Below are positions 1-64,000 of a stretch of 64,000 nucleotides of DNA, piece after piece. The notes below the pieces were generated by a model, which saw nothing but the letters and a program-made list of their open reading frames with translations, was not told the DNA's origin and made no database searches. A program made the position numbers and the translations under genes. This DNA is from Salipaludibacillus sp. LMS25 (lineage in GTDB: Bacteria > Bacillota > Bacilli > Bacillales > Salisediminibacteriaceae). How positions within the stretch are numbered: the stretch's first letter is position 1; each line of letters opens with the position of its first letter. Location of the stretch: contig NZ_CP093299.1 of assembly GCF_024362805.1 (NCBI RefSeq), positions 4,248,001-4,312,000 of the forward strand. Reading direction: 5' to 3'.

Positions 1-184
1 AGATGGAGATTTAGAGTAATAAGATCCGCTGAGAGAGAAAATATCTCATAATAATAGAATTTAACGAAATCATTATATGTGAGCGATAAGAATATATCGA
101 ATGATATAATGTGAGATTCGACTTTTAAATTGCTAGTTAAAAAAGATGTTGTACTGAAATGATTCAAGGAGGGCGGAAAATCGT

Positions 185-745
185 ATGATAAGTATTAAAG
201 ATATTTATGCTGATTTACCTACTTTAACAACTGATCGCCTCAAGTTAAGAAAAATAACGTTGGAAGATACGGAGGATATGTTTCATTATGCATCAGATGA
301 GGAAATCAGTCGATATGTAACATGGGACACCCATCCTTCATTGAAAGAGACGAAAGCATTTATTGATCACATACTTATAAAATATGAAAATAATGAGTTA
401 GCACCTTGGGGCATCGTGCTAAAAAAGACAAACAACTTAATTGGAACGATAGATTTTGTCAATTGGAGCACTACACATCGTGTTGCAGAGATTGCTTACG
501 CTCTTTCTCGGCAGCACTGGGGGGATGGCCTCATGACGGAAGCGGCAGAGGCTGTTGTTAAATTTGGTTTCCAGTCCATGGACCTAATAAGGATTGAAGC
601 CAAATGTTTTGACATTAATCGGGGGTCAGCACGTGTCATGGAAAAGGTCGGGATGCGTTATGAAGGAACGATGCGTCAAGCAATGATTGTAAAAGGTAAG
701 CCTAGAAACTTATTGCTTTATGCTATTTTAAAAGATGATAAATAA
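185..745 (+). CDS. GNAT acetyltransferase, RimJ/RimL type
   Basis: A 186-residue protein of the GNAT superfamily, closest in layout to the RimJ/RimL group that acetylates N-termini of ribosomal proteins or small substrates with acetyl-CoA. It opens with the typical LTTDRLKLRKITLEDTEDM block; the middle holds a QHWGDGLMTEAAEAV stretch, the position of the acetyl-CoA loop, followed by RGSARVMEKVGMRYEG, which is characteristic of this family. The start is preceded by a purine-rich AGGAGGGCGG at 168-177. It stands alone, convergent to ilvE and ended by a shared hairpin. The substrate cannot be read from sequence; related Bacillus proteins include YdaF and YjcK. Confidence 0.85.
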   Translation: MISIKDIYADLPTLTTDRLKLRKITLEDTEDMFHYASDEEISRYVTWDTHPSLKETKAFIDHILIKYENNELAPWGIVLKKTNNLIGTIDFVNWSTTHRVAEIAYALSRQHWGDGLMTEAAEAVVKFGFQSMDLIRIEAKCFDINRGSARVMEKVGMRYEGTMRQAMIVKGKPRNLLLYAILKDDK

Positions 746-765
746 TATGGGGTTATTAATTAGTA

Positions 766-814
766 AATCATGCACCTCCAGCGCTAATGTCAGGAGGTGC
801 ATGATTGTTGTTTT
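766..814 (+). terminator. Hairpin terminator between convergent genes
   Basis: A 14-bp perfect stem (766-779 with 793-806, core TGCACCTCC / GGAGGTGCA) is followed by GTTGTTTT on the plus strand. It lies between the acetyltransferase and the end of ilvE and could stop both transcripts. Confidence 0.75.
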
Positions 815-1889
815 AAACCTTTATTTTCACTGTCCACCCATAAGGATCAGGCAGTTTTCCCGTTTGAATTCCAGTTAATGTTGTATAAAGGGATTTCGTA
901 AGGTCACCTGTTTGTCTGCCGTTAATGATCATGACCTCTTCGCCCCAGCTTAGTTCACCGATTGGAGAGATGACCGCAGCCGTACCAGCGCCAAATGCTT
1001 CCTCTAACGTCCCTTTTTTATACGCTTCATGTATCTCATCTACAGAAACTTTTCGTTCAACCACCTCGATTTTCCAATCGTGTAAAAGCTCAATAATCGA
1101 TTTTCTTGTGACCCCGGCTAAAATACTGTCATTTAATTCAGGTGTGACCACTTGCCCGTTTATTTTAAAGAAGACATTCATACTGCCTACTTCTTCAATA
1201 TATTTTTTTTCAACACCGTCTAACCACATCACTTGAGCATGTCCTTGATCTGCTGCTTTTGCTTGAGCTATATAACCAGCAGAATAGTTGCCACCTGTTT
1301 TAGCAGTCCCTGTCCCTCCTCGAACAGCACGGGTGTATGCATGTTCAATTTGAATACTCACAGGATGAATCCCTTCAGGATAATAAGAGCCTACAGGCGA
1401 TAGAATTATAATAAATTTATAGGAATTAGCTGGCGCTACAGAGAGGCTTGATTCCGTAGCAAAAATAAACGGTCTTATGTATAAGGACGTACCATCCGCT
1501 GAGGGAATCCACTCTTTCTCCAATGTTAGAAGTTGTTTTAAATAATCCAGAACAAGTTCCTCGTTAATTAAAGGAATACTTAACCTTTGATTTGAGCGAT
1601 TCATTCGTTTAAAGTTTTCCTCTGGACGAAAGAGTTGAACATTGCCATCAGGATCCAAATAAGCCTTTAACCCTTCAAAAACAGATTGACTGTAATGAAA
1701 AATCATCGCAGCAGGATCTAATTCAATCGGTGCATACGGTTCAATTTTAGGGTTAAACCAGCCTTTTTCCCGTGTGTATTCCATTGTAAACATATGGTCG
1801 GTAAAGATTTTACCGAATGATAAATTCTCTGGATCTGGTTTCGCCTTCTTTTCTTTTGTTTCGACAATATCTACTTTCGCTTCGATCAC
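813..1889 (-). CDS. ilvE: Branched-chain amino acid aminotransferase
   Basis: Fold-type IV PLP enzyme that moves the amino group between glutamate and the keto acids of leucine, isoleucine and valine. The sequence has the family pattern PDPENLSFGKIFTDHMF near the N-terminus, FEGLKAY, and EVGSMNVFF followed by LAGVTRKSI in the C-terminal half. I chose a GTG start at 1889: an AAAGGTG sits 8 nt upstream and the resulting N-terminus matches Bacillus YwaA/YbgE-like proteins in length. An ATG at 1907 is in frame but overlaps that ribosome site. It lies downstream of argH, separated by about 320 bp that include a repeat, so it is probably transcribed on its own. No T-box motif was seen in the leader. 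Confidence 0.9.
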   Translation of the reverse strand: MIEAKVDIVETKEKKAKPDPENLSFGKIFTDHMFTMEYTREKGWFNPKIEPYAPIELDPAAMIFHYSQSVFEGLKAYLDPDGNVQLFRPEENFKRMNRSNQRLSIPLINEELVLDYLKQLLTLEKEWIPSADGTSLYIRPFIFATESSLSVAPANSYKFIIILSPVGSYYPEGIHPVSIQIEHAYTRAVRGGTGTAKTGGNYSAGYIAQAKAADQGHAQVMWLDGVEKKYIEEVGSMNVFFKINGQVVTPELNDSILAGVTRKSIIELLHDWKIEVVERKVSVDEIHEAYKKGTLEEAFGAGTAAVISPIGELSWGEEVMIINGRQTGDLTKSLYTTLTGIQTGKLPDPYGWTVKIKV

Positions 1890-2061
1890 ATTCAACACAC
1901 CTTTCATTAAAGTTGTCCATGACTATCAGGTGGAGGTGTTTTATCCAAAGATAACTTACGGAATACACCACGTTGCTTCCCCGCTTTAATCAGTGAATGT
2001 GTTTTATTCTAACACAATTAGCAAATTTGAAAAGACTTATTTTCTGAATAATGTTACTATC

Positions 2062-2203
2062 ATAAAGCTAAGTTTCAATCAGTGGGCGTTTTCGTTTTTC
2101 TCCCACTGATTGATCATTGAGTGAATTAGAACATGAGCGCCCGTTACTTCCCGACTAAATTGATTTTGCTCTTCTCTCTTTTGCACCGGGAATATCTCTA
2201 TAA
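2062..2203 (+). repeat. Family B dispersed repeat, hybrid copy
   Basis: Starts ATAAAGCTAAG like family A and has the shared first hairpin (CAATCAGTGGG ... CCCACTGATTG, about 2077-2113), then switches to family B sequence (GAGTGAATTAGAACATGAGCG, GCGCCCGTTACTTCCCG). The 3' half is diverged or truncated and abuts the argH stop codon. It fills most of the 320-bp gap between argH and ilvE. Confidence 0.7.
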
Positions 2204-2208
2204 CCGAC

Positions 2209-3582
2209 TCACTGAAGAGCTTGACGGGCAAGATCTAATTGATTCCTTACTTCGTCTTGGGAGGTGCCACCGTAGCTTCGTCGACTTGCTACTACTTGTT
2301 CAGGGGCAAGTACCTCGTAAATATCTTTCTCGAACAATTCACTAAATTGATGGTATTCTTCGAGAGTCAAGTCAAGCAGGTATTTGTTATGATCAATACC
2401 ATATAACACTATTTTTCCGATCACTTCATGCGCTTGCCTAAATGGTAGGCCTTTTTTAACAAGGTAGTCAGCAATATCTGTTGCATTAGAATAATCTTCA
2501 GAGACTGCTTTTTTCATGTTACCTACTTTGACGACCATCGTATCAATCATTGGAGCAAGCATACCTAAGGACCCCTCTAATGTTTCAACAGTATCAAACA
2601 TACCTTCTTTATCTTCCTGCATGTCTTTGTTGTATGCGAGTGGAAGTCCTTTTAAAACAGTTAAAAGACCCATGAGATTTCCGTAAACTCGCCCTGTTTT
2701 AGCTCGTAGAAGTTCTGGCACATCCGGGTTTTTCTTTTGTGGCATAATGCTTGAACCTGTGCAAAACGAATCATCTAGTTCGATAAATTGGAACTCTTGG
2801 CTGCTCCAAATAACGAGCTCTTCTGATAAACGTGAAATATGCATCATTAAGATCGAGGCAGCAGACATAAATTCTAAAATAAAATCTCTATCACTGACTG
2901 CATCCATACTGTTTGGGTAAACATAATCAAACCCTAATTCATTAGCAACTTGCTGTCTGTCCAACGGAAACGTTGTCCCTGCAAGTGCCCCTGCTCCTAA
3001 CGGTGACCCGTTTACTCGTTTCAAGCTATCCATGAGACGTTCTTTATCGCGTTGCAGCATCCAAAAATAAGCGAGCAAATGATGGGCAAAAGAGACCGGT
3101 TGTGCCCGCTGTAAATGGGTATAACCTGGTAAAATCGTATCCACGTGGTCTGTAGCTTGATTAATGACTGCTTGTTGGACATCTTTTACAAGACTGATAA
3201 TAGTCTCTGTATGTTTTTTTAAATATAGATGCATATCAGTGGCCACTTGGTCATTCCGACTTCGTCCGGTATGCAGTTTTCCACCCAGTGGGCCGATTTC
3301 ATCAATGAGGAACTTTTCAATATTCATATGTATATCTTCGTTGGCCACTGAATACGTCAGTTCCCCATTTTTTATTTTTTCATGAACTGCTTTCAACCCA
3401 TTTTCAATTTTTTCCCCTTCATCTTCCGAAATAATCCCTGTTGATGCTAGCATATGAACATGGGCAATACTTCCTTCTATATCTTCATCTGCGAGTTTTT
3501 TATCAAAATGAATAGAAGCAGTTTGTTCTTCTACAAGTTTGTTCGTTTCTTTTGTAAATCTTCCGCCCCATAATTTGGACAT
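2209..3582 (-). CDS. argH: Argininosuccinate lyase
   Basis: Last enzyme of arginine synthesis: splits argininosuccinate into arginine and fumarate. Member of the fumarase/aspartase superfamily, shown by the signature loop [12 protein letters not shown] that carries the catalytic serine, and by [13 protein letters not shown] near residue 110. The start chosen is the ATG at 3582, with AAGGAGGCG 6 nt upstream; it gives 457 residues beginning [10 protein letters not shown], the usual family start. A longer in-frame reading to 3624 has no ribosome site. It follows argG after 111 bp that hold a hairpin. Confidence 0.95.
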
Positions 3583-3633
3583 AGAAAACGCCTCCTTATA
3601 ACTATGACTCATTAATAAAAGCATACATCACCG

Positions 3634-3668
3634 CAGGCTACTGTTAAAGTCCAGAGACCTGCGGTGAG
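3634..3668 (-). other. Intergenic hairpin between argG and argH
   Basis: TCACCGCAGG and CCTGCGGTGA form a perfect 10-bp stem around a loop of about 15 nt. No U-tract follows on either strand, so it may be an mRNA processing or stabilising hairpin rather than a terminator. Confidence 0.5.
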
Positions 3669-3693
3669 TTCTTAGTTGCTTTTCAGTTTCAAA

Positions 3694-4917
3694 CTATTTC
3701 TCAGCTTTCACAAGTTCAGGCTTTTTATTAGTTACTTGCGAATACGTTTTTGTGGAAAGACCCCAAAGTTTAATGAAGCCGACAGCAGCGTTATGATCGA
3801 ACGCATCACCTTTTGAATATGTGGCAAGCTCTTCATTGTATAAGCTGTTTTCAGAGTCACGTGCCACTACCATGTGTGTGCCCTTCCAAAGCTTCACTTT
3901 TACTTTACCGTTCACGTTTTTCTGTGTCTCATTAATAAAGCTTTCAAGTGCTGTTCTTAAAGGAGAATACCATAAGCCATCATAGACGAGCTGTGTCATT
4001 TTTTGATCGATCTGTGTTTTGTATTGCGTCACTTCTTTTGGTAATGTTAAAAATTCCATTTCTTTATGAGCATTAATTAAGATTAGTGCGCCTGGATTTT
4101 CATACACTTCACGGGCTTTAATGCCGACCAGCCTGTTCTCAATATGGTCAATACGACCAATGCCATGCTTACCACCGAGCTCATTTAACTGCTGGATAAT
4201 TGTGACTAATGGTAATGCCTGACCGTCCAATGCCACAGGCTTACCTTCTTTAAATTCAATCTCTACATATTCTGGTGTATCGGGAGCGTCTGCAATTGAT
4301 GCCGTCCAGTCAAACGCTTCCTCTGGTGCTTCTTTCCATGTATCTTCTAGGACACCTGCTTCACAAGCTCTGCCCCAAATATTTGCATCAATAGAGTAAG
4401 GTTTCTCTAAATTTACAGGAATAGGAATATTCTTTTCTTTAGCATATGCAATTTCCTCGTCCCGATTCATTCCCCATTCTCGTACAGGCGCAATAACTTC
4501 AAGATCTGGATTTAATGCTTGAATCGACACTTCAAAACGAACTTGATCGTTCCCTTTACCAGTACAACCATGGGCAACCGCAACTGCTCCTTCTTGCTCA
4601 GCTACTTCAACTAACAGTTTTGAAATTAGGGGACGTGAAAGTGCTGATGACAACGGATATTTACCTTCGTATAAACAATTAGACTTTAAAGCAGGAAGTA
4701 AATAGTCTTCTGCAAGCAATTCTTTTGCATCAATGATGACCGCTTTATCTGCTCCAACGCTCAGAGCTTTTTCTTTAAGCGCTTCAAGGTCTTTTCCTTC
4801 ACCTACTTCTAAACCAAGTGCGATAACATCATAATCGTATTGTTCTTGCAACCATTTAATAGAAACGGAGGTATCAAGTCCTCCTGAATAAGCCAAAACG
4901 ACTTTCCCTTTACTCAT
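3694..4917 (-). CDS. argG: Argininosuccinate synthase
   Basis: Condenses citrulline and aspartate with ATP. The N-terminal PP-loop motif AYSGGLDTS (residues 9-17) binds [16 protein letters not shown] and [14 protein letters not shown] are family blocks. Length 407 is normal. The start has GGAGAG 9 nt upstream. It lies 72 bp after argF; the gap holds a possible weak promoter, so argGH may be a separate transcript from argCJBD-carAB-argF, as in B. subtilis, although here the two units are adjacent. Confidence 0.96.
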
Positions 4918-4951
4918 TGTAGATCTCTCCTCAGAAGTGGTATTTTTATCT

Positions 4952-4980
4952 ATCCTAACGTATATTCATGCATATGTCTA
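4952..4980 (-). promoter_or_regulatory. Possible argG promoter with ArgR half-site
   Basis: On the minus strand TAGACA (4975-4980) and TAGGAT (4952-4957) are 17 bp apart. The spacer contains CATGAATATACG, similar to one half of an ArgR/AhrC operator. The match is modest and the site is an inference. Confidence 0.35.
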
Positions 4981-4989
4981 CAAAAAAAT

Positions 4990-5964
4990 TCATTTTTTCA
5001 TTATTTTTTTTAACAAGGCTTTTTGAGCATGTAATCGATTCTCCGCTTCATCAAATACGACGGAATGAGGTCCATCGATTATATCTGCTGTTACTTCTTC
5101 GCCACGGTGGGCTGGCAAACAGTGAAGAAAGATATAATCTTTTTTCGCATGGGCCGTTAATTCTTTATTCACTTGATAAGGTTGGAAGTGTTTCATTCTC
5201 TCCGATTCTTCTGCTTCCATCCCCATACTCGTCCATACATCCGTTACGAGAACGTCTGCCTGTTGGACTGCTTCTACTGGGTCATGAGTAAATGAAATAG
5301 TTGCCTCATTTTTCTCAGCAAGAAGTTGAGCATTTTTTAATATACCTTGGTTCGGTTCATATTGAGCAGGGCTCGCTACGGTCATGGACATGCCTGTCAA
5401 GGCTGCTCCTTCCAATAATGAGTGAGTCATGTTGTTGTTCCCATCCCCCACATAACAGAGCTTAAGACCTTTAAGACGCCCTTTTTGCTCATATATTGTA
5501 AGTAAATCAGCGAGTACTTGCGTTGGATGATGAGGATCTGTTAAACCATTAATAACAGGGACGGTGGCATAATGGGCAAATTCCTCAATTGTCTCATGTG
5601 AAAAAGTTCGTATCATTAAACCATCAACATAGCGAGAAAGTACTTTAGCAGTATCAGAGACCGTTTCTCCACGGCCAAGCTGAATATCTTTTGAGCTTAA
5701 AAATAGAGCATGCCCTCCTAATTGCATCATTCCTACTTCAAATGACACTCGCGTTCGTGTTGAGGACTTTTCAAAAATCATGCCTAATGTTTTTCCTTGT
5801 AGATGAGGATGAGGAATCCCCGCCTTCAACTGTTGCTTGAGCAAGGCTGCTTCCTCAATTAAATTGATTATTTCATGACTAGATAAGTCAGCTATTTTCA
5901 AAAGATGATTCGCTTGAAGTGTCCAATCAGTGTCTTTATTTTTCTGAATACTTTCCATTGTCAT
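4990..5964 (-). CDS. argF: Ornithine carbamoyltransferase
   Basis: Transfers a carbamoyl group from carbamoyl phosphate to ornithine, giving citrulline. The carbamoyl phosphate site SSTRTR and the ornithine loop [11 protein letters not shown] are both intact; length 324 is slightly above the family norm of about 310 because of a longer N-terminus. Its ATG shares one base with the carB stop codon (TAATG) and has AGGTGAAGG upstream, so translation is probably coupled. It closes the argC-to-argF unit, placing carbamoyl phosphate synthesis and use side by side. Confidence 0.95.
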
Positions 5965-8900
5965 TATACCTTCACCTCTGTTTTGGTAGGTTGTGGATGT
6001 ACAAGGTCTTGTAAGGCTCTAACTTCTTCGGACATCGTACCTTCAGACATCCAGCTAATAATAGATTCTAGTGTCTCAATACTTGTAAAATACGGTGTTT
6101 GATATTTAACAGATAATTCTCTAATATAAAAGCCGATTTTTTCTTTTTCACGCCCCTGGTTAGGAATGTTTAACACGACGTGTGGTGCAGACTCTTTCCA
6201 ATGTGTCAAAAGCTGTGCTTTATTTTTCATCATGGCAGTCGTCTTAATTCCTTTACTTTTTAAAAATTGAGCAGTTCCTTCGGTAGCTGTTATATTGATC
6301 CCCATATCGTTTAATCGTTTAATAATTGGCAAGCTCAGTGTTTTCATACGATCGGATACAGACACGAACGCTTGTAGTGGCTCGTCGTGATTGCTTCGCT
6401 GTGAAAAATCAGTAAATGATGCGACCTTTTTTAACGCTTCATTCTTTGATAACCCTAACCCGATAATTTCGCCAGTAGACTTCATCTCAGGTCCTAATAC
6501 ATGGTCTACCCCTTTTAACTTACTAGCTGAAAACACAGGTGCTTTCACCGTATAATAGGCAGGTTCTTGCAATAAACCAATTTCGTCAGTGATTTGAGTC
6601 AATTTAAAGCCTAATTGCGCTCTTACAGCCCACTCTACCATTGGGACGCCTGTTACTTTACTCATAATCGGTACCGTTCGCGATGACCTTGGATTAACTT
6701 CAAGAACATAAATCGTGTCATCGTGAATCACGTATTGAATATTCATAATTCCCACTACAGGAGCGGCTGACGCAATCTTCTCAGCAATTCGCACAATGCC
6801 TTGTTTATGAATATCAGTTAATGTAACAGGTGGAAAAACAGTCATACTGTCCCCAGAATGAACGCCTGCCTTTTCTAAATGTTCAAAAATGCCTGGCACG
6901 ATAACAGTGTTTCCATCTGATATGACGTCCGCTTCGCATTCAAGACCCGGTATATACTGATCAATTAACAATGGCCAGCATCGATCATTTGTTTCCTCTT
7001 GAATACGACTCGCATACTGAGCCAACTCTTTCTCGTTATAACAGATAAACATTGATTGACCACCGATCACATATGACGGACGGATCAAGACAGGATACCC
7101 TAAGGATTCTGCTGACGTCAGCAGTTCTCCTGGGGCATGGGCAATATTACCAGCGATATGAGGAATATTTAGTTTGTTCAAAACGTGATAGAAAGCTTCT
7201 CTATCTTCTAGTTCATCAATATGTTCAGGCTTTGTTCCAAAAATATGAACGCCTGCTGCTTTTAAACCATCTGCTAAATTAATAGCCGTCTGACCACCGA
7301 ACTGAATTAAAACACCCTCAACATTTTCTTTCTCTACGACTGCCAACACATCTTCTAATGCTAGTGGTTCGAAATAGAGGCGGTCTGCTACTGAATAATC
7401 CGTACTAACGGTTTCTGGATTGTTATTCATGACAATCGCTTCATAACCGATTTTTTTGAGAGCTAGTGCAGCATGGACCGAGCAATAGTCAAACTCCACG
7501 CCTTGACCAATACGAATGGGACCTGAACCAAGCACTAATATTTTTTTGTTGGCCGCTGATACAGGAACTTCATCACTCCCATGCCATGTTGAATAATAAT
7601 ACGGGGTCACAGCATCGAATTCTCCAGCGCACGTATCAACTAGCTTATACGCAGGCTTAATATTTAATCGTTTATATTCATTTCTAAGACTCGTTAGGTC
7701 GGTCCCTATCAGTTTTGCGATCCTTTCATCACTAATATTCATACGCTTTGCTTGTAACAACACCTCTTGATTCACTTTCGGCCACGGCCAATCTTTTAAT
7801 TCATTCTCACAAAGCAAAATACGTTCTATCTTACGTAAAAACCAAAAATCTATCTCAGTCAATGCCATAAGATGGTCAATGGACCACCCACGATTAAAGG
7901 CTTCACCGATAGCAAATAAACGTAAATCGTTTGGGTTCTTAAGCAGCGTTGTTAATTCCTCGTCTGATTTTTTTGCCATTGATGGCCACGCAAGGCTATG
8001 AACATTCATTTCAAGGGAACGAATCGCTTTGTTTAAGGCCCCCTCAAACGTCCGATCAATTGCCATCACTTCTCCTGTTGCTTTCATTTGTGTGCCTAAC
8101 GTTCTGTCAGCTTCAGAAAACTTATCAAATGGAAAACGAGGTAATTTAACCACCACGTAATCTAAAGCTGGTTCAAAGGATGCATAAGTATTACCTGTAA
8201 TTGGATTTTTAAGCTCATCGAGAGAATAACCTATTGCACACTTCGCAGCCATTCGAGCGATAGGATAACCGGTTGCTTTAGAAGCTAAAGCAGACGAACG
8301 ACTGACTCGTGGATTCACTTCAATAATGGCGTATTCATTAGACTCAGGATTTAGCGCAAATTGAATATTACAACCACCAACAACATCTAAAGCTCTAATG
8401 ACTTTTAACGAAGCAGATCGAAGCATTTGATATTGCACATCTGATAACGTTTGTGAAGGTGCTACAACGATAGAGTCACCTGTATGAACGCCAACTGCGT
8501 CCATGTTTTCCATGTTACAGACGATAATACATGTATCATTAGCATCTCGCATCACTTCATATTCAAGCTCTTTCCAGCCTTTAATACTTTTCTCAACAAG
8601 TACTTGATGAATAGGACTTTGTTTCAATCCTTGATATAAAATATTGCGGAATTCTTCCTCATCATAAGCAAAGCCACCACCGCCACCGCCGAGGGTATAT
8701 GCTGGTCGCAAAATAACTGGGAATCCGATCTCTTTAATGAATGCCAGTCCGTCTTCCATTGTTTCAACAATATGAGAGTCAGGAACAGGTTCACCAATAT
8801 CCTTCATAAGCTGACGGAAAAGTTCTCTATCCTCACCTTTCTGGATAGACGCTACCGACGTTCCAAGAATCTTTACCTCATGCTTATCAAGTATTCCTTG

Positions 8901-9212
8901 TTCATAGAGTTGCACGGTTAAATTTAAGCCTGTTTGGCCGCCAAGGCTACCGATTATCCCGTCAGGTTTTTCTTTCACGATAATTTTCTCGATCGTTTCG
9001 ACGGTTAGTGGCTCCATATATACTTTATCTGCGATGGCATCATCAGTCATTATCGTTGCCGGGTTATTGTTAACGAGTATGACCTCAATGTTCTCCTCTT
9101 TTAATGCTAAACATGCCTGTGTACCAGCGTAATCAAACTCAGCTGCCTGTCCTATTACTATAGGTCCTGATCCGATGACAAGCACTTTCTTTAATCCATC
9201 AGACTTCCACAT
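5964..9212 (-). CDS. carB: Carbamoyl-phosphate synthase, large chain (arginine type)
   Basis: Makes carbamoyl phosphate from bicarbonate, ammonia delivered by CarA, and two ATP. Two homologous ATP-grasp halves are visible, each opening with a nucleotide-loop block ([19 protein letters not shown] near residue 12 and [17 protein letters not shown] in the second half), and a C-terminal methylglyoxal-synthase-like allosteric domain. At 1082 residues it is close to the pyrimidine enzyme in length. Its start overlaps the end of carA by 14 bp, with AGGAGGG upstream. Its place within the arginine cluster marks it as the arginine-dedicated copy; a pyrimidine copy is expected elsewhere. Confidence 0.96.
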
Positions 9213-10287
9213 ACGACTTCCCTCCTGAAGTTACCACTTGTTTAATAAATTCACTAAAGATGTATTCTGTATCACTAGGTCCTGGATGTGCTTCAGGATG
9301 AAATTGGACAGATTGAATAGGTAATGTGTGATGCTTCATGCCTTCTAACGAACCATCATTCACATTTCTGAAAAGGATTTGAAATTCATGACTATCGATG
9401 CTCGCTTCCTCCACCTCGTAGCCATGGTTTTGTGACGTCATTTTTACTTTTCCTGTTAATACGTCTTTTACAGGATGATTGGCTCCACGATGACCAAACG
9501 GCATTTTGGACGTTTTTCCTCCATAAGCAAGTGCAATCAGCTGATGACCTAAACAAATGCCGAGTGTTGGATATTTTTTAGTTAATGATTTTATCTTTGG
9601 AAAATAATCTTTCATTTCCATTGGGTCACCAGGACCGTTACTTATAAGGATCCCATCAGGCTGTAAGCTGTTTATTTGTTCAAGAGGCATATCGTAAGGC
9701 ACTACTGTCACTTGACACTTCTCGTTAAGTAGTGCATTTAATATGGATTTTTTATAGCCAAAGTCTAACAGCACGACGTGTGGCCCATCGTTGTCATATT
9801 TGATCACGTCTTTAACCGCCACATGTTTAACTAACTGTCCGTCAGCTTCTATCCCCCATGAATGGCGTTGACTATGATGATCAACACTTTTAACGAGTTT
9901 GCCTCGTACAGTATGGTGTTTTCTTATAGTAGCTACAAGAGATCTTGTATCAACATTTTTAAGACCTGGAATGCCTATACCTTCTAGTTGTTCAGATAAT
10001 GTTGCTGTGGCTTGGTAGTGGCTTGGCTCTTCGCATAAGTCGTTAATAATCACTGCTGACACGGATATGCGTAAGCTTTCATCATCCTCATCGTTCACAC
10101 CATAATTACCGATAATTGGATAGCAAAACGTCAATATTTGTCCTGCATAGGACGGATCAGTCATCATTTCTTGATAACCAGTCATACTCGTGTTAAAAAC
10201 GACTTCTCCTGCCATTTCGTGTTTAGATCCAATCCAATCACCTTCAAATGTTTCTCCTGTTTCAAGGATGAGATAGCCTTTACTCAT
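9199..10287 (-). CDS. carA: Carbamoyl-phosphate synthase, small chain
   Basis: Glutamine amidotransferase subunit that hydrolyses glutamine and passes ammonia to CarB. The N-terminal CPSase domain starts GYLILETGETFEG; the C-terminal class I GATase carries the nucleophile Cys245 in GICLGHQ and the HPEAHPGP histidine-glutamate motif. Length 362 is typical. ATGA overlap with argD upstream and a 14-bp overlap with carB downstream indicate translational coupling. Confidence 0.96.
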   Translation of the reverse strand: MSKGYLILETGETFEGDWIGSKHEMAGEVVFNTSMTGYQEMMTDPSYAGQILTFCYPIIGNYGVNDEDDESLRISVSAVIINDLCEEPSHYQATATLSEQLEGIGIPGLKNVDTRSLVATIRKHHTVRGKLVKSVDHHSQRHSWGIEADGQLVKHVAVKDVIKYDNDGPHVVLLDFGYKKSILNALLNEKCQVTVVPYDMPLEQINSLQPDGILISNGPGDPMEMKDYFPKIKSLTKKYPTLGICLGHQLIALAYGGKTSKMPFGHRGANHPVKDVLTGKVKMTSQNHGYEVEEASIDSHEFQILFRNVNDGSLEGMKHHTLPIQSVQFHPEAHPGPSDTEYIFSEFIKQVVTSGGKSYVEV

Positions 10288-11483
10288 GATGCATCCTCCT
10301 GATCTGTCAAAATGTTTTTTAATGCAGTTATGAACACGTTCATTTCTACTTCCGTTGTGTTAAGAGGCGGAAGAATTCTTAAAACCTTCGGACCCGCCAC
10401 AAGACATAGTATATTTTTATCACGCAATTTTTTAACGATGGGTGCCACATCATGAGAAAATTGAATGCCTATAAGAAATCCTAGACCGCGGACGTCCTCT
10501 ATTTGAGCTATATTTTTTTTCAATTCTTCAAGTTCCTTAAATAGCTGCGAGCTTAATTGCACGACATTGGCTATGATATGATCCTTTGTCAACGTATTGA
10601 GTGTGGCAATTCCAGCTGTCATCGCTAAAGGATTACCTCCAAACGTACTTCCATGAGTGCCTGGCTGGAAAGATTGGGAGACATGATGTTTTGCAAGCAT
10701 TGCTCCGACAGGGATCCCTGAGCCAAGCCCTTTAGCAAGTGTGATAATATCAGGCTCAATGTCATAGTGCTCATATGCGAACAAGGCCCCTGTTCGTCCC
10801 ATGCCAGTCTGAATTTCATCTATAATAACGAGGACATTATGTTGTTCACATTTAGAGACGAGTGTTTGTACCCATTCTTTATTAGCCTGGCGTACACCAC
10901 CTTCTCCTTGGACAAGTTCCAAAATCACGGCTATTGTCTTGTCATAATCGATCATTTCTAACGCTGCTTGGTCATTAAACTCACAATAATTAAAACCGGG
11001 CGTCAAGGGCGTGAAGCCTTCATGAATTTTTGATTGTGCAGTAGCAGCCATCGTCGTACCTGTTCTTCCATGAAAAGAAGAAGTAAACGATACGATCTGA
11101 TTTTTATGGGGCAATTGATGATCATGTGTATATTTTTTAGCTAATTTTATCGCCGCTTCATTTGCTTCAGCACCACTATTACAAAAGAACACTTGATCAA
11201 AGCAACTAACAGCTGCCAACTTTTCCCCTAATTGTGTTTGTTGCGGGATATGATAAAGATTTGAGCTGTGCCATAATTGATCCAATTGCTCATGCAATGC
11301 TAGCTGGACTGAATCTGGACAATGGCCTAAATTACAAGTGGCGATTCCCGATGTATAATCAAGATACTTTTCTCCAACATCGTCCCACATGTAACTTCCT
11401 TTGCCCTTTGTAACTGTAATGGGAAAACGGCTATATGTAGACATGACCGCTGATAGTTTGTTTATTGACTCTGTATCAGGCAT
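10284..11483 (-). CDS. argD: Acetylornithine aminotransferase
   Basis: PLP-dependent class III aminotransferase converting N-acetylglutamate semialdehyde and glutamate to acetylornithine. Visible blocks are FCNSGAEANEAAIKLAKK, SFHGRTGTTMAAT, VIIDEIQTGMGRTG and the Schiff-base lysine in TLAKGLGSGIPVGA. I place the start at the ATG at 11483, since AAGGAGG lies 8 nt upstream (coding for the end of argB); the start then overlaps argB by 8 bp. A longer reading from 11507 has no such site. Confidence 0.95.
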   Translation of the reverse strand: MPDTESINKLSAVMSTYSRFPITVTKGKGSYMWDDVGEKYLDYTSGIATCNLGHCPDSVQLALHEQLDQLWHSSNLYHIPQQTQLGEKLAAVSCFDQVFFCNSGAEANEAAIKLAKKYTHDHQLPHKNQIVSFTSSFHGRTGTTMAATAQSKIHEGFTPLTPGFNYCEFNDQAALEMIDYDKTIAVILELVQGEGGVRQANKEWVQTLVSKCEQHNVLVIIDEIQTGMGRTGALFAYEHYDIEPDIITLAKGLGSGIPVGAMLAKHHVSQSFQPGTHGSTFGGNPLAMTAGIATLNTLTKDHIIANVVQLSSQLFKELEELKKNIAQIEDVRGLGFLIGIQFSHDVAPIVKKLRDKNILCLVAGPKVLRILPPLNTTEVEMNVFITALKNILTDQEDAS

Positions 11484-12276
11484 GGTAAGCCTCCTTCTCT
11501 CTGACAATTTGTGTACCTGCCAACTGTCCCTTTACATAACGGAGTAATTCTTTCGGCTCATAGCCATTTAAAATAACAGGATTATGAACCCCTTCGTTTA
11601 GTGCATTTATAGCAGCCGTCACTTTCGGTATCATGCCGCCATATATAACACCTTGATCCATAAGTGAATGTATTTGACGTTCCGTTAATTTATCATGAAT
11701 AATCTGTTCTGAATTTTTTGTTTGCATGACCCCAGGTATGTCGCTGATAAAAGCAAGATTTCCTTTAAAAGCCTTCGCTACTGCTGCAGCTGCCATATCA
11801 GCATTGACGTTATATTTTTGACCTTCGTCGTCAATGCCAATCGGAGAAAGGACTGGAATACCACCTTCGTTCATAATAACGTTTAACCAAGCGGTGTTCA
11901 CCTTATCTACTTTACCGACGAAGCCAAGTTTTCCATCATTGTTTATGGGAGATGCCTTAAGTATTTTTCCATCTACGCCACTAATACCAAATCCTGGTAC
12001 ACCTGCTGATAATAATTTTCCAACGATCACTTTATTAATGCTCCCGCTTAGGATTGTTTCAGCCACCTGCAGAACCTCTGGTGTCGTGACCCTTAAGCCA
12101 TCAACAAATCGGGTATCAACCTGCCATTTATCTAAAGCTTCATTAATTTCCGGACCACCACCGTGAACGATAATCGGCTGCCATCCGGCTTCTTTTAAAG
12201 CTATGAAAGTACGATAAAATGAATCAGGTAACCTTTGAATGATACTACCGCCAATTTTACAGATTAAGTGTTTCAT
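11476..12276 (-). CDS. argB: Acetylglutamate kinase
   Basis: Phosphorylates N-acetylglutamate; amino acid kinase family. The N-terminal KIGGS phosphate loop, VIHGGGPEIN and the later ISDIPGV block are present. The ATG at 12276 has AAGGAGAG 5 nt upstream and yields 266 residues starting MKHLICKIGGS; an in-frame ATG at 12306 would lie inside argJ and is less likely. There is a 10-bp gap from argJ and an 8-bp overlap with argD. Confidence 0.94.
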   Translation of the reverse strand: MKHLICKIGGSIIQRLPDSFYRTFIALKEAGWQPIIVHGGGPEINEALDKWQVDTRFVDGLRVTTPEVLQVAETILSGSINKVIVGKLLSAGVPGFGISGVDGKILKASPINNDGKLGFVGKVDKVNTAWLNVIMNEGGIPVLSPIGIDDEGQKYNVNADMAAAAVAKAFKGNLAFISDIPGVMQTKNSEQIIHDKLTERQIHSLMDQGVIYGGMIPKVTAAINALNEGVHNPVILNGYEPKELLRYVKGQLAGTQIVREKEAYHA

Positions 12277-12286
12277 CGCTCTCTCC

Positions 12287-13516
12287 TTACGTTCGATACG
12301 AGGCATTTATTTTGACGTAGTCATACGTAAGATCACAACCCCACGCAGCACACGATTCTTTTCCATCGTTCAAATTAATTGTGATGTGAACATCATCATT
12401 CGATAAGTAAGCTTTTGCTTCTTCTTCACTAAAAGGTAACGGTAAACCGCCTTTAACAACGTGAATATCGCCTAATGCAACATCCACTTTATCTTGATGA
12501 ACTGGCTGGTTGCTATAACCTACAGCACATACCACTCTCCCCCAGTTTGGGTCTGCCCCATAAACAGCAGACTTAACAAGATTAGATGAAATAACAGCTT
12601 TACCGACGTGTCTAGCTGTTTCAATCGTAGGCGCTCCTTTAACATTAACCTGTATGAGCTTCGTAGCTCCTTCCCCATCTCTTGCAATTTGTTTAGCCAA
12701 TTCTTGACTTACAAATTGCAAAGCTTCTACGAACAAACGCCATTGTGGGTGGTTTTCATCTAAAGGATGATTGTTTTGTAAGCCATTTGCCAGTACTAGT
12801 ACCGTATCATTTGTACTGCTGTCGCCGTCCACAGTAATCATATTAAAGGTATGATCTGTCACGATGCGGAGCGCTTTCTGCAAACTTTCGGCCTCAACGT
12901 TTGCGTCTGTCGTTATATAAGCGAGCATCGTGGCCATGTTAGGGTGAATCATGCCAGACCCTTTTGCCGCCCCACCGATCGTAATCTCTTTCCCATCAAT
13001 CTTTAATTTAACAGCGATTTTCTTTGTGACGGTATCCGTTGTTAAGATCGCCTGCTCAAATCGATCGCATGACATGTTATCCTTGTGAGTCATGGCCTCC
13101 ACTCCCGCTTCGATTTTTTCCATCGGGAGTGTGACGCCAATTAAGCCTGTGGAAGCGACAGCCACATGGTGTTCATTGACTCGCATCTTTTCAGCAACCC
13201 ATTTACGTGTTTGAAGAGCATCTTCCATGCCTTGTTCTCCTGTACAGGCATTGGCAATACCTGAATTAACAACAATTGTTTGCAAAGCGTGATCGACACT
13301 AAGACTTTGCTGCGTCACCTTCAGCGGTGGTGCTTGAAAGGCATTCACTGTATAGACACCTGCTGCGGCGGCGGGAACATCAGAATGAAGCCAACCAAAA
13401 TCAAGCTTAGCTTTCCTTATGCCTGTATGGACACCTCCTGCAGAAAAACCTTTCGGACTTGTTACATTACCGTTCTCAACTATGTCAATATGGTGCTTCT
13501 TAGTTTTCACCAACAT
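12287..13516 (-). CDS. argJ: Bifunctional ornithine/glutamate N-acetyltransferase
   Basis: Recycles the acetyl group from acetylornithine to glutamate, and in bifunctional forms also acetylates glutamate from acetyl-CoA. The precursor self-cleaves before the nucleophile Thr196 in HPNMATMLA; this and the GGAAKGSGM block are intact. Length 409 is normal. A functional ArgJ explains why no argA is needed for the cluster. It lies 18 bp after argC. Confidence 0.95.
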   Translation of the reverse strand: MLVKTKKHHIDIVENGNVTSPKGFSAGGVHTGIRKAKLDFGWLHSDVPAAAAGVYTVNAFQAPPLKVTQQSLSVDHALQTIVVNSGIANACTGEQGMEDALQTRKWVAEKMRVNEHHVAVASTGLIGVTLPMEKIEAGVEAMTHKDNMSCDRFEQAILTTDTVTKKIAVKLKIDGKEITIGGAAKGSGMIHPNMATMLAYITTDANVEAESLQKALRIVTDHTFNMITVDGDSSTNDTVLVLANGLQNNHPLDENHPQWRLFVEALQFVSQELAKQIARDGEGATKLIQVNVKGAPTIETARHVGKAVISSNLVKSAVYGADPNWGRVVCAVGYSNQPVHQDKVDVALGDIHVVKGGLPLPFSEEEAKAYLSNDDVHITINLNDGKESCAAWGCDLTYDYVKINASYRT

Positions 13517-13534
13517 GTTATTTTCTCCTTTCGC

Positions 13535-14569
13535 TTATGGAAACAGAGGGATCAGCTGTAAGCCTTCCTCTACATTCCAGCCATTCATTATATTTGCATT
13601 TTGGATCGCTTGACCTGCTGCCCCTTTAACGAGATTATCAATCGCAGAAGCAATCGTCAGCTGTCCAGTCCGTTCATTTATATGGACGCCGATATCACAA
13701 AAGTTACTCCCCGCAACTTCTTTTGTGGCTGGGAAATGATTTTGCGGCCTGACTCTTACAAAAGGGTGATTTTGATAAAAATTTGAATAAAGTTCATGAA
13801 TATATGAGGGCTCAACACTACTTTTTAAATGTGTATACATCGTACACATGAGCCCACGTGTCATTGGGATTAGATGAGTTGTCATATTAATAAAGGCTTG
13901 TTGATTAGCTTCCCTAGTTAAATAGTGTTCAATTTCAGGGATATGCTGATGCTTGCCAACCTTATAAGGTTTTACATTTTCATTAGTTTCTGAAAAATGT
14001 GTCATCGCAGATTGTTTACGCCCCGCCCCCGAGACACCCGTTTTCCCGTCAATAACAATAGATGATAAATCAATTAAGTCGTGATGAACAGCTGGCATCA
14101 AACCTAGTAAGCTAGCTGTAGGAAAACATCCAGGATTAGAACAAATACGAGCTGTGGATAGTTTCTCACTGTAAATCTCACTTAACCCATATACAGCTTC
14201 ATCTAATAGGCTTTTTGGTGCTGCATCTTGTCCATACCACGTTTCGTATGTCTCTGGAGAGTCTAACCTCAAATCACCAGACAAGTCTATGCATTGGACA
14301 GATTGTAAATGTGGGATATAGCGTTTACTAACACCAGGTGGCGTTGCAAAAAACACAATATCTACTTCTTGATCAAGTGCATGACTATTTAACTCTTCCA
14401 TAGGGATCGGTACAAAGGATTTGAGATGTGGATATGTTTCTTCTAATCTTTGCCCTTCCTGGGAATGAGAAATAATTTTTGTAATCTGTAGTTTTGAATG
14501 ACCTTGAAGAAGCCTTATGAGCTCAATGGCTCCGTACCCGGTCCCTCCAACAATAGCAACCTGTTTCAA
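13535..14569 (-). CDS. argC: N-acetyl-gamma-glutamyl-phosphate reductase
   Basis: NADPH-dependent reductase making N-acetylglutamate semialdehyde. It has the N-terminal GGTGYGAIELIRLL Rossmann loop and catalytic Cys148 in SNPGCFPT. The gene begins with a TTG codon at 14569, preceded by AAAGGA 11 nt upstream; no ATG or GTG is available in frame before it. It is the first gene of the arginine unit and follows a well-formed promoter. Confidence 0.94.
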   Translation of the reverse strand: MKQVAIVGGTGYGAIELIRLLQGHSKLQITKIISHSQEGQRLEETYPHLKSFVPIPMEELNSHALDQEVDIVFFATPPGVSKRYIPHLQSVQCIDLSGDLRLDSPETYETWYGQDAAPKSLLDEAVYGLSEIYSEKLSTARICSNPGCFPTASLLGLMPAVHHDLIDLSSIVIDGKTGVSGAGRKQSAMTHFSETNENVKPYKVGKHQHIPEIEHYLTREANQQAFINMTTHLIPMTRGLMCTMYTHLKSSVEPSYIHELYSNFYQNHPFVRVRPQNHFPATKEVAGSNFCDIGVHINERTGQLTIASAIDNLVKGAAGQAIQNANIMNGWNVEEGLQLIPLFP

Positions 14570-14611
14570 AGCAATCAGCGTCCTTTCCGAACTATGGTGA
14601 ATTAATTAATT

Positions 14612-14640
14612 ATTATACTCACTCATACATATATATGCAA
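14612..14640 (-). promoter_or_regulatory. Promoter of the argC unit
   Basis: On the minus strand TTGCAT (14635-14640) is followed after 17 bp by a perfect TATAAT (14612-14617), 43 bp before the argC start. It is the best sigma-A-like promoter in this gap. Confidence 0.6.
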
Positions 14641-14653
14641 CATTTTTATGTAG

Positions 14654-14672
14654 ATAAATTAATTTTTATACA
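14654..14672 (-). promoter_or_regulatory. Candidate ArgR/AhrC operator upstream of argC
   Basis: TGTATAAAAATTAAT on the minus strand matches 12 of 14 positions of the ARG-box core TGAAT-WWWW-ATTCA and lies just upstream of the argC promoter, where B. subtilis AhrC also binds. This is an inference from position and partial match. Confidence 0.4.
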
Positions 14673-14742
14673 ATATTTTATTAATTATGCTTATAAATAC
14701 TGTTATAGAGGCTTCGCAATATGTATAAATGAGATGTATTTA

Positions 14743-14852
14743 ATAAAACGAACCTTCAATCAAAACATTAGCGTCCGTTATCTCTCGCCTAAATAGATTT
14801 ATTTCTGCTCTATTTTGAGGCGGGAAGTTTACGGACGTTTATCTGTAATAAA
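14743..14852 (+). repeat. Family B dispersed repeat lacking the first hairpin
   Basis: Begins ATAAAACGAACCTTCAATC and passes directly to ACATTAGCGTCCGTTATC, so the first hairpin is deleted. The second module is intact: CGCCTAAATAGA pairs with TCTATTTTGAGGCG, and CGTCCGT pairs with ACGGACG. The following 235 bp up to the cls terminator show no gene. Confidence 0.75.
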
Positions 14853-15087
14853 TTTTCTATTAGTCTATTAGTAAAGCTTCCGTTTTTTTAAAATGATGCA
14901 TTATTTCATAAACCTCTCCTTCCTAGTATGAGAGACGCAGTAAATTACAGGTGGTAGAGGCTTTTCTATATGTAATTTCCTTGAGAAGACCCCTAGCTTT
15001 GCATTTATGTCCCCACCCCCGATCGCAGTCCTTTTTCTTCTTTCCTTTTCAAGTGAGTTATGTCGGGCTTACTTTAGAATAAAATAC

Positions 15088-15121
15088 AAAAAAAGACTAC
15101 CGAGATAACCCTCAGCAGTCT
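15088..15121 (-). terminator. Terminator of cls
   Basis: On the minus strand AGACTGCTGAG and CTCGGTAGTCT form a stem with a short loop, followed by TTTTTTT. It lies 23 bp after the cls stop codon. Confidence 0.85.
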
Positions 15122-15143
15122 AAAGAATAATATTACTATTTGA

Positions 15144-16592
15144 TTATAAAATCGGTGACAGTAGTCGCGAAATAGACTCTTTAAAGCGGATCCAGCGCGG
15201 ACGTTTTTGATAAAGTTCTTCAGTTAATCGTGTTGAATTTTGCATGTCCTGTTCAAACGATTGTGCGATTATTTCAGCTGTTTGCTGATCATATATAAAC
15301 GCATTCACTTCAAAATTTAGCTTAAAGCTTCTCATATCTATATTGGCAGTTCCAACAGAGCACATTTTACGATCGATAACGATAGCTTTAGCATGGATAA
15401 ACCCATTCTCGTAAATGTAAACACTTGCCCCTGACCTCAGTAACTTCCCAATATGAGAAAGTGTCGCCCAATAAATAAATGGGTGATCAGGTTTATTAGG
15501 AATCATGATTCTCACATCTTTACCAGAAAGGGATGCCACCGTTAAAGCATCCAGTAGGCTTTCGTCTGGAATAAAATACGGTGTTTGAATATAGATTGAG
15601 TCATTTGCACTCATGATCATTTTCATGTAGCCATTTTTAATTTGCTCCCATTCTGAATCCGGTCCACTGGAGACGATTTGTAAAGTGGCATTTCCAGTAC
15701 TTTCTTTCATAGGAAAGTATCGTGGCTCATAGTTGATCGTAAAGTGCTTTGAAGCTTGGTTCCAATCAAGAATGAAACGCGTTTGCATAGGGTCAACAGC
15801 ATTTCCAGATATTCTTAAATGAGTATCGCGCCAATAACCGAATTTTTTCTTCTTACCTAGATATTCATTTCCTACATTAAAGCCACCAACATAGCCAATT
15901 TGACCATCTATTATCGTTATTTTACGATGGTTTCGATAGTTTAAACGGATATTTATTAAAGGGAATTTTGAAGGGAAGAAAACCCCCACTTCGCCCCCTG
16001 CTTTTATTAAAGCGCTAAAATTCTTTACTCGTAGTTTTCTAGAACCAAGTTCATCATACAGTACTCTAACTTTAACGCCTTCTTCTGCTTTTTTAACCAG
16101 TTCCTCTATTAATTTCTTTCCAAGCTCATCATATCTAAAAATGTAGTATTGTATATGAATATGATCCTTCGCTTGTTGAATATCGCGAAATAATTGATCA
16201 AACTTCTCTTGACCATCTGTAAACACAGCTATCTCATTATCTTTCGTTAAAATGGCATCATTATTTACAAGATGCATGTAAATTAAGTCTCGGTAAGGAT
16301 CAACATTGTCATCGTGGAATAAAAAATCAGGATTTCTAATTTGCGCTAGTTGTTTAGATATGATGTCAGCGATCCCAACTTTACGAATTCCTTCCCAATC
16401 AAACAATCGTCGCCTCGTTAAATTTTGCCCTAGAAATAAGTAAACGACGAATCCAATAAATGGGATAAAAAAGAGAATCATCAACCATGCCCATGTGGTA
16501 GAAGCATCTTTACGTTCGATAAATATTATAATACCAGCGAATAGAATGTTAAAAATGAATAAGAACATGAGAAGAAGCGATAAAATATCCAT
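15144..16592 (-). CDS. cls: Cardiolipin synthase
   Basis: Membrane phospholipase D-family enzyme condensing two phosphatidylglycerols to cardiolipin. Two N-terminal membrane helices (about residues 3-25 and 34-55) are followed by two HKD catalytic motifs: HRKITIIDG at 222-230 and HAKAIVIDR at 400-408. At 482 residues it equals B. subtilis ClsA in layout. It is flanked by its own terminator; cardiolipin enrichment is a known salt-stress response in bacilli. Confidence 0.94.
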   Translation of the reverse strand: MDILSLLLMFLFIFNILFAGIIIFIERKDASTTWAWLMILFFIPFIGFVVYLFLGQNLTRRRLFDWEGIRKVGIADIISKQLAQIRNPDFLFHDDNVDPYRDLIYMHLVNNDAILTKDNEIAVFTDGQEKFDQLFRDIQQAKDHIHIQYYIFRYDELGKKLIEELVKKAEEGVKVRVLYDELGSRKLRVKNFSALIKAGGEVGVFFPSKFPLINIRLNYRNHRKITIIDGQIGYVGGFNVGNEYLGKKKKFGYWRDTHLRISGNAVDPMQTRFILDWNQASKHFTINYEPRYFPMKESTGNATLQIVSSGPDSEWEQIKNGYMKMIMSANDSIYIQTPYFIPDESLLDALTVASLSGKDVRIMIPNKPDHPFIYWATLSHIGKLLRSGASVYIYENGFIHAKAIVIDRKMCSVGTANIDMRSFKLNFEVNAFIYDQQTAEIIAQSFEQDMQNSTRLTEELYQKRPRWIRFKESISRLLSPIL

Positions 16593-16680
16593 AACTCCCC
16601 CCTTAAAAGAAGTACTATTATTCGTAAACTATCTCATTTCATACAAGTGTTTATCTCTTCATTATATAAGTTGATACGAT

Positions 16681-17631
16681 TTAAAGTGGTTTTATTGTTG
16701 ATTCAATTTCTTCTCTTTTGTTTTCAAGATAAGGTGGTAAGGCTAAGGATTGACCAAGGTTTTCCAATGTCTCATCAGTTTCAAATCCTGGGCTATCTGT
16801 AGCAAGCTCAAAAAGAATCCCATTACTTTCTCTAAAATATAATGATTTGAAATAATATCGTTCTACAAAGCCCGAGTTCGTCATCCCAAGAGAACTAATA
16901 TAGTCTACCCATTTATGTAACTCCTCCTCAGATTCTACACGAAAAGCGACGTGATGCACACTACCACGACCAGGACGTTCTCTAGGGGCATTATGGCTAG
17001 CCTTCACATGAACTTCAGCGCCCGTTCCCCCTTCACCAGTAGCAAAAACAGTTACTCTTTCATTTTCATAGGTGCCTACCTCTCTAAACCCCATCACCTC
17101 TGTTAAAATACGGTGTGTTTTTTCTGGACGAGGCACTGTTAGTTCTACTGGACCTAATCCAATAACTCCCTGATGTACGGGGACTGGACTATCGGGCCAT
17201 GGCTCGCCACCTGCCACACCTTCGTTAGTTTCATCGGAAACAAATTGAAGACGCTGGCCCTCGAAATCACGAAACTTTAGTACTTTCCGATTAAAGACTT
17301 CTTCTACATTATCGTGTGAAACACCATATTTAGCTAGCCGTTTTAGCCAATAAGCTAAAGCCTCATCATTCGCAACTCTAAGCGATGTTTCGCTAATACT
17401 TTGATTTCCCGGATAAGTCCTTCCGGCGTTCGATATTTCAAAGAAAGTTAGATCTGTTCCGGGGTTCCCCCGTTCATCACCGTAAAATAAATGATACATA
17501 CTTGTGTCATCTTGATTGACTGTCTTCTTCACGAGACGCATACCGATAACCTCGGTATAAAAATGGAGATTTTCTTGTGCATTAGCTGTAATAGCAGAAA
17601 TATGATGAATACCTTTTAAAGGTCGCAACAA
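16681..17631 (-). CDS. VOC-family ring-cleaving dioxygenase-like protein
   Basis: A 316-residue protein with two vicinal-oxygen-chelate (glyoxalase/bleomycin) repeats, the first at GIHHISAITANAQENLHFY and the second at VHHVAFRVESEEELHKW; metal-type residues His and Glu (GILFELATDSPGF) are in place. It resembles the B. subtilis MhqA/MhqE/MhqO proteins that respond to quinones and thiol-reactive electrophiles. The start is TTG at 17631 with AAAGGAGG 8 nt upstream. Its neighbours MsrA and Ohr are also oxidative or thiol-stress enzymes. No MhqR gene is in the window. Confidence 0.85.
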   Translation of the reverse strand: MLRPLKGIHHISAITANAQENLHFYTEVIGMRLVKKTVNQDDTSMYHLFYGDERGNPGTDLTFFEISNAGRTYPGNQSISETSLRVANDEALAYWLKRLAKYGVSHDNVEEVFNRKVLKFRDFEGQRLQFVSDETNEGVAGGEPWPDSPVPVHQGVIGLGPVELTVPRPEKTHRILTEVMGFREVGTYENERVTVFATGEGGTGAEVHVKASHNAPRERPGRGSVHHVAFRVESEEELHKWVDYISSLGMTNSGFVERYYFKSLYFRESNGILFELATDSPGFETDETLENLGQSLALPPYLENKREEIESTIKPL

Positions 17632-17714
17632 TTTTGCCTCCTTTCATTAATATCACTAGCCTCTCTATTTAAACCGGAATTAAAAAATGATATTTTTTCA
17701 TATTGCCTGTTTTT

Positions 17715-18242
17715 CTACAACCAGTTTGTTTCTATAAATGTTTTACGGCCTGATTCTTCTTGTTCCTGCTTATACTTAACAGGATTTTTTTTATAAAATG
17801 TTTGATGTTCATCTTCCGCTTCATAAAAGGGGGCCGCTTGTAAAATTTTTGTCACGATTGGCTTTGAAAATCGACCACTTTCCACAACTTCAAGCCGCGA
17901 TTTCTCAGCTTGCTTTTTCTGCGCTTCCGTATGATAAAAAATAGCTGTTCTATATTGGGGGCCACGATCAAAAAATTGGCCTCTTTCATCAGTCGGATCA
18001 ATTTGAGGCCAATACAGCGAAAGTAATTTTTCGTACGAAAAAAGTTGGGGATCAAATATGATCTCTACTGCTTCATAATGACCTGTTTCACCGGTTTTTA
18101 CTTGTTCATACGAAGGATTCACGATATCACCACCGGTATACCCAGATGTGACTTTGATGATTCCCGGCTGTTCATCAAATGGTTTTACCATGCACCAAAA
18201 GCATCCTCCTGCGAATGTGGCTTTCTCATATGTTTTCGTCAT
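17715..18242 (-). CDS. msrA: Peptide methionine (S)-S-oxide reductase
   Basis: Repairs oxidised methionine. The catalytic motif GCFWC lies at residues 13-17 of the chosen frame, with SGYTGG and HYEAVEI blocks. The only cysteines are in GCFWC, so recycling cannot use a C-terminal resolving cysteine. The ATG at 18242 has AAGGAG 9 nt upstream; an upstream in-frame codon is ignored. No msrB is fused or adjacent. Confidence 0.93.
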
Positions 18243-18428
18243 TGTTAACAACTCCTTTTTTTATGCAACAATCATTACTTTTTGCGACGCTTTTTCTATG
18301 TTTGCTTTTAGCTAAAAGTTTTTATACTTATTAATAATTATACTTGTTTTCCTTTCCTTTTCATATAAAAGGCGGTTCATTTCGCGCAATTAAAAGAATC
18401 CGGATAAGAGACGTTATCCAGATTCTTC

Positions 18429-18587
18429 ATAAAGCTAAGCTTCAATCAGTGGGCGTTTTCCTTCATCCCCCACTGATTGTTCGTTTAACTTATGGGACCT
18501 TTAGGGGCAGTTTATCCCCCACCTAAACTTGTCGATCTTCTTAAGTTTTGAGGTGGGGGTTTTACTGCCCCTTAAGAGGGGGATAAA
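18429..18587 (+). repeat. Family A dispersed repeat, copy 1 (full length)
   Basis: A 159-bp element from ATAAAGCTAAGC to GGGATAAA. Module 1 is a hairpin, CAATCAGTGGG ... CCCACTGATTG. After TTATGGGACC, module 2 is a long imperfect palindrome built of GGGGCAG/CTGCCCC, CCCCCACCT/AGGTGGGGG and AAACTT/AAGTTT. It ends 3 bp from the ohr stop codon. No U-run follows, so a plain intrinsic terminator is unlikely. Confidence 0.9.
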
Positions 18588-18590
18588 CTA

Positions 18591-19013
18591 TTAATTTGTT
18601 TTTACAACGAGATCCACATCTACATTGCCTCTAGTTGCTTTTGAATATGGACAAAAATCGTGCGCCTTATGCACCAGCTCTTCAGCTTCATTTTGTGAGA
18701 CACCACTAATGTCGGCATGCAGCGTAACACTTAATTTAAACCCATTATCTTCCTTATCTTTCAAGAGGCTTACCTCACTTGTAATAGTTGACTTAATGTC
18801 TTTTTTCTGTTTAGATGCCATCAGATTAAGAGCCCCATCAAAGCAAGCAGCATAACCAGCTGCAAATAATTGTTCAGGATTCGAGGCGTCTGAAGGGATA
18901 CCCTTTTCTTTGGGCATTGATAAATTAACATCGATGATCCCGTTATCTGATTTCACATGGCCTTCCCGTCCACCAGAAGCTGTTGCCTTAGTCGTTAAAA
19001 TCGTATTAGCCAT
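18591..19013 (-). CDS. Organic hydroperoxide resistance protein, Ohr/OsmC family
   Basis: Thiol peroxidase that reduces organic hydroperoxides, 140 residues. The two redox cysteines are Cys57 (AACFDGA) and Cys121 (DFCPYSKATRGN), the arrangement of the Ohr subfamily. AAAGGAGGG lies 6 nt before the ATG. No OhrR regulator gene or clear OhrR inverted repeat is seen nearby, so it could be an OhrB-type general-stress copy rather than OhrA. Confidence 0.92.
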   Translation of the reverse strand: MANTILTTKATASGGREGHVKSDNGIIDVNLSMPKEKGIPSDASNPEQLFAAGYAACFDGALNLMASKQKKDIKSTITSEVSLLKDKEDNGFKLSVTLHADISGVSQNEAEELVHKAHDFCPYSKATRGNVDVDLVVKTN

Positions 19014-19287
19014 TATAGTCCCTCCTTTTAAAATACTTAAATGTTTTGTCCTTTATTATGTTCACTTTAATAGTAGATTTTAAACATCTCTCTAAATTAT
19101 CATGGCCAAACTTTTAATTAGTTACGTCATTTATCTTAAATAGGAAACCGTTCTAGCTCAATAAACTACCAAGTTAGGGACAACTTTTTATTATATTGAT
19201 GTTACCAATTAAGTAAAGAAAAATAAGGTGACTGTTTATCGACTAAACCCACAACTCTTCTTTTTAATGTCTCAGTGATGTGCAATC
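19014..19287. other. Intergenic stretch without a visible gene
   Basis: AT-rich spacer between ohr and a family B repeat; I see no ORF with a ribosome site, RNA gene or terminator here. Confidence 0.4.
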
Positions 19288-19446
19288 ATAAAACGAACCT
19301 TCAACTCAGAGGGAGTTATTATTCTTCTCCCACTAAGTTGAAGGGGAGTGAATCTGGCTATTAGCGCCCGTTATTTCCCGCCTATATAGAGTTATCTCTT
19401 CTTCTATTTTGACGTCGGGGTTTTATGGACGGTTATCTGTGTTAAA
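19288..19446 (+). repeat. Family B dispersed repeat, full length
   Basis: Runs from ATAAAACGAACC to CTGTGTTAAA, with first hairpin (CTTCAACTCAG ... CTAAGTTGAAG) and second module (GCGCCCGTTATTTCCCGCC ... GACGGTTATCTG). It lies 88 bp beyond the yhgE stop codon. Confidence 0.8.
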
Positions 19447-19533
19447 ACATCTAGCCGAACTTCCCCCTAATACAGCACAGCCAATGTCGTATCTCTTTTA
19501 TTAACTTTGTAAAAGCCCTTTCTCACTAAGACG

Positions 19534-22002
19534 TCATGATGCTTTCTCCTCGCTCGTAAGTGGATTATATAATGAATAGTTTCGTTTAAAATAATAAAAA
19601 GTGATACAAAGTAAGACGGCAGGCACTAGGAGTAAAAACAAAACACTAGACCACAGTAACTGCGGTGAATTCATAAATATCATAGAGCGAAATCCTAGCA
19701 CACTATATGTCATTGGTAGCCATCCATGTATCGTTTGGAGTGGAGAAGCTAAAAGTTCTACAGGGAACGTTCCCGCTGAACCACCTAATTGTAGAATAAG
19801 CAAGATGATCGCAACAAAACGCCCAGGATTATCTAACAAACTCACGAGCCCGAACACGAGAGTGATAAACACAAAACTTGTGAAATACGTAAAAAAGACA
19901 AAACCTGGAATGTTCTGAACATCGAGCCCAATACCTAACAACAGGAAGAGAACGATAAGTGATGACTGAATAAAGCCAATACTATAAATAACACCTAACT
20001 TTCCTGTAAACCAAGCGCTACTAGTCGTGTGAACACCTAACGGTTCTCTAAATGGGTAAATGATGGATAACGTTAATGCTCCTACATAAAGGCCAATTGA
20101 CAAAAAATAAGGTGTTAAACCTTCACCATAAGAGTAACTCGTATTATCATCATTCGCCACTGTTTCTACAGGGGAAGACACCATCAATTCATGAGCATGA
20201 GATGGGTTAATCCCCTGGATAACTGAAGCAAGTTGATGGATACCTTCTAGGAGATCTCCTGACCCTTCTTTCAGATCATATGTGCCATCAGTAAGTTTAA
20301 GAGCCCCTTCCAGTGCTGACTCGATCCCCTCATGCAGCTCTCCTGAACCATCATATAACGTTGACATACCATCATCTAGCTTTCTTACACCTTGAAATAA
20401 CTCATCAAGCTTTCCTACAGCTGTTTCGTATTCCTCAGCCACGTCTATCAATTTTGTTTCAGCATTATTTAATGCATCATGGATATCGTCTTCAAACTGT
20501 TCTACCAGTTTCGGATCAATAGCTTCAGGGACAGTTTCTTGAAAGTGATCAATCATTTCTTGAAAATCCGTCATTGTCTCATTTAACAAATCCAAATCTT
20601 CTGTGATTCCTTGTTCAATCTCATCAGATGTCGCAAGCGATGATTCAAGGATCTCGATAAATTCCACAATATCAAGGGATGCCGTGGCAAGATTTTTTTC
20701 AACTGTCTCTTCATAGTTCGGTAAGTTATCTTGGAAAGTTTCCAAATATTCAGTGAGTTCTTGGTGAGATGTTGACTGAACTTCCATCAGGTCTTCCGTC
20801 TCGTTTACCCATTTAACTATCGACTCGTTCTCTTCCCAATTTTCATCTAGATCATCGAGCATATGAGGTAAAGAAGCCAGTTGATCTTCCAGTTCACCTT
20901 CTCCTTCTAGTGTTGACAGTTCATTAAGAACATCACTAATTTGCTCATCAACATCATCTAAGTTTAATTCTTCTAATGACGTTTGCTCATCGAGCTTAGC
21001 TGCTAATTGTTCTAATTCTTCCAACAACGACTCTGTATCCTCGTTTAATTCAATCAGCATATCAGAAACTATGTTAATATTATTTTCAACACTTTGAGAA
21101 TAGTTGTTTAATTTCTCTAACGACAGATGGGTCTCATATAATAGGGTGTTTATTTCATTTAAGACTTTCGTCGCTTCTTTGAACTCTTTTGTATCCATTG
21201 TCTTTTTAGCTTGTTGAACTAGAGATAACAATTGAGCATGTCCTTGAATAGCTTGCTCATACTCTTCAGATGAGGTGACTGTTTCACGTGCATCTGTTAA
21301 GCCCGAATATAAATATGACGTGCCGTTTTTAGCCTCTAACAACCCCGCCGTTAACATCTCGGCTCCATCATCTAGTTCTTGCAACCCATTAGATAAGGAG
21401 GACATATTAGTATAAACATTCTCATTACCCTCAGCTACTTTTTCTGCTCCTTCTTCTAAGTCGAGCATCACATGGACGAAATCACTAAACGTATCATTCC
21501 CCACTTCTGCATAGGCAAGTGTGAGCGCTTCTGATAGACTCGTTTCCATATTAGTAAGGGCTGTTTTAGCAATTTGAGACGATACATAATTGTACTCAGC
21601 GTTAACTTCATAATATAACGTCGCTTTAATCGGTTTGTCCTCTATAATGGACGTCACATTCTCAGAAAAATCTTCAGGAATCTCAACATAAAAATAATAC
21701 TCTAACTCGTCCATTCCAGCCCTTGCAGTTTCTTCATCAGTAAAATCAAATTTAAGTGTCTCAGTTCTCTTTAATTCTTCAACAAAATCATTACCAGCGT
21801 AGATCACCTCTCCATTGATTTCTGCCCCCTGATCCTTATTCACTACAGCTACTGGAAGCTCTTCGATGTGGCCATAAGGGTCCCAAAAAGACCATATTAA
21901 AACACCACCATAAAGTAAAGGCATAAGACATATGCCTATTAGTGCGATAAGTAATTTTTTATTTTTGAAAATACCATTAAATTCTGTCTTGATTCCGCCC
22001 AT
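19534..22002 (-). CDS. yhgE: YhgE/Pip-type membrane protein
   Basis: An 822-residue integral membrane protein of the YhgE/phage-infection-protein family, related to ABC-2 type permeases. A hydrophobic helix near residues 20-43 leads into a VAVVNKDQGAEING block, then a long glutamate-rich coiled region with repeated LDDGAEMLTAGL and LDDGMSTLYDGSGELHEG heptad-like units, and finally about five membrane helices. The ATG at 22002 has GAGGAG upstream; the TTG at 22017 overlaps that site and is rejected. A TetR gene precedes it, as in B. subtilis yhgD-yhgE, and a matching operator lies before the start. Transport substrate is unknown. Confidence 0.88.
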   Translation of the reverse strand: MGGIKTEFNGIFKNKKLLIALIGICLMPLLYGGVLIWSFWDPYGHIEELPVAVVNKDQGAEINGEVIYAGNDFVEELKRTETLKFDFTDEETARAGMDELEYYFYVEIPEDFSENVTSIIEDKPIKATLYYEVNAEYNYVSSQIAKTALTNMETSLSEALTLAYAEVGNDTFSDFVHVMLDLEEGAEKVAEGNENVYTNMSSLSNGLQELDDGAEMLTAGLLEAKNGTSYLYSGLTDARETVTSSEEYEQAIQGHAQLLSLVQQAKKTMDTKEFKEATKVLNEINTLLYETHLSLEKLNNYSQSVENNINIVSDMLIELNEDTESLLEELEQLAAKLDEQTSLEELNLDDVDEQISDVLNELSTLEGEGELEDQLASLPHMLDDLDENWEENESIVKWVNETEDLMEVQSTSHQELTEYLETFQDNLPNYEETVEKNLATASLDIVEFIEILESSLATSDEIEQGITEDLDLLNETMTDFQEMIDHFQETVPEAIDPKLVEQFEDDIHDALNNAETKLIDVAEEYETAVGKLDELFQGVRKLDDGMSTLYDGSGELHEGIESALEGALKLTDGTYDLKEGSGDLLEGIHQLASVIQGINPSHAHELMVSSPVETVANDDNTSYSYGEGLTPYFLSIGLYVGALTLSIIYPFREPLGVHTTSSAWFTGKLGVIYSIGFIQSSLIVLFLLLGIGLDVQNIPGFVFFTYFTSFVFITLVFGLVSLLDNPGRFVAIILLILQLGGSAGTFPVELLASPLQTIHGWLPMTYSVLGFRSMIFMNSPQLLWSSVLFLLLVPAVLLCITFYYFKRNYSLYNPLTSEEKAS

Positions 22003-22022
22003 CGTGTCACTCCTCAAATTTA

Positions 22023-22045
22023 TGACCGGTTTTTACATTTGGTCA
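22023..22045 (-). promoter_or_regulatory. Candidate TetR operator before yhgE
   Basis: TGACC-N13-GGTCA, a 23-bp site with perfect 5-bp arms, 21 bp upstream of the yhgE start. It matches 17 of 23 positions of the site before the TetR gene at 22751-22773, which supports shared control. Confidence 0.65.
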
Positions 22046-22057
22046 TTTTATTAAAAT

Positions 22058-22081
22058 AGAAAAACTTGGCTAGTTGCCAAG
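22058..22081 (-). terminator. Terminator of the TetR gene
   Basis: On the minus strand CTTGGC-AACTA-GCCAAG is followed by TTTTTCT. It ends the regulator transcript before the yhgE operator, so yhgE probably has its own promoter. Confidence 0.7.
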
Positions 22082-22151
22082 CTTGTAAAAGAAATAGATC
22101 ATTTTACAACGTGATGCATTAAGGTTAATTAATGCCTCATTTATTTTAAAA

Positions 22152-22736
22152 TTAGATTTCTTGATTATGAATAAGTGAAAAAAGAATATGATGATTAAAA
22201 ATATCAATGATCTCTTCTTTAGACAATGAATAATAGTCTTTTTCAAATTCGACTACAAGAGTCATATATTGTTTGTATAATAAGTAAGCAGTAATTTCAG
22301 GTGTCGATAAATAAATTTTACGCTGTGTATGTGCGTGAATCAACATTTGTTTCAAATAATTAACAATTGCTTTCTCTACTCTTTTAAGAGCATTATGGGC
22401 ATGTATTGTCCCCGCCCACGTCATTTCTTCAGTTAGTTTTTGTAAAACTTGATGTTTTTTTCGATAAGTAAGGAGCTCGTATAATGCAATGTTAATATTT
22501 TCTCTTACACCTTTTTGAGGATCGATATACTGATGAAATATATACGCCATCTCTTCAATAATATTCTGTAAAATAGCGTTAAATAATTCTTCTTTATTTT
22601 TAAACGCTGTATAGATGGTCCCTTTTCCTATATGCGCAGCAGCTGCTACTTTATCCATCGTCGTCCCTTTATAACCATATTCAGAAAAGGTGGCCGTGGC
22701 CGCATCCAATATTCTTTGCCGTTTATTTTTAACCAT
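22152..22736 (-). CDS. yhgD: TetR-family regulator (YhgD-like)
   Basis: A 194-residue repressor. The N-terminal TetR helix-turn-helix runs from about residue 8 to 52 (RILDAATATFSEYGYKGTTM, then GKGTIYTAFKNKEELF), with a divergent ligand domain behind it. Genomic position beside yhgE equals B. subtilis yhgD. AGAAGGGA precedes the ATG. Both this gene and yhgE carry the same 23-bp operator-like site, so autoregulation is likely. Confidence 0.88.
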   Translation of the reverse strand: MVKNKRQRILDAATATFSEYGYKGTTMDKVAAAAHIGKGTIYTAFKNKEELFNAILQNIIEEMAYIFHQYIDPQKGVRENINIALYELLTYRKKHQVLQKLTEEMTWAGTIHAHNALKRVEKAIVNYLKQMLIHAHTQRKIYLSTPEITAYLLYKQYMTLVVEFEKDYYSLSKEEIIDIFNHHILFSLIHNQEI

Positions 22737-22750
22737 TTAGAATCCCTTCT

Positions 22751-22773
22751 TGACTAGAATTTAAATTCGGTCA
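22751..22773 (-). promoter_or_regulatory. Candidate autoregulatory operator of the TetR gene
   Basis: A 23-bp site with TGAC/GTCA arms and an inner GAATTTAAATTC palindrome, 15 bp upstream of the start codon. Arm spacing is the same as in the yhgE site. Confidence 0.6.
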
Positions 22774-22844
22774 TTTGTTTGCTATCTTACCTTATATTTA
22801 ATAGCGAATCAAGTTTTTTATTAAGGGCGCTAATATTTTTTAAG

Positions 22845-23006
22845 ATAAAGCTAAGCTAAGCTTCAATCAGTGGGAGTTTTCCTTCATCACCACTGATTGT
22901 TCGTTTAACTTATGGGACCTTTAGGGGCAGTTTATCCCCCTCCTAAACTTTTCGACTTCTTAAGTTTTCAGGTAGGGGTTTTACTGCCCCTTAAGAGTGG
23001 AATAAA
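22845..23006 (+). repeat. Family A dispersed repeat, copy 2
   Basis: Full-length copy with a 5-bp duplication (CTAAG) at the 5' end and several point changes in the arms. It lies between the TetR gene and the plus-strand acidic protein gene. The remaining 240 bp up to that gene show no other structure I can name. Confidence 0.85.
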
Positions 23007-23245
23007 TTAGGTCAATTAAACTTATTTATACAATTGTTTGAATTAACAATTCTTAAGACCTATTAACCAAAAAAACGGTGACTGACACTATTTTTCACTA
23101 TTTTAAATAATCTTTCACGATTATTCGTCAAATTTTAATAGGTCAAAAGTACCTATGAAAATTGAATCTCTATGACTAGTCTTTTTATGCGATAATAATA
23201 CTTGTGATTTTATACATTATTTACAGCTAAGGGTGGTTAGTTCTA

Positions 23246-24619
23246 ATGAAAGAAAAAAAAGTTAAGTTAGGTTTAGGAATCGGCGCATTAGCGATTGTGG
23301 TAATAGCGGGGATTTTAGTATATTCTCTTCTATCATCACCAGAAGCTAAATTAGCAAATGCATTCCAAGAAATGATGGAAGAAGAGGTCATTCAACAAGA
23401 CAGTCAATTTAGCATGTCTATTGAAGTTGATGAATCTTTTGACAACTTAGGTTTAACTGCGGAGGACGAAGAGGCCGCAGAATTTTTACTTGATATTTTG
23501 AATAACATTAAAGGAACAAGCTCTATTGTTATGGATAAAGAAAAAAGTATTGTCGAAATGAGTGCAGCTTTAGGCGTTGTTGGCGATATTCAAGGGGAAG
23601 AAATTGACTTCCAAATCCCATTTTCTTTTTATACTGATGAGGCTAATGATAAGATGGCAATTGACTTAGATCCTTATGTTGAGTTTCTCCCATCTCTTGT
23701 TGATACTTTCGCTTATGACATAGTACCTAATGTTCCTCAGGCAGAAGACTCAGTAAGTATGATTACTAGTGGCGAAAATGTCAGCGACCTTATCGCTAAT
23801 GATTTTGACGAATATGTGATGCCTTTCGTTAAAGAGACTTTCACTAATAAGAAGCTTGTTTCTGACTACAAAAATGAGGCTTACAATGAAGAAGATTTAA
23901 ACGATGTTCATCGTTTCGTTGTAGAAGAATTGTTTAATTATCTAGATGAACATAGCAAAGAAGATGTCATTTCTCAAGATGGTAATTGGGTTACCGTAAA
24001 AATGGATAATAACCTGCTTGTTGATTCACTTGTTCATGTATTAAATAAAGTTCACAAAGATGAAGAAATAGCCGATAAATTTGAAAACGTAGTAGGCGAA
24101 TCCACTGACTCTTTCATTACTTATCTTGAAGATTTAAATGACTTTTTAGATGAACAAGATATGACTGTTCAGATTAAGTCCCGTTACTTAATTGAAAAAG
24201 ACCGCATTGTTAAAAGCGAAGATGACATTCTTATTAATGCACAAATTGAAGAAACAAATCTAAAAGTGAACCTCGATATCACTAATGAGTATTCATACGG
24301 TGATGATGTTGAATTTACTTTCTACAATGCTGAGCGTGAAGAACTCACAGAAGCAGATATGGAGAATATTGCATTCGAACTACAATCAGTGATTGAAACA
24401 TATATGATGGAAAACATTGATTTTGGTTATGATGAAGAAGTTGTCGAACACGAACCCACACAAGAAGAACAAGAATTCTATGAAGCACTAGAAAATCAAG
24501 AGCTTACTCACGAAGACCTTGGCCTCACTGAAGAAGATATGTACTCCATGGTATTAGATTGTGAGCTTTCTGGATTTGTAGCAGAAGGGACTTCTGACCT
24601 TTATTATCCAGAAGATTAA
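23246..24619 (+). CDS. Acidic membrane-anchored protein of unknown function
   Basis: Not recognised. The 457-residue protein has a short basic N-terminus (KEKKVK), one membrane helix or uncleaved signal at about residues 9-29, and a long extracellular region very rich in aspartate and glutamate. There is no lipobox cysteine. The C-terminal third has EEVVEHEPTQEEQEFYEAL-like acidic repeats. Strong acidity outside the cell fits salt or alkaline habitats. AAGGGTGG lies 9 nt before the ATG and a terminator follows, so it is a single-gene unit. Related Bacillus proteins with a membrane anchor and unknown domain are likely but no family is claimed. Confidence 0.75.
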   Translation: MKEKKVKLGLGIGALAIVVIAGILVYSLLSSPEAKLANAFQEMMEEEVIQQDSQFSMSIEVDESFDNLGLTAEDEEAAEFLLDILNNIKGTSSIVMDKEKSIVEMSAALGVVGDIQGEEIDFQIPFSFYTDEANDKMAIDLDPYVEFLPSLVDTFAYDIVPNVPQAEDSVSMITSGENVSDLIANDFDEYVMPFVKETFTNKKLVSDYKNEAYNEEDLNDVHRFVVEELFNYLDEHSKEDVISQDGNWVTVKMDNNLLVDSLVHVLNKVHKDEEIADKFENVVGESTDSFITYLEDLNDFLDEQDMTVQIKSRYLIEKDRIVKSEDDILINAQIEETNLKVNLDITNEYSYGDDVEFTFYNAEREELTEADMENIAFELQSVIETYMMENIDFGYDEEVVEHEPTQEEQEFYEALENQELTHEDLGLTEEDMYSMVLDCELSGFVAEGTSDLYYPED

Positions 24620-24661
24620 TTTAAAAGTACACATTGCACGAAGCTTTTAAGAAATAGCTGA

Positions 24662-24691
24662 GCTGGGATTTTATGCCATCCCGGCTTTTTT
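24662..24691 (+). terminator. Terminator of the acidic protein gene
   Basis: GCTGGGAT pairs with ATCCCGGC (one G-T pair) across an 8-nt loop, followed by TTTTTT. Confidence 0.85.
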
Positions 24692-24732
24692 CTATTTATT
24701 GTGGTGTGCTAATAGTTGAAATTGAAACTAGT

Positions 24733-24817
24733 ATAAAACAAAGCTTCAATCAGTGGGCGTTTTCCTTCATCCCCCACTGATTGTTAGTTTAACTTATGGG
24801 ACCTTTAGGGGGATAAA
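24733..24817 (+). repeat. Family A dispersed repeat, copy 3 (internal deletion)
   Basis: Module 1 is intact, but the sequence jumps from CCTTTAGGGG straight to GGATAAA, so the whole second palindrome is missing. The end of the radical-SAM remnant reads into it. Confidence 0.8.
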
Positions 24818-25237
24818 ATGAACCCCTAGATTTCTTGCTAGCGTAGCAAATGGCACTATCTCAGTCATATTTGCTTTTTGAATCACAAAATGCATGCCTA
24901 TAAGGGTATCACTTGAACACCTTGATTTCTCTTGAACCATTTTTTCTATGCCTGTTAACCTTTCTTTTAACCCTTTTACTCCGTGGGTTTGTTCGTATGT
25001 ATCTTCTTTAGAAGCATCAATGCTAACCCTTATTAATTTTGTATAATCAAGTAACGTTTTCCTTATAGTCTCATCTGAAAGTCGCTTACCAGCTGTATAG
25101 ACTCTTACGGCGGTTCCTAAATCGGAAGCTCCCTTTATTAAAGTATGAATCTCTTTATGATTTAACGGTTCTCCAGGTCCTGCGAGACTTACCATGAGAT
25201 AAATCTCCACACAACTCACGGTCGCTAATCCTCCCAT
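24794..25237 (-). pseudogene. Radical SAM protein remnant
   Basis: An open frame of 147 codons matching the middle of a radical SAM domain: VSLAGPGEPLNHKEI is the GGEP-type SAM-binding strand, followed by beta/alpha units (RVYTAGKRLSDETI, IRVSIDASKEDTYEQ). The N-terminal CxxxCxxC iron-sulfur motif is absent and the C-terminus is cut by repeat A copy 3, which supplies the last residues and the stop. A weak ribosome site (GGAGAG) precedes the ATG, but without the cluster ligands it cannot be a working radical SAM enzyme. Confidence 0.7.
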
Positions 25238-25620
25238 GTCTCTCCGGATTGAATTGTGAGATCATATTTTAAGTAGAGGTGATTAATTGATCATCATGAG
25301 GTAGGTTAAGAAGTTAGCTGCAACATATAACGAATGATATTTGTTAGAATGACAATATTTTATGTAGTAGTTTTTATGTAATTAAAAAACTAAAATGTTA
25401 AAAAAAGATTATATTTGAGTCTTTACTAAAATATTACTGTGAATCATCTAGACAATCAATGTTTTACAGTTAATATAAAACACCCTATATATCAAATTTT
25501 TTACATGCTATTAAATTGAGTACTTTTGTACCTTAAGTACTACCCTTATGTTGTAAAATCTAATGACAAGGTACTATTGTTATTGATTATATAAAGTAAG
25601 TAGAACACAAAGGAGAAAGT
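25238..25620. other. AT-rich intergenic stretch
   Basis: About 380 bp between the radical-SAM remnant and the nrdG terminator. No ORF with a ribosome site is convincing. AAAGGAG at 25610-25616 is not followed by a start codon within reach. Confidence 0.4.
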
Positions 25621-25680
25621 AAAAAATCGGCTCCTTTTTAATGTGAGTGTTTAGCAAACATTAAAAGAAGCCGATTAATT
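25621..25680 (-). terminator. Terminator of the nrdABDG unit
   Basis: A long stem on the minus strand, AATCGGCTTCTTTTAATGT with ACATTAAAAAGGAGCCGATT, followed by TTTTTT. It lies about 50 bp after nrdG. Confidence 0.85.
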
Positions 25681-25731
25681 TTTCAAATTAGGTGTTAGTC
25701 ATCCTATGTCGCCATTCAATTTTTAAAGTCT

Positions 25732-26220
25732 TTATACGAGCGTAATGTGATTATTTTTACTTATTTCGCCATTTTCAAGGGGTAAAAGACGCTGGTTACT
25801 GCTACCTCTAAATAAAAGTGTCGAATCTTTTAATCTTTCTATGAATGGCCCATCAACGAGTACGTCTACAAACGTTAATAATTCATTTTGTTCACGACTT
25901 CCATAATTTTTAAGCCATTCATACGTGTAGCCTGTATAACACCAAATCGTTTTGCCACTTAGTTTTAGTGCTGCTGCTAGGGGCAAAATGTCTTTCGCTT
26001 GAATCATAGGTTCGCCACCAGAAAACGTCATATTATTCATGGGATACTTATCACAAATAGTGATTAACTCATCAACAGAATAGTCACGTCCATTTGCTTG
26101 CGACCAGCTTTCAGGGTTATGACAGCCTGGGCAGGCATGCGGACAGCCAGCAAAAAAGATGACTGTCCTTAATCCTGGTCCGTCCACGATTGAATCGTGC
26201 ATCAGGGAGAGAATCTTCAT
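25732..26220 (-). CDS. nrdG: Anaerobic ribonucleotide reductase activating protein
   Basis: Radical SAM activase that generates the glycyl radical on NrdD under anaerobic conditions. The 4Fe-4S motif CxxxCxxC is Cys26-Cys30-Cys33 (GCPHACPGC), and MTFSGGEPMIQA is the SAM-binding strand. The 162-residue length is typical. The ATGA overlap with nrdD shows coupling, and the pair is the last part of the four-gene nrd unit. Confidence 0.95.
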   Translation of the reverse strand: MKILSLMHDSIVDGPGLRTVIFFAGCPHACPGCHNPESWSQANGRDYSVDELITICDKYPMNNMTFSGGEPMIQAKDILPLAAALKLSGKTIWCYTGYTYEWLKNYGSREQNELLTFVDVLVDGPFIERLKDSTLLFRGSSNQRLLPLENGEISKNNHITLV

Positions 26221-28067
26221 CGCCCATGCTTCACTCTATTCGCTTCTTCTTGACGTTTAGCTTTATTCCACCGCTTCATATCACCTACGAGGTAACCTGT
26301 AATTCGGCGTATTTTATGAAGCTTGTTTTCATCATTTTCACCGCAAGCAGGACATTGATGATGCATAACCCCTTGATAACCACACGTTAAACATTGATCT
26401 ACTGGGTGATTAATTGACCCGTAGCCAATCCCTTCTTTTTTCATTTGTTTAATGATTTGAATGAGCGCCTCCGTGTTTTGGCTCGCATTTCCGTCCACTT
26501 CAACGTAAGTGATATGACCAGCATTACACATGTCATGGAATGGGGCCTCACGGCGAATCTTTTCATAAATGGATATAGGATAGTAGACAGGGATATGGAA
26601 TGAATTCGTATAAAAGTCTTTATCCGTAACTCCTTTAATTGTGCCAAATTTTTCGCGATCTGCACCAACGAATTTACCAGATAAGCCCTCTGCAGGTGTA
26701 GCAATGACACCGATGTTCATTTGATACGTTTGCGTGGCCTCATCTGCCATGTCACGCATGAATTGAATAATGCGCTTTCCTAGCTCCCACGATTCTTCTG
26801 ATTCTCCATGGTGTTTACCTGTTAAAATGACTAATGCTTCAGCAAGACCAATAAAGCCAACACTTAGACTCCCATGCTTTATAACAGATTCAATCTCCTC
26901 ATCTGGGTGCAATGTATCTCCCCCAGTCCAAATACCTTGAGAAAATAAAAATGGAAATTCAGCAGCTTTTTTCTTTCGCTGATACTCATATCGTTCTAAC
27001 AACTGTGTTATGGCTAATTGAAAGAATTGAGTCAATTTACTCCAAAAAACATCCCTATTGCCTTCAGAATTAAGTGCTAAACGGACTAAGTTTAAGGATG
27101 AAAATGAAATATTACCTCGCCCAACCGTTGTATCATCTCCATGAATATTTCCCATCACCCGTGTGCGGCACCCCATATACGCCACTTCGCTCTCAGGAGT
27201 TCCATCAAAATATTGATTGTTAAAAGGGGAATCTAAAAAGCTAAAATTCGGAAACAACCGGCGACTTGTTGTCGTTACTGCTTGTATAAATAAGTCATAA
27301 TTGGGATCACCCTCTTGACTATTAACGCCATCTTTCACTTTAAATATTTGAATCGGAAAAATGGGCGTTTCACCATTCCCTAAGCCTTTTCTCGTCGCCT
27401 TTAACAATTCTTGAATTAACAAGCGGCCTTCTCGAGACGTATCCGTTCCATAGTTTATGGAGACAAATGGCACCTGTCCGCCACCACGTGAATGCATACT
27501 ATTAGCGTTATGGATAAAAGCTTCACACGCTTGGAACGTTTCTTCCTGTGTGTCCTTCCATGCTCTTTGCTCCAGTTCTTTCTCTGACGTAAATGACTCT
27601 TTATAGAGCTCAGTAAGACGTTGTTTATGGGATTCGTATGATTTTCTAACATAAAGGGCTAGGTCATAATCAAATTTTTGAAATGATTGTCCCCCGTGCT
27701 GATTGTTTTGATTTGATTGGAGAATAATAGCCGCTAATGCTAACGCTGTTTGGATAGACTTAGGTGGCCGGATTCTACCATGCCCAGTATAAAAACCATT
27801 TTTAAGAAGTTTATCCAATGGAATTTGACTGCAAGTTGTTGTTCCAGTTGGATAAAAATCTTTATCATGGATATACAATATATTATCTGCCAAAGCTTCC
27901 TTTACTTTTTCGGACAATAAAAACTCATCCGTATACCATTTACATACTTCTGAAGCAAAAGTGTTCATTTTACCAAGAGGTGAATGACCATCTACATTGG
28001 CATTTTCCTTCAATGATTCACTGCTTACTTGTTCAATTCCCTCAAATGTTTTGATTAACTCCTTCAT
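26217..28067 (-). CDS. nrdD: Anaerobic (class III) ribonucleoside-triphosphate reductase
   Basis: Glycyl-radical enzyme reducing ribonucleoside triphosphates without oxygen. The C-terminal zinc site is CLTC (559-562) and CPAC (572-575), and the glycyl radical is Gly591 in RRITGYLVG. At 616 residues it is shorter than E. coli NrdD and lacks an N-terminal ATP-cone, so allosteric control of overall activity through a cone is not expected. GAGGGGGAAC precedes the ATG; the gene is 23 bp behind nrdB. Confidence 0.94.
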   Translation of the reverse strand: MKELIKTFEGIEQVSSESLKENANVDGHSPLGKMNTFASEVCKWYTDEFLLSEKVKEALADNILYIHDKDFYPTGTTTCSQIPLDKLLKNGFYTGHGRIRPPKSIQTALALAAIILQSNQNNQHGGQSFQKFDYDLALYVRKSYESHKQRLTELYKESFTSEKELEQRAWKDTQEETFQACEAFIHNANSMHSRGGGQVPFVSINYGTDTSREGRLLIQELLKATRKGLGNGETPIFPIQIFKVKDGVNSQEGDPNYDLFIQAVTTTSRRLFPNFSFLDSPFNNQYFDGTPESEVAYMGCRTRVMGNIHGDDTTVGRGNISFSSLNLVRLALNSEGNRDVFWSKLTQFFQLAITQLLERYEYQRKKKAAEFPFLFSQGIWTGGDTLHPDEEIESVIKHGSLSVGFIGLAEALVILTGKHHGESEESWELGKRIIQFMRDMADEATQTYQMNIGVIATPAEGLSGKFVGADREKFGTIKGVTDKDFYTNSFHIPVYYPISIYEKIRREAPFHDMCNAGHITYVEVDGNASQNTEALIQIIKQMKKEGIGYGSINHPVDQCLTCGYQGVMHHQCPACGENDENKLHKIRRITGYLVGDMKRWNKAKRQEEANRVKHGR

Positions 28068-28090
28068 CTGGTGTTCCCCCTCAAAAAAAA

Positions 28091-29128
28091 TTACAAATCG
28101 TCAAATCCGTTATCGTCTGATACTTTTGTATACTGGCGCGATTTTTGTTCAAAGAAATCTGTTTTTCCTTGGTTGATATCTTCATAGACTTTAATCCAAC
28201 GCATCGGATTCGATCGATAGCCTTCAAACGGACGTTCGACCCCCAATTCGTTCACCCGTTTGTTCGCCATAAATTTAATGTAGTCCGCCAAATCTTGGAA
28301 TGGTATATCTGGAATTTTATCTCCAATAATATACTCTGCCCATTTCGTTTCTAGTTCAGCCGCTTTTACAAACGTACGTTGGACGAACTCATCTACTTCT
28401 TGTGTTTGTAATTCCGGAAATTCTTTTCTCAATTCTTTAAAAATGTTAGCAAATAAATAGACGTGTAGCTGTTCATCCCGGTTAATATAATTTATCATCG
28501 TCGATGTTGAAACCATTTTTTGGTTTCTTGCTAAATGGTAGAAAAAGCTAAAACCAGAATAGAAGTTTAAGCCTTCTAAAATCACGTCATAAACGATTGA
28601 TTCAAGAAGCGTTCTAGGTGTTGGGTTTTGTACAAAAGCTTCATATCCCTCAGCAATAAAATCATTTCTTTCTCTTAAGACAGGGTCATGCTTCCAATAT
28701 TCAAAAATACGATCTTGTTCATCTTTATTAACGAGACTCGACAGGACGTAAGAGTAACTTTGGTTATGCACAACTTCCTGGAAAGCAAGAACCGTCATAA
28801 GGGCATTCAAACTTGAGTCTGTTAAATACTTCGATACGTGCATCGCATAATCTGTTTGAATGCTATCAAGAAACGCTAATAATCCCATAATTTTTTTAAA
28901 AGCATCTTCTTCTGTTTCAGATAATGAGGAAAATTGCTTCACATCTGAACTCATATTAATTTCAAACGGCGTCCAAAAGTTGCCTAGCATATTTTTGTAT
29001 AATGGATAGGCCCATGAGAATCTGACATCATCCCAGTTTAATACGTTTGAACTTTCTCCGAGAATAATGCCTGTGGATGCGTTAGGTGCGGTTACATCAT
29101 ATAGTTTTCTCTCTGTTAATTTTGTCAT
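28091..29128 (-). CDS. nrdB: Class I ribonucleotide reductase, beta subunit
   Basis: Houses the dinuclear metal centre and radical. Ligands visible are Asp88, Glu118, His121, Glu185, Glu219 and His222, and the radical tyrosine position is kept as Tyr125, four residues after His121. That argues for a tyrosyl-radical enzyme rather than a Tyr-less class Ic type. The 345-residue length is normal. No nrdI is adjacent, which favours an NrdAB-type over an NrdIEF-type system. GGGGAGGAA precedes the ATG. Confidence 0.94.
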   Translation of the reverse strand: MTKLTERKLYDVTAPNASTGIILGESSNVLNWDDVRFSWAYPLYKNMLGNFWTPFEINMSSDVKQFSSLSETEEDAFKKIMGLLAFLDSIQTDYAMHVSKYLTDSSLNALMTVLAFQEVVHNQSYSYVLSSLVNKDEQDRIFEYWKHDPVLRERNDFIAEGYEAFVQNPTPRTLLESIVYDVILEGLNFYSGFSFFYHLARNQKMVSTSTMINYINRDEQLHVYLFANIFKELRKEFPELQTQEVDEFVQRTFVKAAELETKWAEYIIGDKIPDIPFQDLADYIKFMANKRVNELGVERPFEGYRSNPMRWIKVYEDINQGKTDFFEQKSRQYTKVSDDNGFDDL

Positions 29129-29157
29129 TCTTAATTCCTCCCCAAATAACTTCCTTA

Positions 29158-31353
29158 TTAGCTTGAGCAGCTTTCACAATCTTCAAGTTCACTGGACGTT
29201 GACCTAACATAGTAAGTCGTTTTTAAACCATGTTTCCATGCATTTACATGGAGTTCCAATAGCTCTTTAGCCCGAATATTGTTGGTGACGTAAAGGTTAA
29301 AAGATACGGATTGGTCAATGTGCTTTTGTCTAGCTCCATTTTGTTTGATACTCCAAAGCTGATCGATCGTATGAGCTGCCTTGTAATACCACGTATTTTC
29401 TTTTGATAATCCTGGTGCTGTAACAGGGATTTTATAGTTCTTTTTCTCTTCAGCATATTCTTTCTTAAAAATAGGATCGATTGAAGCAGAAGATCCAGCA
29501 ATAAGCGACGTACTAGAATTGGGAGCAACAGCTAAAAGATAACCATTCCGCAACCCGTTGTCACTCACATCACGTTGTAAGCTTGTCCATCTGTCGCTTT
29601 TATAGTCCCGTGAGGTAAAATACTCGCCTGTTTCATAGTCAGACCCTTTAAATGCAGGATAGGCACCCTTTTCCTTCGCCAACTCCATACTTGCCTTCAC
29701 TGTATAAAAATGAATATCTTCGTACAATTCATCTGCATACTGAACAGCTTCTTCTGTTTCCCAAGCAATTTTTTTGTCAGCTAATAAATGATGCCACCCG
29801 AACGTCCCTAATCCGATAGCACGATATTTTTGATTCGTTATTTGTGCTTGTGGCACTTCAATCGTATTCAATTCAATCACGTTGTCAAGCATACGGACTT
29901 GAATGCTAATAAGTCTTTCAATGACGTCATCTTTTACAGCTTTCGCCAGTGAAATAGAACTTAAATTACACACCACGTAATCTCCTGCTTGCTTTTTAGT
30001 AATAATTTCGCCATCAGCACTAATTTCTTCTTGTACAGTAGTAGAACTCATGTTTTGCATAATTTCTGTACACAAATTAGAAGAATAAATCATACCTTTA
30101 TGTTTATTAGGATTCATACGATTAACGGTATCCCGATAAAACATATAAGGTGTCCCAGTTTCAAGTTGAGCAATCATGATACGTTTCATAATATCGATGG
30201 CAGGTACACGCTCTGATGAAAGGTTTTCATTCATTACGCATTGTTCATAATGCTCACGGAAGCTACCTTCTCCTTGTTCTTCATCATAGAAATCCTCTAA
30301 AGAGAACCCCATGACTTCTCTAACTTCATGTGGATCAAATAAATGCCAGTCTTCGCGCGCTTCAACTTTTTCCATAAACAAATCTGGGAGGCACACACCA
30401 GTGAACAAATCGTGCGTTCGTTGACGTTCATCACCATTGTTTAATTTAGCATCTAGGAAAGGAAAAATATCTTTATGCCAAACATCCAAGTAAACCGCAA
30501 TAGCACCTTGTCTTTGACCGAGCTGATCCACGCTAACTGCCGTGTTGTTCAATTGCTTCATCCATGGCAACACGCCTGAAGATGTTCCTTTAAACCCTTT
30601 AATAGATGACCCTCTCGCTCTAATTTTCCCTAAATAAATACCTAAACCTCCGCCATTTTTGCTCACTGTAGCGGCATCTGTATTACTATCAAATATCCCT
30701 CGTAAACTGTCATCCACTGTATCAATAAAACAACTTGACAACTGTCCGTGTGTTTTACCGGCATTCGCTAACGTTGGTGTTGCCACAGTCATATAGAGAT
30801 TAGACAGGGCCCAGTAAGCTTCTTTAACGAGCTCAAGTCGCTTAACCTCAGCTTCGTTTTTCATAAGGCTCATAGCAATTACCATGAATCGCTCTTGTGG
30901 CAATTCAAGTATACGTCCGTCGTGAGAACGAGCGAGATAACGATCAGCCAATGTTTTAAGTCCAATATATGTAAAAAGCTGATCCTTAGTTTCATCCATC
31001 CAGCTCTCCATCACTGCAAAATCTTTTGCTGAGTAGACGTCAAGAAGCTCTCTTTGATAAAAACCATCATTTACAAGCTTCGTAATCAATGAACCGAATT
31101 GTTCATAAGCAGGGATACCTCGATTTATAGCAGTTTCTTCTTTAAGCTGTAAAGAGTATAAGTTTGCAGCAACAAATGTCCAATCGGACTCCTCTGCTGT
31201 AAGCTGATCTAATGCTGCCGTAATAAGGGCTGTTTTGTCATTGTGCAATTTAATACGTCTTAAGTAAGGTTCCCATGTTAAGTGAGGGAATCGATTTTGC
31301 AAGACGTTATTAACATGATGTTCATTTGTCTTTTGTGCTATCCCTTGTGTCAT
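29158..31353 (-). CDS. nrdA: Class I ribonucleotide reductase, alpha subunit
   Basis: Catalytic subunit that makes deoxyribonucleotides aerobically. Active-site blocks are LSSCFIDTVDD (first redox Cys), SSNLCTEIM (thiyl Cys with Asn and Glu), VCNLSSISL (second redox Cys), and the C-terminal shuttle pair Cys726 and Cys729 in DCESCSS. No ATP-cone is present. The open frame extends to 31470, but that part overlaps a riboswitch terminator; the start is the ATG at 31353 with GGAAGG 9 nt upstream, giving 731 residues. First gene of nrdA-nrdB-nrdD-nrdG. Confidence 0.94.
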   Translation of the reverse strand: MTQGIAQKTNEHHVNNVLQNRFPHLTWEPYLRRIKLHNDKTALITAALDQLTAEESDWTFVAANLYSLQLKEETAINRGIPAYEQFGSLITKLVNDGFYQRELLDVYSAKDFAVMESWMDETKDQLFTYIGLKTLADRYLARSHDGRILELPQERFMVIAMSLMKNEAEVKRLELVKEAYWALSNLYMTVATPTLANAGKTHGQLSSCFIDTVDDSLRGIFDSNTDAATVSKNGGGLGIYLGKIRARGSSIKGFKGTSSGVLPWMKQLNNTAVSVDQLGQRQGAIAVYLDVWHKDIFPFLDAKLNNGDERQRTHDLFTGVCLPDLFMEKVEAREDWHLFDPHEVREVMGFSLEDFYDEEQGEGSFREHYEQCVMNENLSSERVPAIDIMKRIMIAQLETGTPYMFYRDTVNRMNPNKHKGMIYSSNLCTEIMQNMSSTTVQEEISADGEIITKKQAGDYVVCNLSSISLAKAVKDDVIERLISIQVRMLDNVIELNTIEVPQAQITNQKYRAIGLGTFGWHHLLADKKIAWETEEAVQYADELYEDIHFYTVKASMELAKEKGAYPAFKGSDYETGEYFTSRDYKSDRWTSLQRDVSDNGLRNGYLLAVAPNSSTSLIAGSSASIDPIFKKEYAEEKKNYKIPVTAPGLSKENTWYYKAAHTIDQLWSIKQNGARQKHIDQSVSFNLYVTNNIRAKELLELHVNAWKHGLKTTYYVRSTSSELEDCESCSS

Positions 31354-31385
31354 TTTAGTCATCCTTCCATCGATCAAATTAGTCA

Positions 31386-31415
31386 TTAAAAAAACCCTCC
31401 CATTCGGGAAGGGGA
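31386..31415 (-). terminator. Riboswitch-controlled terminator in the nrdA leader
   Basis: CCCTTCCC-GAAT-GGGAGGG followed by TTTTTTT on the minus strand, 33 bp upstream of the nrdA start. It is the expression platform for the cobalamin aptamer just upstream. Confidence 0.85.
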
Positions 31416-31529
31416 TAAAACGGCAGATCTTGTCAGCTAAAAAAGCGACATTGTTCATCATAGTTAACAACGCGCTACTAGGATGCTTCTACCGTTTCAA
31501 ACACTCACCCCCCGAAGGTCAGAAACTTG

Positions 31530-31709
31530 AGAAAAGCAGGTAGGTCTCCTGACTTATGCCTCATCCTTTATGAGCCTTCCCATATACGACTATAAACAAT
31601 TAGTCTTCACAGTGGCATCTCATATCGTCAGCAAGTTACAGTTGCGGGGACAGTTCCGGACTTGCACCGGATTCCCTTTTAAGCTCGGTAAACGAGCACC
31701 TGTTTTTCT
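31530..31709 (-). promoter_or_regulatory. Cobalamin (B12) riboswitch
   Basis: Minus-strand aptamer. The B12 box reads AAGTCAGGAGACCTACCT (about 31539-31556), the GATGCCACTG core is at 31613-31622 or close by, and the upstream block GGTGCAAGTCCGGAACTGT is present. The closing stem pairs AGAAAAACAGG with CCTGCTTTTCT. By family knowledge, adenosylcobalamin binding lowers expression; here this would switch off the B12-independent reductases when B12 is available. Confidence 0.95.
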
Positions 31710-31894
31710 TAATTTAATGGCTTATATACCATATATAGATTTGTTTTCAAAAATATCATCTATATGATGATGTTACTAGCATAACGTTAATTGCTAAAAG
31801 ATGCAATCTTTTTTTCTTATTAAAACGTCTTGATTATTTAATCTAGTTCAAGTAGAATATCGAAATTGTGCGTGTTTTTATAGTTTTCGTGTCT

Positions 31895-31993
31895 TATAAT
31901 ATAGTAAAGTCTCATTATTTAAATGTTCTCTCCTCAGCTTAAGAGTTTTACCTCTTGATCTTTTAGATTTGCCATAAAGAGAGGAGTTTTATT
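31895..31993 (+). other. TATAAT box followed by a hairpin with T-tract
   Basis: A perfect TATAAT (31895-31900) is followed 28 bp later by CTCTCCTC (31928-31935) pairing with GAGAGGAG (31979-31986) and TTTTATT; an inner AAGAG/CTCTT stem is also possible. It could be a short terminated transcript or a bare terminator. No convincing -35 was found. Confidence 0.35.
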
Positions 31994-32027
31994 ATGTTGG
32001 CCTCTTCAGCTTTCAGTATGAGGCAGG

Positions 32028-32108
32028 ATAAAACGCCCCTTCAATCAAGACTTTAGCGTCCGTTGTTTTCCGCCTATATAGATTTACCTCTCCTCTATTT
32101 TGAGGCGG
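32028..32108 (+). repeat. Family B dispersed repeat, truncated
   Basis: Begins ATAAAACGCCCCTTCAATCAAG and lacks the first hairpin; ends after the TATTTTGAGGCGG arm so the outer closing strand is lost. Confidence 0.7.
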
Positions 32109-32120
32109 AGCAAAGAGAAC

Positions 32121-32294
32121 ATGAAACAAATTGCAAAAAAAAAATGGTCAATTCTCGGTTTTAAGCAAACAAAATCAGGTAAATGGACGATTGTTTGCGC
32201 CTCTGATGATGGCTCTGTCTGTAAAATTATGGCACACAATGTTGAAACGCCGTTTAAAAGAACATGGCATTTACATTCAGCAACACCCCGCTAA
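32121..32294 (+). CDS. Small ORF between two repeats, doubtful
   Basis: A 57-codon frame beginning MKQIAKKKWSILGF with AAAGAGAA upstream. It has a plausible protein-like first half (KSGKWTIVCASDDGSVCKI) but the second half looks better in another frame (RRLKEHGIYIQQHPAKVQQ), so this may be a frameshifted fragment of an older gene. It sits in a 220-bp island bounded by a truncated family B and a full family A repeat. Function unknown. Confidence 0.3.
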   Translation: MKQIAKKKWSILGFKQTKSGKWTIVCASDDGSVCKIMAHNVETPFKRTWHLHSATPR

Positions 32295-32326
32295 AGTCCA
32301 GCAACATCTTGAAAATTCAGCCGGAC

Positions 32327-32484
32327 ATAAAGCTAAGCTTCAATCAGTGGGCGTTTTCCTTCATCCCCCACTGATTGTTCGTTTAACTTATGGGACCTTT
32401 AGGGGCAGTTATCCCCCACCTAAACGTTTCGATCTTCTTAAGTTTTGAGGTGGGGGTTTTACTGCCCCTTAAGAGTGGGATAAA
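32327..32484 (+). repeat. Family A dispersed repeat, copy 4
   Basis: Near-consensus full-length copy from ATAAAGCTAAGC to GGGATAAA, 82 bp beyond the ykqA-like stop codon. One T is missing in the GGGGCAGTT spacer. Confidence 0.9.
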
Positions 32485-32565
32485 ATAACGATTTTAGGGG
32501 CAATCCCATCTTGACTTAATCATTTCTAACTGAAAATAAGTCCTCATTAAAGCGGGAAGGGCTTT

Positions 32566-33459
32566 TCACTCATCATCACCAATGGTGTGCTCGTAGCCTA
32601 AGGATGTTAGTTTCGCTAATAATTGTTCATAATAATTATTAGACAATCTTCCTTTTGCTCCTCGTAAAATTTCTATCCCATAATGACGTGGCGGACTAAT
32701 TTCTGCTTGCTTATTAACCACTGTAAATGTTAATACATCTTGATGTAAAGCACCATTTATCTCTACATTAACAAATGTGGCACGATAACTTCCATTGTAA
32801 ACACCTTCTCTTTGAAATAAATAGTCGATGGCTTCCTTTGGTAATGTGTAGACAATACCTTCAACAGAAGAGGAAAGGTCGTCTGATTCCACGATATCTG
32901 CCCGAGATCCATCTTCTCTCTGAAGCGTATAACACATACTATACCCCGTTAGTTTGCCCGTCTCGACATGCTGAGAAAAAGGCGTTAACATACCTGCTTT
33001 TTCAATACGCTCTGTGTCCATACATGAACCGTAAGCAAAATACTTAACCTCGCTAAAATTATAAAACCATTGGTGTACTTTCCAATCTTGGAAATGAATT
33101 TTGTTAGTAAGTGCTTTTTCGTGCTGATGATCTAGTCTATAGATCCATCCCTCGGTTACACCTATGTCTGTTTCAACCAGTAACTTTACGCGATTGTACA
33201 AATTATCTGGTCGCCCTTCACTATATCCTTCTAATCTATCTAACTGTTTGAGTGTCAACGGACTGACAGCATAAAGTTCTCCATACACCCATGTATCCCC
33301 TTTGTCTATATAAGCTGGATAACCATTCCCGGTGTCATATAACGCTCCCTTCACTCGTGCTTGATTAAATAGCTTCACACAATTTTTTAAATAATGATAA
33401 TTGCTGTCTCCTTCACGTAACGTGCCGTAAACAAACACCACGGATAAATGCTCTGTCAT
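32566..33459 (-). CDS. ykqA: Two-domain gamma-glutamylcyclotransferase-like protein (YkqA-like)
   Basis: Two GGCT/AIG2-like domains in one chain of 297 residues. Domain 1 has the substrate loop VYGTLREG (residues 10-17) and the acidic catalytic position in RLEGY (Glu77). Domain 2 starts at about residue 138 with YFAYGSCMD (FAYGS is the usual signature). The layout equals B. subtilis YkqA. Family members release 5-oxoproline from gamma-glutamyl compounds, but the substrate of the fused forms is not established. It has its own start site (AGGGGAG) and no operon partner. Confidence 0.85.
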   Translation of the reverse strand: MTEHLSVVFVYGTLREGDSNYHYLKNCVKLFNQARVKGALYDTGNGYPAYIDKGDTWVYGELYAVSPLTLKQLDRLEGYSEGRPDNLYNRVKLLVETDIGVTEGWIYRLDHQHEKALTNKIHFQDWKVHQWFYNFSEVKYFAYGSCMDTERIEKAGMLTPFSQHVETGKLTGYSMCYTLQREDGSRADIVESDDLSSSVEGIVYTLPKEAIDYLFQREGVYNGSYRATFVNVEINGALHQDVLTFTVVNKQAEISPPRHYGIEILRGAKGRLSNNYYEQLLAKLTSLGYEHTIGDDE

Positions 33460-33536
33460 TAAATCTCCCCTCTTGAAAACCTATCGAGCTTTCACACTTA
33501 TATAGTTAACATAATATAATTATAGTGAATTTATAA

Positions 33537-34472
33537 TTATGCATGTTCTATAATTTCAATTCGTTTAACAGACAGTTCCTGCAATTTTTTTGCATAACGC
33601 TTACTGTCTTCACGAAGGCTAGTTAACGTTTTCGCAACCAAGCTGATTGTTTTATCAATTTGGTCAGCAGCTTGAGAAATTTTATCGTGAACAAGCCAAT
33701 CTACAATAAGACCATCAAAGAAATAATCTGCAAAAGTTAACATGTCTCCAATTGACAATTCAATATTTAATTGGTTTTGAATATCTAACAGTTCTTCTTC
33801 AAAATGTCTAAGTTGAACTTCTGCATCATGAATTCTATCTTTTGCATCATCTACATGATTATGCTTGATCGCAGTCGTGATAAAGCCGCCTCCAATCATA
33901 TCAACTTTTGACCAGTTTTTAGCTTTATCAAAAGAAACAGCTGCTTCTTTTAGTGTTATAAGAGCTTTTTCCCCTGCCGCTATCGCTTCTTCATACTCTA
34001 CTAACACATTAGATAGGTCTGCTTCTTTCTCTGTTATCCTAAATAATTCTTCGCTCCAAATACTCATTTCATCCTGGATTAGGATTTCTTTTCTATCAAG
34101 CAAGTCTTCGTAATCCTTCCCTGCGTTTATGACCCCTTTTAACCTGTTTGAGTAGTCGCTATATTCTTTTTTTAATTCTTGTAACTTTTGTTTAGCGTCT
34201 TGATAGTTTAATTTAGCAGTGATAACTTCTTGCTCTCTTTTTTGCAGCTTTTCTTGCTTATTGCCGACCAATGTGGAAAAAATATTATCTACAGAAAAAC
34301 GGTGTAGCTTCTCCACATCCTCTTTTTCATCAGCTAACGACTGTGCCAATTGTGATACCTTCTGTTCTTTTATATGTATCTGATCTTTTAATCTTTCTAC
34401 ATGGTGTGACCACTTCTCTTTTTTTCGCAACTCTTCTTTTATTTCCATTATCTCTTCATTTAAACTCTTCAC
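33537..34472 (-). CDS. Coiled-coil protein of unknown function
   Basis: Not recognised. A 311-residue soluble protein, mostly heptad-rich coiled coil (residues 5-60, 75-125, 205-240, 265-310), with a central non-coiled part (about 180-205, DMIGGGFITTAIKHNHVD) and a YFFDGLIVDWLVHDKISQA segment near 255. The start is a GTG at 34472 with AGGAGGG 6 nt upstream. It stands alone between a ykqA-like gene and a family A repeat. A structural or membrane-surface role is possible but is only a guess. Confidence 0.75.
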   Translation of the reverse strand: MKSLNEEIMEIKEELRKKEKWSHHVERLKDQIHIKEQKVSQLAQSLADEKEDVEKLHRFSVDNIFSTLVGNKQEKLQKREQEVITAKLNYQDAKQKLQELKKEYSDYSNRLKGVINAGKDYEDLLDRKEILIQDEMSIWSEELFRITEKEADLSNVLVEYEEAIAAGEKALITLKEAAVSFDKAKNWSKVDMIGGGFITTAIKHNHVDDAKDRIHDAEVQLRHFEEELLDIQNQLNIELSIGDMLTFADYFFDGLIVDWLVHDKISQAADQIDKTISLVAKTLTSLREDSKRYAKKLQELSVKRIEIIEHA

Positions 34473-34536
34473 GTTAATCCCTCCTCATATAGTTACGTTT
34501 TTTGCTGATAGTACGTTTCACAAAAAGGGTTTAACA

Positions 34537-34695
34537 GTAAAGCTAAGCTTCAATCAGTGGGCGTTTTCCTTCTTCCCCCACTGATTGTTCGTTTAACTTA
34601 TGGGACCTTTAGGGGCAGTTTATCCCCCACCTAAACGTTTCGATCTTCTTAAGTTTTGAGGTGGGGGTTTTACCGCCCCTTAAGAGTGGGATAAA
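34537..34695 (+). repeat. Family A dispersed repeat, copy 5
   Basis: Full-length copy, 87 bp beyond the adhE stop codon and just upstream of the adhE terminator in map order. Arms of both modules are intact. Confidence 0.9.
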
Positions 34696-34738
34696 TAAAT
34701 CTTTTGTACTACTCATACTAGTCATTCTGTTTACAAGC

Positions 34739-34774
34739 AAAAAACTTCTGTGGATGGTCCACAGAAGTTTTTTG
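34739..34774 (-). terminator. Terminator of adhE
   Basis: ACTTCTGTGGA-TGG-TCCACAGAAGT, a perfect 11-bp stem flanked by A and T tracts on both sides, 8 bp after the adhE stop. It can work in both directions. Confidence 0.92.
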
Positions 34775-34781
34775 TAAGGAT

Positions 34782-37385
34782 TTACACACCTTTGTAAGCT
34801 AAACGATAGATCTCTGCTAATTCAGTCACGAGTGGCAACTTAGGATTAGCTGTTGTACATTGATCTTCAAATGCTCTGTCAGCAAGTAAATCGACTTTCG
34901 CTTCAAAATCTTTTTTATCGATACCGCATGCTTCGATACTCATAGGGATATTGAGTTCTTTAGCTAGTTTAATGATCGCTTGTGCAAGACTTTCCACACC
35001 TTGCTCTGTATCTTTAGCTGGTAATCCAAGCATTCTGGCAATTTCCGCGTAACGCTCATCAGCCCGGAAGTGATTGTACTTAGGGAAGCTAGTAAATTTA
35101 GTCGGCTTTTTAGCATTATAACGGATAACGTGCGGCATTAAAATGGTGTTAGCACGTCCGTGTGCAATATGGAACTCTGCTCCCAATTTATGGGCTAAGC
35201 TGTGATTAATACCTAAGAAAGCATTGGCAAACGCCATACCGGCAATCGTTGAAGCGTTATGCATTTTTTCACGGGCTAACTCATCATTACCATTTTTGTA
35301 CGCTTTAGGTAGGTATTCGAATACGAGTTGAATAGCTTTCATAGCCAAACCATCAGTATAATCATTAGCCATAACAGAGACGTAAGATTCAATAGCATGA
35401 GTGAGTACATCCATACCTGTGTCAGCAGTCACTGAAGGCGGAACCGTTTTAACGTAAACAGGGTCAATGATTGCCACATCTGGTGTCAACTCATAATCAG
35501 CTAACGGATATTTGACGTTATTCTCTTTATCAGTAATAACTGAGAAAGAGGTGACCTCAGAACCTGTACCTGAAGTTGTTGGTATTGCCACAAACTGTGC
35601 TTTATTTCCTAGCTTAGGATATTTAAATACACGCTTACGAATATCTAAGAATTTTTGTTTAAGGCCATGGAACTCTAAGTCAGGGTGCTCATAGAAAACC
35701 CACATCCCTTTAGCCGCATCCATCGCTGAACCTCCACCGAGGGTGATGATAACATCTGGCTCAAACGCTCTCATTCTTTCTGCGCCTGCCATGACAGTTT
35801 CAATTGATGGATCTGGTTCTACATCAGAAAACACGTCGTATTGGACTTTATCTTGACGCTTATTCAAATAGTAAAGAACTTTATCAACATAACCTACTTT
35901 TACCATCATCGGATCAGTAACAATCATCGCCCGAGAGATATTAGGCATTTTTTCTAAATATTGAGTCGAATTTTTTTCGAAATACACTTTTGGTGGAATT
36001 TTAAACCATTGCATATTATTTTTTCTCTTTCCTATTTTTTTGACGTTTACAAGATTAACTGTTCCAACATTTTGGGAGACAGAGTTTCTACCGTATGAGC
36101 CGCAACCTAACGTTAATGATGGAATGTAGCCATTGTAGATATCTCCAATTGCCCCTTGAGAAGATGGCGAATTAGCGATAACTCGACCAGCCTTCATTCT
36201 TAAACCGTAATCTCTAATGAGGTCGTCATTGTCTGAATGGATAACGGCAGAGTGACCAAGACCGCCAAATTCAAGCATTTCCTCTGCGCGCTTAAATCCT
36301 TCGTCATGATTTTTTACTTTGTAGCACGCAAGTACTGGACTTAACTTCTCACGAGATAAAGGAGACTCTGGGCCTACAGTTTTCAGTTCTGCAATGAGAA
36401 TTTTCGTTTCTTGCGGTACAGTTACACCAGCAAGTTTCGCAATTTCAGCTGCTGGCTTCCCAACGATTTGCGGATTAACAGCACACGTTTCTTCATTTAT
36501 AACAAGCTTTTCAACTTTCTTACGCTCTTCATCACTTAAAAAGTGACACTTATTATCAATTAATAACGCTTTCGTTTCTTCGTAGATCTCTTTATCAATA
36601 ATAACAGCTTGTTCAGAAGCACAAATCATTCCGTTATCAAATGTTTTTGATAGGATAAGATCGTTTACTGCTTGTTTAACGTTCGCTGTTTTTTCAATGT
36701 AACAAGGAACGTTACCTGGGCCAACACCTAATGCTGGTTTTCCAGTACTGTATGCTGATTTCACCATTCCAGCTCCGCCAGTAGCTAGTACAACTGCAAC
36801 ACCTGGATGGTTCATTAATTGCTGAGTGGCTTCAATAGATGGTGCTTCAATCCATTGGATACAACCTTCAGGTGCACCAGCCTTCACCGCTGCTTGGTGT
36901 AACACATCTGCGGCTTTCGCACTACATTTTTGTGCAGATGGATGAAAAGCAAAAATAATCGGATTACCCGTTTTAATAGAAATAAGTGCTTTGAACATTG
37001 TGGTCGATGTTGGATTTGTAACAGGCGTTACCCCTGCAACAACACCTACTGGTTCAGCGATTTCAATCATTTCTTCATGCTCATTCTCATTGATGACGCC
37101 GATTGTTTTATCATATTTAATGGCATTGTGAACGTACTCTGTGGCGAAGATATTTTTGATGATCTTATCTTCGTAAACACCTCTTCCCGTTTCTTCAACA
37201 GCCATTTTTGCTAATGGCATATGCTGATCCAATCCAGCAAGGGCCATTTCATGTACGATCGTATTAATTTGTTCCTGGTCGAAGGTTAATAATGTTTGAT
37301 GGGCCTTCTTCCCTTGTTCAACTAAGGTGTTAATCATTTTCGTGGTGTCATCGACTTTCTTTAATTTCTTCTCTTCAACAGCCAT
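34782..37385 (-). CDS. adhE: Bifunctional acetaldehyde-CoA/alcohol dehydrogenase
   Basis: Reduces acetyl-CoA to acetaldehyde and then to ethanol with two NADH, the ethanol branch of mixed-acid fermentation. The N-terminal CoA-acylating aldehyde dehydrogenase has its nucleophile at about Cys255 (GMICASEQ). The C-terminal iron alcohol dehydrogenase has the [10 protein letters not shown] loop and metal ligands Asp659, His663, His728 and His742. The ATG at 37385 has AAGGAGGC 6 nt upstream, giving 867 residues. Two Rex-like operators lie upstream, so control by the NADH/NAD ratio is likely. Confidence 0.96.
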
Positions 37386-37403
37386 GATAAATGCCTCCTT
37401 CAT

Positions 37404-37421
37404 ATGTGAATGTATTCACAT
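37404..37421 (-). promoter_or_regulatory. Rex-like operator in the adhE leader
   Basis: ATGTGAA-TGTA-TTCACAT, a perfect 7-4-7 inverted repeat, overlapping the region just before the adhE ribosome site. It fits the Rex consensus TTGTGAA-N4-TTCACAA except for the outermost bases. Confidence 0.7.
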
Positions 37422-37470
37422 GAGTTTTAAAATTTTTTTGAAATCGCTTATTTAATTTGATTACACTTTG

Positions 37471-37476
37471 ATTATA
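37471..37476 (-). promoter_or_regulatory. Likely -10 box of adhE
   Basis: A perfect TATAAT on the minus strand, 86 bp before the start codon and lying between the two Rex-like sites. A -35 element is weak (TTTAAA at 17 bp). Confidence 0.45.
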
Positions 37477-37507
37477 GCCTTTCCCAAATAAAATTTAAAT
37501 GAACAAA

Positions 37508-37525
37508 TTGTGAAGTATTTCACAT
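37508..37525 (-). promoter_or_regulatory. Rex-like operator upstream of adhE
   Basis: TTGTGAAGTATTTCACAT matches the Rex consensus at 16 of 18 positions. It lies upstream of the likely adhE promoter and 190 bp before the divergent membrane protein gene. Confidence 0.75.
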
Positions 37526-37631
37526 TCACAATGATAGCGTATTCATTTTGACTTTTTTATGACAAAGTATTTTTATGCCTTGATTTTAAACAATTTAAAA
37601 TGTTGATCTGTTAAAAATATAGCTAGTCATA

Positions 37632-37660
37632 TTGTGAAATAGTATGAAATAGGGTAATAT
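37632..37660 (+). promoter_or_regulatory. Promoter of the membrane protein gene
   Basis: TTGTGA (37632-37637), a 17-bp spacer, and TAATAT (37655-37660), 42 bp before the ATG. The -35 is also the left half of a Rex site (TTGTGAAATA), though the right half is absent. Confidence 0.5.
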
Positions 37661-37701
37661 TTTACGAGGAATACGACACATAAATGATGAGGGGTTAGTA
37701 A

Positions 37702-39234
37702 ATGGCAGATCAACTGATGAATGTTCAACTTTTTAATCAATTTTGGATTTTACTCTTTTTTCTTATTCCGATGATTCTTATTTCTAGGACAGTTGTTGCT
37801 GGTACACGGTATTCACCTATTTTGATAATTGTTATTTTTGGTTTAGCGATGGGTTATATTTTAGTCGTGAGCGACGTGGCGACGCCTGGTTTATCTGAAT
37901 TCCCATTTGTTAGTTTAATGGCAAGCACCACAATTATTGCCCTCACAGTTTCTTTCTTCGTTGGAGGACAGGAGCTAAGAAAGATACTAAGTAATAAAGA
38001 AGATAATATGGAATTGTCAATCGTCCCTTCTGAAGTAGAAACAGTCTTAGGCACAAATCGTACTCAGCTCATCTTTATTGTACGATCATTTTTTCTGTTG
38101 CTTGGTTTAGAAGGTTTGATACGTCTTATTTTAGGGACAGGGATAGATGCACCGTTAAGTAAATATTACCCTCTTATCGGGTATATAGGACTTGTTGGCG
38201 CTCTTATCTGTATTGATACGAAAGCGATTGTTATGAATAAGCGCAAATATATGAGCAAAGGGCTAATAGAGATGCTAGGTATATTTTTCGTTCTCATTTT
38301 TTCCTATTTTATCGCTCAAAAAATCCAGCCGCTTATTGCTTTACCACAAATTTTCTTTGCTATGATGATCGCAGCTGGATTAGGCGCCATAATGTATCGT
38401 TGGTCATTTGGTCCGACCATTAGAGCGCTATTGTTCGGCGGCATCCCTGTCGTTCTAGCTGGAAACTTCATGATTGGTGGGTCGCGAATTGGCGAAGCAT
38501 TTACTATCGATGGGATAAACTCAGTATTAGTTTACGGCTTCTTCGGACAATTAATGTGGATGTTCGGGGGGATCGCACTGCTTATGTTCTTTTCTAAAAC
38601 AAATCATGCGCGGAACTTGGCCCCTGGGATGGCCGGTGCTCTTTCCCATTCCGGATTAACAGGAGCATGTACAGCTGGTGACTTTGGAGAGATAGCTGCA
38701 AGACGGGCCCCCATTATGATCAATATCCCGTTTTTTGGCCACATTTTTGTTTTTTCAATTTTAGCGATTAGTGCTGAACGTGGTGAGCTTTGGCTCTTTC
38801 CTACTTTTCTTTTAGTGTCTGCCGGGATTATATTGACTATTTTTTCACTCCGCCAACTTCGCCGGGCAGATGGCAGTGATAAAAAAGAAGTCAATGCCCT
38901 CATGCAATTTTCTTTCGGATGGCAAATTTGTGCCGTGTTTGGTGGTTTAGTTCTCCTTAGTCTCGCTACCATTCCGATGGACTATGGGGCTATGGCTCAA
39001 ACAAGCGCAATTTCTCACTTCGGTCTTTTCGCTGCCATTCAAGGTGGCATGTTTGGGACAGAAGCAGCTGCTTTAATACCATTTATTTTTTCTATGCCGT
39101 TTCTCGTCCACCCTTTAGTATTTTTTATGTTTGGAAAGGCTATGGAGATGGATGGTCACATGCCTGTCAAACCTGTTTATACGTTATTCTTTATTGGGGT
39201 CATAGGGGTAGCAACCGGTTTATTCTTTTTATAA
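37702..39234 (+). CDS. Multi-pass membrane protein, transporter-like
   Basis: Not confidently recognised. The 510-residue protein has about 12 hydrophobic helices and glycine-rich re-entrant-like stretches (ARNLAPGMAGALSHSGLTGACTAGDFGE, QGGMFGTEAAALIPF), reminiscent of GltS-type sodium:glutamate symporters, but no family is claimed. A soluble loop near residues 95-115 links the first helices. GATGAGGGG precedes the ATG. It is divergent from adhE across about 300 bp with two Rex-like operators and has its own promoter; a terminator follows. The context suggests a role tied to redox or fermentation, which is an inference. Confidence 0.7.
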   Translation: MADQLMNVQLFNQFWILLFFLIPMILISRTVVAGTRYSPILIIVIFGLAMGYILVVSDVATPGLSEFPFVSLMASTTIIALTVSFFVGGQELRKILSNKEDNMELSIVPSEVETVLGTNRTQLIFIVRSFFLLLGLEGLIRLILGTGIDAPLSKYYPLIGYIGLVGALICIDTKAIVMNKRKYMSKGLIEMLGIFFVLIFSYFIAQKIQPLIALPQIFFAMMIAAGLGAIMYRWSFGPTIRALLFGGIPVVLAGNFMIGGSRIGEAFTIDGINSVLVYGFFGQLMWMFGGIALLMFFSKTNHARNLAPGMAGALSHSGLTGACTAGDFGEIAARRAPIMINIPFFGHIFVFSILAISAERGELWLFPTFLLVSAGIILTIFSLRQLRRADGSDKKEVNALMQFSFGWQICAVFGGLVLLSLATIPMDYGAMAQTSAISHFGLFAAIQGGMFGTEAAALIPFIFSMPFLVHPLVFFMFGKAMEMDGHMPVKPVYTLFFIGVIGVATGLFFL

Positions 39235-39282
39235 GCCGCTACTTAGCCGATACTTTTAAAACTCTTATAATTACAAGCTTGT

Positions 39283-39315
39283 GAGCTAGGAAATGTTATC
39301 CTCCTAGCTCTTTTT
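39283..39315 (+). terminator. Terminator of the membrane protein gene
   Basis: GAGCTAGGA pairs with TCCTAGCTC and is followed by TTTTT. Confidence 0.85.
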
Positions 39316-39375
39316 CTTATGCTTATTAGTTTTTTTAAAATCGTGTAAACTCCGCAGTAACGTTATCCCATCAGC

Positions 39376-40347
39376 CTAGTTCATTGAGCTCATAACTTCC
39401 CCATGCTTATAGGGTGCTGTCTTAGTCGCTCTCTTTAACAAGATGGTTAAAGAAACTAATTTTTTTATGAGATAATCCCTATTTTCTTTTGTAAATGTGC
39501 GAATATGACAAGAATGTTGATGAGAGAGCCCCCACCTTTCTATAAGAAAATAAACTTTATCTATGTCAACCATCTGAAAGCCATAACGGTTTACAGGTAT
39601 ATCAAGATGTAGCTGCCCAGTTCTCCAGTCTAAACTTTCAAATAAATCCACACTATGAGTAAATGATTTCACTGTTTTCTTTCTATTAAAGGAAAGGTCT
39701 TTCACTGTCACTGAAAGCCAGCGTGGCCATTGACGATTTATCTCATCTTTTTCATAAACGAGTTCAATTGTCCCTTCATATGTTAAATGCTGCCTATAAT
39801 ACAGTTGCATAAGCCGTTGTTTTCTCACTTCATTGCCTGTCGGTTCAACTACCGTCTCTTGTGTGCCAACTAAGAGAGAAAAATCAGCCCAGCTACTGTT
39901 CAAATCCATCCTTAATAGGTCCTCACCTAGCATAATCAAATCGTCATAAAATACATCTCTTCCCTTTCGACTATTTTCTTCGTTTTGGGTAGTCATGTTC
40001 AGCCATTTTTTCAACCGTTTATCATTCAGATCAAACCACCGTATATTTAAATTATCACAAAGTAGTTTATAGCGATCTTTTAGATGAGGTGAAGCTAACA
40101 TAAACTTAATCGGGGAAGCCTTTTGTTTCAATTCTTTAGCGACTTCATCAAAAAATGCTCCTACTTGAGATGCAGCAAGTTCTGAATGGAAAAAATAAAC
40201 GTAATGATCCTCGTTTTTGTCATTCTTAAAGATTAACTTTGTATAATTGCCTGTTAAAGACGTATGAGCGCTTTTAAATATGAACGAATCGTCCATTATT
40301 TCGGGATATTTTTTAAGTAAGAATAGTGTTTTATCGAGGGTGATCAT
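39376..40347 (-). CDS. Hypothetical protein, 323 residues
   Basis: Not recognised. Soluble, mixed alpha/beta composition with no signal peptide or membrane helix. The N-terminal half (TLFLLKKYPEIMDDSFIFKS, FFDEVAKELKQKASPIKFML) and a C-terminal basic-aromatic part (YLIKKLVSLTILLKRATK) show no motif I can name. The ATG at 40347 has AAAGGAAG 6 nt upstream; an in-frame codon at 40371 is less likely. It is convergent with the membrane protein gene and is followed toward the right by a repeat. Confidence 0.7.
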   Translation of the reverse strand: MITLDKTLFLLKKYPEIMDDSFIFKSAHTSLTGNYTKLIFKNDKNEDHYVYFFHSELAASQVGAFFDEVAKELKQKASPIKFMLASPHLKDRYKLLCDNLNIRWFDLNDKRLKKWLNMTTQNEENSRKGRDVFYDDLIMLGEDLLRMDLNSSWADFSLLVGTQETVVEPTGNEVRKQRLMQLYYRQHLTYEGTIELVYEKDEINRQWPRWLSVTVKDLSFNRKKTVKSFTHSVDLFESLDWRTGQLHLDIPVNRYGFQMVDIDKVYFLIERWGLSHQHSCHIRTFTKENRDYLIKKLVSLTILLKRATKTAPYKHGEVMSSMN

Positions 40348-40623
40348 GATAACTTCCTTTCTATGTGGCATCTCGATGAGACCATTATGTTTAATAGCCT
40401 TTTTACATAAGATATAAACTCGTAACTTTTAAGTTAGTTGCGGTTGAAAATGACGTCGTTGTAGGAAATGCCTCTTCCTTTCCTTAGAAAGTATTTTCCA
40501 TAACTTTTTAACATTAAGTTTATTGGGTCATAACACGTTATAATTAGGCGATGATCCATCATACTTTCAGCTAACTTCCTTCCAAATATGAGCCGTCCAC
40601 GACATTCGGTCCGTCTTCTCTTT
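40348..40623. other. Intergenic stretch without a visible gene
   Basis: AT-rich spacer upstream of the hypothetical gene; nothing beyond its promoter region is apparent. Confidence 0.35.
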
Positions 40624-40760
40624 TATTACAGATAACCGTCCGTAAAACTTCAGCCTGAAAATAGAGAGGAGAGATAACGGATGCTCATGTCGTGATTCAC
40701 TCACCTTCCAATCAGGAGAAGAAGTTCGAAAACTCGCACTGATTGAGGGGGCGTTTTATA
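40624..40760 (-). repeat. Family B dispersed repeat, reverse orientation
   Basis: Read on the minus strand it starts TTATAAAACGCCCCC, has a degenerate first hairpin (CAATCAGTG ... GATTGG), then GTGAGTGAATCACGACATGAG and the second module ending ACGGACGGTTATCTGTAA. It lies upstream of the ABC-F gene. Confidence 0.7.
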
Positions 40761-40907
40761 AGAACAGACGTGCGCGTTAATAAAATATCACACTTTATAC
40801 CTTATGCAGCATCTTCATTTTTAGAAGAAAAAAATTCAGGTACTCGTAATTCAGCGCTTTAAATGTTATAATTTTCTTCGTAATTTAACGTAGAGGATGG
40901 ATAATAC

Positions 40908-42509
40908 ATGATAAATGTTACAGATGTCAGCTTACGCTATGGCGACAAAAAGCTGTTTGAAGATGTCAATATTAAATTTACACCCGGCAATTGCTATGGA
41001 TTGATTGGGGCCAACGGTGCTGGAAAATCTACTTTCCTAAAAATATTATCCGGTGAAGTGGAAGCTCAATCAGGCCATGTGCACTTTCCAGCAGACCACC
41101 GCTTAGCGGTACTAAAACAAGATCATTTCGCATTTGAAGAAGAGGTTGTCCTAGATGTGGTGATGATGGGGTATGAACGTTTATTTGCCGTAATGAAAGA
41201 AAAAGATGCTATTTACATGAAAAGCGATTTTACCGATGAGGATGGCATGAAAGCGGCTGAACTTGAAGGTGAATTTGCCGAGATGAATGGTTATGAAGCT
41301 GAATCTGATGCGGCTGTTCTCCTTAAAGGATTAGGCATTCATGAAGATTTACACAGTAAGAAGATGGCTGATCTCACTGGGGGAGAGAAAGTGAAAGTTT
41401 TACTTGCTCAGGCTTTATTCGGTCATCCAGATGTTCTCCTTCTCGATGAGCCAACGAACGGACTTGATATTGAAGCTATTCAATGGCTAGAAGATTTTTT
41501 AATTAATTTCGATAATACTGTTATTGTCGTGTCACATGACCGTCATTTTCTTAATAATGTGTGTACACATATTGCTGATGTGGATTTTGGTAAGATTCAA
41601 ATTTATGTGGGGAATTATGATTTTTGGTACGAATCCAGTCAACTTGCCTTGAAAATGGCACAAGAACAAAATAAGAAAAAAGAAGAAAAAATTAAAGAAC
41701 TGCAGAACTTTGTGGCACGGTTTAGTGCAAATGCCTCTAAATCAAAGCAAGCTACATCGAGAAAAAAGTTGCTTGATAAGATTGACTTGGACGATATTAA
41801 ACCTTCCTCGCGAAAATACCCGTATGTGGCTTTTAAATCAGAGCGAGAAATTGGCAATGATTTATTAACTGTTGAAGGACTTACTAAGTCGGTGGATGGT
41901 GTCACATTATTAAATAATGTTAGCTTCACTTTAAAGAAAGATGATAAAGTGTCTCTCGTAGGACCAAACGAAAATGCAAAAACAGTGTTAATGCAAATCC
42001 TTATGGGAGAAATTGAACCAGACAGCGGTACTTTCAAATGGGGTATTACGACGTCTCAATCGTATTTCCCTAAAGATAATTCTGCTTATTTTGAAGGCTG
42101 TGAGTTGTCTTTAATCGATTGGTTGAGACAATATTCACCTGAAGATCAAACTGAAACATTTTTACGCGGTTTCCTTGGACGCATGCTTTTTTCGGGAGAA
42201 GAGGCTAAAAAGAAAGCGAGCGTATTATCTGGGGGAGAAAAGGTCCGCTGCATGTTATCAAAAATGATGCTAAGCGGTGCTAATGTCTTATTATTAGACG
42301 AACCGACGAATCACTTAGATTTAGAGTCTATTACGGCATTAAATAATGGCCTCATTCATTTTAAAGGGTCTGTTGTTTTTACGTCACATGACCATCAATT
42401 TAATCAATCCATCGCCAATCGAGTTATAGAAATTAAGGATGAAGGCGTCTTTGACAAAGAGATGACATATGATGAATACATTGCATTAAGGACCAATGTT
42501 AATAAATAG
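40908..42509 (+). CDS. ykpA: ABC-F family ATPase (YkpA/YbiT-like)
   Basis: Soluble protein with two ABC ATPase domains and no membrane helices; ABC-F proteins act on ribosomes. Domain 1 has an intact Walker A GANGAGKS (34-41), signature TGGEK (157-161) and Walker B LLLDEPTN. Domain 2 has signature LSGGEK (440-445) and Walker B LLLDEPTNHLD, but its P-loop reads GPNENAKT (352-359), lacking the usual central glycines. The length of 533 and sequence order match B. subtilis YkpA. AGAGGATGG precedes the ATG. Role: probably a translation factor, not a drug exporter. Confidence 0.9.
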   Translation: MINVTDVSLRYGDKKLFEDVNIKFTPGNCYGLIGANGAGKSTFLKILSGEVEAQSGHVHFPADHRLAVLKQDHFAFEEEVVLDVVMMGYERLFAVMKEKDAIYMKSDFTDEDGMKAAELEGEFAEMNGYEAESDAAVLLKGLGIHEDLHSKKMADLTGGEKVKVLLAQALFGHPDVLLLDEPTNGLDIEAIQWLEDFLINFDNTVIVVSHDRHFLNNVCTHIADVDFGKIQIYVGNYDFWYESSQLALKMAQEQNKKKEEKIKELQNFVARFSANASKSKQATSRKKLLDKIDLDDIKPSSRKYPYVAFKSEREIGNDLLTVEGLTKSVDGVTLLNNVSFTLKKDDKVSLVGPNENAKTVLMQILMGEIEPDSGTFKWGITTSQSYFPKDNSAYFEGCELSLIDWLRQYSPEDQTETFLRGFLGRMLFSGEEAKKKASVLSGGEKVRCMLSKMMLSGANVLLLDEPTNHLDLESITALNNGLIHFKGSVVFTSHDHQFNQSIANRVIEIKDEGVFDKEMTYDEYIALRTNVNK

Positions 42510-42514
42510 AGCGA

Positions 42515-42540
42515 AGAACCCGGGCAATCGCCCGGGTTCT
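42515..42540 (+). terminator. GC-rich hairpin after the ABC-F gene
   Basis: AGAACCCGGGC pairs perfectly with GCCCGGGTTCT across a 4-nt loop, 6 bp after the stop codon. The U-tract is poor, so it may be a terminator with low read-through only because of stem strength. Confidence 0.7.
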
Positions 42541-42576
42541 GTGTGATAAAAATGTTTTTTGCACATAATATCGCGC

Positions 42577-42891
42577 TTAATTTGTAGCAGGACAGGTGGC
42601 ATACTCACCTACACACTGAACAGCATCAATATTAATATAACCGTATACGTGTGGGGACATTCTTCCCCTTTCCTCCACATCTTCATAAATAATAACACTT
42701 TCCAATTTTTGTGTATCAATTGATAAAAGAATCAATGACTTATCTTGCAAATTTAGTTCCTGCACAAGTTGTTCTGTTTGACCTGGATCAGCGCATGGAA
42801 TATAACCTCTATCATCGAAGTCGGCAGGCCAATACTCTCCGTCCTCTTGGGCGTATTCCCATTCTTCTTTAGTTACAAGATAATAGATCAT
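42577..42891 (-). CDS. DUF952-family protein
   Basis: A 104-residue protein with the DUF952 layout: an N-terminal IYYLVTKEEWEYAQ strand-helix and a C-terminal PHVYGYINIDAVQ block (PHIYGPL-like in relatives). Function of the family is unknown; it is sometimes called glutathione transferase-like in databases without proof. GGGGGAACG precedes the ATG. It is convergent to the ABC-F gene. Confidence 0.8.
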   Translation of the reverse strand: MIYYLVTKEEWEYAQEDGEYWPADFDDRGYIPCADPGQTEQLVQELNLQDKSLILLSIDTQKLESVIIYEDVEERGRMSPHVYGYINIDAVQCVGEYATCPATN

Positions 42892-43042
42892 CTGTCGTTC
42901 CCCCTCGCATTACAACCAAGGCTTCTTTTCTCTATATTATAACGAAATTTTTTAACAAAAAGGATGGCAATCACATGACAATTCATCATTTATTATAGAT
43001 AGGGAAGAGTGTTTTTAACTCATCCCTATCAAATGTATGGCG

Positions 43043-43200
43043 TTTTATCACAGCTAACCGCCCGTAAAATTTCCGCCTCAAAATTGAACCAAATCTATTT
43101 AGGCTAGAGATAACCGAGGCTAATGTCCTGATTCACACTCACCGACCAATTAGTGGGCGAAGAACAAAACGTCCACTAATTGAAGCTTCGTTTTATAAAT
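43043..43200 (-). repeat. Family B dispersed repeat, reverse, full length
   Basis: On the minus strand it runs from TTATAAAACGAAGC through the hairpin CAATTAGTGG ... CCCACTAATTG and the second module to CTGTGATAAAACG. Its first bases contain the sbcC stop codon, so the repeat is fused to the end of that gene. Confidence 0.8.
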
Positions 43201-46200
43201 TCTCAATTTTCACCTTACTACCAGATCCACCAGGCTCAGCTGAACTGACAATTAATTTACGTGGCAATCTTTCTTTTAGTTCAGGAACATGACTTATAAC
43301 GCCTACTGATAAGTGTGTTGTATGCAGCTGTTCTAGGGCTGTGACCACCGTTTCTAGTAAATGAGGATCTAGTGTTCCAAAGCCTTCATCTAAAAAGAAA
43401 AACTCAAGATTATGCTCACCTTTTAATTGAATAGAAGCAGACAGAGATAATGCTAAAGCAAGAGAGGTTAAAAAGGTTTCCCCACCTGATAGTGATGTAA
43501 CTGGACGTCTTACGCCCCCATTTAAATCATCTCGCATAATAAAACCACCAGTGGAATCTACTTCTATCGCATATCGACCACGTGTCAAGGTTTTTAAACG
43601 TTCTGAAGCAAGTCTACTAACTTGGATAAGTTGTTCTTCTGCTATGAATTCAACAAATTCCTTACCTCGAAATACTTTATCCAGTTTTGTGAGCTGTTCT
43701 ACTAGCTCACTAGTGTCTTGCCGTTTTGTTTCCAACGATTGAAACCGAACCATCTTGTCAGTCAGTTCTTGTAAATGATGCTTAGCCGCTCCGTAAGCCG
43801 TCCGTGAATCTTCTAGCTGTTGTTTTAATTCAGCACATTGTTCCTCTAAGAGGTGAAATGTATCATAAGAAAATTGCTTGTCTTTTATTTTTTCTTGGAT
43901 TTGCTTTTTTTGTAACTGTAAATCTCTCTGTTTATGCTCGTAAGTCGACAATTGGCTTTCCATATGATGTATAGCAGAATTATCACGTAGATGCTTATCA
44001 ACCTCTTCAACTTTTGCGAATGACGATTCTTCTAACTGCCTTTCAATGTTGACATTGGCGCGTTCGAAACGATTATTAGCCTCTTCAATCGAATGGGTTA
44101 ACTGTGTGACCTTTTCCACCGTTTTTTGATGTAATTTAGTCGCTTCATCCATATTTTCTTTTGCTATAATGGTAGCCCGTTCAATCTGATGTAAGTCTTC
44201 TTCGTATCGTTTAATCAGATCCTTCACATCTTTTCCACCAGTAGCTGTATCAATTTCATTTGCTATTTCTTTAATCAACGTCCTTTTTTCTTCTTGAATA
44301 GATTGTTTTTTTGATAATTCAATTGTCACATGTTGCAGTTTATCTGAAGTTTCCTCTATGTCTTCTTGCAGCTTTTCAAGAATTGAAACACTCTTATCAA
44401 GCCGTTGACGAATCACTTCTGCCTGTTCTTCGCGCTCTTGCAGTTTTTGAAATTCTGTCTCAACCTCAGTAAATACGATTTGTGGATATTTTGTTTCCCA
44501 AGCATGCATGTCTTCTTCGTATGCCGATCGTTTGTCAGCTACTTTTTCCTGAGCCTCGAACACTTGTGTATTGAACTGGTTAAGTAGCTGGTTGTGGGAA
44601 GATAGCTTGTCATGATAAGAAGTATATTTAGTTAAATACTCCTGCCAACGATGCAACACACGTTCGATTGCTTCCTGCTCACTTTCCCATCGCTTCTTCC
44701 ATCGGGACCACTGATCATTAAACGCTCGGTCGTTAACATGCGGCAATGTTTTATCTTCATGAACATTCTCATAATAGTCAACGACTTCCTGGGAAGGAAC
44801 AACCGGTGATTGTTGAGCGGCTTTATCTAGTGACCAGCAATACTCATTTAGTTGTTTTTCTATTTGATTTACATCCCTTTTAACAACTTCTATGTCGTGT
44901 GTCGTCGAAACGTCTGTAGTTACTGCAATCTCATCGAACTTTTGGGTGTTCATCGTGTGATGGAGAGAGCCACAAACCGGGCAAGCTTGCCCCTCTTCTA
45001 ATGTGTTTCTAAGTGCTTTTATAGCTTCAGTATGTTGCTTATCTTTTACTGATCGCTCCACATCTTCAATTTGCTGTACGATTGTATCAGTTTGTTTCTT
45101 CTTATCACGCGATTGATCATACCAAAAACGCAGTTGTTTAAAACTCTCACTCAACTCATTTGTTAATTCTAATGCCTTTTTTTCTGTTTCTGTCTTCTGT
45201 TTGGCGGCCTGTTTTTGCTGCTCCACCTTTTCATTTAGCTCTAACATGGACTCGTTTAATTGTTCTTTTAAATAGTTCAGTCTCTGTTTATCATCTTTAG
45301 CTTTATAAAGAACTTGCTTTTCCTCACTAGTCGGTCTAGTGGCTGATAATTCCTGCTTTAACGTATCTTGTGCTTTTTCATAGGTCGTTTTTTTACTTTT
45401 CATCGTCGCTAACGTTGTGCGCCAACTTTTTTCCTGCTGTACCAGCTCGTTAATCTCTGAACTTAATTGATTGTTTTCAGATATACGCTCATTTAAATGA
45501 TCAACCTTGCGAGATAAAGTTTTCATATTTTCAAGTTTCATTTTTAAAGGAAACTCTTCTTTTTGCTGATATGTCCAAGCAGCATCATACGCTTGCTGAT
45601 ATTTCTCCATTCGTAACTTAAGCGTGTCTGCTTCTTCTTTAACTGTCGCTAACTCAGCCTGGATTCTTTCTAATATATGATGACTTTCCCTAACTTCTTT
45701 TACATAAGGATAAAGGATGTTAGCTTCCTTTGCTGCTAATATTGTTAATTTTAATTGTTCATAATAACCTTGTTGCTCTTCAAGCTTGTTTCTTTCTTCT
45801 TTAATTTCTGTTAATTGCTCAAATTGTTCTTTCAACTTTTTAGCCGTATCATATTCTTTTTCAGCTTTTGTTAACGCTTGTTTTTCCCGCTCGATCTGTT
45901 TATCGAGGATATCCACCTGCTCTTTCGCTTCCTCCACAGCTTCTTTAGAAGCATCCCCAAGAGCTGTTTGTTCTGCTTCAATGAGTTCTTTCTTATGATT
46001 TTCATTTGTTAAACGTTGTTTCAACTTATGATTTAGTTCGTCACCGTATTTTTCTAAGTGGAACAAACGTTGGAGCATTTTCCGCCTTTCTGTTCCTTTT
46101 AAAGACAGAAATTCTGAGAATTTTCCTTGTGGGAGCACAACAGCTCTTGTGAAATCATCTATCGAAAGGCCTAAAAGCTTTTCTACCTCTTTTGTGACAT

Positions 46201-46582
46201 CTTGCGCTTTATCAGCCATAACAGCAGAGTCATTTGTGAGGTCAATCAGTCTTGCTGTTGCTTGACGTAAACTATTATCCTTGGTGCGTTTAAATGTTCT
46301 TTCAGCTTTAAAAACAGTCTCTACACCATGTTTACCAAGAGAAAAAGTAAAAGATACGGCCAATTGATTTTCAGCATGATTCAGTATACCTTGTGTATTA
46401 CTAGGAGCTCTTTCCACTTTTCCATATAAAGATAATGTCATGGCATCTAATATAGACGATTTTCCACTTCCTGTCGGACCAAAAATGCCAAATACACCGC
46501 TCTTACATAACGTTTCAAAGTCGACTGTCTGCTTTTCACGAAAGCTATGCAATCCTTGGATTGTTAACTCTAAAGGTTTCAC
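43193..46582 (-). CDS. sbcC: SbcC, ATPase subunit of the SbcCD nuclease
   Basis: SMC-like ATPase that with SbcD opens DNA hairpins and palindromes and trims protein-blocked ends. Residues 35-42 are the Walker A GPTGSGKS; long coiled coils lead to the zinc hook CPVC near the middle of the chain and back; the C-terminal ABC signature is LSGGETFLTSLALALS with Walker B FFFLDEGFGTLD. Length 1129 is normal. ATGA overlap with sbcD. The last codons run into a family B repeat. Confidence 0.95.
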   Translation of the reverse strand: MKPLELTIQGLHSFREKQTVDFETLCKSGVFGIFGPTGSGKSSILDAMTLSLYGKVERAPSNTQGILNHAENQLAVSFTFSLGKHGVETVFKAERTFKRTKDNSLRQATARLIDLTNDSAVMADKAQDVTKEVEKLLGLSIDDFTRAVVLPQGKFSEFLSLKGTERRKMLQRLFHLEKYGDELNHKLKQRLTNENHKKELIEAEQTALGDASKEAVEEAKEQVDILDKQIEREKQALTKAEKEYDTAKKLKEQFEQLTEIKEERNKLEEQQGYYEQLKLTILAAKEANILYPYVKEVRESHHILERIQAELATVKEEADTLKLRMEKYQQAYDAAWTYQQKEEFPLKMKLENMKTLSRKVDHLNERISENNQLSSEINELVQQEKSWRTTLATMKSKKTTYEKAQDTLKQELSATRPTSEEKQVLYKAKDDKQRLNYLKEQLNESMLELNEKVEQQKQAAKQKTETEKKALELTNELSESFKQLRFWYDQSRDKKKQTDTIVQQIEDVERSVKDKQHTEAIKALRNTLEEGQACPVCGSLHHTMNTQKFDEIAVTTDVSTTHDIEVVKRDVNQIEKQLNEYCWSLDKAAQQSPVVPSQEVVDYYENVHEDKTLPHVNDRAFNDQWSRWKKRWESEQEAIERVLHRWQEYLTKYTSYHDKLSSHNQLLNQFNTQVFEAQEKVADKRSAYEEDMHAWETKYPQIVFTEVETEFQKLQEREEQAEVIRQRLDKSVSILEKLQEDIEETSDKLQHVTIELSKKQSIQEEKRTLIKEIANEIDTATGGKDVKDLIKRYEEDLHQIERATIIAKENMDEATKLHQKTVEKVTQLTHSIEEANNRFERANVNIERQLEESSFAKVEEVDKHLRDNSAIHHMESQLSTYEHKQRDLQLQKKQIQEKIKDKQFSYDTFHLLEEQCAELKQQLEDSRTAYGAAKHHLQELTDKMVRFQSLETKRQDTSELVEQLTKLDKVFRGKEFVEFIAEEQLIQVSRLASERLKTLTRGRYAIEVDSTGGFIMRDDLNGGVRRPVTSLSGGETFLTSLALALSLSASIQLKGEHNLEFFFLDEGFGTLDPHLLETVVTALEQLHTTHLSVGVISHVPELKERLPRKLIVSSAEPGGSGSKVKIENL

Positions 46583-47748
46583 GAAGGCTCGCCTCCTTCT
46601 TCGTTAAGAAGCTCAAGGAATAGACGCGTGACTGCCTCATCAGGCATAGCTCCCCCTGTTTGCCGTTTGTAGAATTGGCTAAATAGTTCTTCAATCGGCA
46701 CATGCTTCCGATTAACCGTATACTCGTATTCAAATTCAGGAAAGATTGGACGAACCGACAGTATACCAGGATAGGCTTTTTTTATTTGATAGATTTCTTC
46801 CATTGTTAAACTATCCGTTACGTGTACTTCAAGCTCAATCCATGCGTTCGCATCTTTCTTTTCAGCCATCCATTGCTGTACTTGGGAAAGACCCTCTTCA
46901 GCATGCCATTTAACGAGCGGCTTACCTGCACTTAAATGGACTTCATCGATATTAGCAGTTTTTCCTGGCTCAACGTCAATAATAGACACTGATTTAGCAT
47001 AACCAGTTTCTGAAAAACTGAATGCTAATGGTGAACCTGCATAGCGGGCTGGTGCTTTTGCATGCTTTATATTTTGAGGTCGATGAAGGTGCCCGAGAGC
47101 TGTGTATTGCACGTTATCTGGAAGTTGAGTTGCTCGAACAGTATATGCGCCTCCCACTTCTATCGGTCGCTCCGAATCTGTACCTGAACCTCCGGCTACA
47201 AATAGGTGACTCATGGCAATCGCTATCTCATCTGATGAAAACGAACGTGTTAAAGTGTTAAAAAGGTGATGTATTTTAGCATCATAAGCATCTCTATGAA
47301 CAAGCTCATCTTCTTGATGAGAGAAACTTTCTTTAAGTCTAGATTCTGACGGGTAAGGCAATGCTGCTATATTTAAATACGTATCCTTATGTTGTACCGG
47401 AACACGAAGGGGTGTCAATGTTGGATAGCCTTGAATATAAATTTCTTGCTTCCTTAATAATGTTCTAGCAGCTGAAAGCCGCTCAGGATGGTCATGATTT
47501 CCTGCGATAATGATGATCGGTATGTTACCTCCGTCCGCTAAACGAGCCATACTTTCATAAAATAATTCCTCTCCTTTTGCAGGCGGGTTAACCGAATCAA
47601 ACACATCTCCAGCCATCAGAATAGCATCAACCGATTCGTCTTTTGTTATTTGTATTAATTCATCAAAAAAAGCCTCATGTTCAGGGAGACGATCTCTTCC
47701 TTCGATTGTTCGCCCGATATGCCAATCAGCTGTATGAAGTAAACGCAT
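46579..47748 (-). CDS. sbcD: SbcD, nuclease subunit
   Basis: Mre11-like metallophosphoesterase. Metal-binding motifs are HTADWHIGR (Asp8, His10), MAGDVFDS and AGNHDHPERL, with a later ALGHLHRPQ. Length 389 is typical. It starts 12 bp after addA and overlaps sbcC by 4 bp, as in the B. subtilis addBA-sbcDC operon. Confidence 0.95.
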   Translation of the reverse strand: MRLLHTADWHIGRTIEGRDRLPEHEAFFDELIQITKDESVDAILMAGDVFDSVNPPAKGEELFYESMARLADGGNIPIIIIAGNHDHPERLSAARTLLRKQEIYIQGYPTLTPLRVPVQHKDTYLNIAALPYPSESRLKESFSHQEDELVHRDAYDAKIHHLFNTLTRSFSSDEIAIAMSHLFVAGGSGTDSERPIEVGGAYTVRATQLPDNVQYTALGHLHRPQNIKHAKAPARYAGSPLAFSFSETGYAKSVSIIDVEPGKTANIDEVHLSAGKPLVKWHAEEGLSQVQQWMAEKKDANAWIELEVHVTDSLTMEEIYQIKKAYPGILSVRPIFPEFEYEYTVNRKHVPIEELFSQFYKRQTGGAMPDEAVTRLFLELLNEEGGEPS

Positions 47749-47760
47749 ATCTTACACTCC

Positions 47761-50700
47761 TCACATTGGAACACTGTAATCGCCATCGAATAAGTACAAG
47801 TAACTGGCTTTAACGGGTTCTCTCCACGTATCAGCTAATGCACGACTATATAAATCTATTTGGTAACGATAGCGTTCTTTAAAATGGTTGATGATCTGTT
47901 CATCTGATAGATGCGTAAAACGTTTGCCTATACGATCAGTCTTATAATCTAACACAATTAATTCGCCGTCATTATCCCGAAAAATAACATCAATCATACC
48001 TTGGACAAACACGATATCATCTTCTTGTCCAGTCCATGTATGGTAAGCTTCAGATGCTGCCAAACCATAACTGAAAGGAACCTCACGATATATGTCTGAG
48101 GAATGACATAACTTTGTGCCAATATCTGACTGTAAGAATGTTGAAATCCACTCGACATTCACATGTTCAGCCTCTTCAGTCGTTAACATATTTATTGCTA
48201 CCATTCGTTCTAAATCACTGATGACCGTATCTCGGTCAGCGTGAGGCGAAAACGTTAAATGTTGCATCACAGTATGCATGACTGTCCCTAATTCAGCTGG
48301 TCGTAAACTTTTTCTTTGTAAAAATTTTGGCCGCTCTGCATATTTGGATTGAAAACCTGTTGACATAACGGCTTCACTATAATCATCTTGCAAAAGGCGT
48401 TTTAGCTCACTGACTGACTGCTTTGCTTTATGGGCTGTGCCATCTCTAAATGGATAAGTCCATTCTAGCTGACTAATAACGTGAGAATCGTCCTCTGATT
48501 TTACGGGAACGGCCTTAAAATGATTCACAAGAGCGTTAAAATCATGATCCTGAGATGACGTATCACTTTCCACTTCACCTATTTCTTCTTTATTGAGAAG
48601 CTTAAGTTGCCATTTTGAATGATCGTTAGCTACCTCAGAAGTCGTATGACTAAGCGGCTCATAGCCCATAGCTACTAAAAATGAATAAGCGTGATGATGA
48701 CGACAAACAGCAGGTGCCACCCAATCTAAGAAACTAGCCGCTTTCTCACGGGTTATAGCAGGTAAAAGCCAGTCCGAAGCTTCACTGTTTTCCATCCATT
48801 TAGTTAACGCTTTATCTGCATCGTTAACAGTACCGATTAAAATCAACTTCTCTTTTGCTCGCGTTAAAGCTACATACAACACCCTCATCTCTTCCGCTAA
48901 CGATTCCGACGCTATACGTTGTTTAATGACTTGCTGCTGCACTGTTGGATAAGCGACTCGCAAATCAGGATCAATTCTTTTAGAACCTAACCCTAATGTT
49001 TTATGAAGTAAGTAATCTCCTCGTAAGTCTTGCCGATTGAAGGCTTTATTCATTCCAGCAACAAATACGACAGGGAATTCAAGTCCTTTACTTTTATGAA
49101 TGGTCATTATTCTTACAACATCTTCTTGTTCTCCGAGGGCTCTAGCAATACCGAGGTCATCCCCTCGCTCTTGCATTCTTTCAATAAATCTTAAAAACCG
49201 AAATAGTCCGCGAAAAGACGTTTTCTCATATGCTCTCGCTCTATCATAAAATGAACGCAAGTTAGCTTGACGTTGTTTTCCTCCAGGCATTCCTCCTGCA
49301 TAATCAAAAAATCCGGTATCTTGCCACAATTGCCATATGAGTTCAGATACAGAGCCTGTTCGTGCTTTATTACGCCAAGCAGTTAATTTAATGATAAAAT
49401 CTTCACATTTCTTCTTTAATGCCTGGTGTTCTTGATCCTTCTCTTTTATGACTTCTTTCAATGCTTCATAATAGCTGCCTTTTTCATTATGAAGACGTAT
49501 AATAGCTAATTCAGATTCTGTCATATTAATAAGGGGAGATCTAAGCAACGCCGCCAATGGAATATCTTGGTATGGATTGTCGATCGTCTTTAGCAACGAC
49601 ATCATCATTTTTATCTCAACTGCTTCAAAATAACCAGTGGAAAGTTCAGCGTAAACCGGAATACCAGATTTCTTAAACTCTTCCATAATCGTATCTGCCC
49701 ATGGCATCGATCTCATTAATATGACGATATCCCGATAGGTGACTGGACGGGTGGTGTTCAATGCTTTATCGAAAATGGGGTATGAAGTCGTTATAAGTTC
49801 CTTAATTTTTTTTATCATCGCTCTCGCTTCTAAGCGCGATGTCTCTATATCTTCTTCTGTATCAAGGTCAGTATCCCGTGAGTTGCTTACACTCGTACTA
49901 GCTACTGATTCACCTTTATTAACTAAAATGAGCTCTGTCTCATAACCTTCCAAATCAGGATATGACGTATTGCCTAGCTTCAACTCCGCTGCATCATCAT
50001 AAGCAATATGGGCAACATCTTCATCCATAAGTTGTTTAAAAATAAAGTTCGTCCCGGACAGAATCTCTTTCCGGCTTCGGAAGTTTTTAGCTAAATCAAT
50101 ACGTAAGCCTGCTTGGTCCCCAGTTAAATCAAATGCCTTATATTTTTGCATAAAGAGAGCTGGCTCTGCTAGTCTGAACCGGTAAATGGATTGTTTGACA
50201 TCTCCAACCATAAAAGCATTGTGACCATTAGAAATTAACATGAGTATTGTCTCTTGTACAAGATTTGTATCTTGATACTCATCTATTAAAATTTCTGAAA
50301 AATAATGAACGTAATCTAAGGCGGCCTCTGATGGATATAATTTGTTAGTTGTACTCGTCTCTTCGTTAATAAAAATCTTTAAACAAATATGCTCCAAATC
50401 GGCAAAGTCTAGAACGCCTTTTTCCTTTTTTTCATAAGAAAACCGGAGGGAGAACTCTTTTACAAGCTTTGTTAACGTATCCATTGAGGGCGCCATTGCT
50501 TGCAAATCCTCCATAACGTCTGCTGGTGATTGCATGAAATAAGCCGTTTGTAAATCACTGATGACCTTTTTGGCTTCATCACGTAACTCTTTTGCTTTTT
50601 CCTTCAGAAGTGGATCTACTACCTCTTTTTTTGTAATAGAAGGCAGGCGAGAAAAGGTGACGTGTTGAAACATATCATATAGCGATTGCCACGTGTCACA

Positions 50701-51513
50701 GGCATTGAGCTTTTCAATTTGTGCCAATTCATTCGTTATGAGTGTCATATATTTTTCCGGTCCATCAACGGCTTCTGCCAAAGTCTTAGCTTTATTCAGT
50801 AGCTGTTTTGCAAACGTCACTTGACGCTTCACATGTGTCATAGCTTCTTGGACCCAATAAACGTCGTCAATACTTGCCACATCAGTCACTTTATAATTAT
50901 TCGCTATTTCCTCCAGCCATTTAAATGGCTGCGGATGAGACCGTGAGAAGGAATATAAATTCAGTAATAACTGTTTTAGCTTATCATCACTGCGGTCACC
51001 GCTATATTGATCTACTAATCGAAAGAAGGATTGATTGTGAGCTTTCCCGTATTCTTCTTCAAATAAGTCATCTAGTATTTCTTCTTTTATTAATTCACCT
51101 TCTGTATCGTCAAGAATTCTAAAATTAGGGTCTATATCTACTAAATAATAATATTTGCGAATGACATTCATACAAAAAGCGTGCAATGTAGAGATTTGTG
51201 CGCGATGAAGTAACGATAATTGGCGTTGGAAATGTAAAGACCGAGGGTTGTCCTCTAACTTCTTTTCAATCGCTTCTCCGATACGTTGGCGCATTTCGGC
51301 TGCCGCAGCATTAGTAAACGTCACAACGAGGAGCCTGTCCACATCACACGGCTCGTTCACATCGCCGATTTTTCGAATGATTCGTTCTACTAGCACAGCT
51401 GTTTTCCCACTGCCTGCAGCAGCAGCTACAAGAATATTGTTTCCTTCAGCAGCGATAGCTTTCCATTGATCTTCCGTCCAAAAAGCCTCTGGAGGTTTAG
51501 GTGATATCTCCAT
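47761..51513 (-). CDS. addA: AddA helicase-nuclease
   Basis: UvrD-type helicase and RecB-like nuclease of the AddAB complex, which resects double-strand breaks and stops at Chi. The Walker A AAAAGSGKT is at 30-38; other helicase motifs include LIDEYQDTN and GDVKQSIYRFR; the C-terminal nuclease has IVLDYKTDR. I place the start at the ATG at 51513 with AAGGGGG 8 nt upstream; it overlaps addB by 17 bp. Length 1250. Confidence 0.95.
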   Translation of the reverse strand: MEISPKPPEAFWTEDQWKAIAAEGNNILVAAAAGSGKTAVLVERIIRKIGDVNEPCDVDRLLVVTFTNAAAAEMRQRIGEAIEKKLEDNPRSLHFQRQLSLLHRAQISTLHAFCMNVIRKYYYLVDIDPNFRILDDTEGELIKEEILDDLFEEEYGKAHNQSFFRLVDQYSGDRSDDKLKQLLLNLYSFSRSHPQPFKWLEEIANNYKVTDVASIDDVYWVQEAMTHVKRQVTFAKQLLNKAKTLAEAVDGPEKYMTLITNELAQIEKLNACDTWQSLYDMFQHVTFSRLPSITKKEVVDPLLKEKAKELRDEAKKVISDLQTAYFMQSPADVMEDLQAMAPSMDTLTKLVKEFSLRFSYEKKEKGVLDFADLEHICLKIFINEETSTTNKLYPSEAALDYVHYFSEILIDEYQDTNLVQETILMLISNGHNAFMVGDVKQSIYRFRLAEPALFMQKYKAFDLTGDQAGLRIDLAKNFRSRKEILSGTNFIFKQLMDEDVAHIAYDDAAELKLGNTSYPDLEGYETELILVNKGESVASTSVSNSRDTDLDTEEDIETSRLEARAMIKKIKELITTSYPIFDKALNTTRPVTYRDIVILMRSMPWADTIMEEFKKSGIPVYAELSTGYFEAVEIKMMMSLLKTIDNPYQDIPLAALLRSPLINMTESELAIIRLHNEKGSYYEALKEVIKEKDQEHQALKKKCEDFIIKLTAWRNKARTGSVSELIWQLWQDTGFFDYAGGMPGGKQRQANLRSFYDRARAYEKTSFRGLFRFLRFIERMQERGDDLGIARALGEQEDVVRIMTIHKSKGLEFPVVFVAGMNKAFNRQDLRGDYLLHKTLGLGSKRIDPDLRVAYPTVQQQVIKQRIASESLAEEMRVLYVALTRAKEKLILIGTVNDADKALTKWMENSEASDWLLPAITREKAASFLDWVAPAVCRHHHAYSFLVAMGYEPLSHTTSEVANDHSKWQLKLLNKEEIGEVESDTSSQDHDFNALVNHFKAVPVKSEDDSHVISQLEWTYPFRDGTAHKAKQSVSELKRLLQDDYSEAVMSTGFQSKYAERPKFLQRKSLRPAELGTVMHTVMQHLTFSPHADRDTVISDLERMVAINMLTTEEAEHVNVEWISTFLQSDIGTKLCHSSDIYREVPFSYGLAASEAYHTWTGQEDDIVFVQGMIDVIFRDNDGELIVLDYKTDRIGKRFTHLSDEQIINHFKERYRYQIDLYSRALADTWREPVKASYLYLFDGDYSVPM

Positions 51514-54500
51514 AACGATGGCCCCCTTTCTCACGTATTGTGGCGATCATTGTTTCTTTAGATTGTGGTGGTAACCACCTATAATCATTTGTCTCAAGCG
51601 ATGCATCAAACTGACATAATGCTTTATACGAACAGAATTGGCAAGGAATCTTTCCGTTTTTCATATAAGGCGAGATAGCTAAGTCACCTGTTAAAATGGC
51701 TTCTCCTATTTGCTTTACATGTTGTCTAAGATAAGTCCTTAAGTGTTCGTAATCGTCAGGTGTCACCACTTTGGAATCTGAGTACACTTCTCCATCTTTC
51801 TTAAAACCGACCGGTACTATATCTGAACGTCCGCTTTCTAACGATGTATCCATTTGTTTAATCGCTTCAGGTTGAGATGATAACAAGCCTTTCATTTTAA
51901 ACTCTTTTATTATTTTTGATTCTATTTGTTCTAGAGATAATTTTTGATCTGTTTGGATAATTGGGTTGTGAACATGAAAATATAAAACGCCTGCCGGTGA
52001 GACTTCTGTCCCTAACCACTGGGAGGCAAAGCTTACTACGACGTCTAAATAGATGAGCATTTGTAAGGCTAACCCGTAATAAACCTCATCAAGTTTAATA
52101 TCTTTACTACTCGATTTATAATCAATGATGCGTACGTAAACACCTGATTCATCTTTAGCTTGGTCAACCCTGTCTATTCTACCGATAAGCTCAACAGTAC
52201 CTCCGTTGTCTAATTTAAATGTTAATGGGGGTAATTGTTGACCTGGACCAAACCCTACTTCTAAACCAGCAGGTGAAAATCCTGTTTTTTTCGCATGCTC
52301 AGCTAGGATCGTTGAAGCAGTTGCTACAACTTCTTCAAGCTTTTGCTGGATATATTTAAATCGGCTTGAGCTTAGTAAAATTTCCCGTTGAATTTTCGGA
52401 GCTAGCTGTTCAACAATCGTTTTTGCTTTAATTATGGCTTCATCTTTTGATAATGTGGAAAAATCTTTCCCTTCACGCCTTAACAATTCTGCCATTTCCT
52501 TAAGAGCTGCGTGAAATAATGTCCCAATATCCGGAGCTTCCAATTTAAATGTTTCCCGCTCCTTCAGCTTAAGTCCGTAATTAGCAAACTGTGAAAACGG
52601 GCAAGCATTATATTGTTCAAGTCTAGACACACTTGTTTTCAACGAATCACCATACAGTTTGACTGCTAAATCTTTTGAAAGACGTGTCGGCTTATTCTTA
52701 TAAGTCAAGCTTGAAAGAATACGTGCTGCTTTATCATGCCACTGGTCGTTTTCAACGAACCAATTATACGCATCCCACCAAATGGGCGTTATATTGTAAC
52801 CTTTACGCCATTGCTGTAATTGAAAAGCAAGATGTGTTAACGTTCGATCAGGATGAGAAATAAACGATAATTCCTCTTTTGCTTCAACATCTATTGGCGT
52901 GTTAAATGCCATTTCAGTTATAAGATTTGGAAAAGCTTGCATCACGTAATTGAGATACATTGACGGCTGCATACTTCTTCCTTCTTCATCAGCAATTGGA
53001 TAGGTAATATACAACTTAGATGATGGGATAGCTTGAGCTAAATACATGAGGAAATTCTCATTTATTAACTGGCGCTTAGCACCTGGTGCTAGCTTCATCC
53101 CTGTTTTTTCGAGGTTCTCACGTTCTTCCTCAGATATCATACTCCCTTCATCGGGCTTTGCTGGTATAACCCCATCATTTGCGCCAACTATAAAGGCACA
53201 GTCTATGTCAGTTAGTCGAGACGTTTCCATATTAGCAATCATTACTTGGTCAAATGCTGGCGGAATAATCGTAAATTCCATCGCTTCAAAACCAGTCTCA
53301 AGCATTTTTATAAACAAGTCGAAATGAACGTCTTCTTCTCCGCTCATTTCTACCATTTGATCAAGTATACTTAAAAGTGTTCCCCATAGTTGATCATGTT
53401 CTCGAGCATCGCGTAAATGATCTTCTGAAACAGCTATATGGCGAAGCTGTTCGAGCTTTTCTGCCGCCTTTATATCTTCAAGTAAATTAAAAATAATTCG
53501 ACAATAATCTTCTACCGTACTCGCTTTTTTAAGACGCTCCTGAAATGAAAACACAGGGGTTAATAAGTTATTTTTTAACTCGTTTAATTCCTTTTCAATA
53601 GTTACTTCATCATCAGATTTATCTAACTCGTATTCTGCGGTCGTAGCCATCTTCCTATATCTCCACACGTCACCACTATACCATTTTCTTCCTTGGATGC
53701 CGTATGCTAAGACATAGTTTTCTAATTGGTCAACTTTCTCTCGAACTGAAGAGTCTAATGGAAATAAAAACTCTGTTTTTAACATGCGGAAAACAGTCTC
53801 ATATCGCCAATCCTTCTGAATGACTTCTAATGCAGAACGAATAAATTCAATTAGAGGATGATTAAGCACTGAGCGTTTTTGATCCATAAAAAAAGGAATC
53901 TTCTCATCCGAAAACACGGTCTCAAAATGATCTATATAATCAACTGGATTTCTAAGTAAAATGGCAATTTGTTTATACCGCCACCCGTGATCTCGCACTA
54001 ACGATTTAATTTCTCTCGCTACCTTTTCCACTTCACCTCGTCGATTTACAGCACTTATGACTCTAATTCCTTCATGTGAGTAAGATGGTGCGACAGGACG
54101 CCGCCCCCCCTGTTCTTCTAGGTGTTTTAATCCCGCTGCTTTAAATCGTTGACTCTCCTGAAAAAGGTGATGATGAATGGACGTTATGTTAGCTTCATCA
54201 CATGCAAGAATAAGTTGTTGATATGTGTTAGCTGTTTCGTAAAATAAATCGAGTGGGTGAAGAATGGTATCCTTTTGTACAGGTTTATCAAGAGTCAAGG
54301 CGATATGTATATTACGACATTGTCTCACAAGCCCCTTTACAACCGTCAATTCAATTGGTGTAAAACTATGAAAACCATCAATATAAATGGTTGCATTTTC
54401 TAGTTGACGAGATTGCGGAATTTGTTCAGCTAAGATGTGTAAATAATCTTCGGCAGTTAAATATGTTGAGGAAAGCTCTTTTTCTACTTTATCTAATACG

Positions 54501-55003
54501 AGTTGAATGTCGTATAATTTATCATAAAGTGACCGTTCAAGTGATGATGAAGGCTCAGATTCACGCCATAGCTGTAATTGTTCATTCAGCTTTGATCCAT
54601 CAATTTCGTAACGTTTCAATTCAATCAGCATTTGCTCCATTTTGTCTATAAAACCTTGATTAGTTGTCGCCTTTTGAAATAGACGAAACTCGGTCTTATG
54701 TTGCTCAACAATTTTTCGTATTAACATATGAACACCGATCTTATCCATATGAATTCTGGCAGCGCCACCTACTTCTTGCAAGACTCTTAGCGCCAGTCGA
54801 GAAAAGCTCAACACTTGGGTTCGAATCATACCAACACCTGAAGATGGCACAAGATTTTTTTCAGCTTGAAATGTCATTTGTTCCGGCACTAAGTAAATAA
54901 TGGGTGCTCCCTTAGGATCACTCGTGGATGAAGTCAAAATTTCTTGTTGTATCTTTGTCGTTTTACCTGTTCCAGAGCGGCCTAAATAGAAATGAATAGG
55001 CAT
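51497..55003 (-). CDS. addB: AddB helicase-nuclease subunit
   Basis: Partner of AddA. It has an N-terminal P-loop GRSGTGKTT (8-16) but otherwise an inactivated helicase core that reads Chi in the family, and a C-terminal nuclease with IIDYKSSSK. Four cysteines for the 4Fe-4S cluster are visible: one in EQYNACPFSQF and three in CQFCSYKALCQFD. Length 1168. ACGAGGTGG precedes the ATG. First gene of the repair operon. Confidence 0.95.
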   Translation of the reverse strand: MPIHFYLGRSGTGKTTKIQQEILTSSTSDPKGAPIIYLVPEQMTFQAEKNLVPSSGVGMIRTQVLSFSRLALRVLQEVGGAARIHMDKIGVHMLIRKIVEQHKTEFRLFQKATTNQGFIDKMEQMLIELKRYEIDGSKLNEQLQLWRESEPSSSLERSLYDKLYDIQLVLDKVEKELSSTYLTAEDYLHILAEQIPQSRQLENATIYIDGFHSFTPIELTVVKGLVRQCRNIHIALTLDKPVQKDTILHPLDLFYETANTYQQLILACDEANITSIHHHLFQESQRFKAAGLKHLEEQGGRRPVAPSYSHEGIRVISAVNRRGEVEKVAREIKSLVRDHGWRYKQIAILLRNPVDYIDHFETVFSDEKIPFFMDQKRSVLNHPLIEFIRSALEVIQKDWRYETVFRMLKTEFLFPLDSSVREKVDQLENYVLAYGIQGRKWYSGDVWRYRKMATTAEYELDKSDDEVTIEKELNELKNNLLTPVFSFQERLKKASTVEDYCRIIFNLLEDIKAAEKLEQLRHIAVSEDHLRDAREHDQLWGTLLSILDQMVEMSGEEDVHFDLFIKMLETGFEAMEFTIIPPAFDQVMIANMETSRLTDIDCAFIVGANDGVIPAKPDEGSMISEEERENLEKTGMKLAPGAKRQLINENFLMYLAQAIPSSKLYITYPIADEEGRSMQPSMYLNYVMQAFPNLITEMAFNTPIDVEAKEELSFISHPDRTLTHLAFQLQQWRKGYNITPIWWDAYNWFVENDQWHDKAARILSSLTYKNKPTRLSKDLAVKLYGDSLKTSVSRLEQYNACPFSQFANYGLKLKERETFKLEAPDIGTLFHAALKEMAELLRREGKDFSTLSKDEAIIKAKTIVEQLAPKIQREILLSSSRFKYIQQKLEEVVATASTILAEHAKKTGFSPAGLEVGFGPGQQLPPLTFKLDNGGTVELIGRIDRVDQAKDESGVYVRIIDYKSSSKDIKLDEVYYGLALQMLIYLDVVVSFASQWLGTEVSPAGVLYFHVHNPIIQTDQKLSLEQIESKIIKEFKMKGLLSSQPEAIKQMDTSLESGRSDIVPVGFKKDGEVYSDSKVVTPDDYEHLRTYLRQHVKQIGEAILTGDLAISPYMKNGKIPCQFCSYKALCQFDASLETNDYRWLPPQSKETMIATIREKGGHRYGDIT

Positions 55004-55051
55004 ATAACCACCTCGTTTTCGTCATCACTTATACAATCATATGTTCGTACT

Positions 55052-55057
55052 ATTATA
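55052..55057 (-). promoter_or_regulatory. Possible -10 box of the addB operon
   Basis: A perfect TATAAT on the minus strand, 49 bp before addB, in the 159-bp divergent gap. No strong -35 is present. Confidence 0.35.
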
Positions 55058-55162
55058 TCAAAAATTTTAAGGAAACAAAGAAAGAAATGTACTGTTAATT
55101 TATGCTAGGATAAATAGTGTCATTAAAATTTAATACGTTAAACCTTTTGGAGTGAGAGCAGC

Positions 55163-56263
55163 ATGTTTCCTCTTAAACATTATACTAAATTTATTAAAAA
55201 GCCTGGTAGTCGTTTAATTAAAACAGCCATCGCTGTGTTTGTGACATCATTAATTTGTTTAATGTTAGGTCTTCCAGCCATATTCGCGGTCATTACTGCC
55301 ATCGTCACAATTGAACCTTCTACACAAGATTCCATCAGAAAAGGAATGGAAAGATTTCCAGCTTCCGCAATTGGTGCTGCATTGGCTGCCATTTCTGTCT
55401 ATTTCTTCGGGCAAACAGCTACTTCTTATACGTTAGCTGCTATATTGACTATTTTTTTGTGTGAAAAATTTAAACTTCGAGCAGGGACTCTTGTCGCTAC
55501 TCTAACAGCAGTCGCTATGATTCCAGATCTCCACGATCATTTAATCTATTCTTTCTTTTCAAGACTTGGCACCACCTCTATCGGTTTAGTCGTGTCTACG
55601 TCTGTCAATTTATTTATTTTACCCGCAAATTATTTAGACACAATTAAAAAGCGTAATCACCTTCATGTGGCAGAAATTAACCGTTTATTAAGTCGTTTAT
55701 TAGATACTGCAACTTCTCGCAATCAAACAGGAATGAGACATTTTGATCATTCCTCATACACGTTACTTAAGCGTCATCTTGAAAAAACAGAGCAATTACT
55801 AGCATTTCAAAGGAAAGAACTTCGTTTTCACCGATTTAAAATGAAAAAGTTTCGCATGTTTATTAAAGAGAGGCGAACAACTGACTATTTACAACGAATA
55901 TTACTTCATTTAGGTAATTTACATTATTTATCTCCGAGTGTGTCATCGACTTTAACTTATTATGAGCAAACGTTACTTAAACGGTCGCAAAAAGAATTCC
56001 ATTATCTAATGACTCATATTGGTAAACCGATTATACCTTCTTTTTTTGAGACAATCGATGAGCTCAACAATCATTTAAAATATGAATTTATTCATACAAA
56101 ACCAACGACGATTACTGAAGGGGACCACCATCAATTGAGTGAAAAAATCATTATTTTTTATGAGTTGTTATCCATTCATGACGTGTTGGAAGATTTATAT
56201 TATCACTTGTCTAGTGATCGTTCAAACGGGGGTAATAAAGGGGCATTAATCCCTAGCTCGTAA
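55163..56263 (+). CDS. Aromatic acid exporter-like membrane protein
   Basis: N-terminal membrane domain of about 150 residues with several helices (LIKTAIAVFVTSLICLMLGL, FAVITAIVTIEPSTQDSIRKG, and others) followed by a basic, helical cytoplasmic C-terminal domain. This is the ArAE/FUSC-like layout of B. subtilis YqjA and YgaE. Family members are proposed efflux proteins for aromatic acids, but substrates are mostly unproven. It is divergent from addB; TTTTGGAGTGAG precedes the ATG. Confidence 0.82.
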   Translation: MFPLKHYTKFIKKPGSRLIKTAIAVFVTSLICLMLGLPAIFAVITAIVTIEPSTQDSIRKGMERFPASAIGAALAAISVYFFGQTATSYTLAAILTIFLCEKFKLRAGTLVATLTAVAMIPDLHDHLIYSFFSRLGTTSIGLVVSTSVNLFILPANYLDTIKKRNHLHVAEINRLLSRLLDTATSRNQTGMRHFDHSSYTLLKRHLEKTEQLLAFQRKELRFHRFKMKKFRMFIKERRTTDYLQRILLHLGNLHYLSPSVSSTLTYYEQTLLKRSQKEFHYLMTHIGKPIIPSFFETIDELNNHLKYEFIHTKPTTITEGDHHQLSEKIIIFYELLSIHDVLEDLYYHLSSDRSNGGNKGALIPSS

Positions 56264-56272
56264 CCTCTATCT

Positions 56273-56337
56273 ATAAAACACCCTTTCAATCAGGACATTA
56301 TCGGTCCGGAGCTTTACGGGCGGCTATCTGTGGTAAA
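56273..56337 (+). repeat. Family B dispersed repeat, short relic
   Basis: Keeps the 5' end (ATAAAACACCCTTTCAATCAGG), ACATTATCGG, and the 3' end (TTTACGGGCGGCTATCTGTGGTAAA), but both hairpin centres are gone. It begins 10 bp after the exporter stop codon. Confidence 0.65.
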
Positions 56338-56477
56338 CTCTTTAAACAATTATACGTTACCTTATAGGAAATGAATGTCTTCTTCATAAAATTATACCTT
56401 TACTATTAGATACTAGGTGACCATCAAAATATGTCCTGTTCATATGGAAGGTCACTTATTCGCTCTCATAGTAACAA

Positions 56478-56524
56478 TAAAAACTCTGATACGCATACGC
56501 TTTTACGCGCTACATCAGAGTTTT
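56478..56524 (-). terminator. Terminator after the small ORFs
   Basis: AAAACTCTGAT and ATCAGAGTTTT form an 11-bp stem; T-rich sequence follows on the minus strand (TTTTTATT). It ends the minus-strand unit at 58 kb and may also serve the exporter gene from the other side. Confidence 0.75.
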
Positions 56525-56558
56525 AATGATCAGCTATTTTTTTCATTTTAAAGTCCGT

Positions 56559-56645
56559 TTATTTCCGACGCTTATACCATTTATAAAGGGTCGTCATTGC
56601 TTTAGCAAGAAGTAACACCTTAGGAATTGATAGCCGTCGCAACAC
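56559..56645 (-). CDS. Small cationic peptide ORF, 28 residues
   Basis: A GTG start with a perfect AAGGAGG exactly 8 nt upstream, then LRRLSIPKVLLLAKAMTT and a basic end KWYKRRK. It is an amphipathic, strongly positive peptide. It lies 39 bp after another small ORF and 35 bp before a terminator. The ribosome site is the main support; no homologue is claimed. Confidence 0.45.
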   Translation of the reverse strand: MLRRLSIPKVLLLAKAMTTLYKWYKRRK

Positions 56646-56684
56646 AGGGTCTCCCTCCTTATTGAAAAGTAAAGACGACTTATC

Positions 56685-56816
56685 CTATTTATCTTTCCAC
56701 AGATAATCGTCATGGGGTGAATAACTGTTTTCCCGCTGTTTCTTTTTCAACCGTTTTAATGAATAAGCTTTAGCTAGTCCAAAAAACGAAGGATATCTAA
56801 GCCATTGTACGGCCAC
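56685..56816 (-). CDS. Small basic protein ORF, 43 residues
   Basis: Starts at GTG (56816) inside the end of the frameshifted monooxygenase, with AGGA 7 nt upstream. The product begins VAVQWLRYPSFFGLAKAY, has a KRLKKKQRE basic patch and ends DDYLWKDK. The regular composition looks coding, but an alternative is that it is a displaced part of the gene before it. Translation would be coupled to the upstream gene. Confidence 0.4.
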   Translation of the reverse strand: MAVQWLRYPSFFGLAKAYSLKRLKKKQRENSYSPHDDYLWKDK

Positions 56817-58022
56817 CAACCGATCCTGGAAATATTAAGCATATGTTTGCCATGTAAAACGGGATGACGCTCAAGGCGCTTTAGTGCAAACATCCGTCCT
56901 TGCTGGTACCACCGTGCAGGCCACGTATATGCCATAGCAGACAAATGGCTTAAATGAGGCATTCTATCTGCTCTTTTTTTACGCACTTTTTCATATAACT
57001 TTAAATATTGTGGCTGTCTGTTCCTTTCTTTAATACATCCATGTCAGTAGTTCTCCTAATATCGCCCCATCCTGTATCGCCATATTCATGCCTTCGCCAG
57101 CCATTGGGTGTACAGTGTGAGCAGCATCCCCAATAATCGCCACGTTACTTTTCACGTATTGCTGAGTCTTGTGACGAATTGGAATCATTAATTGAATATC
57201 CTTCCAACTTGTTATACCTTCCAGATACCCGGTTAATTCTGGTACAAAACGTTCAAATCGCTCGTAAAACCTGTTAAGACCTTCATCTTTCATGCGTTTA
57301 TAATCTCCAGGTTTAATAAGCATGACACTTCGAACTTTATTGTCTGGCAACGGAAATAATCCGATGAATTCTCGGTGTGTCGCATACATGCGTGCTTCTT
57401 TAAATACCTCAGGTCTCGGGAAAGTAACCGTTAGAAATTGGTGATTATAATGGGTCGTCACCCCATGCTCCTTCATCGCTTTACGCATGAGGGACACCCT
57501 GCCTTCAGCGCCAACAAAAAAGGATGACGTGATACGTCTATAGCCACTCTTATAGTAGATGATTGCTTCATTAAATTCACTGTTTTGCTCATTCACCTTT
57601 GAAAAATCTTCAAATGTTGCCGGGTTCCAATAAGTAAATGAGTGAGATGTTTTAGCCTTAGACAGCAAAAGCTCTTTAAGCTTTTCATGAGGTATCATCC
57701 GTGCTAAAGGAAATGAACTGTATAGTCTGTGGTAGTGTAATGGAATATAAAGTTTGGTCCTGAGTGAGCCGTCTTTTTTTTCTTTCATCTCGTACGTATG
57801 GATTGTCGCAAGAGGCCAGCTATTTGCCACAATCTCTTCTACCACACCCATTTCAGAAAAATTTTCAAGTGATTTAGGCTGCAGCAATTCGCCTTTGTAT
57901 ATTTTCCCTGGCTGATTTGCTTTTTCAATAACAAGGACATAAATATTAGCTTGAGCCAGCTTTAAAGCAAGAGTCAGCCCACCAACACCCCCACCAATAA
58001 TGACAACATCAAAATCTGTCAT
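56774..58022 (-). pseudogene. FAD-dependent monooxygenase with a frameshift
   Basis: The first 330 codons encode a UbiH/PHBH-type monooxygenase: FAD dinucleotide loop GGGVGGLTLAL near the N-terminus and the second FAD motif NVAIIGDAAHTVHPMAGEGMN. The frame stops at 57030 (TTA-WMY-stop), but the frame one base over continues without interruption (CIKERNRQPQYLKLYEKVRKK ... LSAMAYTWPARW) to 56774, matching the usual C-terminal helical part. One extra base near 57030-57047 would explain it. The start is the ATG at 58022 with GGGCGG upstream. Sequencing error, a recent mutation or recoding cannot be told apart here. Confidence 0.75.
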
Positions 58023-58052
58023 ATGATCACCGCCCACCGTTAAAACAAATGA

Positions 58053-58724
58053 TTATAAATGCTCATCTGGTAACAAATCAATGTCAATATTTTTCTTCTT
58101 CATTACTTTCCTTATAATAATAGGGATCGCTAATGCTACGATAAACATAAACGTAGTCAGTAAGATCATATGAAGACTTAAATCCACGAAAGAAGCACCT
58201 AAAAGGTTGAATGCTAATGTTCCTGGAATAATCCCTAACATTGTAGCCCCTACATATTTATAAAAAGAGATACGTGACAAAGCTGATAAATAGCTAACAA
58301 AGTCAAAATTAATGACAGGAATGATTCTCAAAGCCATGACGTAATAAAAGCCATTTGATTCAATATTTTTTTGTAAGGATTTCCCTCTCCCCTGCCACTC
58401 TTTCTGATTTAAGCGTCCACCAAGTTTTCTGACAACTAGAAACGAGACAATCGCCCCCGAAAGTGAACCGACATAAGTAACTAATGGACCAAGGACCGGT
58501 CCGAACGATAAGCCGCCTGCTATAGCTAAAACTGAAGACGGAAATAACACAAAAGGCCGTAAACTAAAAATGATTATGAACATAATAGGAGCCCAAATGC
58601 CAAACGATAGCACAGTACGCTGTATTTGGTCTGGATGTAATTTTAAGTGTGTGTTATTAAAATAAATTAAAATGCCGATAAGAGTTAGAACGGCCACAAT
58701 TTTTAACAAAAGTTTTGTTGGCAT
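58053..58724 (-). CDS. TVP38/TMEM64 (VTT domain) membrane protein
   Basis: A 223-residue protein with about five membrane helices. The VTT/DedA-like core is SSVLAIAGGLSFGPVLGPLVTYVGSLSGAIVSFLVVRKLGG followed by RIIPVINFDFVSYLSALSRI, which hold the conserved glycines, arginine and proline of the family. VTT proteins are linked to lipid flipping or membrane homeostasis, with function often unknown. It lies 30 bp upstream of the monooxygenase and probably forms an operon with it. Confidence 0.87.
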   Translation of the reverse strand: MPTKLLLKIVAVLTLIGILIYFNNTHLKLHPDQIQRTVLSFGIWAPIMFIIIFSLRPFVLFPSSVLAIAGGLSFGPVLGPLVTYVGSLSGAIVSFLVVRKLGGRLNQKEWQGRGKSLQKNIESNGFYYVMALRIIPVINFDFVSYLSALSRISFYKYVGATMLGIIPGTLAFNLLGASFVDLSLHMILLTTFMFIVALAIPIIIRKVMKKKNIDIDLLPDEHL

Positions 58725-58805
58725 ATCTGTGGTGCTCCTTTTAAGAAAATGATCGATACCGTACGATAACCGTTTTAATGAGATTTGAACCTTGAAATAA
58801 GCTAA

Positions 58806-59930
58806 TTACGATTGGAAAGCTGCTTCACAGTTGTAATCTTCAATTGGAAAATCACTTTTTTCACCAACGGCTAATTTAGCAAGAAGAGAACCTAAAAATG
58901 GTCCTGCTGTTAACCCCGTTGCCCCTAATCCAGTCGCCATAACTACCCCTTCTATATCAGGTACCTTACCGATCACCGGTAATGACCCTGGGGTAAATGG
59001 TCTAAAGCCAACCCTCGTTTCCACTACTCGGCTCTCTTTAAGAGCTGGTGCCACCTGAAACGTTTCATTTAATACGTCATAAATACCTCCGGCAGTCACA
59101 CGATAATCGAATCCTGAATTATCTTCCCGGGTCGCGCCAGTTACAAGACGACCATTCCCAAAGCTAACCATATAATAATCGCCCGGCGGAATAATGACCG
59201 GCACCGGCCAGTTATCATTATTTGTTTGCGGTAATTCTAGGTGAAGAATTTGACCCTTCTGCGGTTTAACTAATAATGTTTTACCAAGAGGGCGTAAAAG
59301 TTCGTCTGTCCACGCACCTGCCGCAAGAACCACTTTTGAAGCTAACAACTCATTTCCATCTACTTCTACCCCTGTTACGTTAGTTCGATTTGTCATCAAT
59401 TTGGCATTACCATGAATGATATTGGCCCCTTGTTTTTTAGCTGCTCGTAATAAGGCGTCGCGCAAGTCCTTTCCGTCAACACGGGCTCCGCCGCTTACAT
59501 GAACAGCACCATAACCGTTCGCAAGAGGAGGAAACATTCGTTTTGCTTCCGTGTGAGAAAAACGTGTGATTTCTCCAATCTCCGGTGCGTTTTCTCGTCG
59601 TTTATAAGCTCTTTTTTCAATGTCATGTAATTTTTTCTCATCATGATGGAGTGCCATTGCACCAATTTGTTTGTAGCCAGTAGTTGTTTCTCCTATATTC
59701 TTTAGAGACTTGATTAAAGGTGGATAAAAGTTGGCCCCTGCTTTCACTAACCTATACCACACTTGATTTCGTCGCTGTGACAGCCACGGACAGATAATCC
59801 CTGCTCCAGCGTAAGTGGCTTGTCCTTTATCTTCTCGATCAACTAAAGTGACACCATAGCCATCCTTAGCTAAATGATAAGCTGTTGACGCTCCTAAAAT
59901 TCCCCCACCTACTACGATATATGGTTTCAT
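58806..59930 (-). CDS. FAD-dependent amino-acid oxidoreductase, DAO family
   Basis: A 374-residue flavoprotein of the D-amino acid oxidase fold. The dinucleotide motif VVGGGILGASTAYHLA is at the N-terminus and the C-terminal GLGATGLTAGPFLGSLLA block closes the FAD site. It resembles DadA/glycine-oxidase-like proteins; the substrate is unknown. ATG at 59930 is chosen, with AAAAGG 8 nt upstream; the next in-frame ATG upstream and a GTG are possible alternatives. Separate from the VTT gene by about 80 bp. Confidence 0.87.
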   Translation of the reverse strand: MKPYIVVGGGILGASTAYHLAKDGYGVTLVDREDKGQATYAGAGIICPWLSQRRNQVWYRLVKAGANFYPPLIKSLKNIGETTTGYKQIGAMALHHDEKKLHDIEKRAYKRRENAPEIGEITRFSHTEAKRMFPPLANGYGAVHVSGGARVDGKDLRDALLRAAKKQGANIIHGNAKLMTNRTNVTGVEVDGNELLASKVVLAAGAWTDELLRPLGKTLLVKPQKGQILHLELPQTNNDNWPVPVIIPPGDYYMVSFGNGRLVTGATREDNSGFDYRVTAGGIYDVLNETFQVAPALKESRVVETRVGFRPFTPGSLPVIGKVPDIEGVVMATGLGATGLTAGPFLGSLLAKLAVGEKSDFPIEDYNCEAAFQS

Positions 59931-60054
59931 CATTAACACCTTTTCTGTCGCTTTGACTTAATCCGTATTTTACCTAACATTACCGCGACTCTCAATCTAT
60001 GTGCAAAATTAGTTCCTTAGTGTTTAAATTCAGTTCATAATAGGAGAACGACTC

Positions 60055-60105
60055 GTGAACACTAAAGGTAAATACACAGAAAAGAGGCGACGACTATATG
60101 AGTAA
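60055..60105 (+). CDS. Possible 16-residue leader ORF
   Basis: GTG start with AGGAG 8 nt upstream; the stop codon overlaps the start of the next small gene (ATGAGTAA). Its product is basic (KGKYTEKRRRLYE). It may be a coupling leader or chance. Confidence 0.3.
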   Translation: MNTKGKYTEKRRRLYE

Positions 60106-60223
60106 AAAATCACGTTCTAAACGTAATAGTCAAAAAGGGAAAGATGCTGTACAACCTTCTGATGGAAGTGACAGAACAACTATCTCAAAAATTCAAGAGA
60201 ATGATAAACACCGATCACGTTAG
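60098..60223 (+). CDS. Small hydrophilic protein, 41 residues
   Basis: Begins MSKKSRSKRNSQKGKDA and ends NDKHRSR; entirely hydrophilic, rich in Lys, Ser and Asp. GAGGCG lies 8 nt before the ATG. Such small charged proteins in bacilli are often sporulation products, but no SASP signature is visible and no family is claimed. The next gene starts 12 bp downstream. Confidence 0.55.
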   Translation: MSKKSRSKRNSQKGKDAVQPSDGSDRTTISKIQENDKHRSR

Positions 60224-60235
60224 GAGATATGACTG

Positions 60236-60433
60236 ATGGATAAACAACAAAAAGAAATGGCCCCTTATAAAGACAGAGATAGTTATTTTTTAGATGTGGA
60301 TCGTATGATCAATGAAGGACTAGGTGGAGGGACTGTAAATAATAAAGAAAATTCAGGCATAATTGAGGAAGCACGTGAGTTAGGTAAAGAATCTCCTCAA
60401 ACAAACAGGCAGGATGATGATACGAATAAGTAA
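60236..60433 (+). CDS. Small acidic protein, 65 residues
   Basis: Has a conserved-looking core, YKDRDSYFLDVDRMINEGLGGGTV, followed by IEEAREL. I recall similar short Bacillus proteins of unknown function with this core. GGAG lies 9 nt before the ATG. It forms a two-gene unit with the preceding small gene and is followed by a terminator. Confidence 0.65.
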   Translation: MDKQQKEMAPYKDRDSYFLDVDRMINEGLGGGTVNNKENSGIIEEARELGKESPQTNRQDDDTNK

Positions 60434-60515
60434 TAGGAACTGCTGTCACTCTGAGTAAATTTTTACTAAATAGTAACTACCAAAAAACCATTTTGCACGT
60501 AAAACCGTCACAGAG

Positions 60516-60549
60516 AGGGCGCCCAACTGCTTATTTGGCACGCCCTTTT
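60516..60549 (+). terminator. Terminator of the two small genes
   Basis: AGGGCG-CCAA and TTGG-CGCCCT pair with small bulges and TTTT follows; it also lies just after the flavodoxin-type gene on the other strand. Confidence 0.75.
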
Positions 60550-60567
60550 GTACTGCACGATGAGAGA

Positions 60568-61182
60568 TTAAGTATTTCCTTTTGCAGGAATCGGAGTTGC
60601 CTTAAACATTTTAGCAAGATGAACAAGATTATGACTCATGACTGAGACATTTTCTTTCGTAAAATCACTTTCCTGTCCCGCTTCCAAATAGGAAGGCCCT
60701 GGTCCTGCTTCTCCGACCCAATAGGCTTCGCCATTAGGGGGAATAGTAAAACCTAAATGTTGTAAGACAAAAATAATTGTTTTAGCAGCCTGTTTACCGC
60801 CATCTTCATTTCCCGTCACAATAGCTCCTCCGACTTTATTATAATAAATAGGTTGCCCATAATCATTTGTCTCGTCGCTAGAGGCATCTAATTTTTCCAG
60901 TACAAGTTTACATATACTACTTAATTCTCCTTGCCACACAGGTGTACCAATTATGACCATATCGGCTTTTTTTATCTTATTAAAGAGCTTCGGCCACTCA
61001 TCATCGGCACCCATATCCGGTTCCATCCCAAAAGGAAGATGAAAGTCCGCTATACGTACCTCTTCTGTTGTCACACCTTCACCTTCCAAAATTTGTCGTG
61101 ACTCTTGAATTAAGCCACTCGTATTAGACGTTTCATTACCTGTTTTTAATGAAGTATTTAAATACAATGCTTTTATCGCCAT
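60568..61182 (-). CDS. NADPH-dependent FMN reductase / flavodoxin-fold protein
   Basis: A 204-residue protein with the flavodoxin-like FMN-reductase fold: ALYLNTSLKTGNETSNTSGL is the FMN phosphate loop, ADMVIIGTPVWQGELSSICKLVLEKL the flavin-binding second loop, and GGAIVTGNEDGGKQAAKTI the third. Such enzymes reduce flavins, quinones or azo compounds. The ATG at 61182 has GGAGGGG upstream. It stands alone, divergent from the dapA leader. Confidence 0.87.
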   Translation of the reverse strand: MAIKALYLNTSLKTGNETSNTSGLIQESRQILEGEGVTTEEVRIADFHLPFGMEPDMGADDEWPKLFNKIKKADMVIIGTPVWQGELSSICKLVLEKLDASSDETNDYGQPIYYNKVGGAIVTGNEDGGKQAAKTIIFVLQHLGFTIPPNGEAYWVGEAGPGPSYLEAGQESDFTKENVSVMSHNLVHLAKMFKATPIPAKGNT

Positions 61183-61305
61183 CAAAACCCCTCCAAATCT
61201 TATTATAATTGTGACATTCCCCTTGGTGTGTCAGTTAAACATCTCGTTTTTACTCATACTATAGTCACATTAATGTTATTTTCAATAATCAATACCCATA
61301 TTTTA

Positions 61306-61334
61306 TTGAAAAATGATAGCGTTTCTGATACAGT
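61306..61334 (+). promoter_or_regulatory. Promoter of the dapA leader
   Basis: TTGAAA (61306-61311), 17-bp spacer, TACAGT (61329-61334), about 35 bp before the lysine aptamer. Confidence 0.55.
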
Positions 61335-61369
61335 TGAGTCAAAGTTCATATTTACTTCAATTTTTTGAA

Positions 61370-61555
61370 GTGAGTTTAGAGGTGCAAGCGTTCATCAGTA
61401 GATGGCTGGAAGAGGATGAGCTCTTAAGAAAGTCGTGGAAAGGGAAGCTTGCCGAAGCAGCATTCGTCTCATACCGTATGTTGTTGGGTCTGCTATTGAA
61501 TAAATGCAGAACTGTCGTATAGTTTTACCACAAACTATATGGAGGGCTATCTCAC
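61370..61555 (+). promoter_or_regulatory. Lysine riboswitch (L box)
   Basis: Contains the L-box core: TTTAGAGGTGCAAGCG at the 5' side, AAAGGGAAGCTTGCCGAAGC in the middle, GTTGGGTCTGC, and GGAGGGCTATCTCAC at the 3' side. GTGAG (61370-61374) pairs with CTCAC (61551-61555) as the closing stem. The order and spacing match the B. subtilis lysC leader. Confidence 0.95.
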
Positions 61556-61581
61556 GCTGGATGACCGTTATCTATCCACGC

Positions 61582-61609
61582 AGCAACGAGACCCTCGTTG
61601 GTGCTTTTT
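61582..61609 (+). terminator. Riboswitch terminator before dapA
   Basis: GCAACGAG-ACC-CTCGTTG followed by GTGCTTTTT; the expression platform that would stop transcription when lysine is bound. Confidence 0.85.
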
Positions 61610-61701
61610 GTATGTCATACGGTTCATCATGCGATTTAGCTCTATTCAGGAACTTGGTGTCACCCATTATGGGGACAAACTTTTGAATAGAGGTGTTGTA
61701 C

Positions 61702-62589
61702 ATGAATTTCGGACACATTTTAACTGCAATGGTAACCCCTTTTGATCATGAAGGAAACATTGACTATCAAGCAACAAAAGACGTGATTAATCACCTACTC
61801 TCAAACGGCTCTGATGGTATTGTCATAGCTGGTACGACTGGTGAATCCCCCACGTTGTCCATCCGTGAAAAAGCAGAGCTATATAAGTTTGCAGTAGAAA
61901 CAGTTTCTGGTAAGGCGACTGTCATAGCAGGAACAGGAACTAATAGCACACGAGCAGCTATTGAACTGACTCAATTAGCAGAAGAAGCCGGAGTAGATGG
62001 CGTCATGCTTGCAACTCCGTATTACAATAAACCAAATCAAGAAGGTATGTATTTACATTTTAAAGCGATTGCAGAATCTACTCCACTACCCGTTATGCTC
62101 TACAATGTACCAGGACGTAGCGTTGTTAACCTATTACCTGACACTGTCATTCGATTGGCAGCTGTCGAAAACATCATCTCAATTAAAGAAGCAAGCGGCG
62201 ACTTAGATGCCATGACAGAGATTATCGCCAATACACCAGAGAACTTCTCATTATATAGTGGAGATGATAGCTTAACACTACCTATTATGGCTATTGGTGG
62301 TAATGGGGTCGTGTCAGTTGCTTCTCATATTGTTGGTAATGAAATGAAAACGATGATAACGGCTTTTAAAAATGGAGACTTGACGTATGCCCAAACATTG
62401 CATCGTGAATTGGTGCCGATTATGAATGCCATGTTCTCAGCGCCGAGCCCTGCACCAGTTAAAGCCGCACTAGAAATGAGCGGCGTTAAAGTAGGATCAG
62501 TTCGATTACCAATGGTTCCACTGACACCTGAAGAATCGCAAATCGTTTACAAAGCCATTCAACATAAAATACTCTCTTCTGCCGTATAA
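61702..62589 (+). CDS. dapA: 4-hydroxy-tetrahydrodipicolinate synthase
   Basis: Condenses pyruvate with aspartate semialdehyde, the first step specific to diaminopimelate and lysine. The Schiff-base lysine lies in SIKEASGD, and the catalytic tyrosine in MLYNVPGR; AGTTGESPTLS is the substrate loop. The ATG at 61702 has AGAGGTG 6 nt upstream. Length 295. The gene is alone under a lysine riboswitch, unlike the usual asd-dapG-dapA operon, so it may be a second, lysine-regulated copy. Confidence 0.94.
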   Translation: MNFGHILTAMVTPFDHEGNIDYQATKDVINHLLSNGSDGIVIAGTTGESPTLSIREKAELYKFAVETVSGKATVIAGTGTNSTRAAIELTQLAEEAGVDGVMLATPYYNKPNQEGMYLHFKAIAESTPLPVMLYNVPGRSVVNLLPDTVIRLAAVENIISIKEASGDLDAMTEIIANTPENFSLYSGDDSLTLPIMAIGGNGVVSVASHIVGNEMKTMITAFKNGDLTYAQTLHRELVPIMNAMFSAPSPAPVKAALEMSGVKVGSVRLPMVPLTPEESQIVYKAIQHKILSSAV

Positions 62590-62596
62590 GTCGCTA

Positions 62597-62636
62597 AAAT
62601 CCCGTGTTTAAAATATTTGAACACGGGATTTCTTTT
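62597..62636 (+). terminator. Terminator of dapA
   Basis: AAATCCCGTGTT pairs with AACACGGGATTT, a 12-bp stem, followed by CTTTTAT. Confidence 0.88.
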
Positions 62637-62877
62637 ATAATATGATTATAAGAACATCCTAATGGTTTGATAGCCCTATACCTGATGTTCCTTCCCTGCG
62701 CGAGGAAGTTGACTTACCGACTAGTCCCCCATATCTTTTGCTCTAATCGAACTTCTCACTTAACTGCAAACGTATAGTTAATATAACCGTCTGATCACAA
62801 TGAGCGCCAATTTATAGACTATGCTAAACTAATGCTTTCGATAGTCTCACCCTATCCATACATTGAATGCCATTTTC
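62637..62877. other. Intergenic stretch without a visible gene
   Basis: About 240 bp between the dapA terminator and repeat A copy 6; no ORF, RNA gene or clear hairpin noted. Confidence 0.35.
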
Positions 62878-63036
62878 ATAAAGCTAAGCTTCAATCAGTG
62901 GGGGCTTTCCTTCATCCCTCACTGATTGTTAGTTTAACTTATCGGACCTTTAGGTGCTGTTTATCCCCCAACTAAACGTTTCGATCTTCTTAAGTTTTCA
63001 GGCAGCGGTTTTACTGCCCCTTAAGGGTGGGATAAA
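62878..63036 (+). repeat. Family A dispersed repeat, copy 6
   Basis: Full-length but the most diverged copy (GGGGGCTTTCC in loop 1; AGGTGCTG and AGGCAGCGG in module 2, so the long stem is weakened). Its last 26 bp form the 3' end of the acetyltransferase gene on the other strand. Confidence 0.88.
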
Positions 63037-63430
63037 TAGGCTCCGCATAATGATCAAGGAAAAAGTTATGTTCCACACCCGTTATACGAAAACCGCATTT
63101 TTGATAAAAAGCCAGTTGATCGATACTCGAATTACCTGTTCCAACTTCTAACCTTTTATATCCCCGTTGTGTCGTTAACTCAACAGCGTGGGCAATGAGT
63201 TGTTTGCCAATCCCTCTCCCCTGCCATTCTTCTGAAACAGCCATGCATACTATTTCAACCGTCGTACTAGCTAGCTCAACAAATATGTAAGCACCTACTA
63301 TTCTATGGTGTTGCATCATACAGTAGCATTCCCCTTCTTCAAAATGCTTTTTAACCTTCTTTTCGTTAGGATCTGCAAGCATTAAAAGGTTTAAAAGAGA
63401 CTGATCATGTTTGAGACACTTTTTGAACAT
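63011..63430 (-). CDS. GNAT acetyltransferase (YvbK-like), 3' end replaced by a repeat
   Basis: A 139-residue GNAT protein. VSEEWQGRGIGKQLIAHAVE is the acetyl-CoA loop, then RLEVGTGNSSIDQLAFYQKCGFRI. The protein follows B. subtilis YvbK-like enzymes up to HYAEPIY, where relatives continue for roughly 18 more residues; here the frame instead enters repeat A copy 6 and ends PTLKGQ. The core fold may survive, but the last strand is lost. Starts ATG at 63430. Confidence 0.8.
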   Translation of the reverse strand: MFKKCLKHDQSLLNLLMLADPNEKKVKKHFEEGECYCMMQHHRIVGAYIFVELASTTVEIVCMAVSEEWQGRGIGKQLIAHAVELTTQRGYKRLEVGTGNSSIDQLAFYQKCGFRITGVEHNFFLDHYAEPIYPTLKGQ

Positions 63431-63700
63431 GTTGACGGCTCCTTAATAAATTTATGACTAAAAACTCGGTTCACCAATTTTCATCCTAACATAAAACCAC
63501 ATTTAAAAGTGCCATTATTTTCTGCTTCATCCCCCCCCTATAACAGTATTTGTTTTTTTCTGTTACATTCATGGAACCGCTTAACACATTGTCCTTGTCT
63601 TATATTTTCATAGAGTATTTATATAACAATTATTTGTTTTTTCATCTGTTATAGTTAAATTTCACCCCTGTTATATAGTCAAAAAAGTGTCACATTTCCC
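63431..63700. other. Intergenic stretch upstream of pflB
   Basis: AT-rich spacer with T and C homopolymer runs; no ORF with a ribosome site. The region to the right holds the pflB promoter. Confidence 0.35.
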
Positions 63701-63702
63701 CC

Positions 63703-63731
63703 TTGTTCATGAGTGAATTTAAATTTATACT
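63703..63731 (+). promoter_or_regulatory. Promoter of pflB
   Basis: TTGTTC (63703-63708), 17-bp spacer, TATACT (63726-63731), about 95 bp before the start codon. Confidence 0.55.
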
Positions 63732-63746
63732 TAAGATAGAACTTAG

Positions 63747-63764
63747 TTGTGAATAACTTCACAT
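63747..63764 (+). promoter_or_regulatory. Rex-like operator before pflB
   Basis: TTGTGAA-TAAC-TTCACAT matches the Rex consensus TTGTGAA-N4-TTCACAA with one mismatch. It lies just downstream of the predicted transcription start, a place where a bound repressor would block elongation. Confidence 0.75.
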
Positions 63765-63826
63765 ATGTTGCTTTGAAGTTAAGTGTTCCTTTGTTTACGA
63801 TATTATGAAAGATGGAGGCGTTAATC

Positions 63827-64000
63827 ATGGGAAAAACAATTGAAAAATTAAATGAATCAGCTTGGATGGCATTCAATGGTGACAGTTGGAAAAATGACAT
63901 TAATGTACGCGATTTCATTCAGAAAAACTATACCCTTTATGAAGGGGATGAAAGCTTTTTAGAGGGTGCAACAGAAGCTACTGACGAGTTGTGGAAGCAA
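63827..64000 (+). CDS. pflB: Pyruvate formate-lyase, N-terminal part (runs off the window)
   Basis: The 58 codons present read NESAWMAFNGDSWKNDINVRDFI and YTLYEGDESFLEGATEATDELW, the conserved N-terminus of formate acetyltransferase, a glycyl-radical enzyme that cleaves pyruvate to formate and acetyl-CoA without oxygen. GGAGGCG precedes the ATG. The active site and glycyl radical lie beyond the window. With adhE and Rex-like sites it points to mixed-acid fermentation. Confidence 0.93.
   Translation, partial: MGKTIEKLNESAWMAFNGDSWKNDINVRDFIQKNYTLYEGDESFLEGATEATDELWKQ

Follow-up and report, generated by a model that had tools for sequence, protein, structure and literature searches.

A 2004 paper on bcr1 reportedly describes this repeat as about 155 bp long, with a flanking TTTAT at each end. 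It is placed in group A together with bcr2 and bcr3, at lengths of 147 and 167 bp, and is described as having a conserved fold (PMC2267715), while another account credits it with the TTTAT motif and with between 11 and 130 copies in a strain, and presents it as restricted to Bacillus cereus sensu lato (PMC6542083). The PATEs of Haloquadratum are described as lacking terminal inverted repeats, bearing palindromes near both ends and being too short for a transposase; forms of about 52 bp that have lost the core and keep only the termini are reported, as are strain-specific insertions despite broken IS200-type transposases in one strain (PMC3119063). Elements of the IS200/IS605 family target a fixed tetra- or pentanucleotide; IS608 and ISDra2 enter the lagging-strand template, recognise subterminal hairpins and choose the cleavage point by means of a short guide 5' of the hairpin foot (PMC6006769, PMC7290912). 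Lagging-strand bias is not universal even among IS605 elements, since those of the genome described in PMC7290912 have no strand preference (10 of 22 on the leading strand). REPs measure 20–40 bp (PMC3733652) and carry GTAG-type tetranucleotides (PMC6006769).

The repeat studied here, family A, was analysed in a window of 64,000 nucleotides (positions 4,248,001–4,312,000) of the Salipaludibacillus sp. LMS25 chromosome, a single contig of 4,525,667 bases. We read it as a bcr1-family non-autonomous element that occurs across the Bacilli and moves as single-stranded DNA, and assign this reading a probability of roughly 0.7. With bcr1 it has in common its length class, the TTTAT motif, a conserved fold and homologous copies in prophage contigs of the B. 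cereus group; the difference is that bcr1 is described as group-restricted, whereas family A is found in 31 of 116 genera of its order and in other orders. Like PATEs, it has near-terminal palindromes, no terminal inverted repeats, no transposase gene and short forms of 50–55 bp, but its target pentamer stands on both sides and it is spread over a class. Although family A would appear to work like a PATE, we do not file it as one because no IS605-type transposon with related ends was recognised as its parent in a limited search of the loci examined. The lagging-strand preference, subterminal hairpins, fixed pentamer and guide position all resemble IS200/IS605 elements, from which family A differs in lacking tnpA at a length of 159 bp, in its long second hairpin and in that both of its cleavage sites would be the same pentamer. 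REP/BIME sequences associated with TnpA_REP are also intergenic palindromes thought to be moved in trans by a Y1 enzyme, but family A, at about 155 bp with TTTAT borders, has neither their length nor a GTAG-type guide.

Anatomy and fold of the repeat

The reference copy (18429..18587, + strand) is 159 bp long, close to the typical length of about 155 bp, and has TTTAT, reading ATAAA on the + strand, at both ends. It consists of ATAAA, hairpin 1, a linker, the long hairpin 2 and a second ATAAA, and contains no genes, being too short for a transposase. Its borders, ATAAA...GGGATAAA, are direct rather than inverted (ATAAAG... at one end and ...GGGATAAA at the other), so that terminal inverted repeats are absent. 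Hairpin 1 (18443..18479) has an 11-bp stem, CAATCAGTGGG/CCCACTGATTG, and hairpin 2 (18499..18576) is longer, with nested stems. The left border (18429..18433, +) would, as TTTAT on the lagging-strand template, be the 3' end of the mobile strand, and the right border (18583..18587, +) would be the TTTAT target on the same template.

A BLASTN search of the window with the reference copy gave matches at 22853, 24733 (short), 32327, 34538 and 62878, all on the + strand and 90–97% identical, together with fragments at 2062 (+) and 43143 (-). All six copies claimed by the initial annotation (18429, 22845, 24733, 32327, 34537 and 62878) are thereby recovered, and the common borders, first hairpin and longer second palindrome with nested stems are present as it described. 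Full-length copies, also found with a covariance model, lie at 22845..23006 (with a small duplication by the left border), 32327..32484, 34537..34695 (whose left border reads GTAAA) and 62878..63036, and a core-deleted copy found by BLASTN, with both ends kept, at 24733..24817, all on the + strand. The covariance model, which draws on copies from many genomes (60 rows, 2 of them from Salipaludibacillus sp. LMS25), added divergent copies at 43044..43196 (-, E 8e-16), 19288..19446 (+, E 2e-14), 14743..14852 (+, short, E 1e-8) and 40622..40759 (-, E 2e-8), and lengthened the span of a divergent or partial copy at 2062..2233 (+, E 7e-11), all at E <= 2e-8.

The fold is stronger than composition alone would give: as single-stranded DNA the repeat has a z of -8.0 and as RNA of -6.7, with none of 200 shuffles folding as well in either case. 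For covariation we aligned 60 full copies drawn from the 78 that passed filters on length (145–175), end motif and redundancy, a selection that omits other forms; of 217 left ends, 26 have their first right-end motif at 200–299 bases and 92 have none within 330 by a strict motif. The two-hairpin structure is paired in 97.7% of 1139 cells, and 12 of its 19 pairs have changes on both sides. Its covariation score of 0.289 compares with a shuffled mean of 0.095 and was reached by 0 of 500 shuffles, while structures slid along the alignment as a control scored 0.025–0.070. Helix 1, which forms hairpin 1, is paired in 98.0% of cells, with changes on both sides in 6 of 10 pairs; helices 2 and 3, in hairpin 2, are paired in 98.6% and 95.0%, with 6 of 9 pairs changed on both sides. 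The conservation of paired arms over loops that had been suggested for the six copies thus reflects real covariation, in both hairpins. The search of Rfam that had been proposed alongside found no family at its cut-off at family A copies. Matches below threshold at the copy (E <= 10) were to microRNA, snoRNA and similar models, none of them usable, and the only Rfam families in the whole window are two riboswitches above their cut-offs, for cobalamin (31522-31718, -) and lysine (61369-61557, +).

At six loci (L126, L177, L193, L157, L211 and L112), longer forms carry extra hairpins inside or just after hairpin 1, for example around CACAGGACGTG, and look as if family A collects structured inserts.

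Copy number, target site and distribution

The first 23 bases of the element, allowing up to 3 mismatches, match the chromosome 526 times (266 + 260), whereas the reversed pattern used as a control has no match on either strand (0 + 0); this is far beyond chance, and a heavy load of a gene-less element for one genome. Within 904 kb sampled by BLASTN (41 stretches, including the window) we found 137 copies or parts of copies, 133 of which are intergenic, compared with 27% intergenic sequence. By the 23-base pattern only, end matches occur in three genomes of the host genus (526, 73 and 112 of them) and are absent from five others.

Empty sites could be read for two of the window copies. At the site of copy 62878, which is absent from the related genomes G001 and G005, window alignment gives ...CATTTTCATAAATAGG... 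in place of ATAAA-element-ATAAA, with one ATAAA left. Copy 18429 is absent from G001, where a single ATAAA remains, and the G005 site is also empty, reading CAAAC; the sites of copies 22845, 34537 and 24733 are too diverged in these two genomes to read. One ATAAA in the empty site and two in the filled one fit either a 5-bp target duplication or a copy borne by the element. Among the 88 full copies of this genome (those with both ends aligned, copies with damaged ends being left out), ATAAA stands at the left end in 83 and at the right end in 78, and outside it no base is strongly fixed. A variant border occurs in 15 of the 88, and in none of these 15 is the same variant present on both sides.

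The pattern of one ATAAA in empty and two in filled sites, the lack of coding capacity and the high copy number would all suit a classical MITE whose mover is a DDE transposase that duplicates a fixed 5-bp target, TTTAT. Such an element is, however, expected to have terminal inverted repeats, which family A lacks, and the use of one fixed pentamer, the lack of matching variants on the two sides and the replication-strand bias described below, which is unexpected of cut-and-paste movement, also speak against it, making this origin very unlikely.

Among the same 88 copies, two subtype-diagnostic bases are both in the derived form in 58, both in the other form in 3, and mixed or unread in 27. Since the derived subtype dominates here and the consensus of eight G001 and G005 copies has the other, non-derived form, Salipaludibacillus sp. 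LMS25 had its own family A burst. We make no claim that the copies of G001 and G005 are older: the means (0.925 and 0.958) differ, whereas the medians (0.962 and 0.966) hardly do. Empty sites, hundreds of copies and a length too short for a transposase support family A as a non-autonomous mobile element.

Among the loci examined, core-deleted forms of 50–55 bp with both ends kept occur in 22 distinct contexts and several genera, and plausibly arise when a deletion joins the GTGGGGG stretch of one hairpin to that of the other. Examples are L249, L274, L278, L280 and L293, and further named loci are L160, L166, L168 and L188. Tandem arrays were seen at L155, L206, L110 and L149, and at G295:C1 3500113-3500546, G317:C9 2765-3026 and G005:C1 304610-304941; at L110, L149 and L155, neighbouring copies have one ATAAA in common. 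A second subfamily in the same genus, with the left border AAAACGAACCTTC... and the right border ...TTATCTGTGATAAA, is present at L227, L261, L264, L279, L280 and L285 and at many places in G005.

These tandem copies with a common ATAAA, together with the fixed 5-bp core, could point to TTTAT as the site of a site-specific recombinase, a mode of movement already suggested for bcr1 and one that might use folded single strands, as with integron cassettes. Known tyrosine or serine recombinases need more than 5 bp of common site, whereas the dispersed sites of family A are alike in little beyond 5 bp, and we consider a recombinase quite unlikely to be the mover.

Among 299 genomes of the order, 45 contain the 23-base end. 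In a class-wide set of 299 genomes from 119 genera, the covariance model identified the family in at least 34 genomes and 18 genera, and 27 of these 34 genomes are outside the order; the class count is a lower bound because 9 candidates per genome were scored. Genera among the matches listed are Niallia, Cytobacillus, Peribacillus, Oceanobacillus, Ornithinibacillus, Lysinibacillus, Sporosarcina, Natronobacillus and Evansella, with others. One match to the end pattern, in G050, is not an element. A core-deleted copy also lies in a Klebsiella grimontii plasmid record (L217, CP079755.1 218561-224631), which is probably misassigned and of Bacillales origin, because the 6 kb around the copy have 32% GC.

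The repeat matches 26 contigs in IMG/VR, and in 24 of these it has the same flank, which places a bcr1-like copy close to a common prophage site of the B. cereus group; a phage collection gave no family A match, and a PLSDB search aimed at B. cereus plasmids gave none even at E <= 10, a result without weight for or against. On these contigs (L347-L372) the repeat is mostly about 600 bases from the contig end at the common flank. The integrase beside the repeat in L371, the only integrase searched, shows 92% identity to a cluster that bears the name Bacillus wiedmannii; every named match down to 58% identity is from Bacillus, with nearly all of them from species that we take to belong to the B. 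cereus group. Two contigs with the same flank as L371 (L352 and L363) carry a full-length form that matches all 158 model positions at 130.5 bits (E 1.4e-25). Because full-length copies of matching size, likewise bordered by TTTAT, are present on these prophage contigs of the B. cereus group, family A and bcr1, the latter compared through its description and through the B. cereus-group copies, are very probably one family, and we infer that the prophage copies are those published as bcr1. The view of the initial annotation that the repeat is not a named family and differs from bcr is not supported, given this homology. Copies are also present beyond the strain, in both the order and the class. 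Where family A departs from bcr1 is in the restriction to the B. cereus group, a claim of distribution and not of structure; if the two families are one, the claimed specificity falls and the restriction would need revision.

Orientation of copies relative to replication

The GC skew of the host chromosome reverses within the intervals 1.80–1.91 Mb and 4.11–4.23 Mb. Of the 137 copies in the 904 kb sampled, 117 run counter to the G-rich strand (binomial p = 7e-18), and the local gene strand majority accounts for fewer, 87 of 137. Skew and gene majority conflict in six stretches, and there 32 of 34 copies follow the skew. The same bias holds for 24 of the 25 copies listed in G001 (73 in all) and 34 of the 40 listed in G026 (42 in all), with the skew called for each copy from the nearest sampled stretch. 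The exception is G019, where the bias is not significant: 24 of the 40 copies listed run against the G-rich strand (p = 0.27). The lagging-strand bias of IS200/IS605 type is thus present in three of these four genomes, as measured on standing copies rather than new insertions, a pattern that selection could in principle also yield; owing to tandem copies, the counts are not entirely independent of one another. In the three genomes with both measured skew and bias, the TTTATCCC...GCTTAGCTTTAT strand, which ends in CTTTAT, is on the lagging-strand template.

A split of the chromosome into two arcs by position alone gives the same picture. It sorts 93 of 100 listed copies in G005 (112 in all) and 75 of 100 in G112 (117 in all), neither reached by any of 500 permutations, as well as the 34 of 40 in G026 (1 of 2000 permutations) and the 24 of 25 in G001 (2 of 2000). 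No such split was found among the 40 listed copies of G019, where 1647 of 2000 permutations do as well. Copies therefore sort by chromosome arm in five of the six genomes tested; the sole genome without sorting by replication strand (G019:C1) is of the same genus as G026.

The replication-strand orientation bias is new here; the literature searched, which does not include the main bcr1 papers, reports none for bcr1. The mode of movement of bcr1 is described as uncertain. If family A is bcr1, the bias offers a mechanism that can be put to the test, namely that a single strand inserts behind the fork. The hundreds of natural insertions in this one genome are also material for work on how the lagging strand is targeted in Gram-positive bacteria.

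Orientation also bears on whether the repeat is a structured RNA or a chromosomal signal, such as a terminator, an mRNA stabiliser or a polarity signal, with its direction kept by selection. The covarying hairpins and the intergenic placement are in keeping with such a role, and about half of the bcr1-bcr18 copies in one strain and 40% in another are reported to be transcribed (PMC3446304). The same source, in the part that deals with mRNA decay, describes a correlation with bcr3 only and not with bcr1, however, and orientation in family A tracks replication and not local genes. The lineage-specific subtype burst and the empty sites argue in the same direction, and same-genus genomes with 0 (five), 73, 112 or 526 end matches indicate no conserved chromosomal role, all of which leaves a signal or RNA role highly improbable. 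The initial annotation had proposed a structured RNA or a non-autonomous mobile element: the mobile half stands and the fold is real, but an RNA function does not follow, as the replication-linked orientation fits selection on single-stranded DNA better.

Proposed movement and candidate enzymes

Taken together, the fixed TTTAT target, the lack of inverted ends, the subterminal hairpins, the core-deleted forms and the strand bias point to insertion as a single strand into the lagging-strand template. The proposed enzyme, a transposase that acts in trans and is most likely an HUH enzyme, would bind both hairpins on the single-stranded lagging-strand template and cut 3' to each TTTAT, and the excised strand would then be rejoined 3' to another exposed TTTAT. 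On the mobile strand, a TAA directly 5' of both hairpins in most rows of the alignment is in the guide position and could pair with the TTA of TTTAT. In the alignment, TTAG follows hairpin 1 in 53 of 60 rows, and hairpin 2 is followed by TT and then A (52 rows), G (7) or T (1). Guide logic predicts just this agreement between the two ends in candidate guide and border, the pairing itself being putative.

The host has four intact, near-identical IS200-like copies of 745 bp; three of them have TTTAT as their left flank and the fourth has TTTTT. Because of the TTTAT flank, their TnpA is a natural first candidate for the enzyme, although G001, G005 and G077 carry family A copies and have no Y1_Tnp match at E <= 0.001. 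The IS200-like element itself was rejected as the direct parent, its ends being unrelated to those of family A, and the presence of a Y1 gene was rejected as a predictor of copies, since 83 of 100 relatives have Y1 and most of these have no copies. Either the enzyme was lost after activity, as work on PATEs likewise suggests (PMC3119063), or another protein moves family A.

An autonomous relative was sought among 350 left ends, of which 265 have a right end within 330 bases, 45 only further away and 40 none within 4.5 kb. No element with family A ends and an internal gene was recognised by eye among those loci, the far right ends looking, on the same inspection, like core deletions, mutated ends or chance matches; in a Y1 scan of ORFs between ends, the only Y1 ORF in other loci was the host's own IS. 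A more specific view, in which bcr1-like repeats are class-wide single-strand transposons with symmetric guide logic and a mover that is not a known Y1 transposase, is tentative and in our estimate rather unlikely to hold in full; its last part is suggested by the genomes that carry copies with no Y1_Tnp match, such as G005 with its listed copies sorted by arm.

At four of the six Y1 loci of the host, no more than about 300 bp separate the IS or its remnant from a family A copy, a suggestive proximity, but the repeat is dense and lies between genes. The six loci comprise the four IS200-like elements (L031-L034; G000:C1 1704857, 3161351, 3929232 and 3942745), which stand directly after terminator-like hairpins, and two further IS200-like remnants (L035 and L036) near family A copies.
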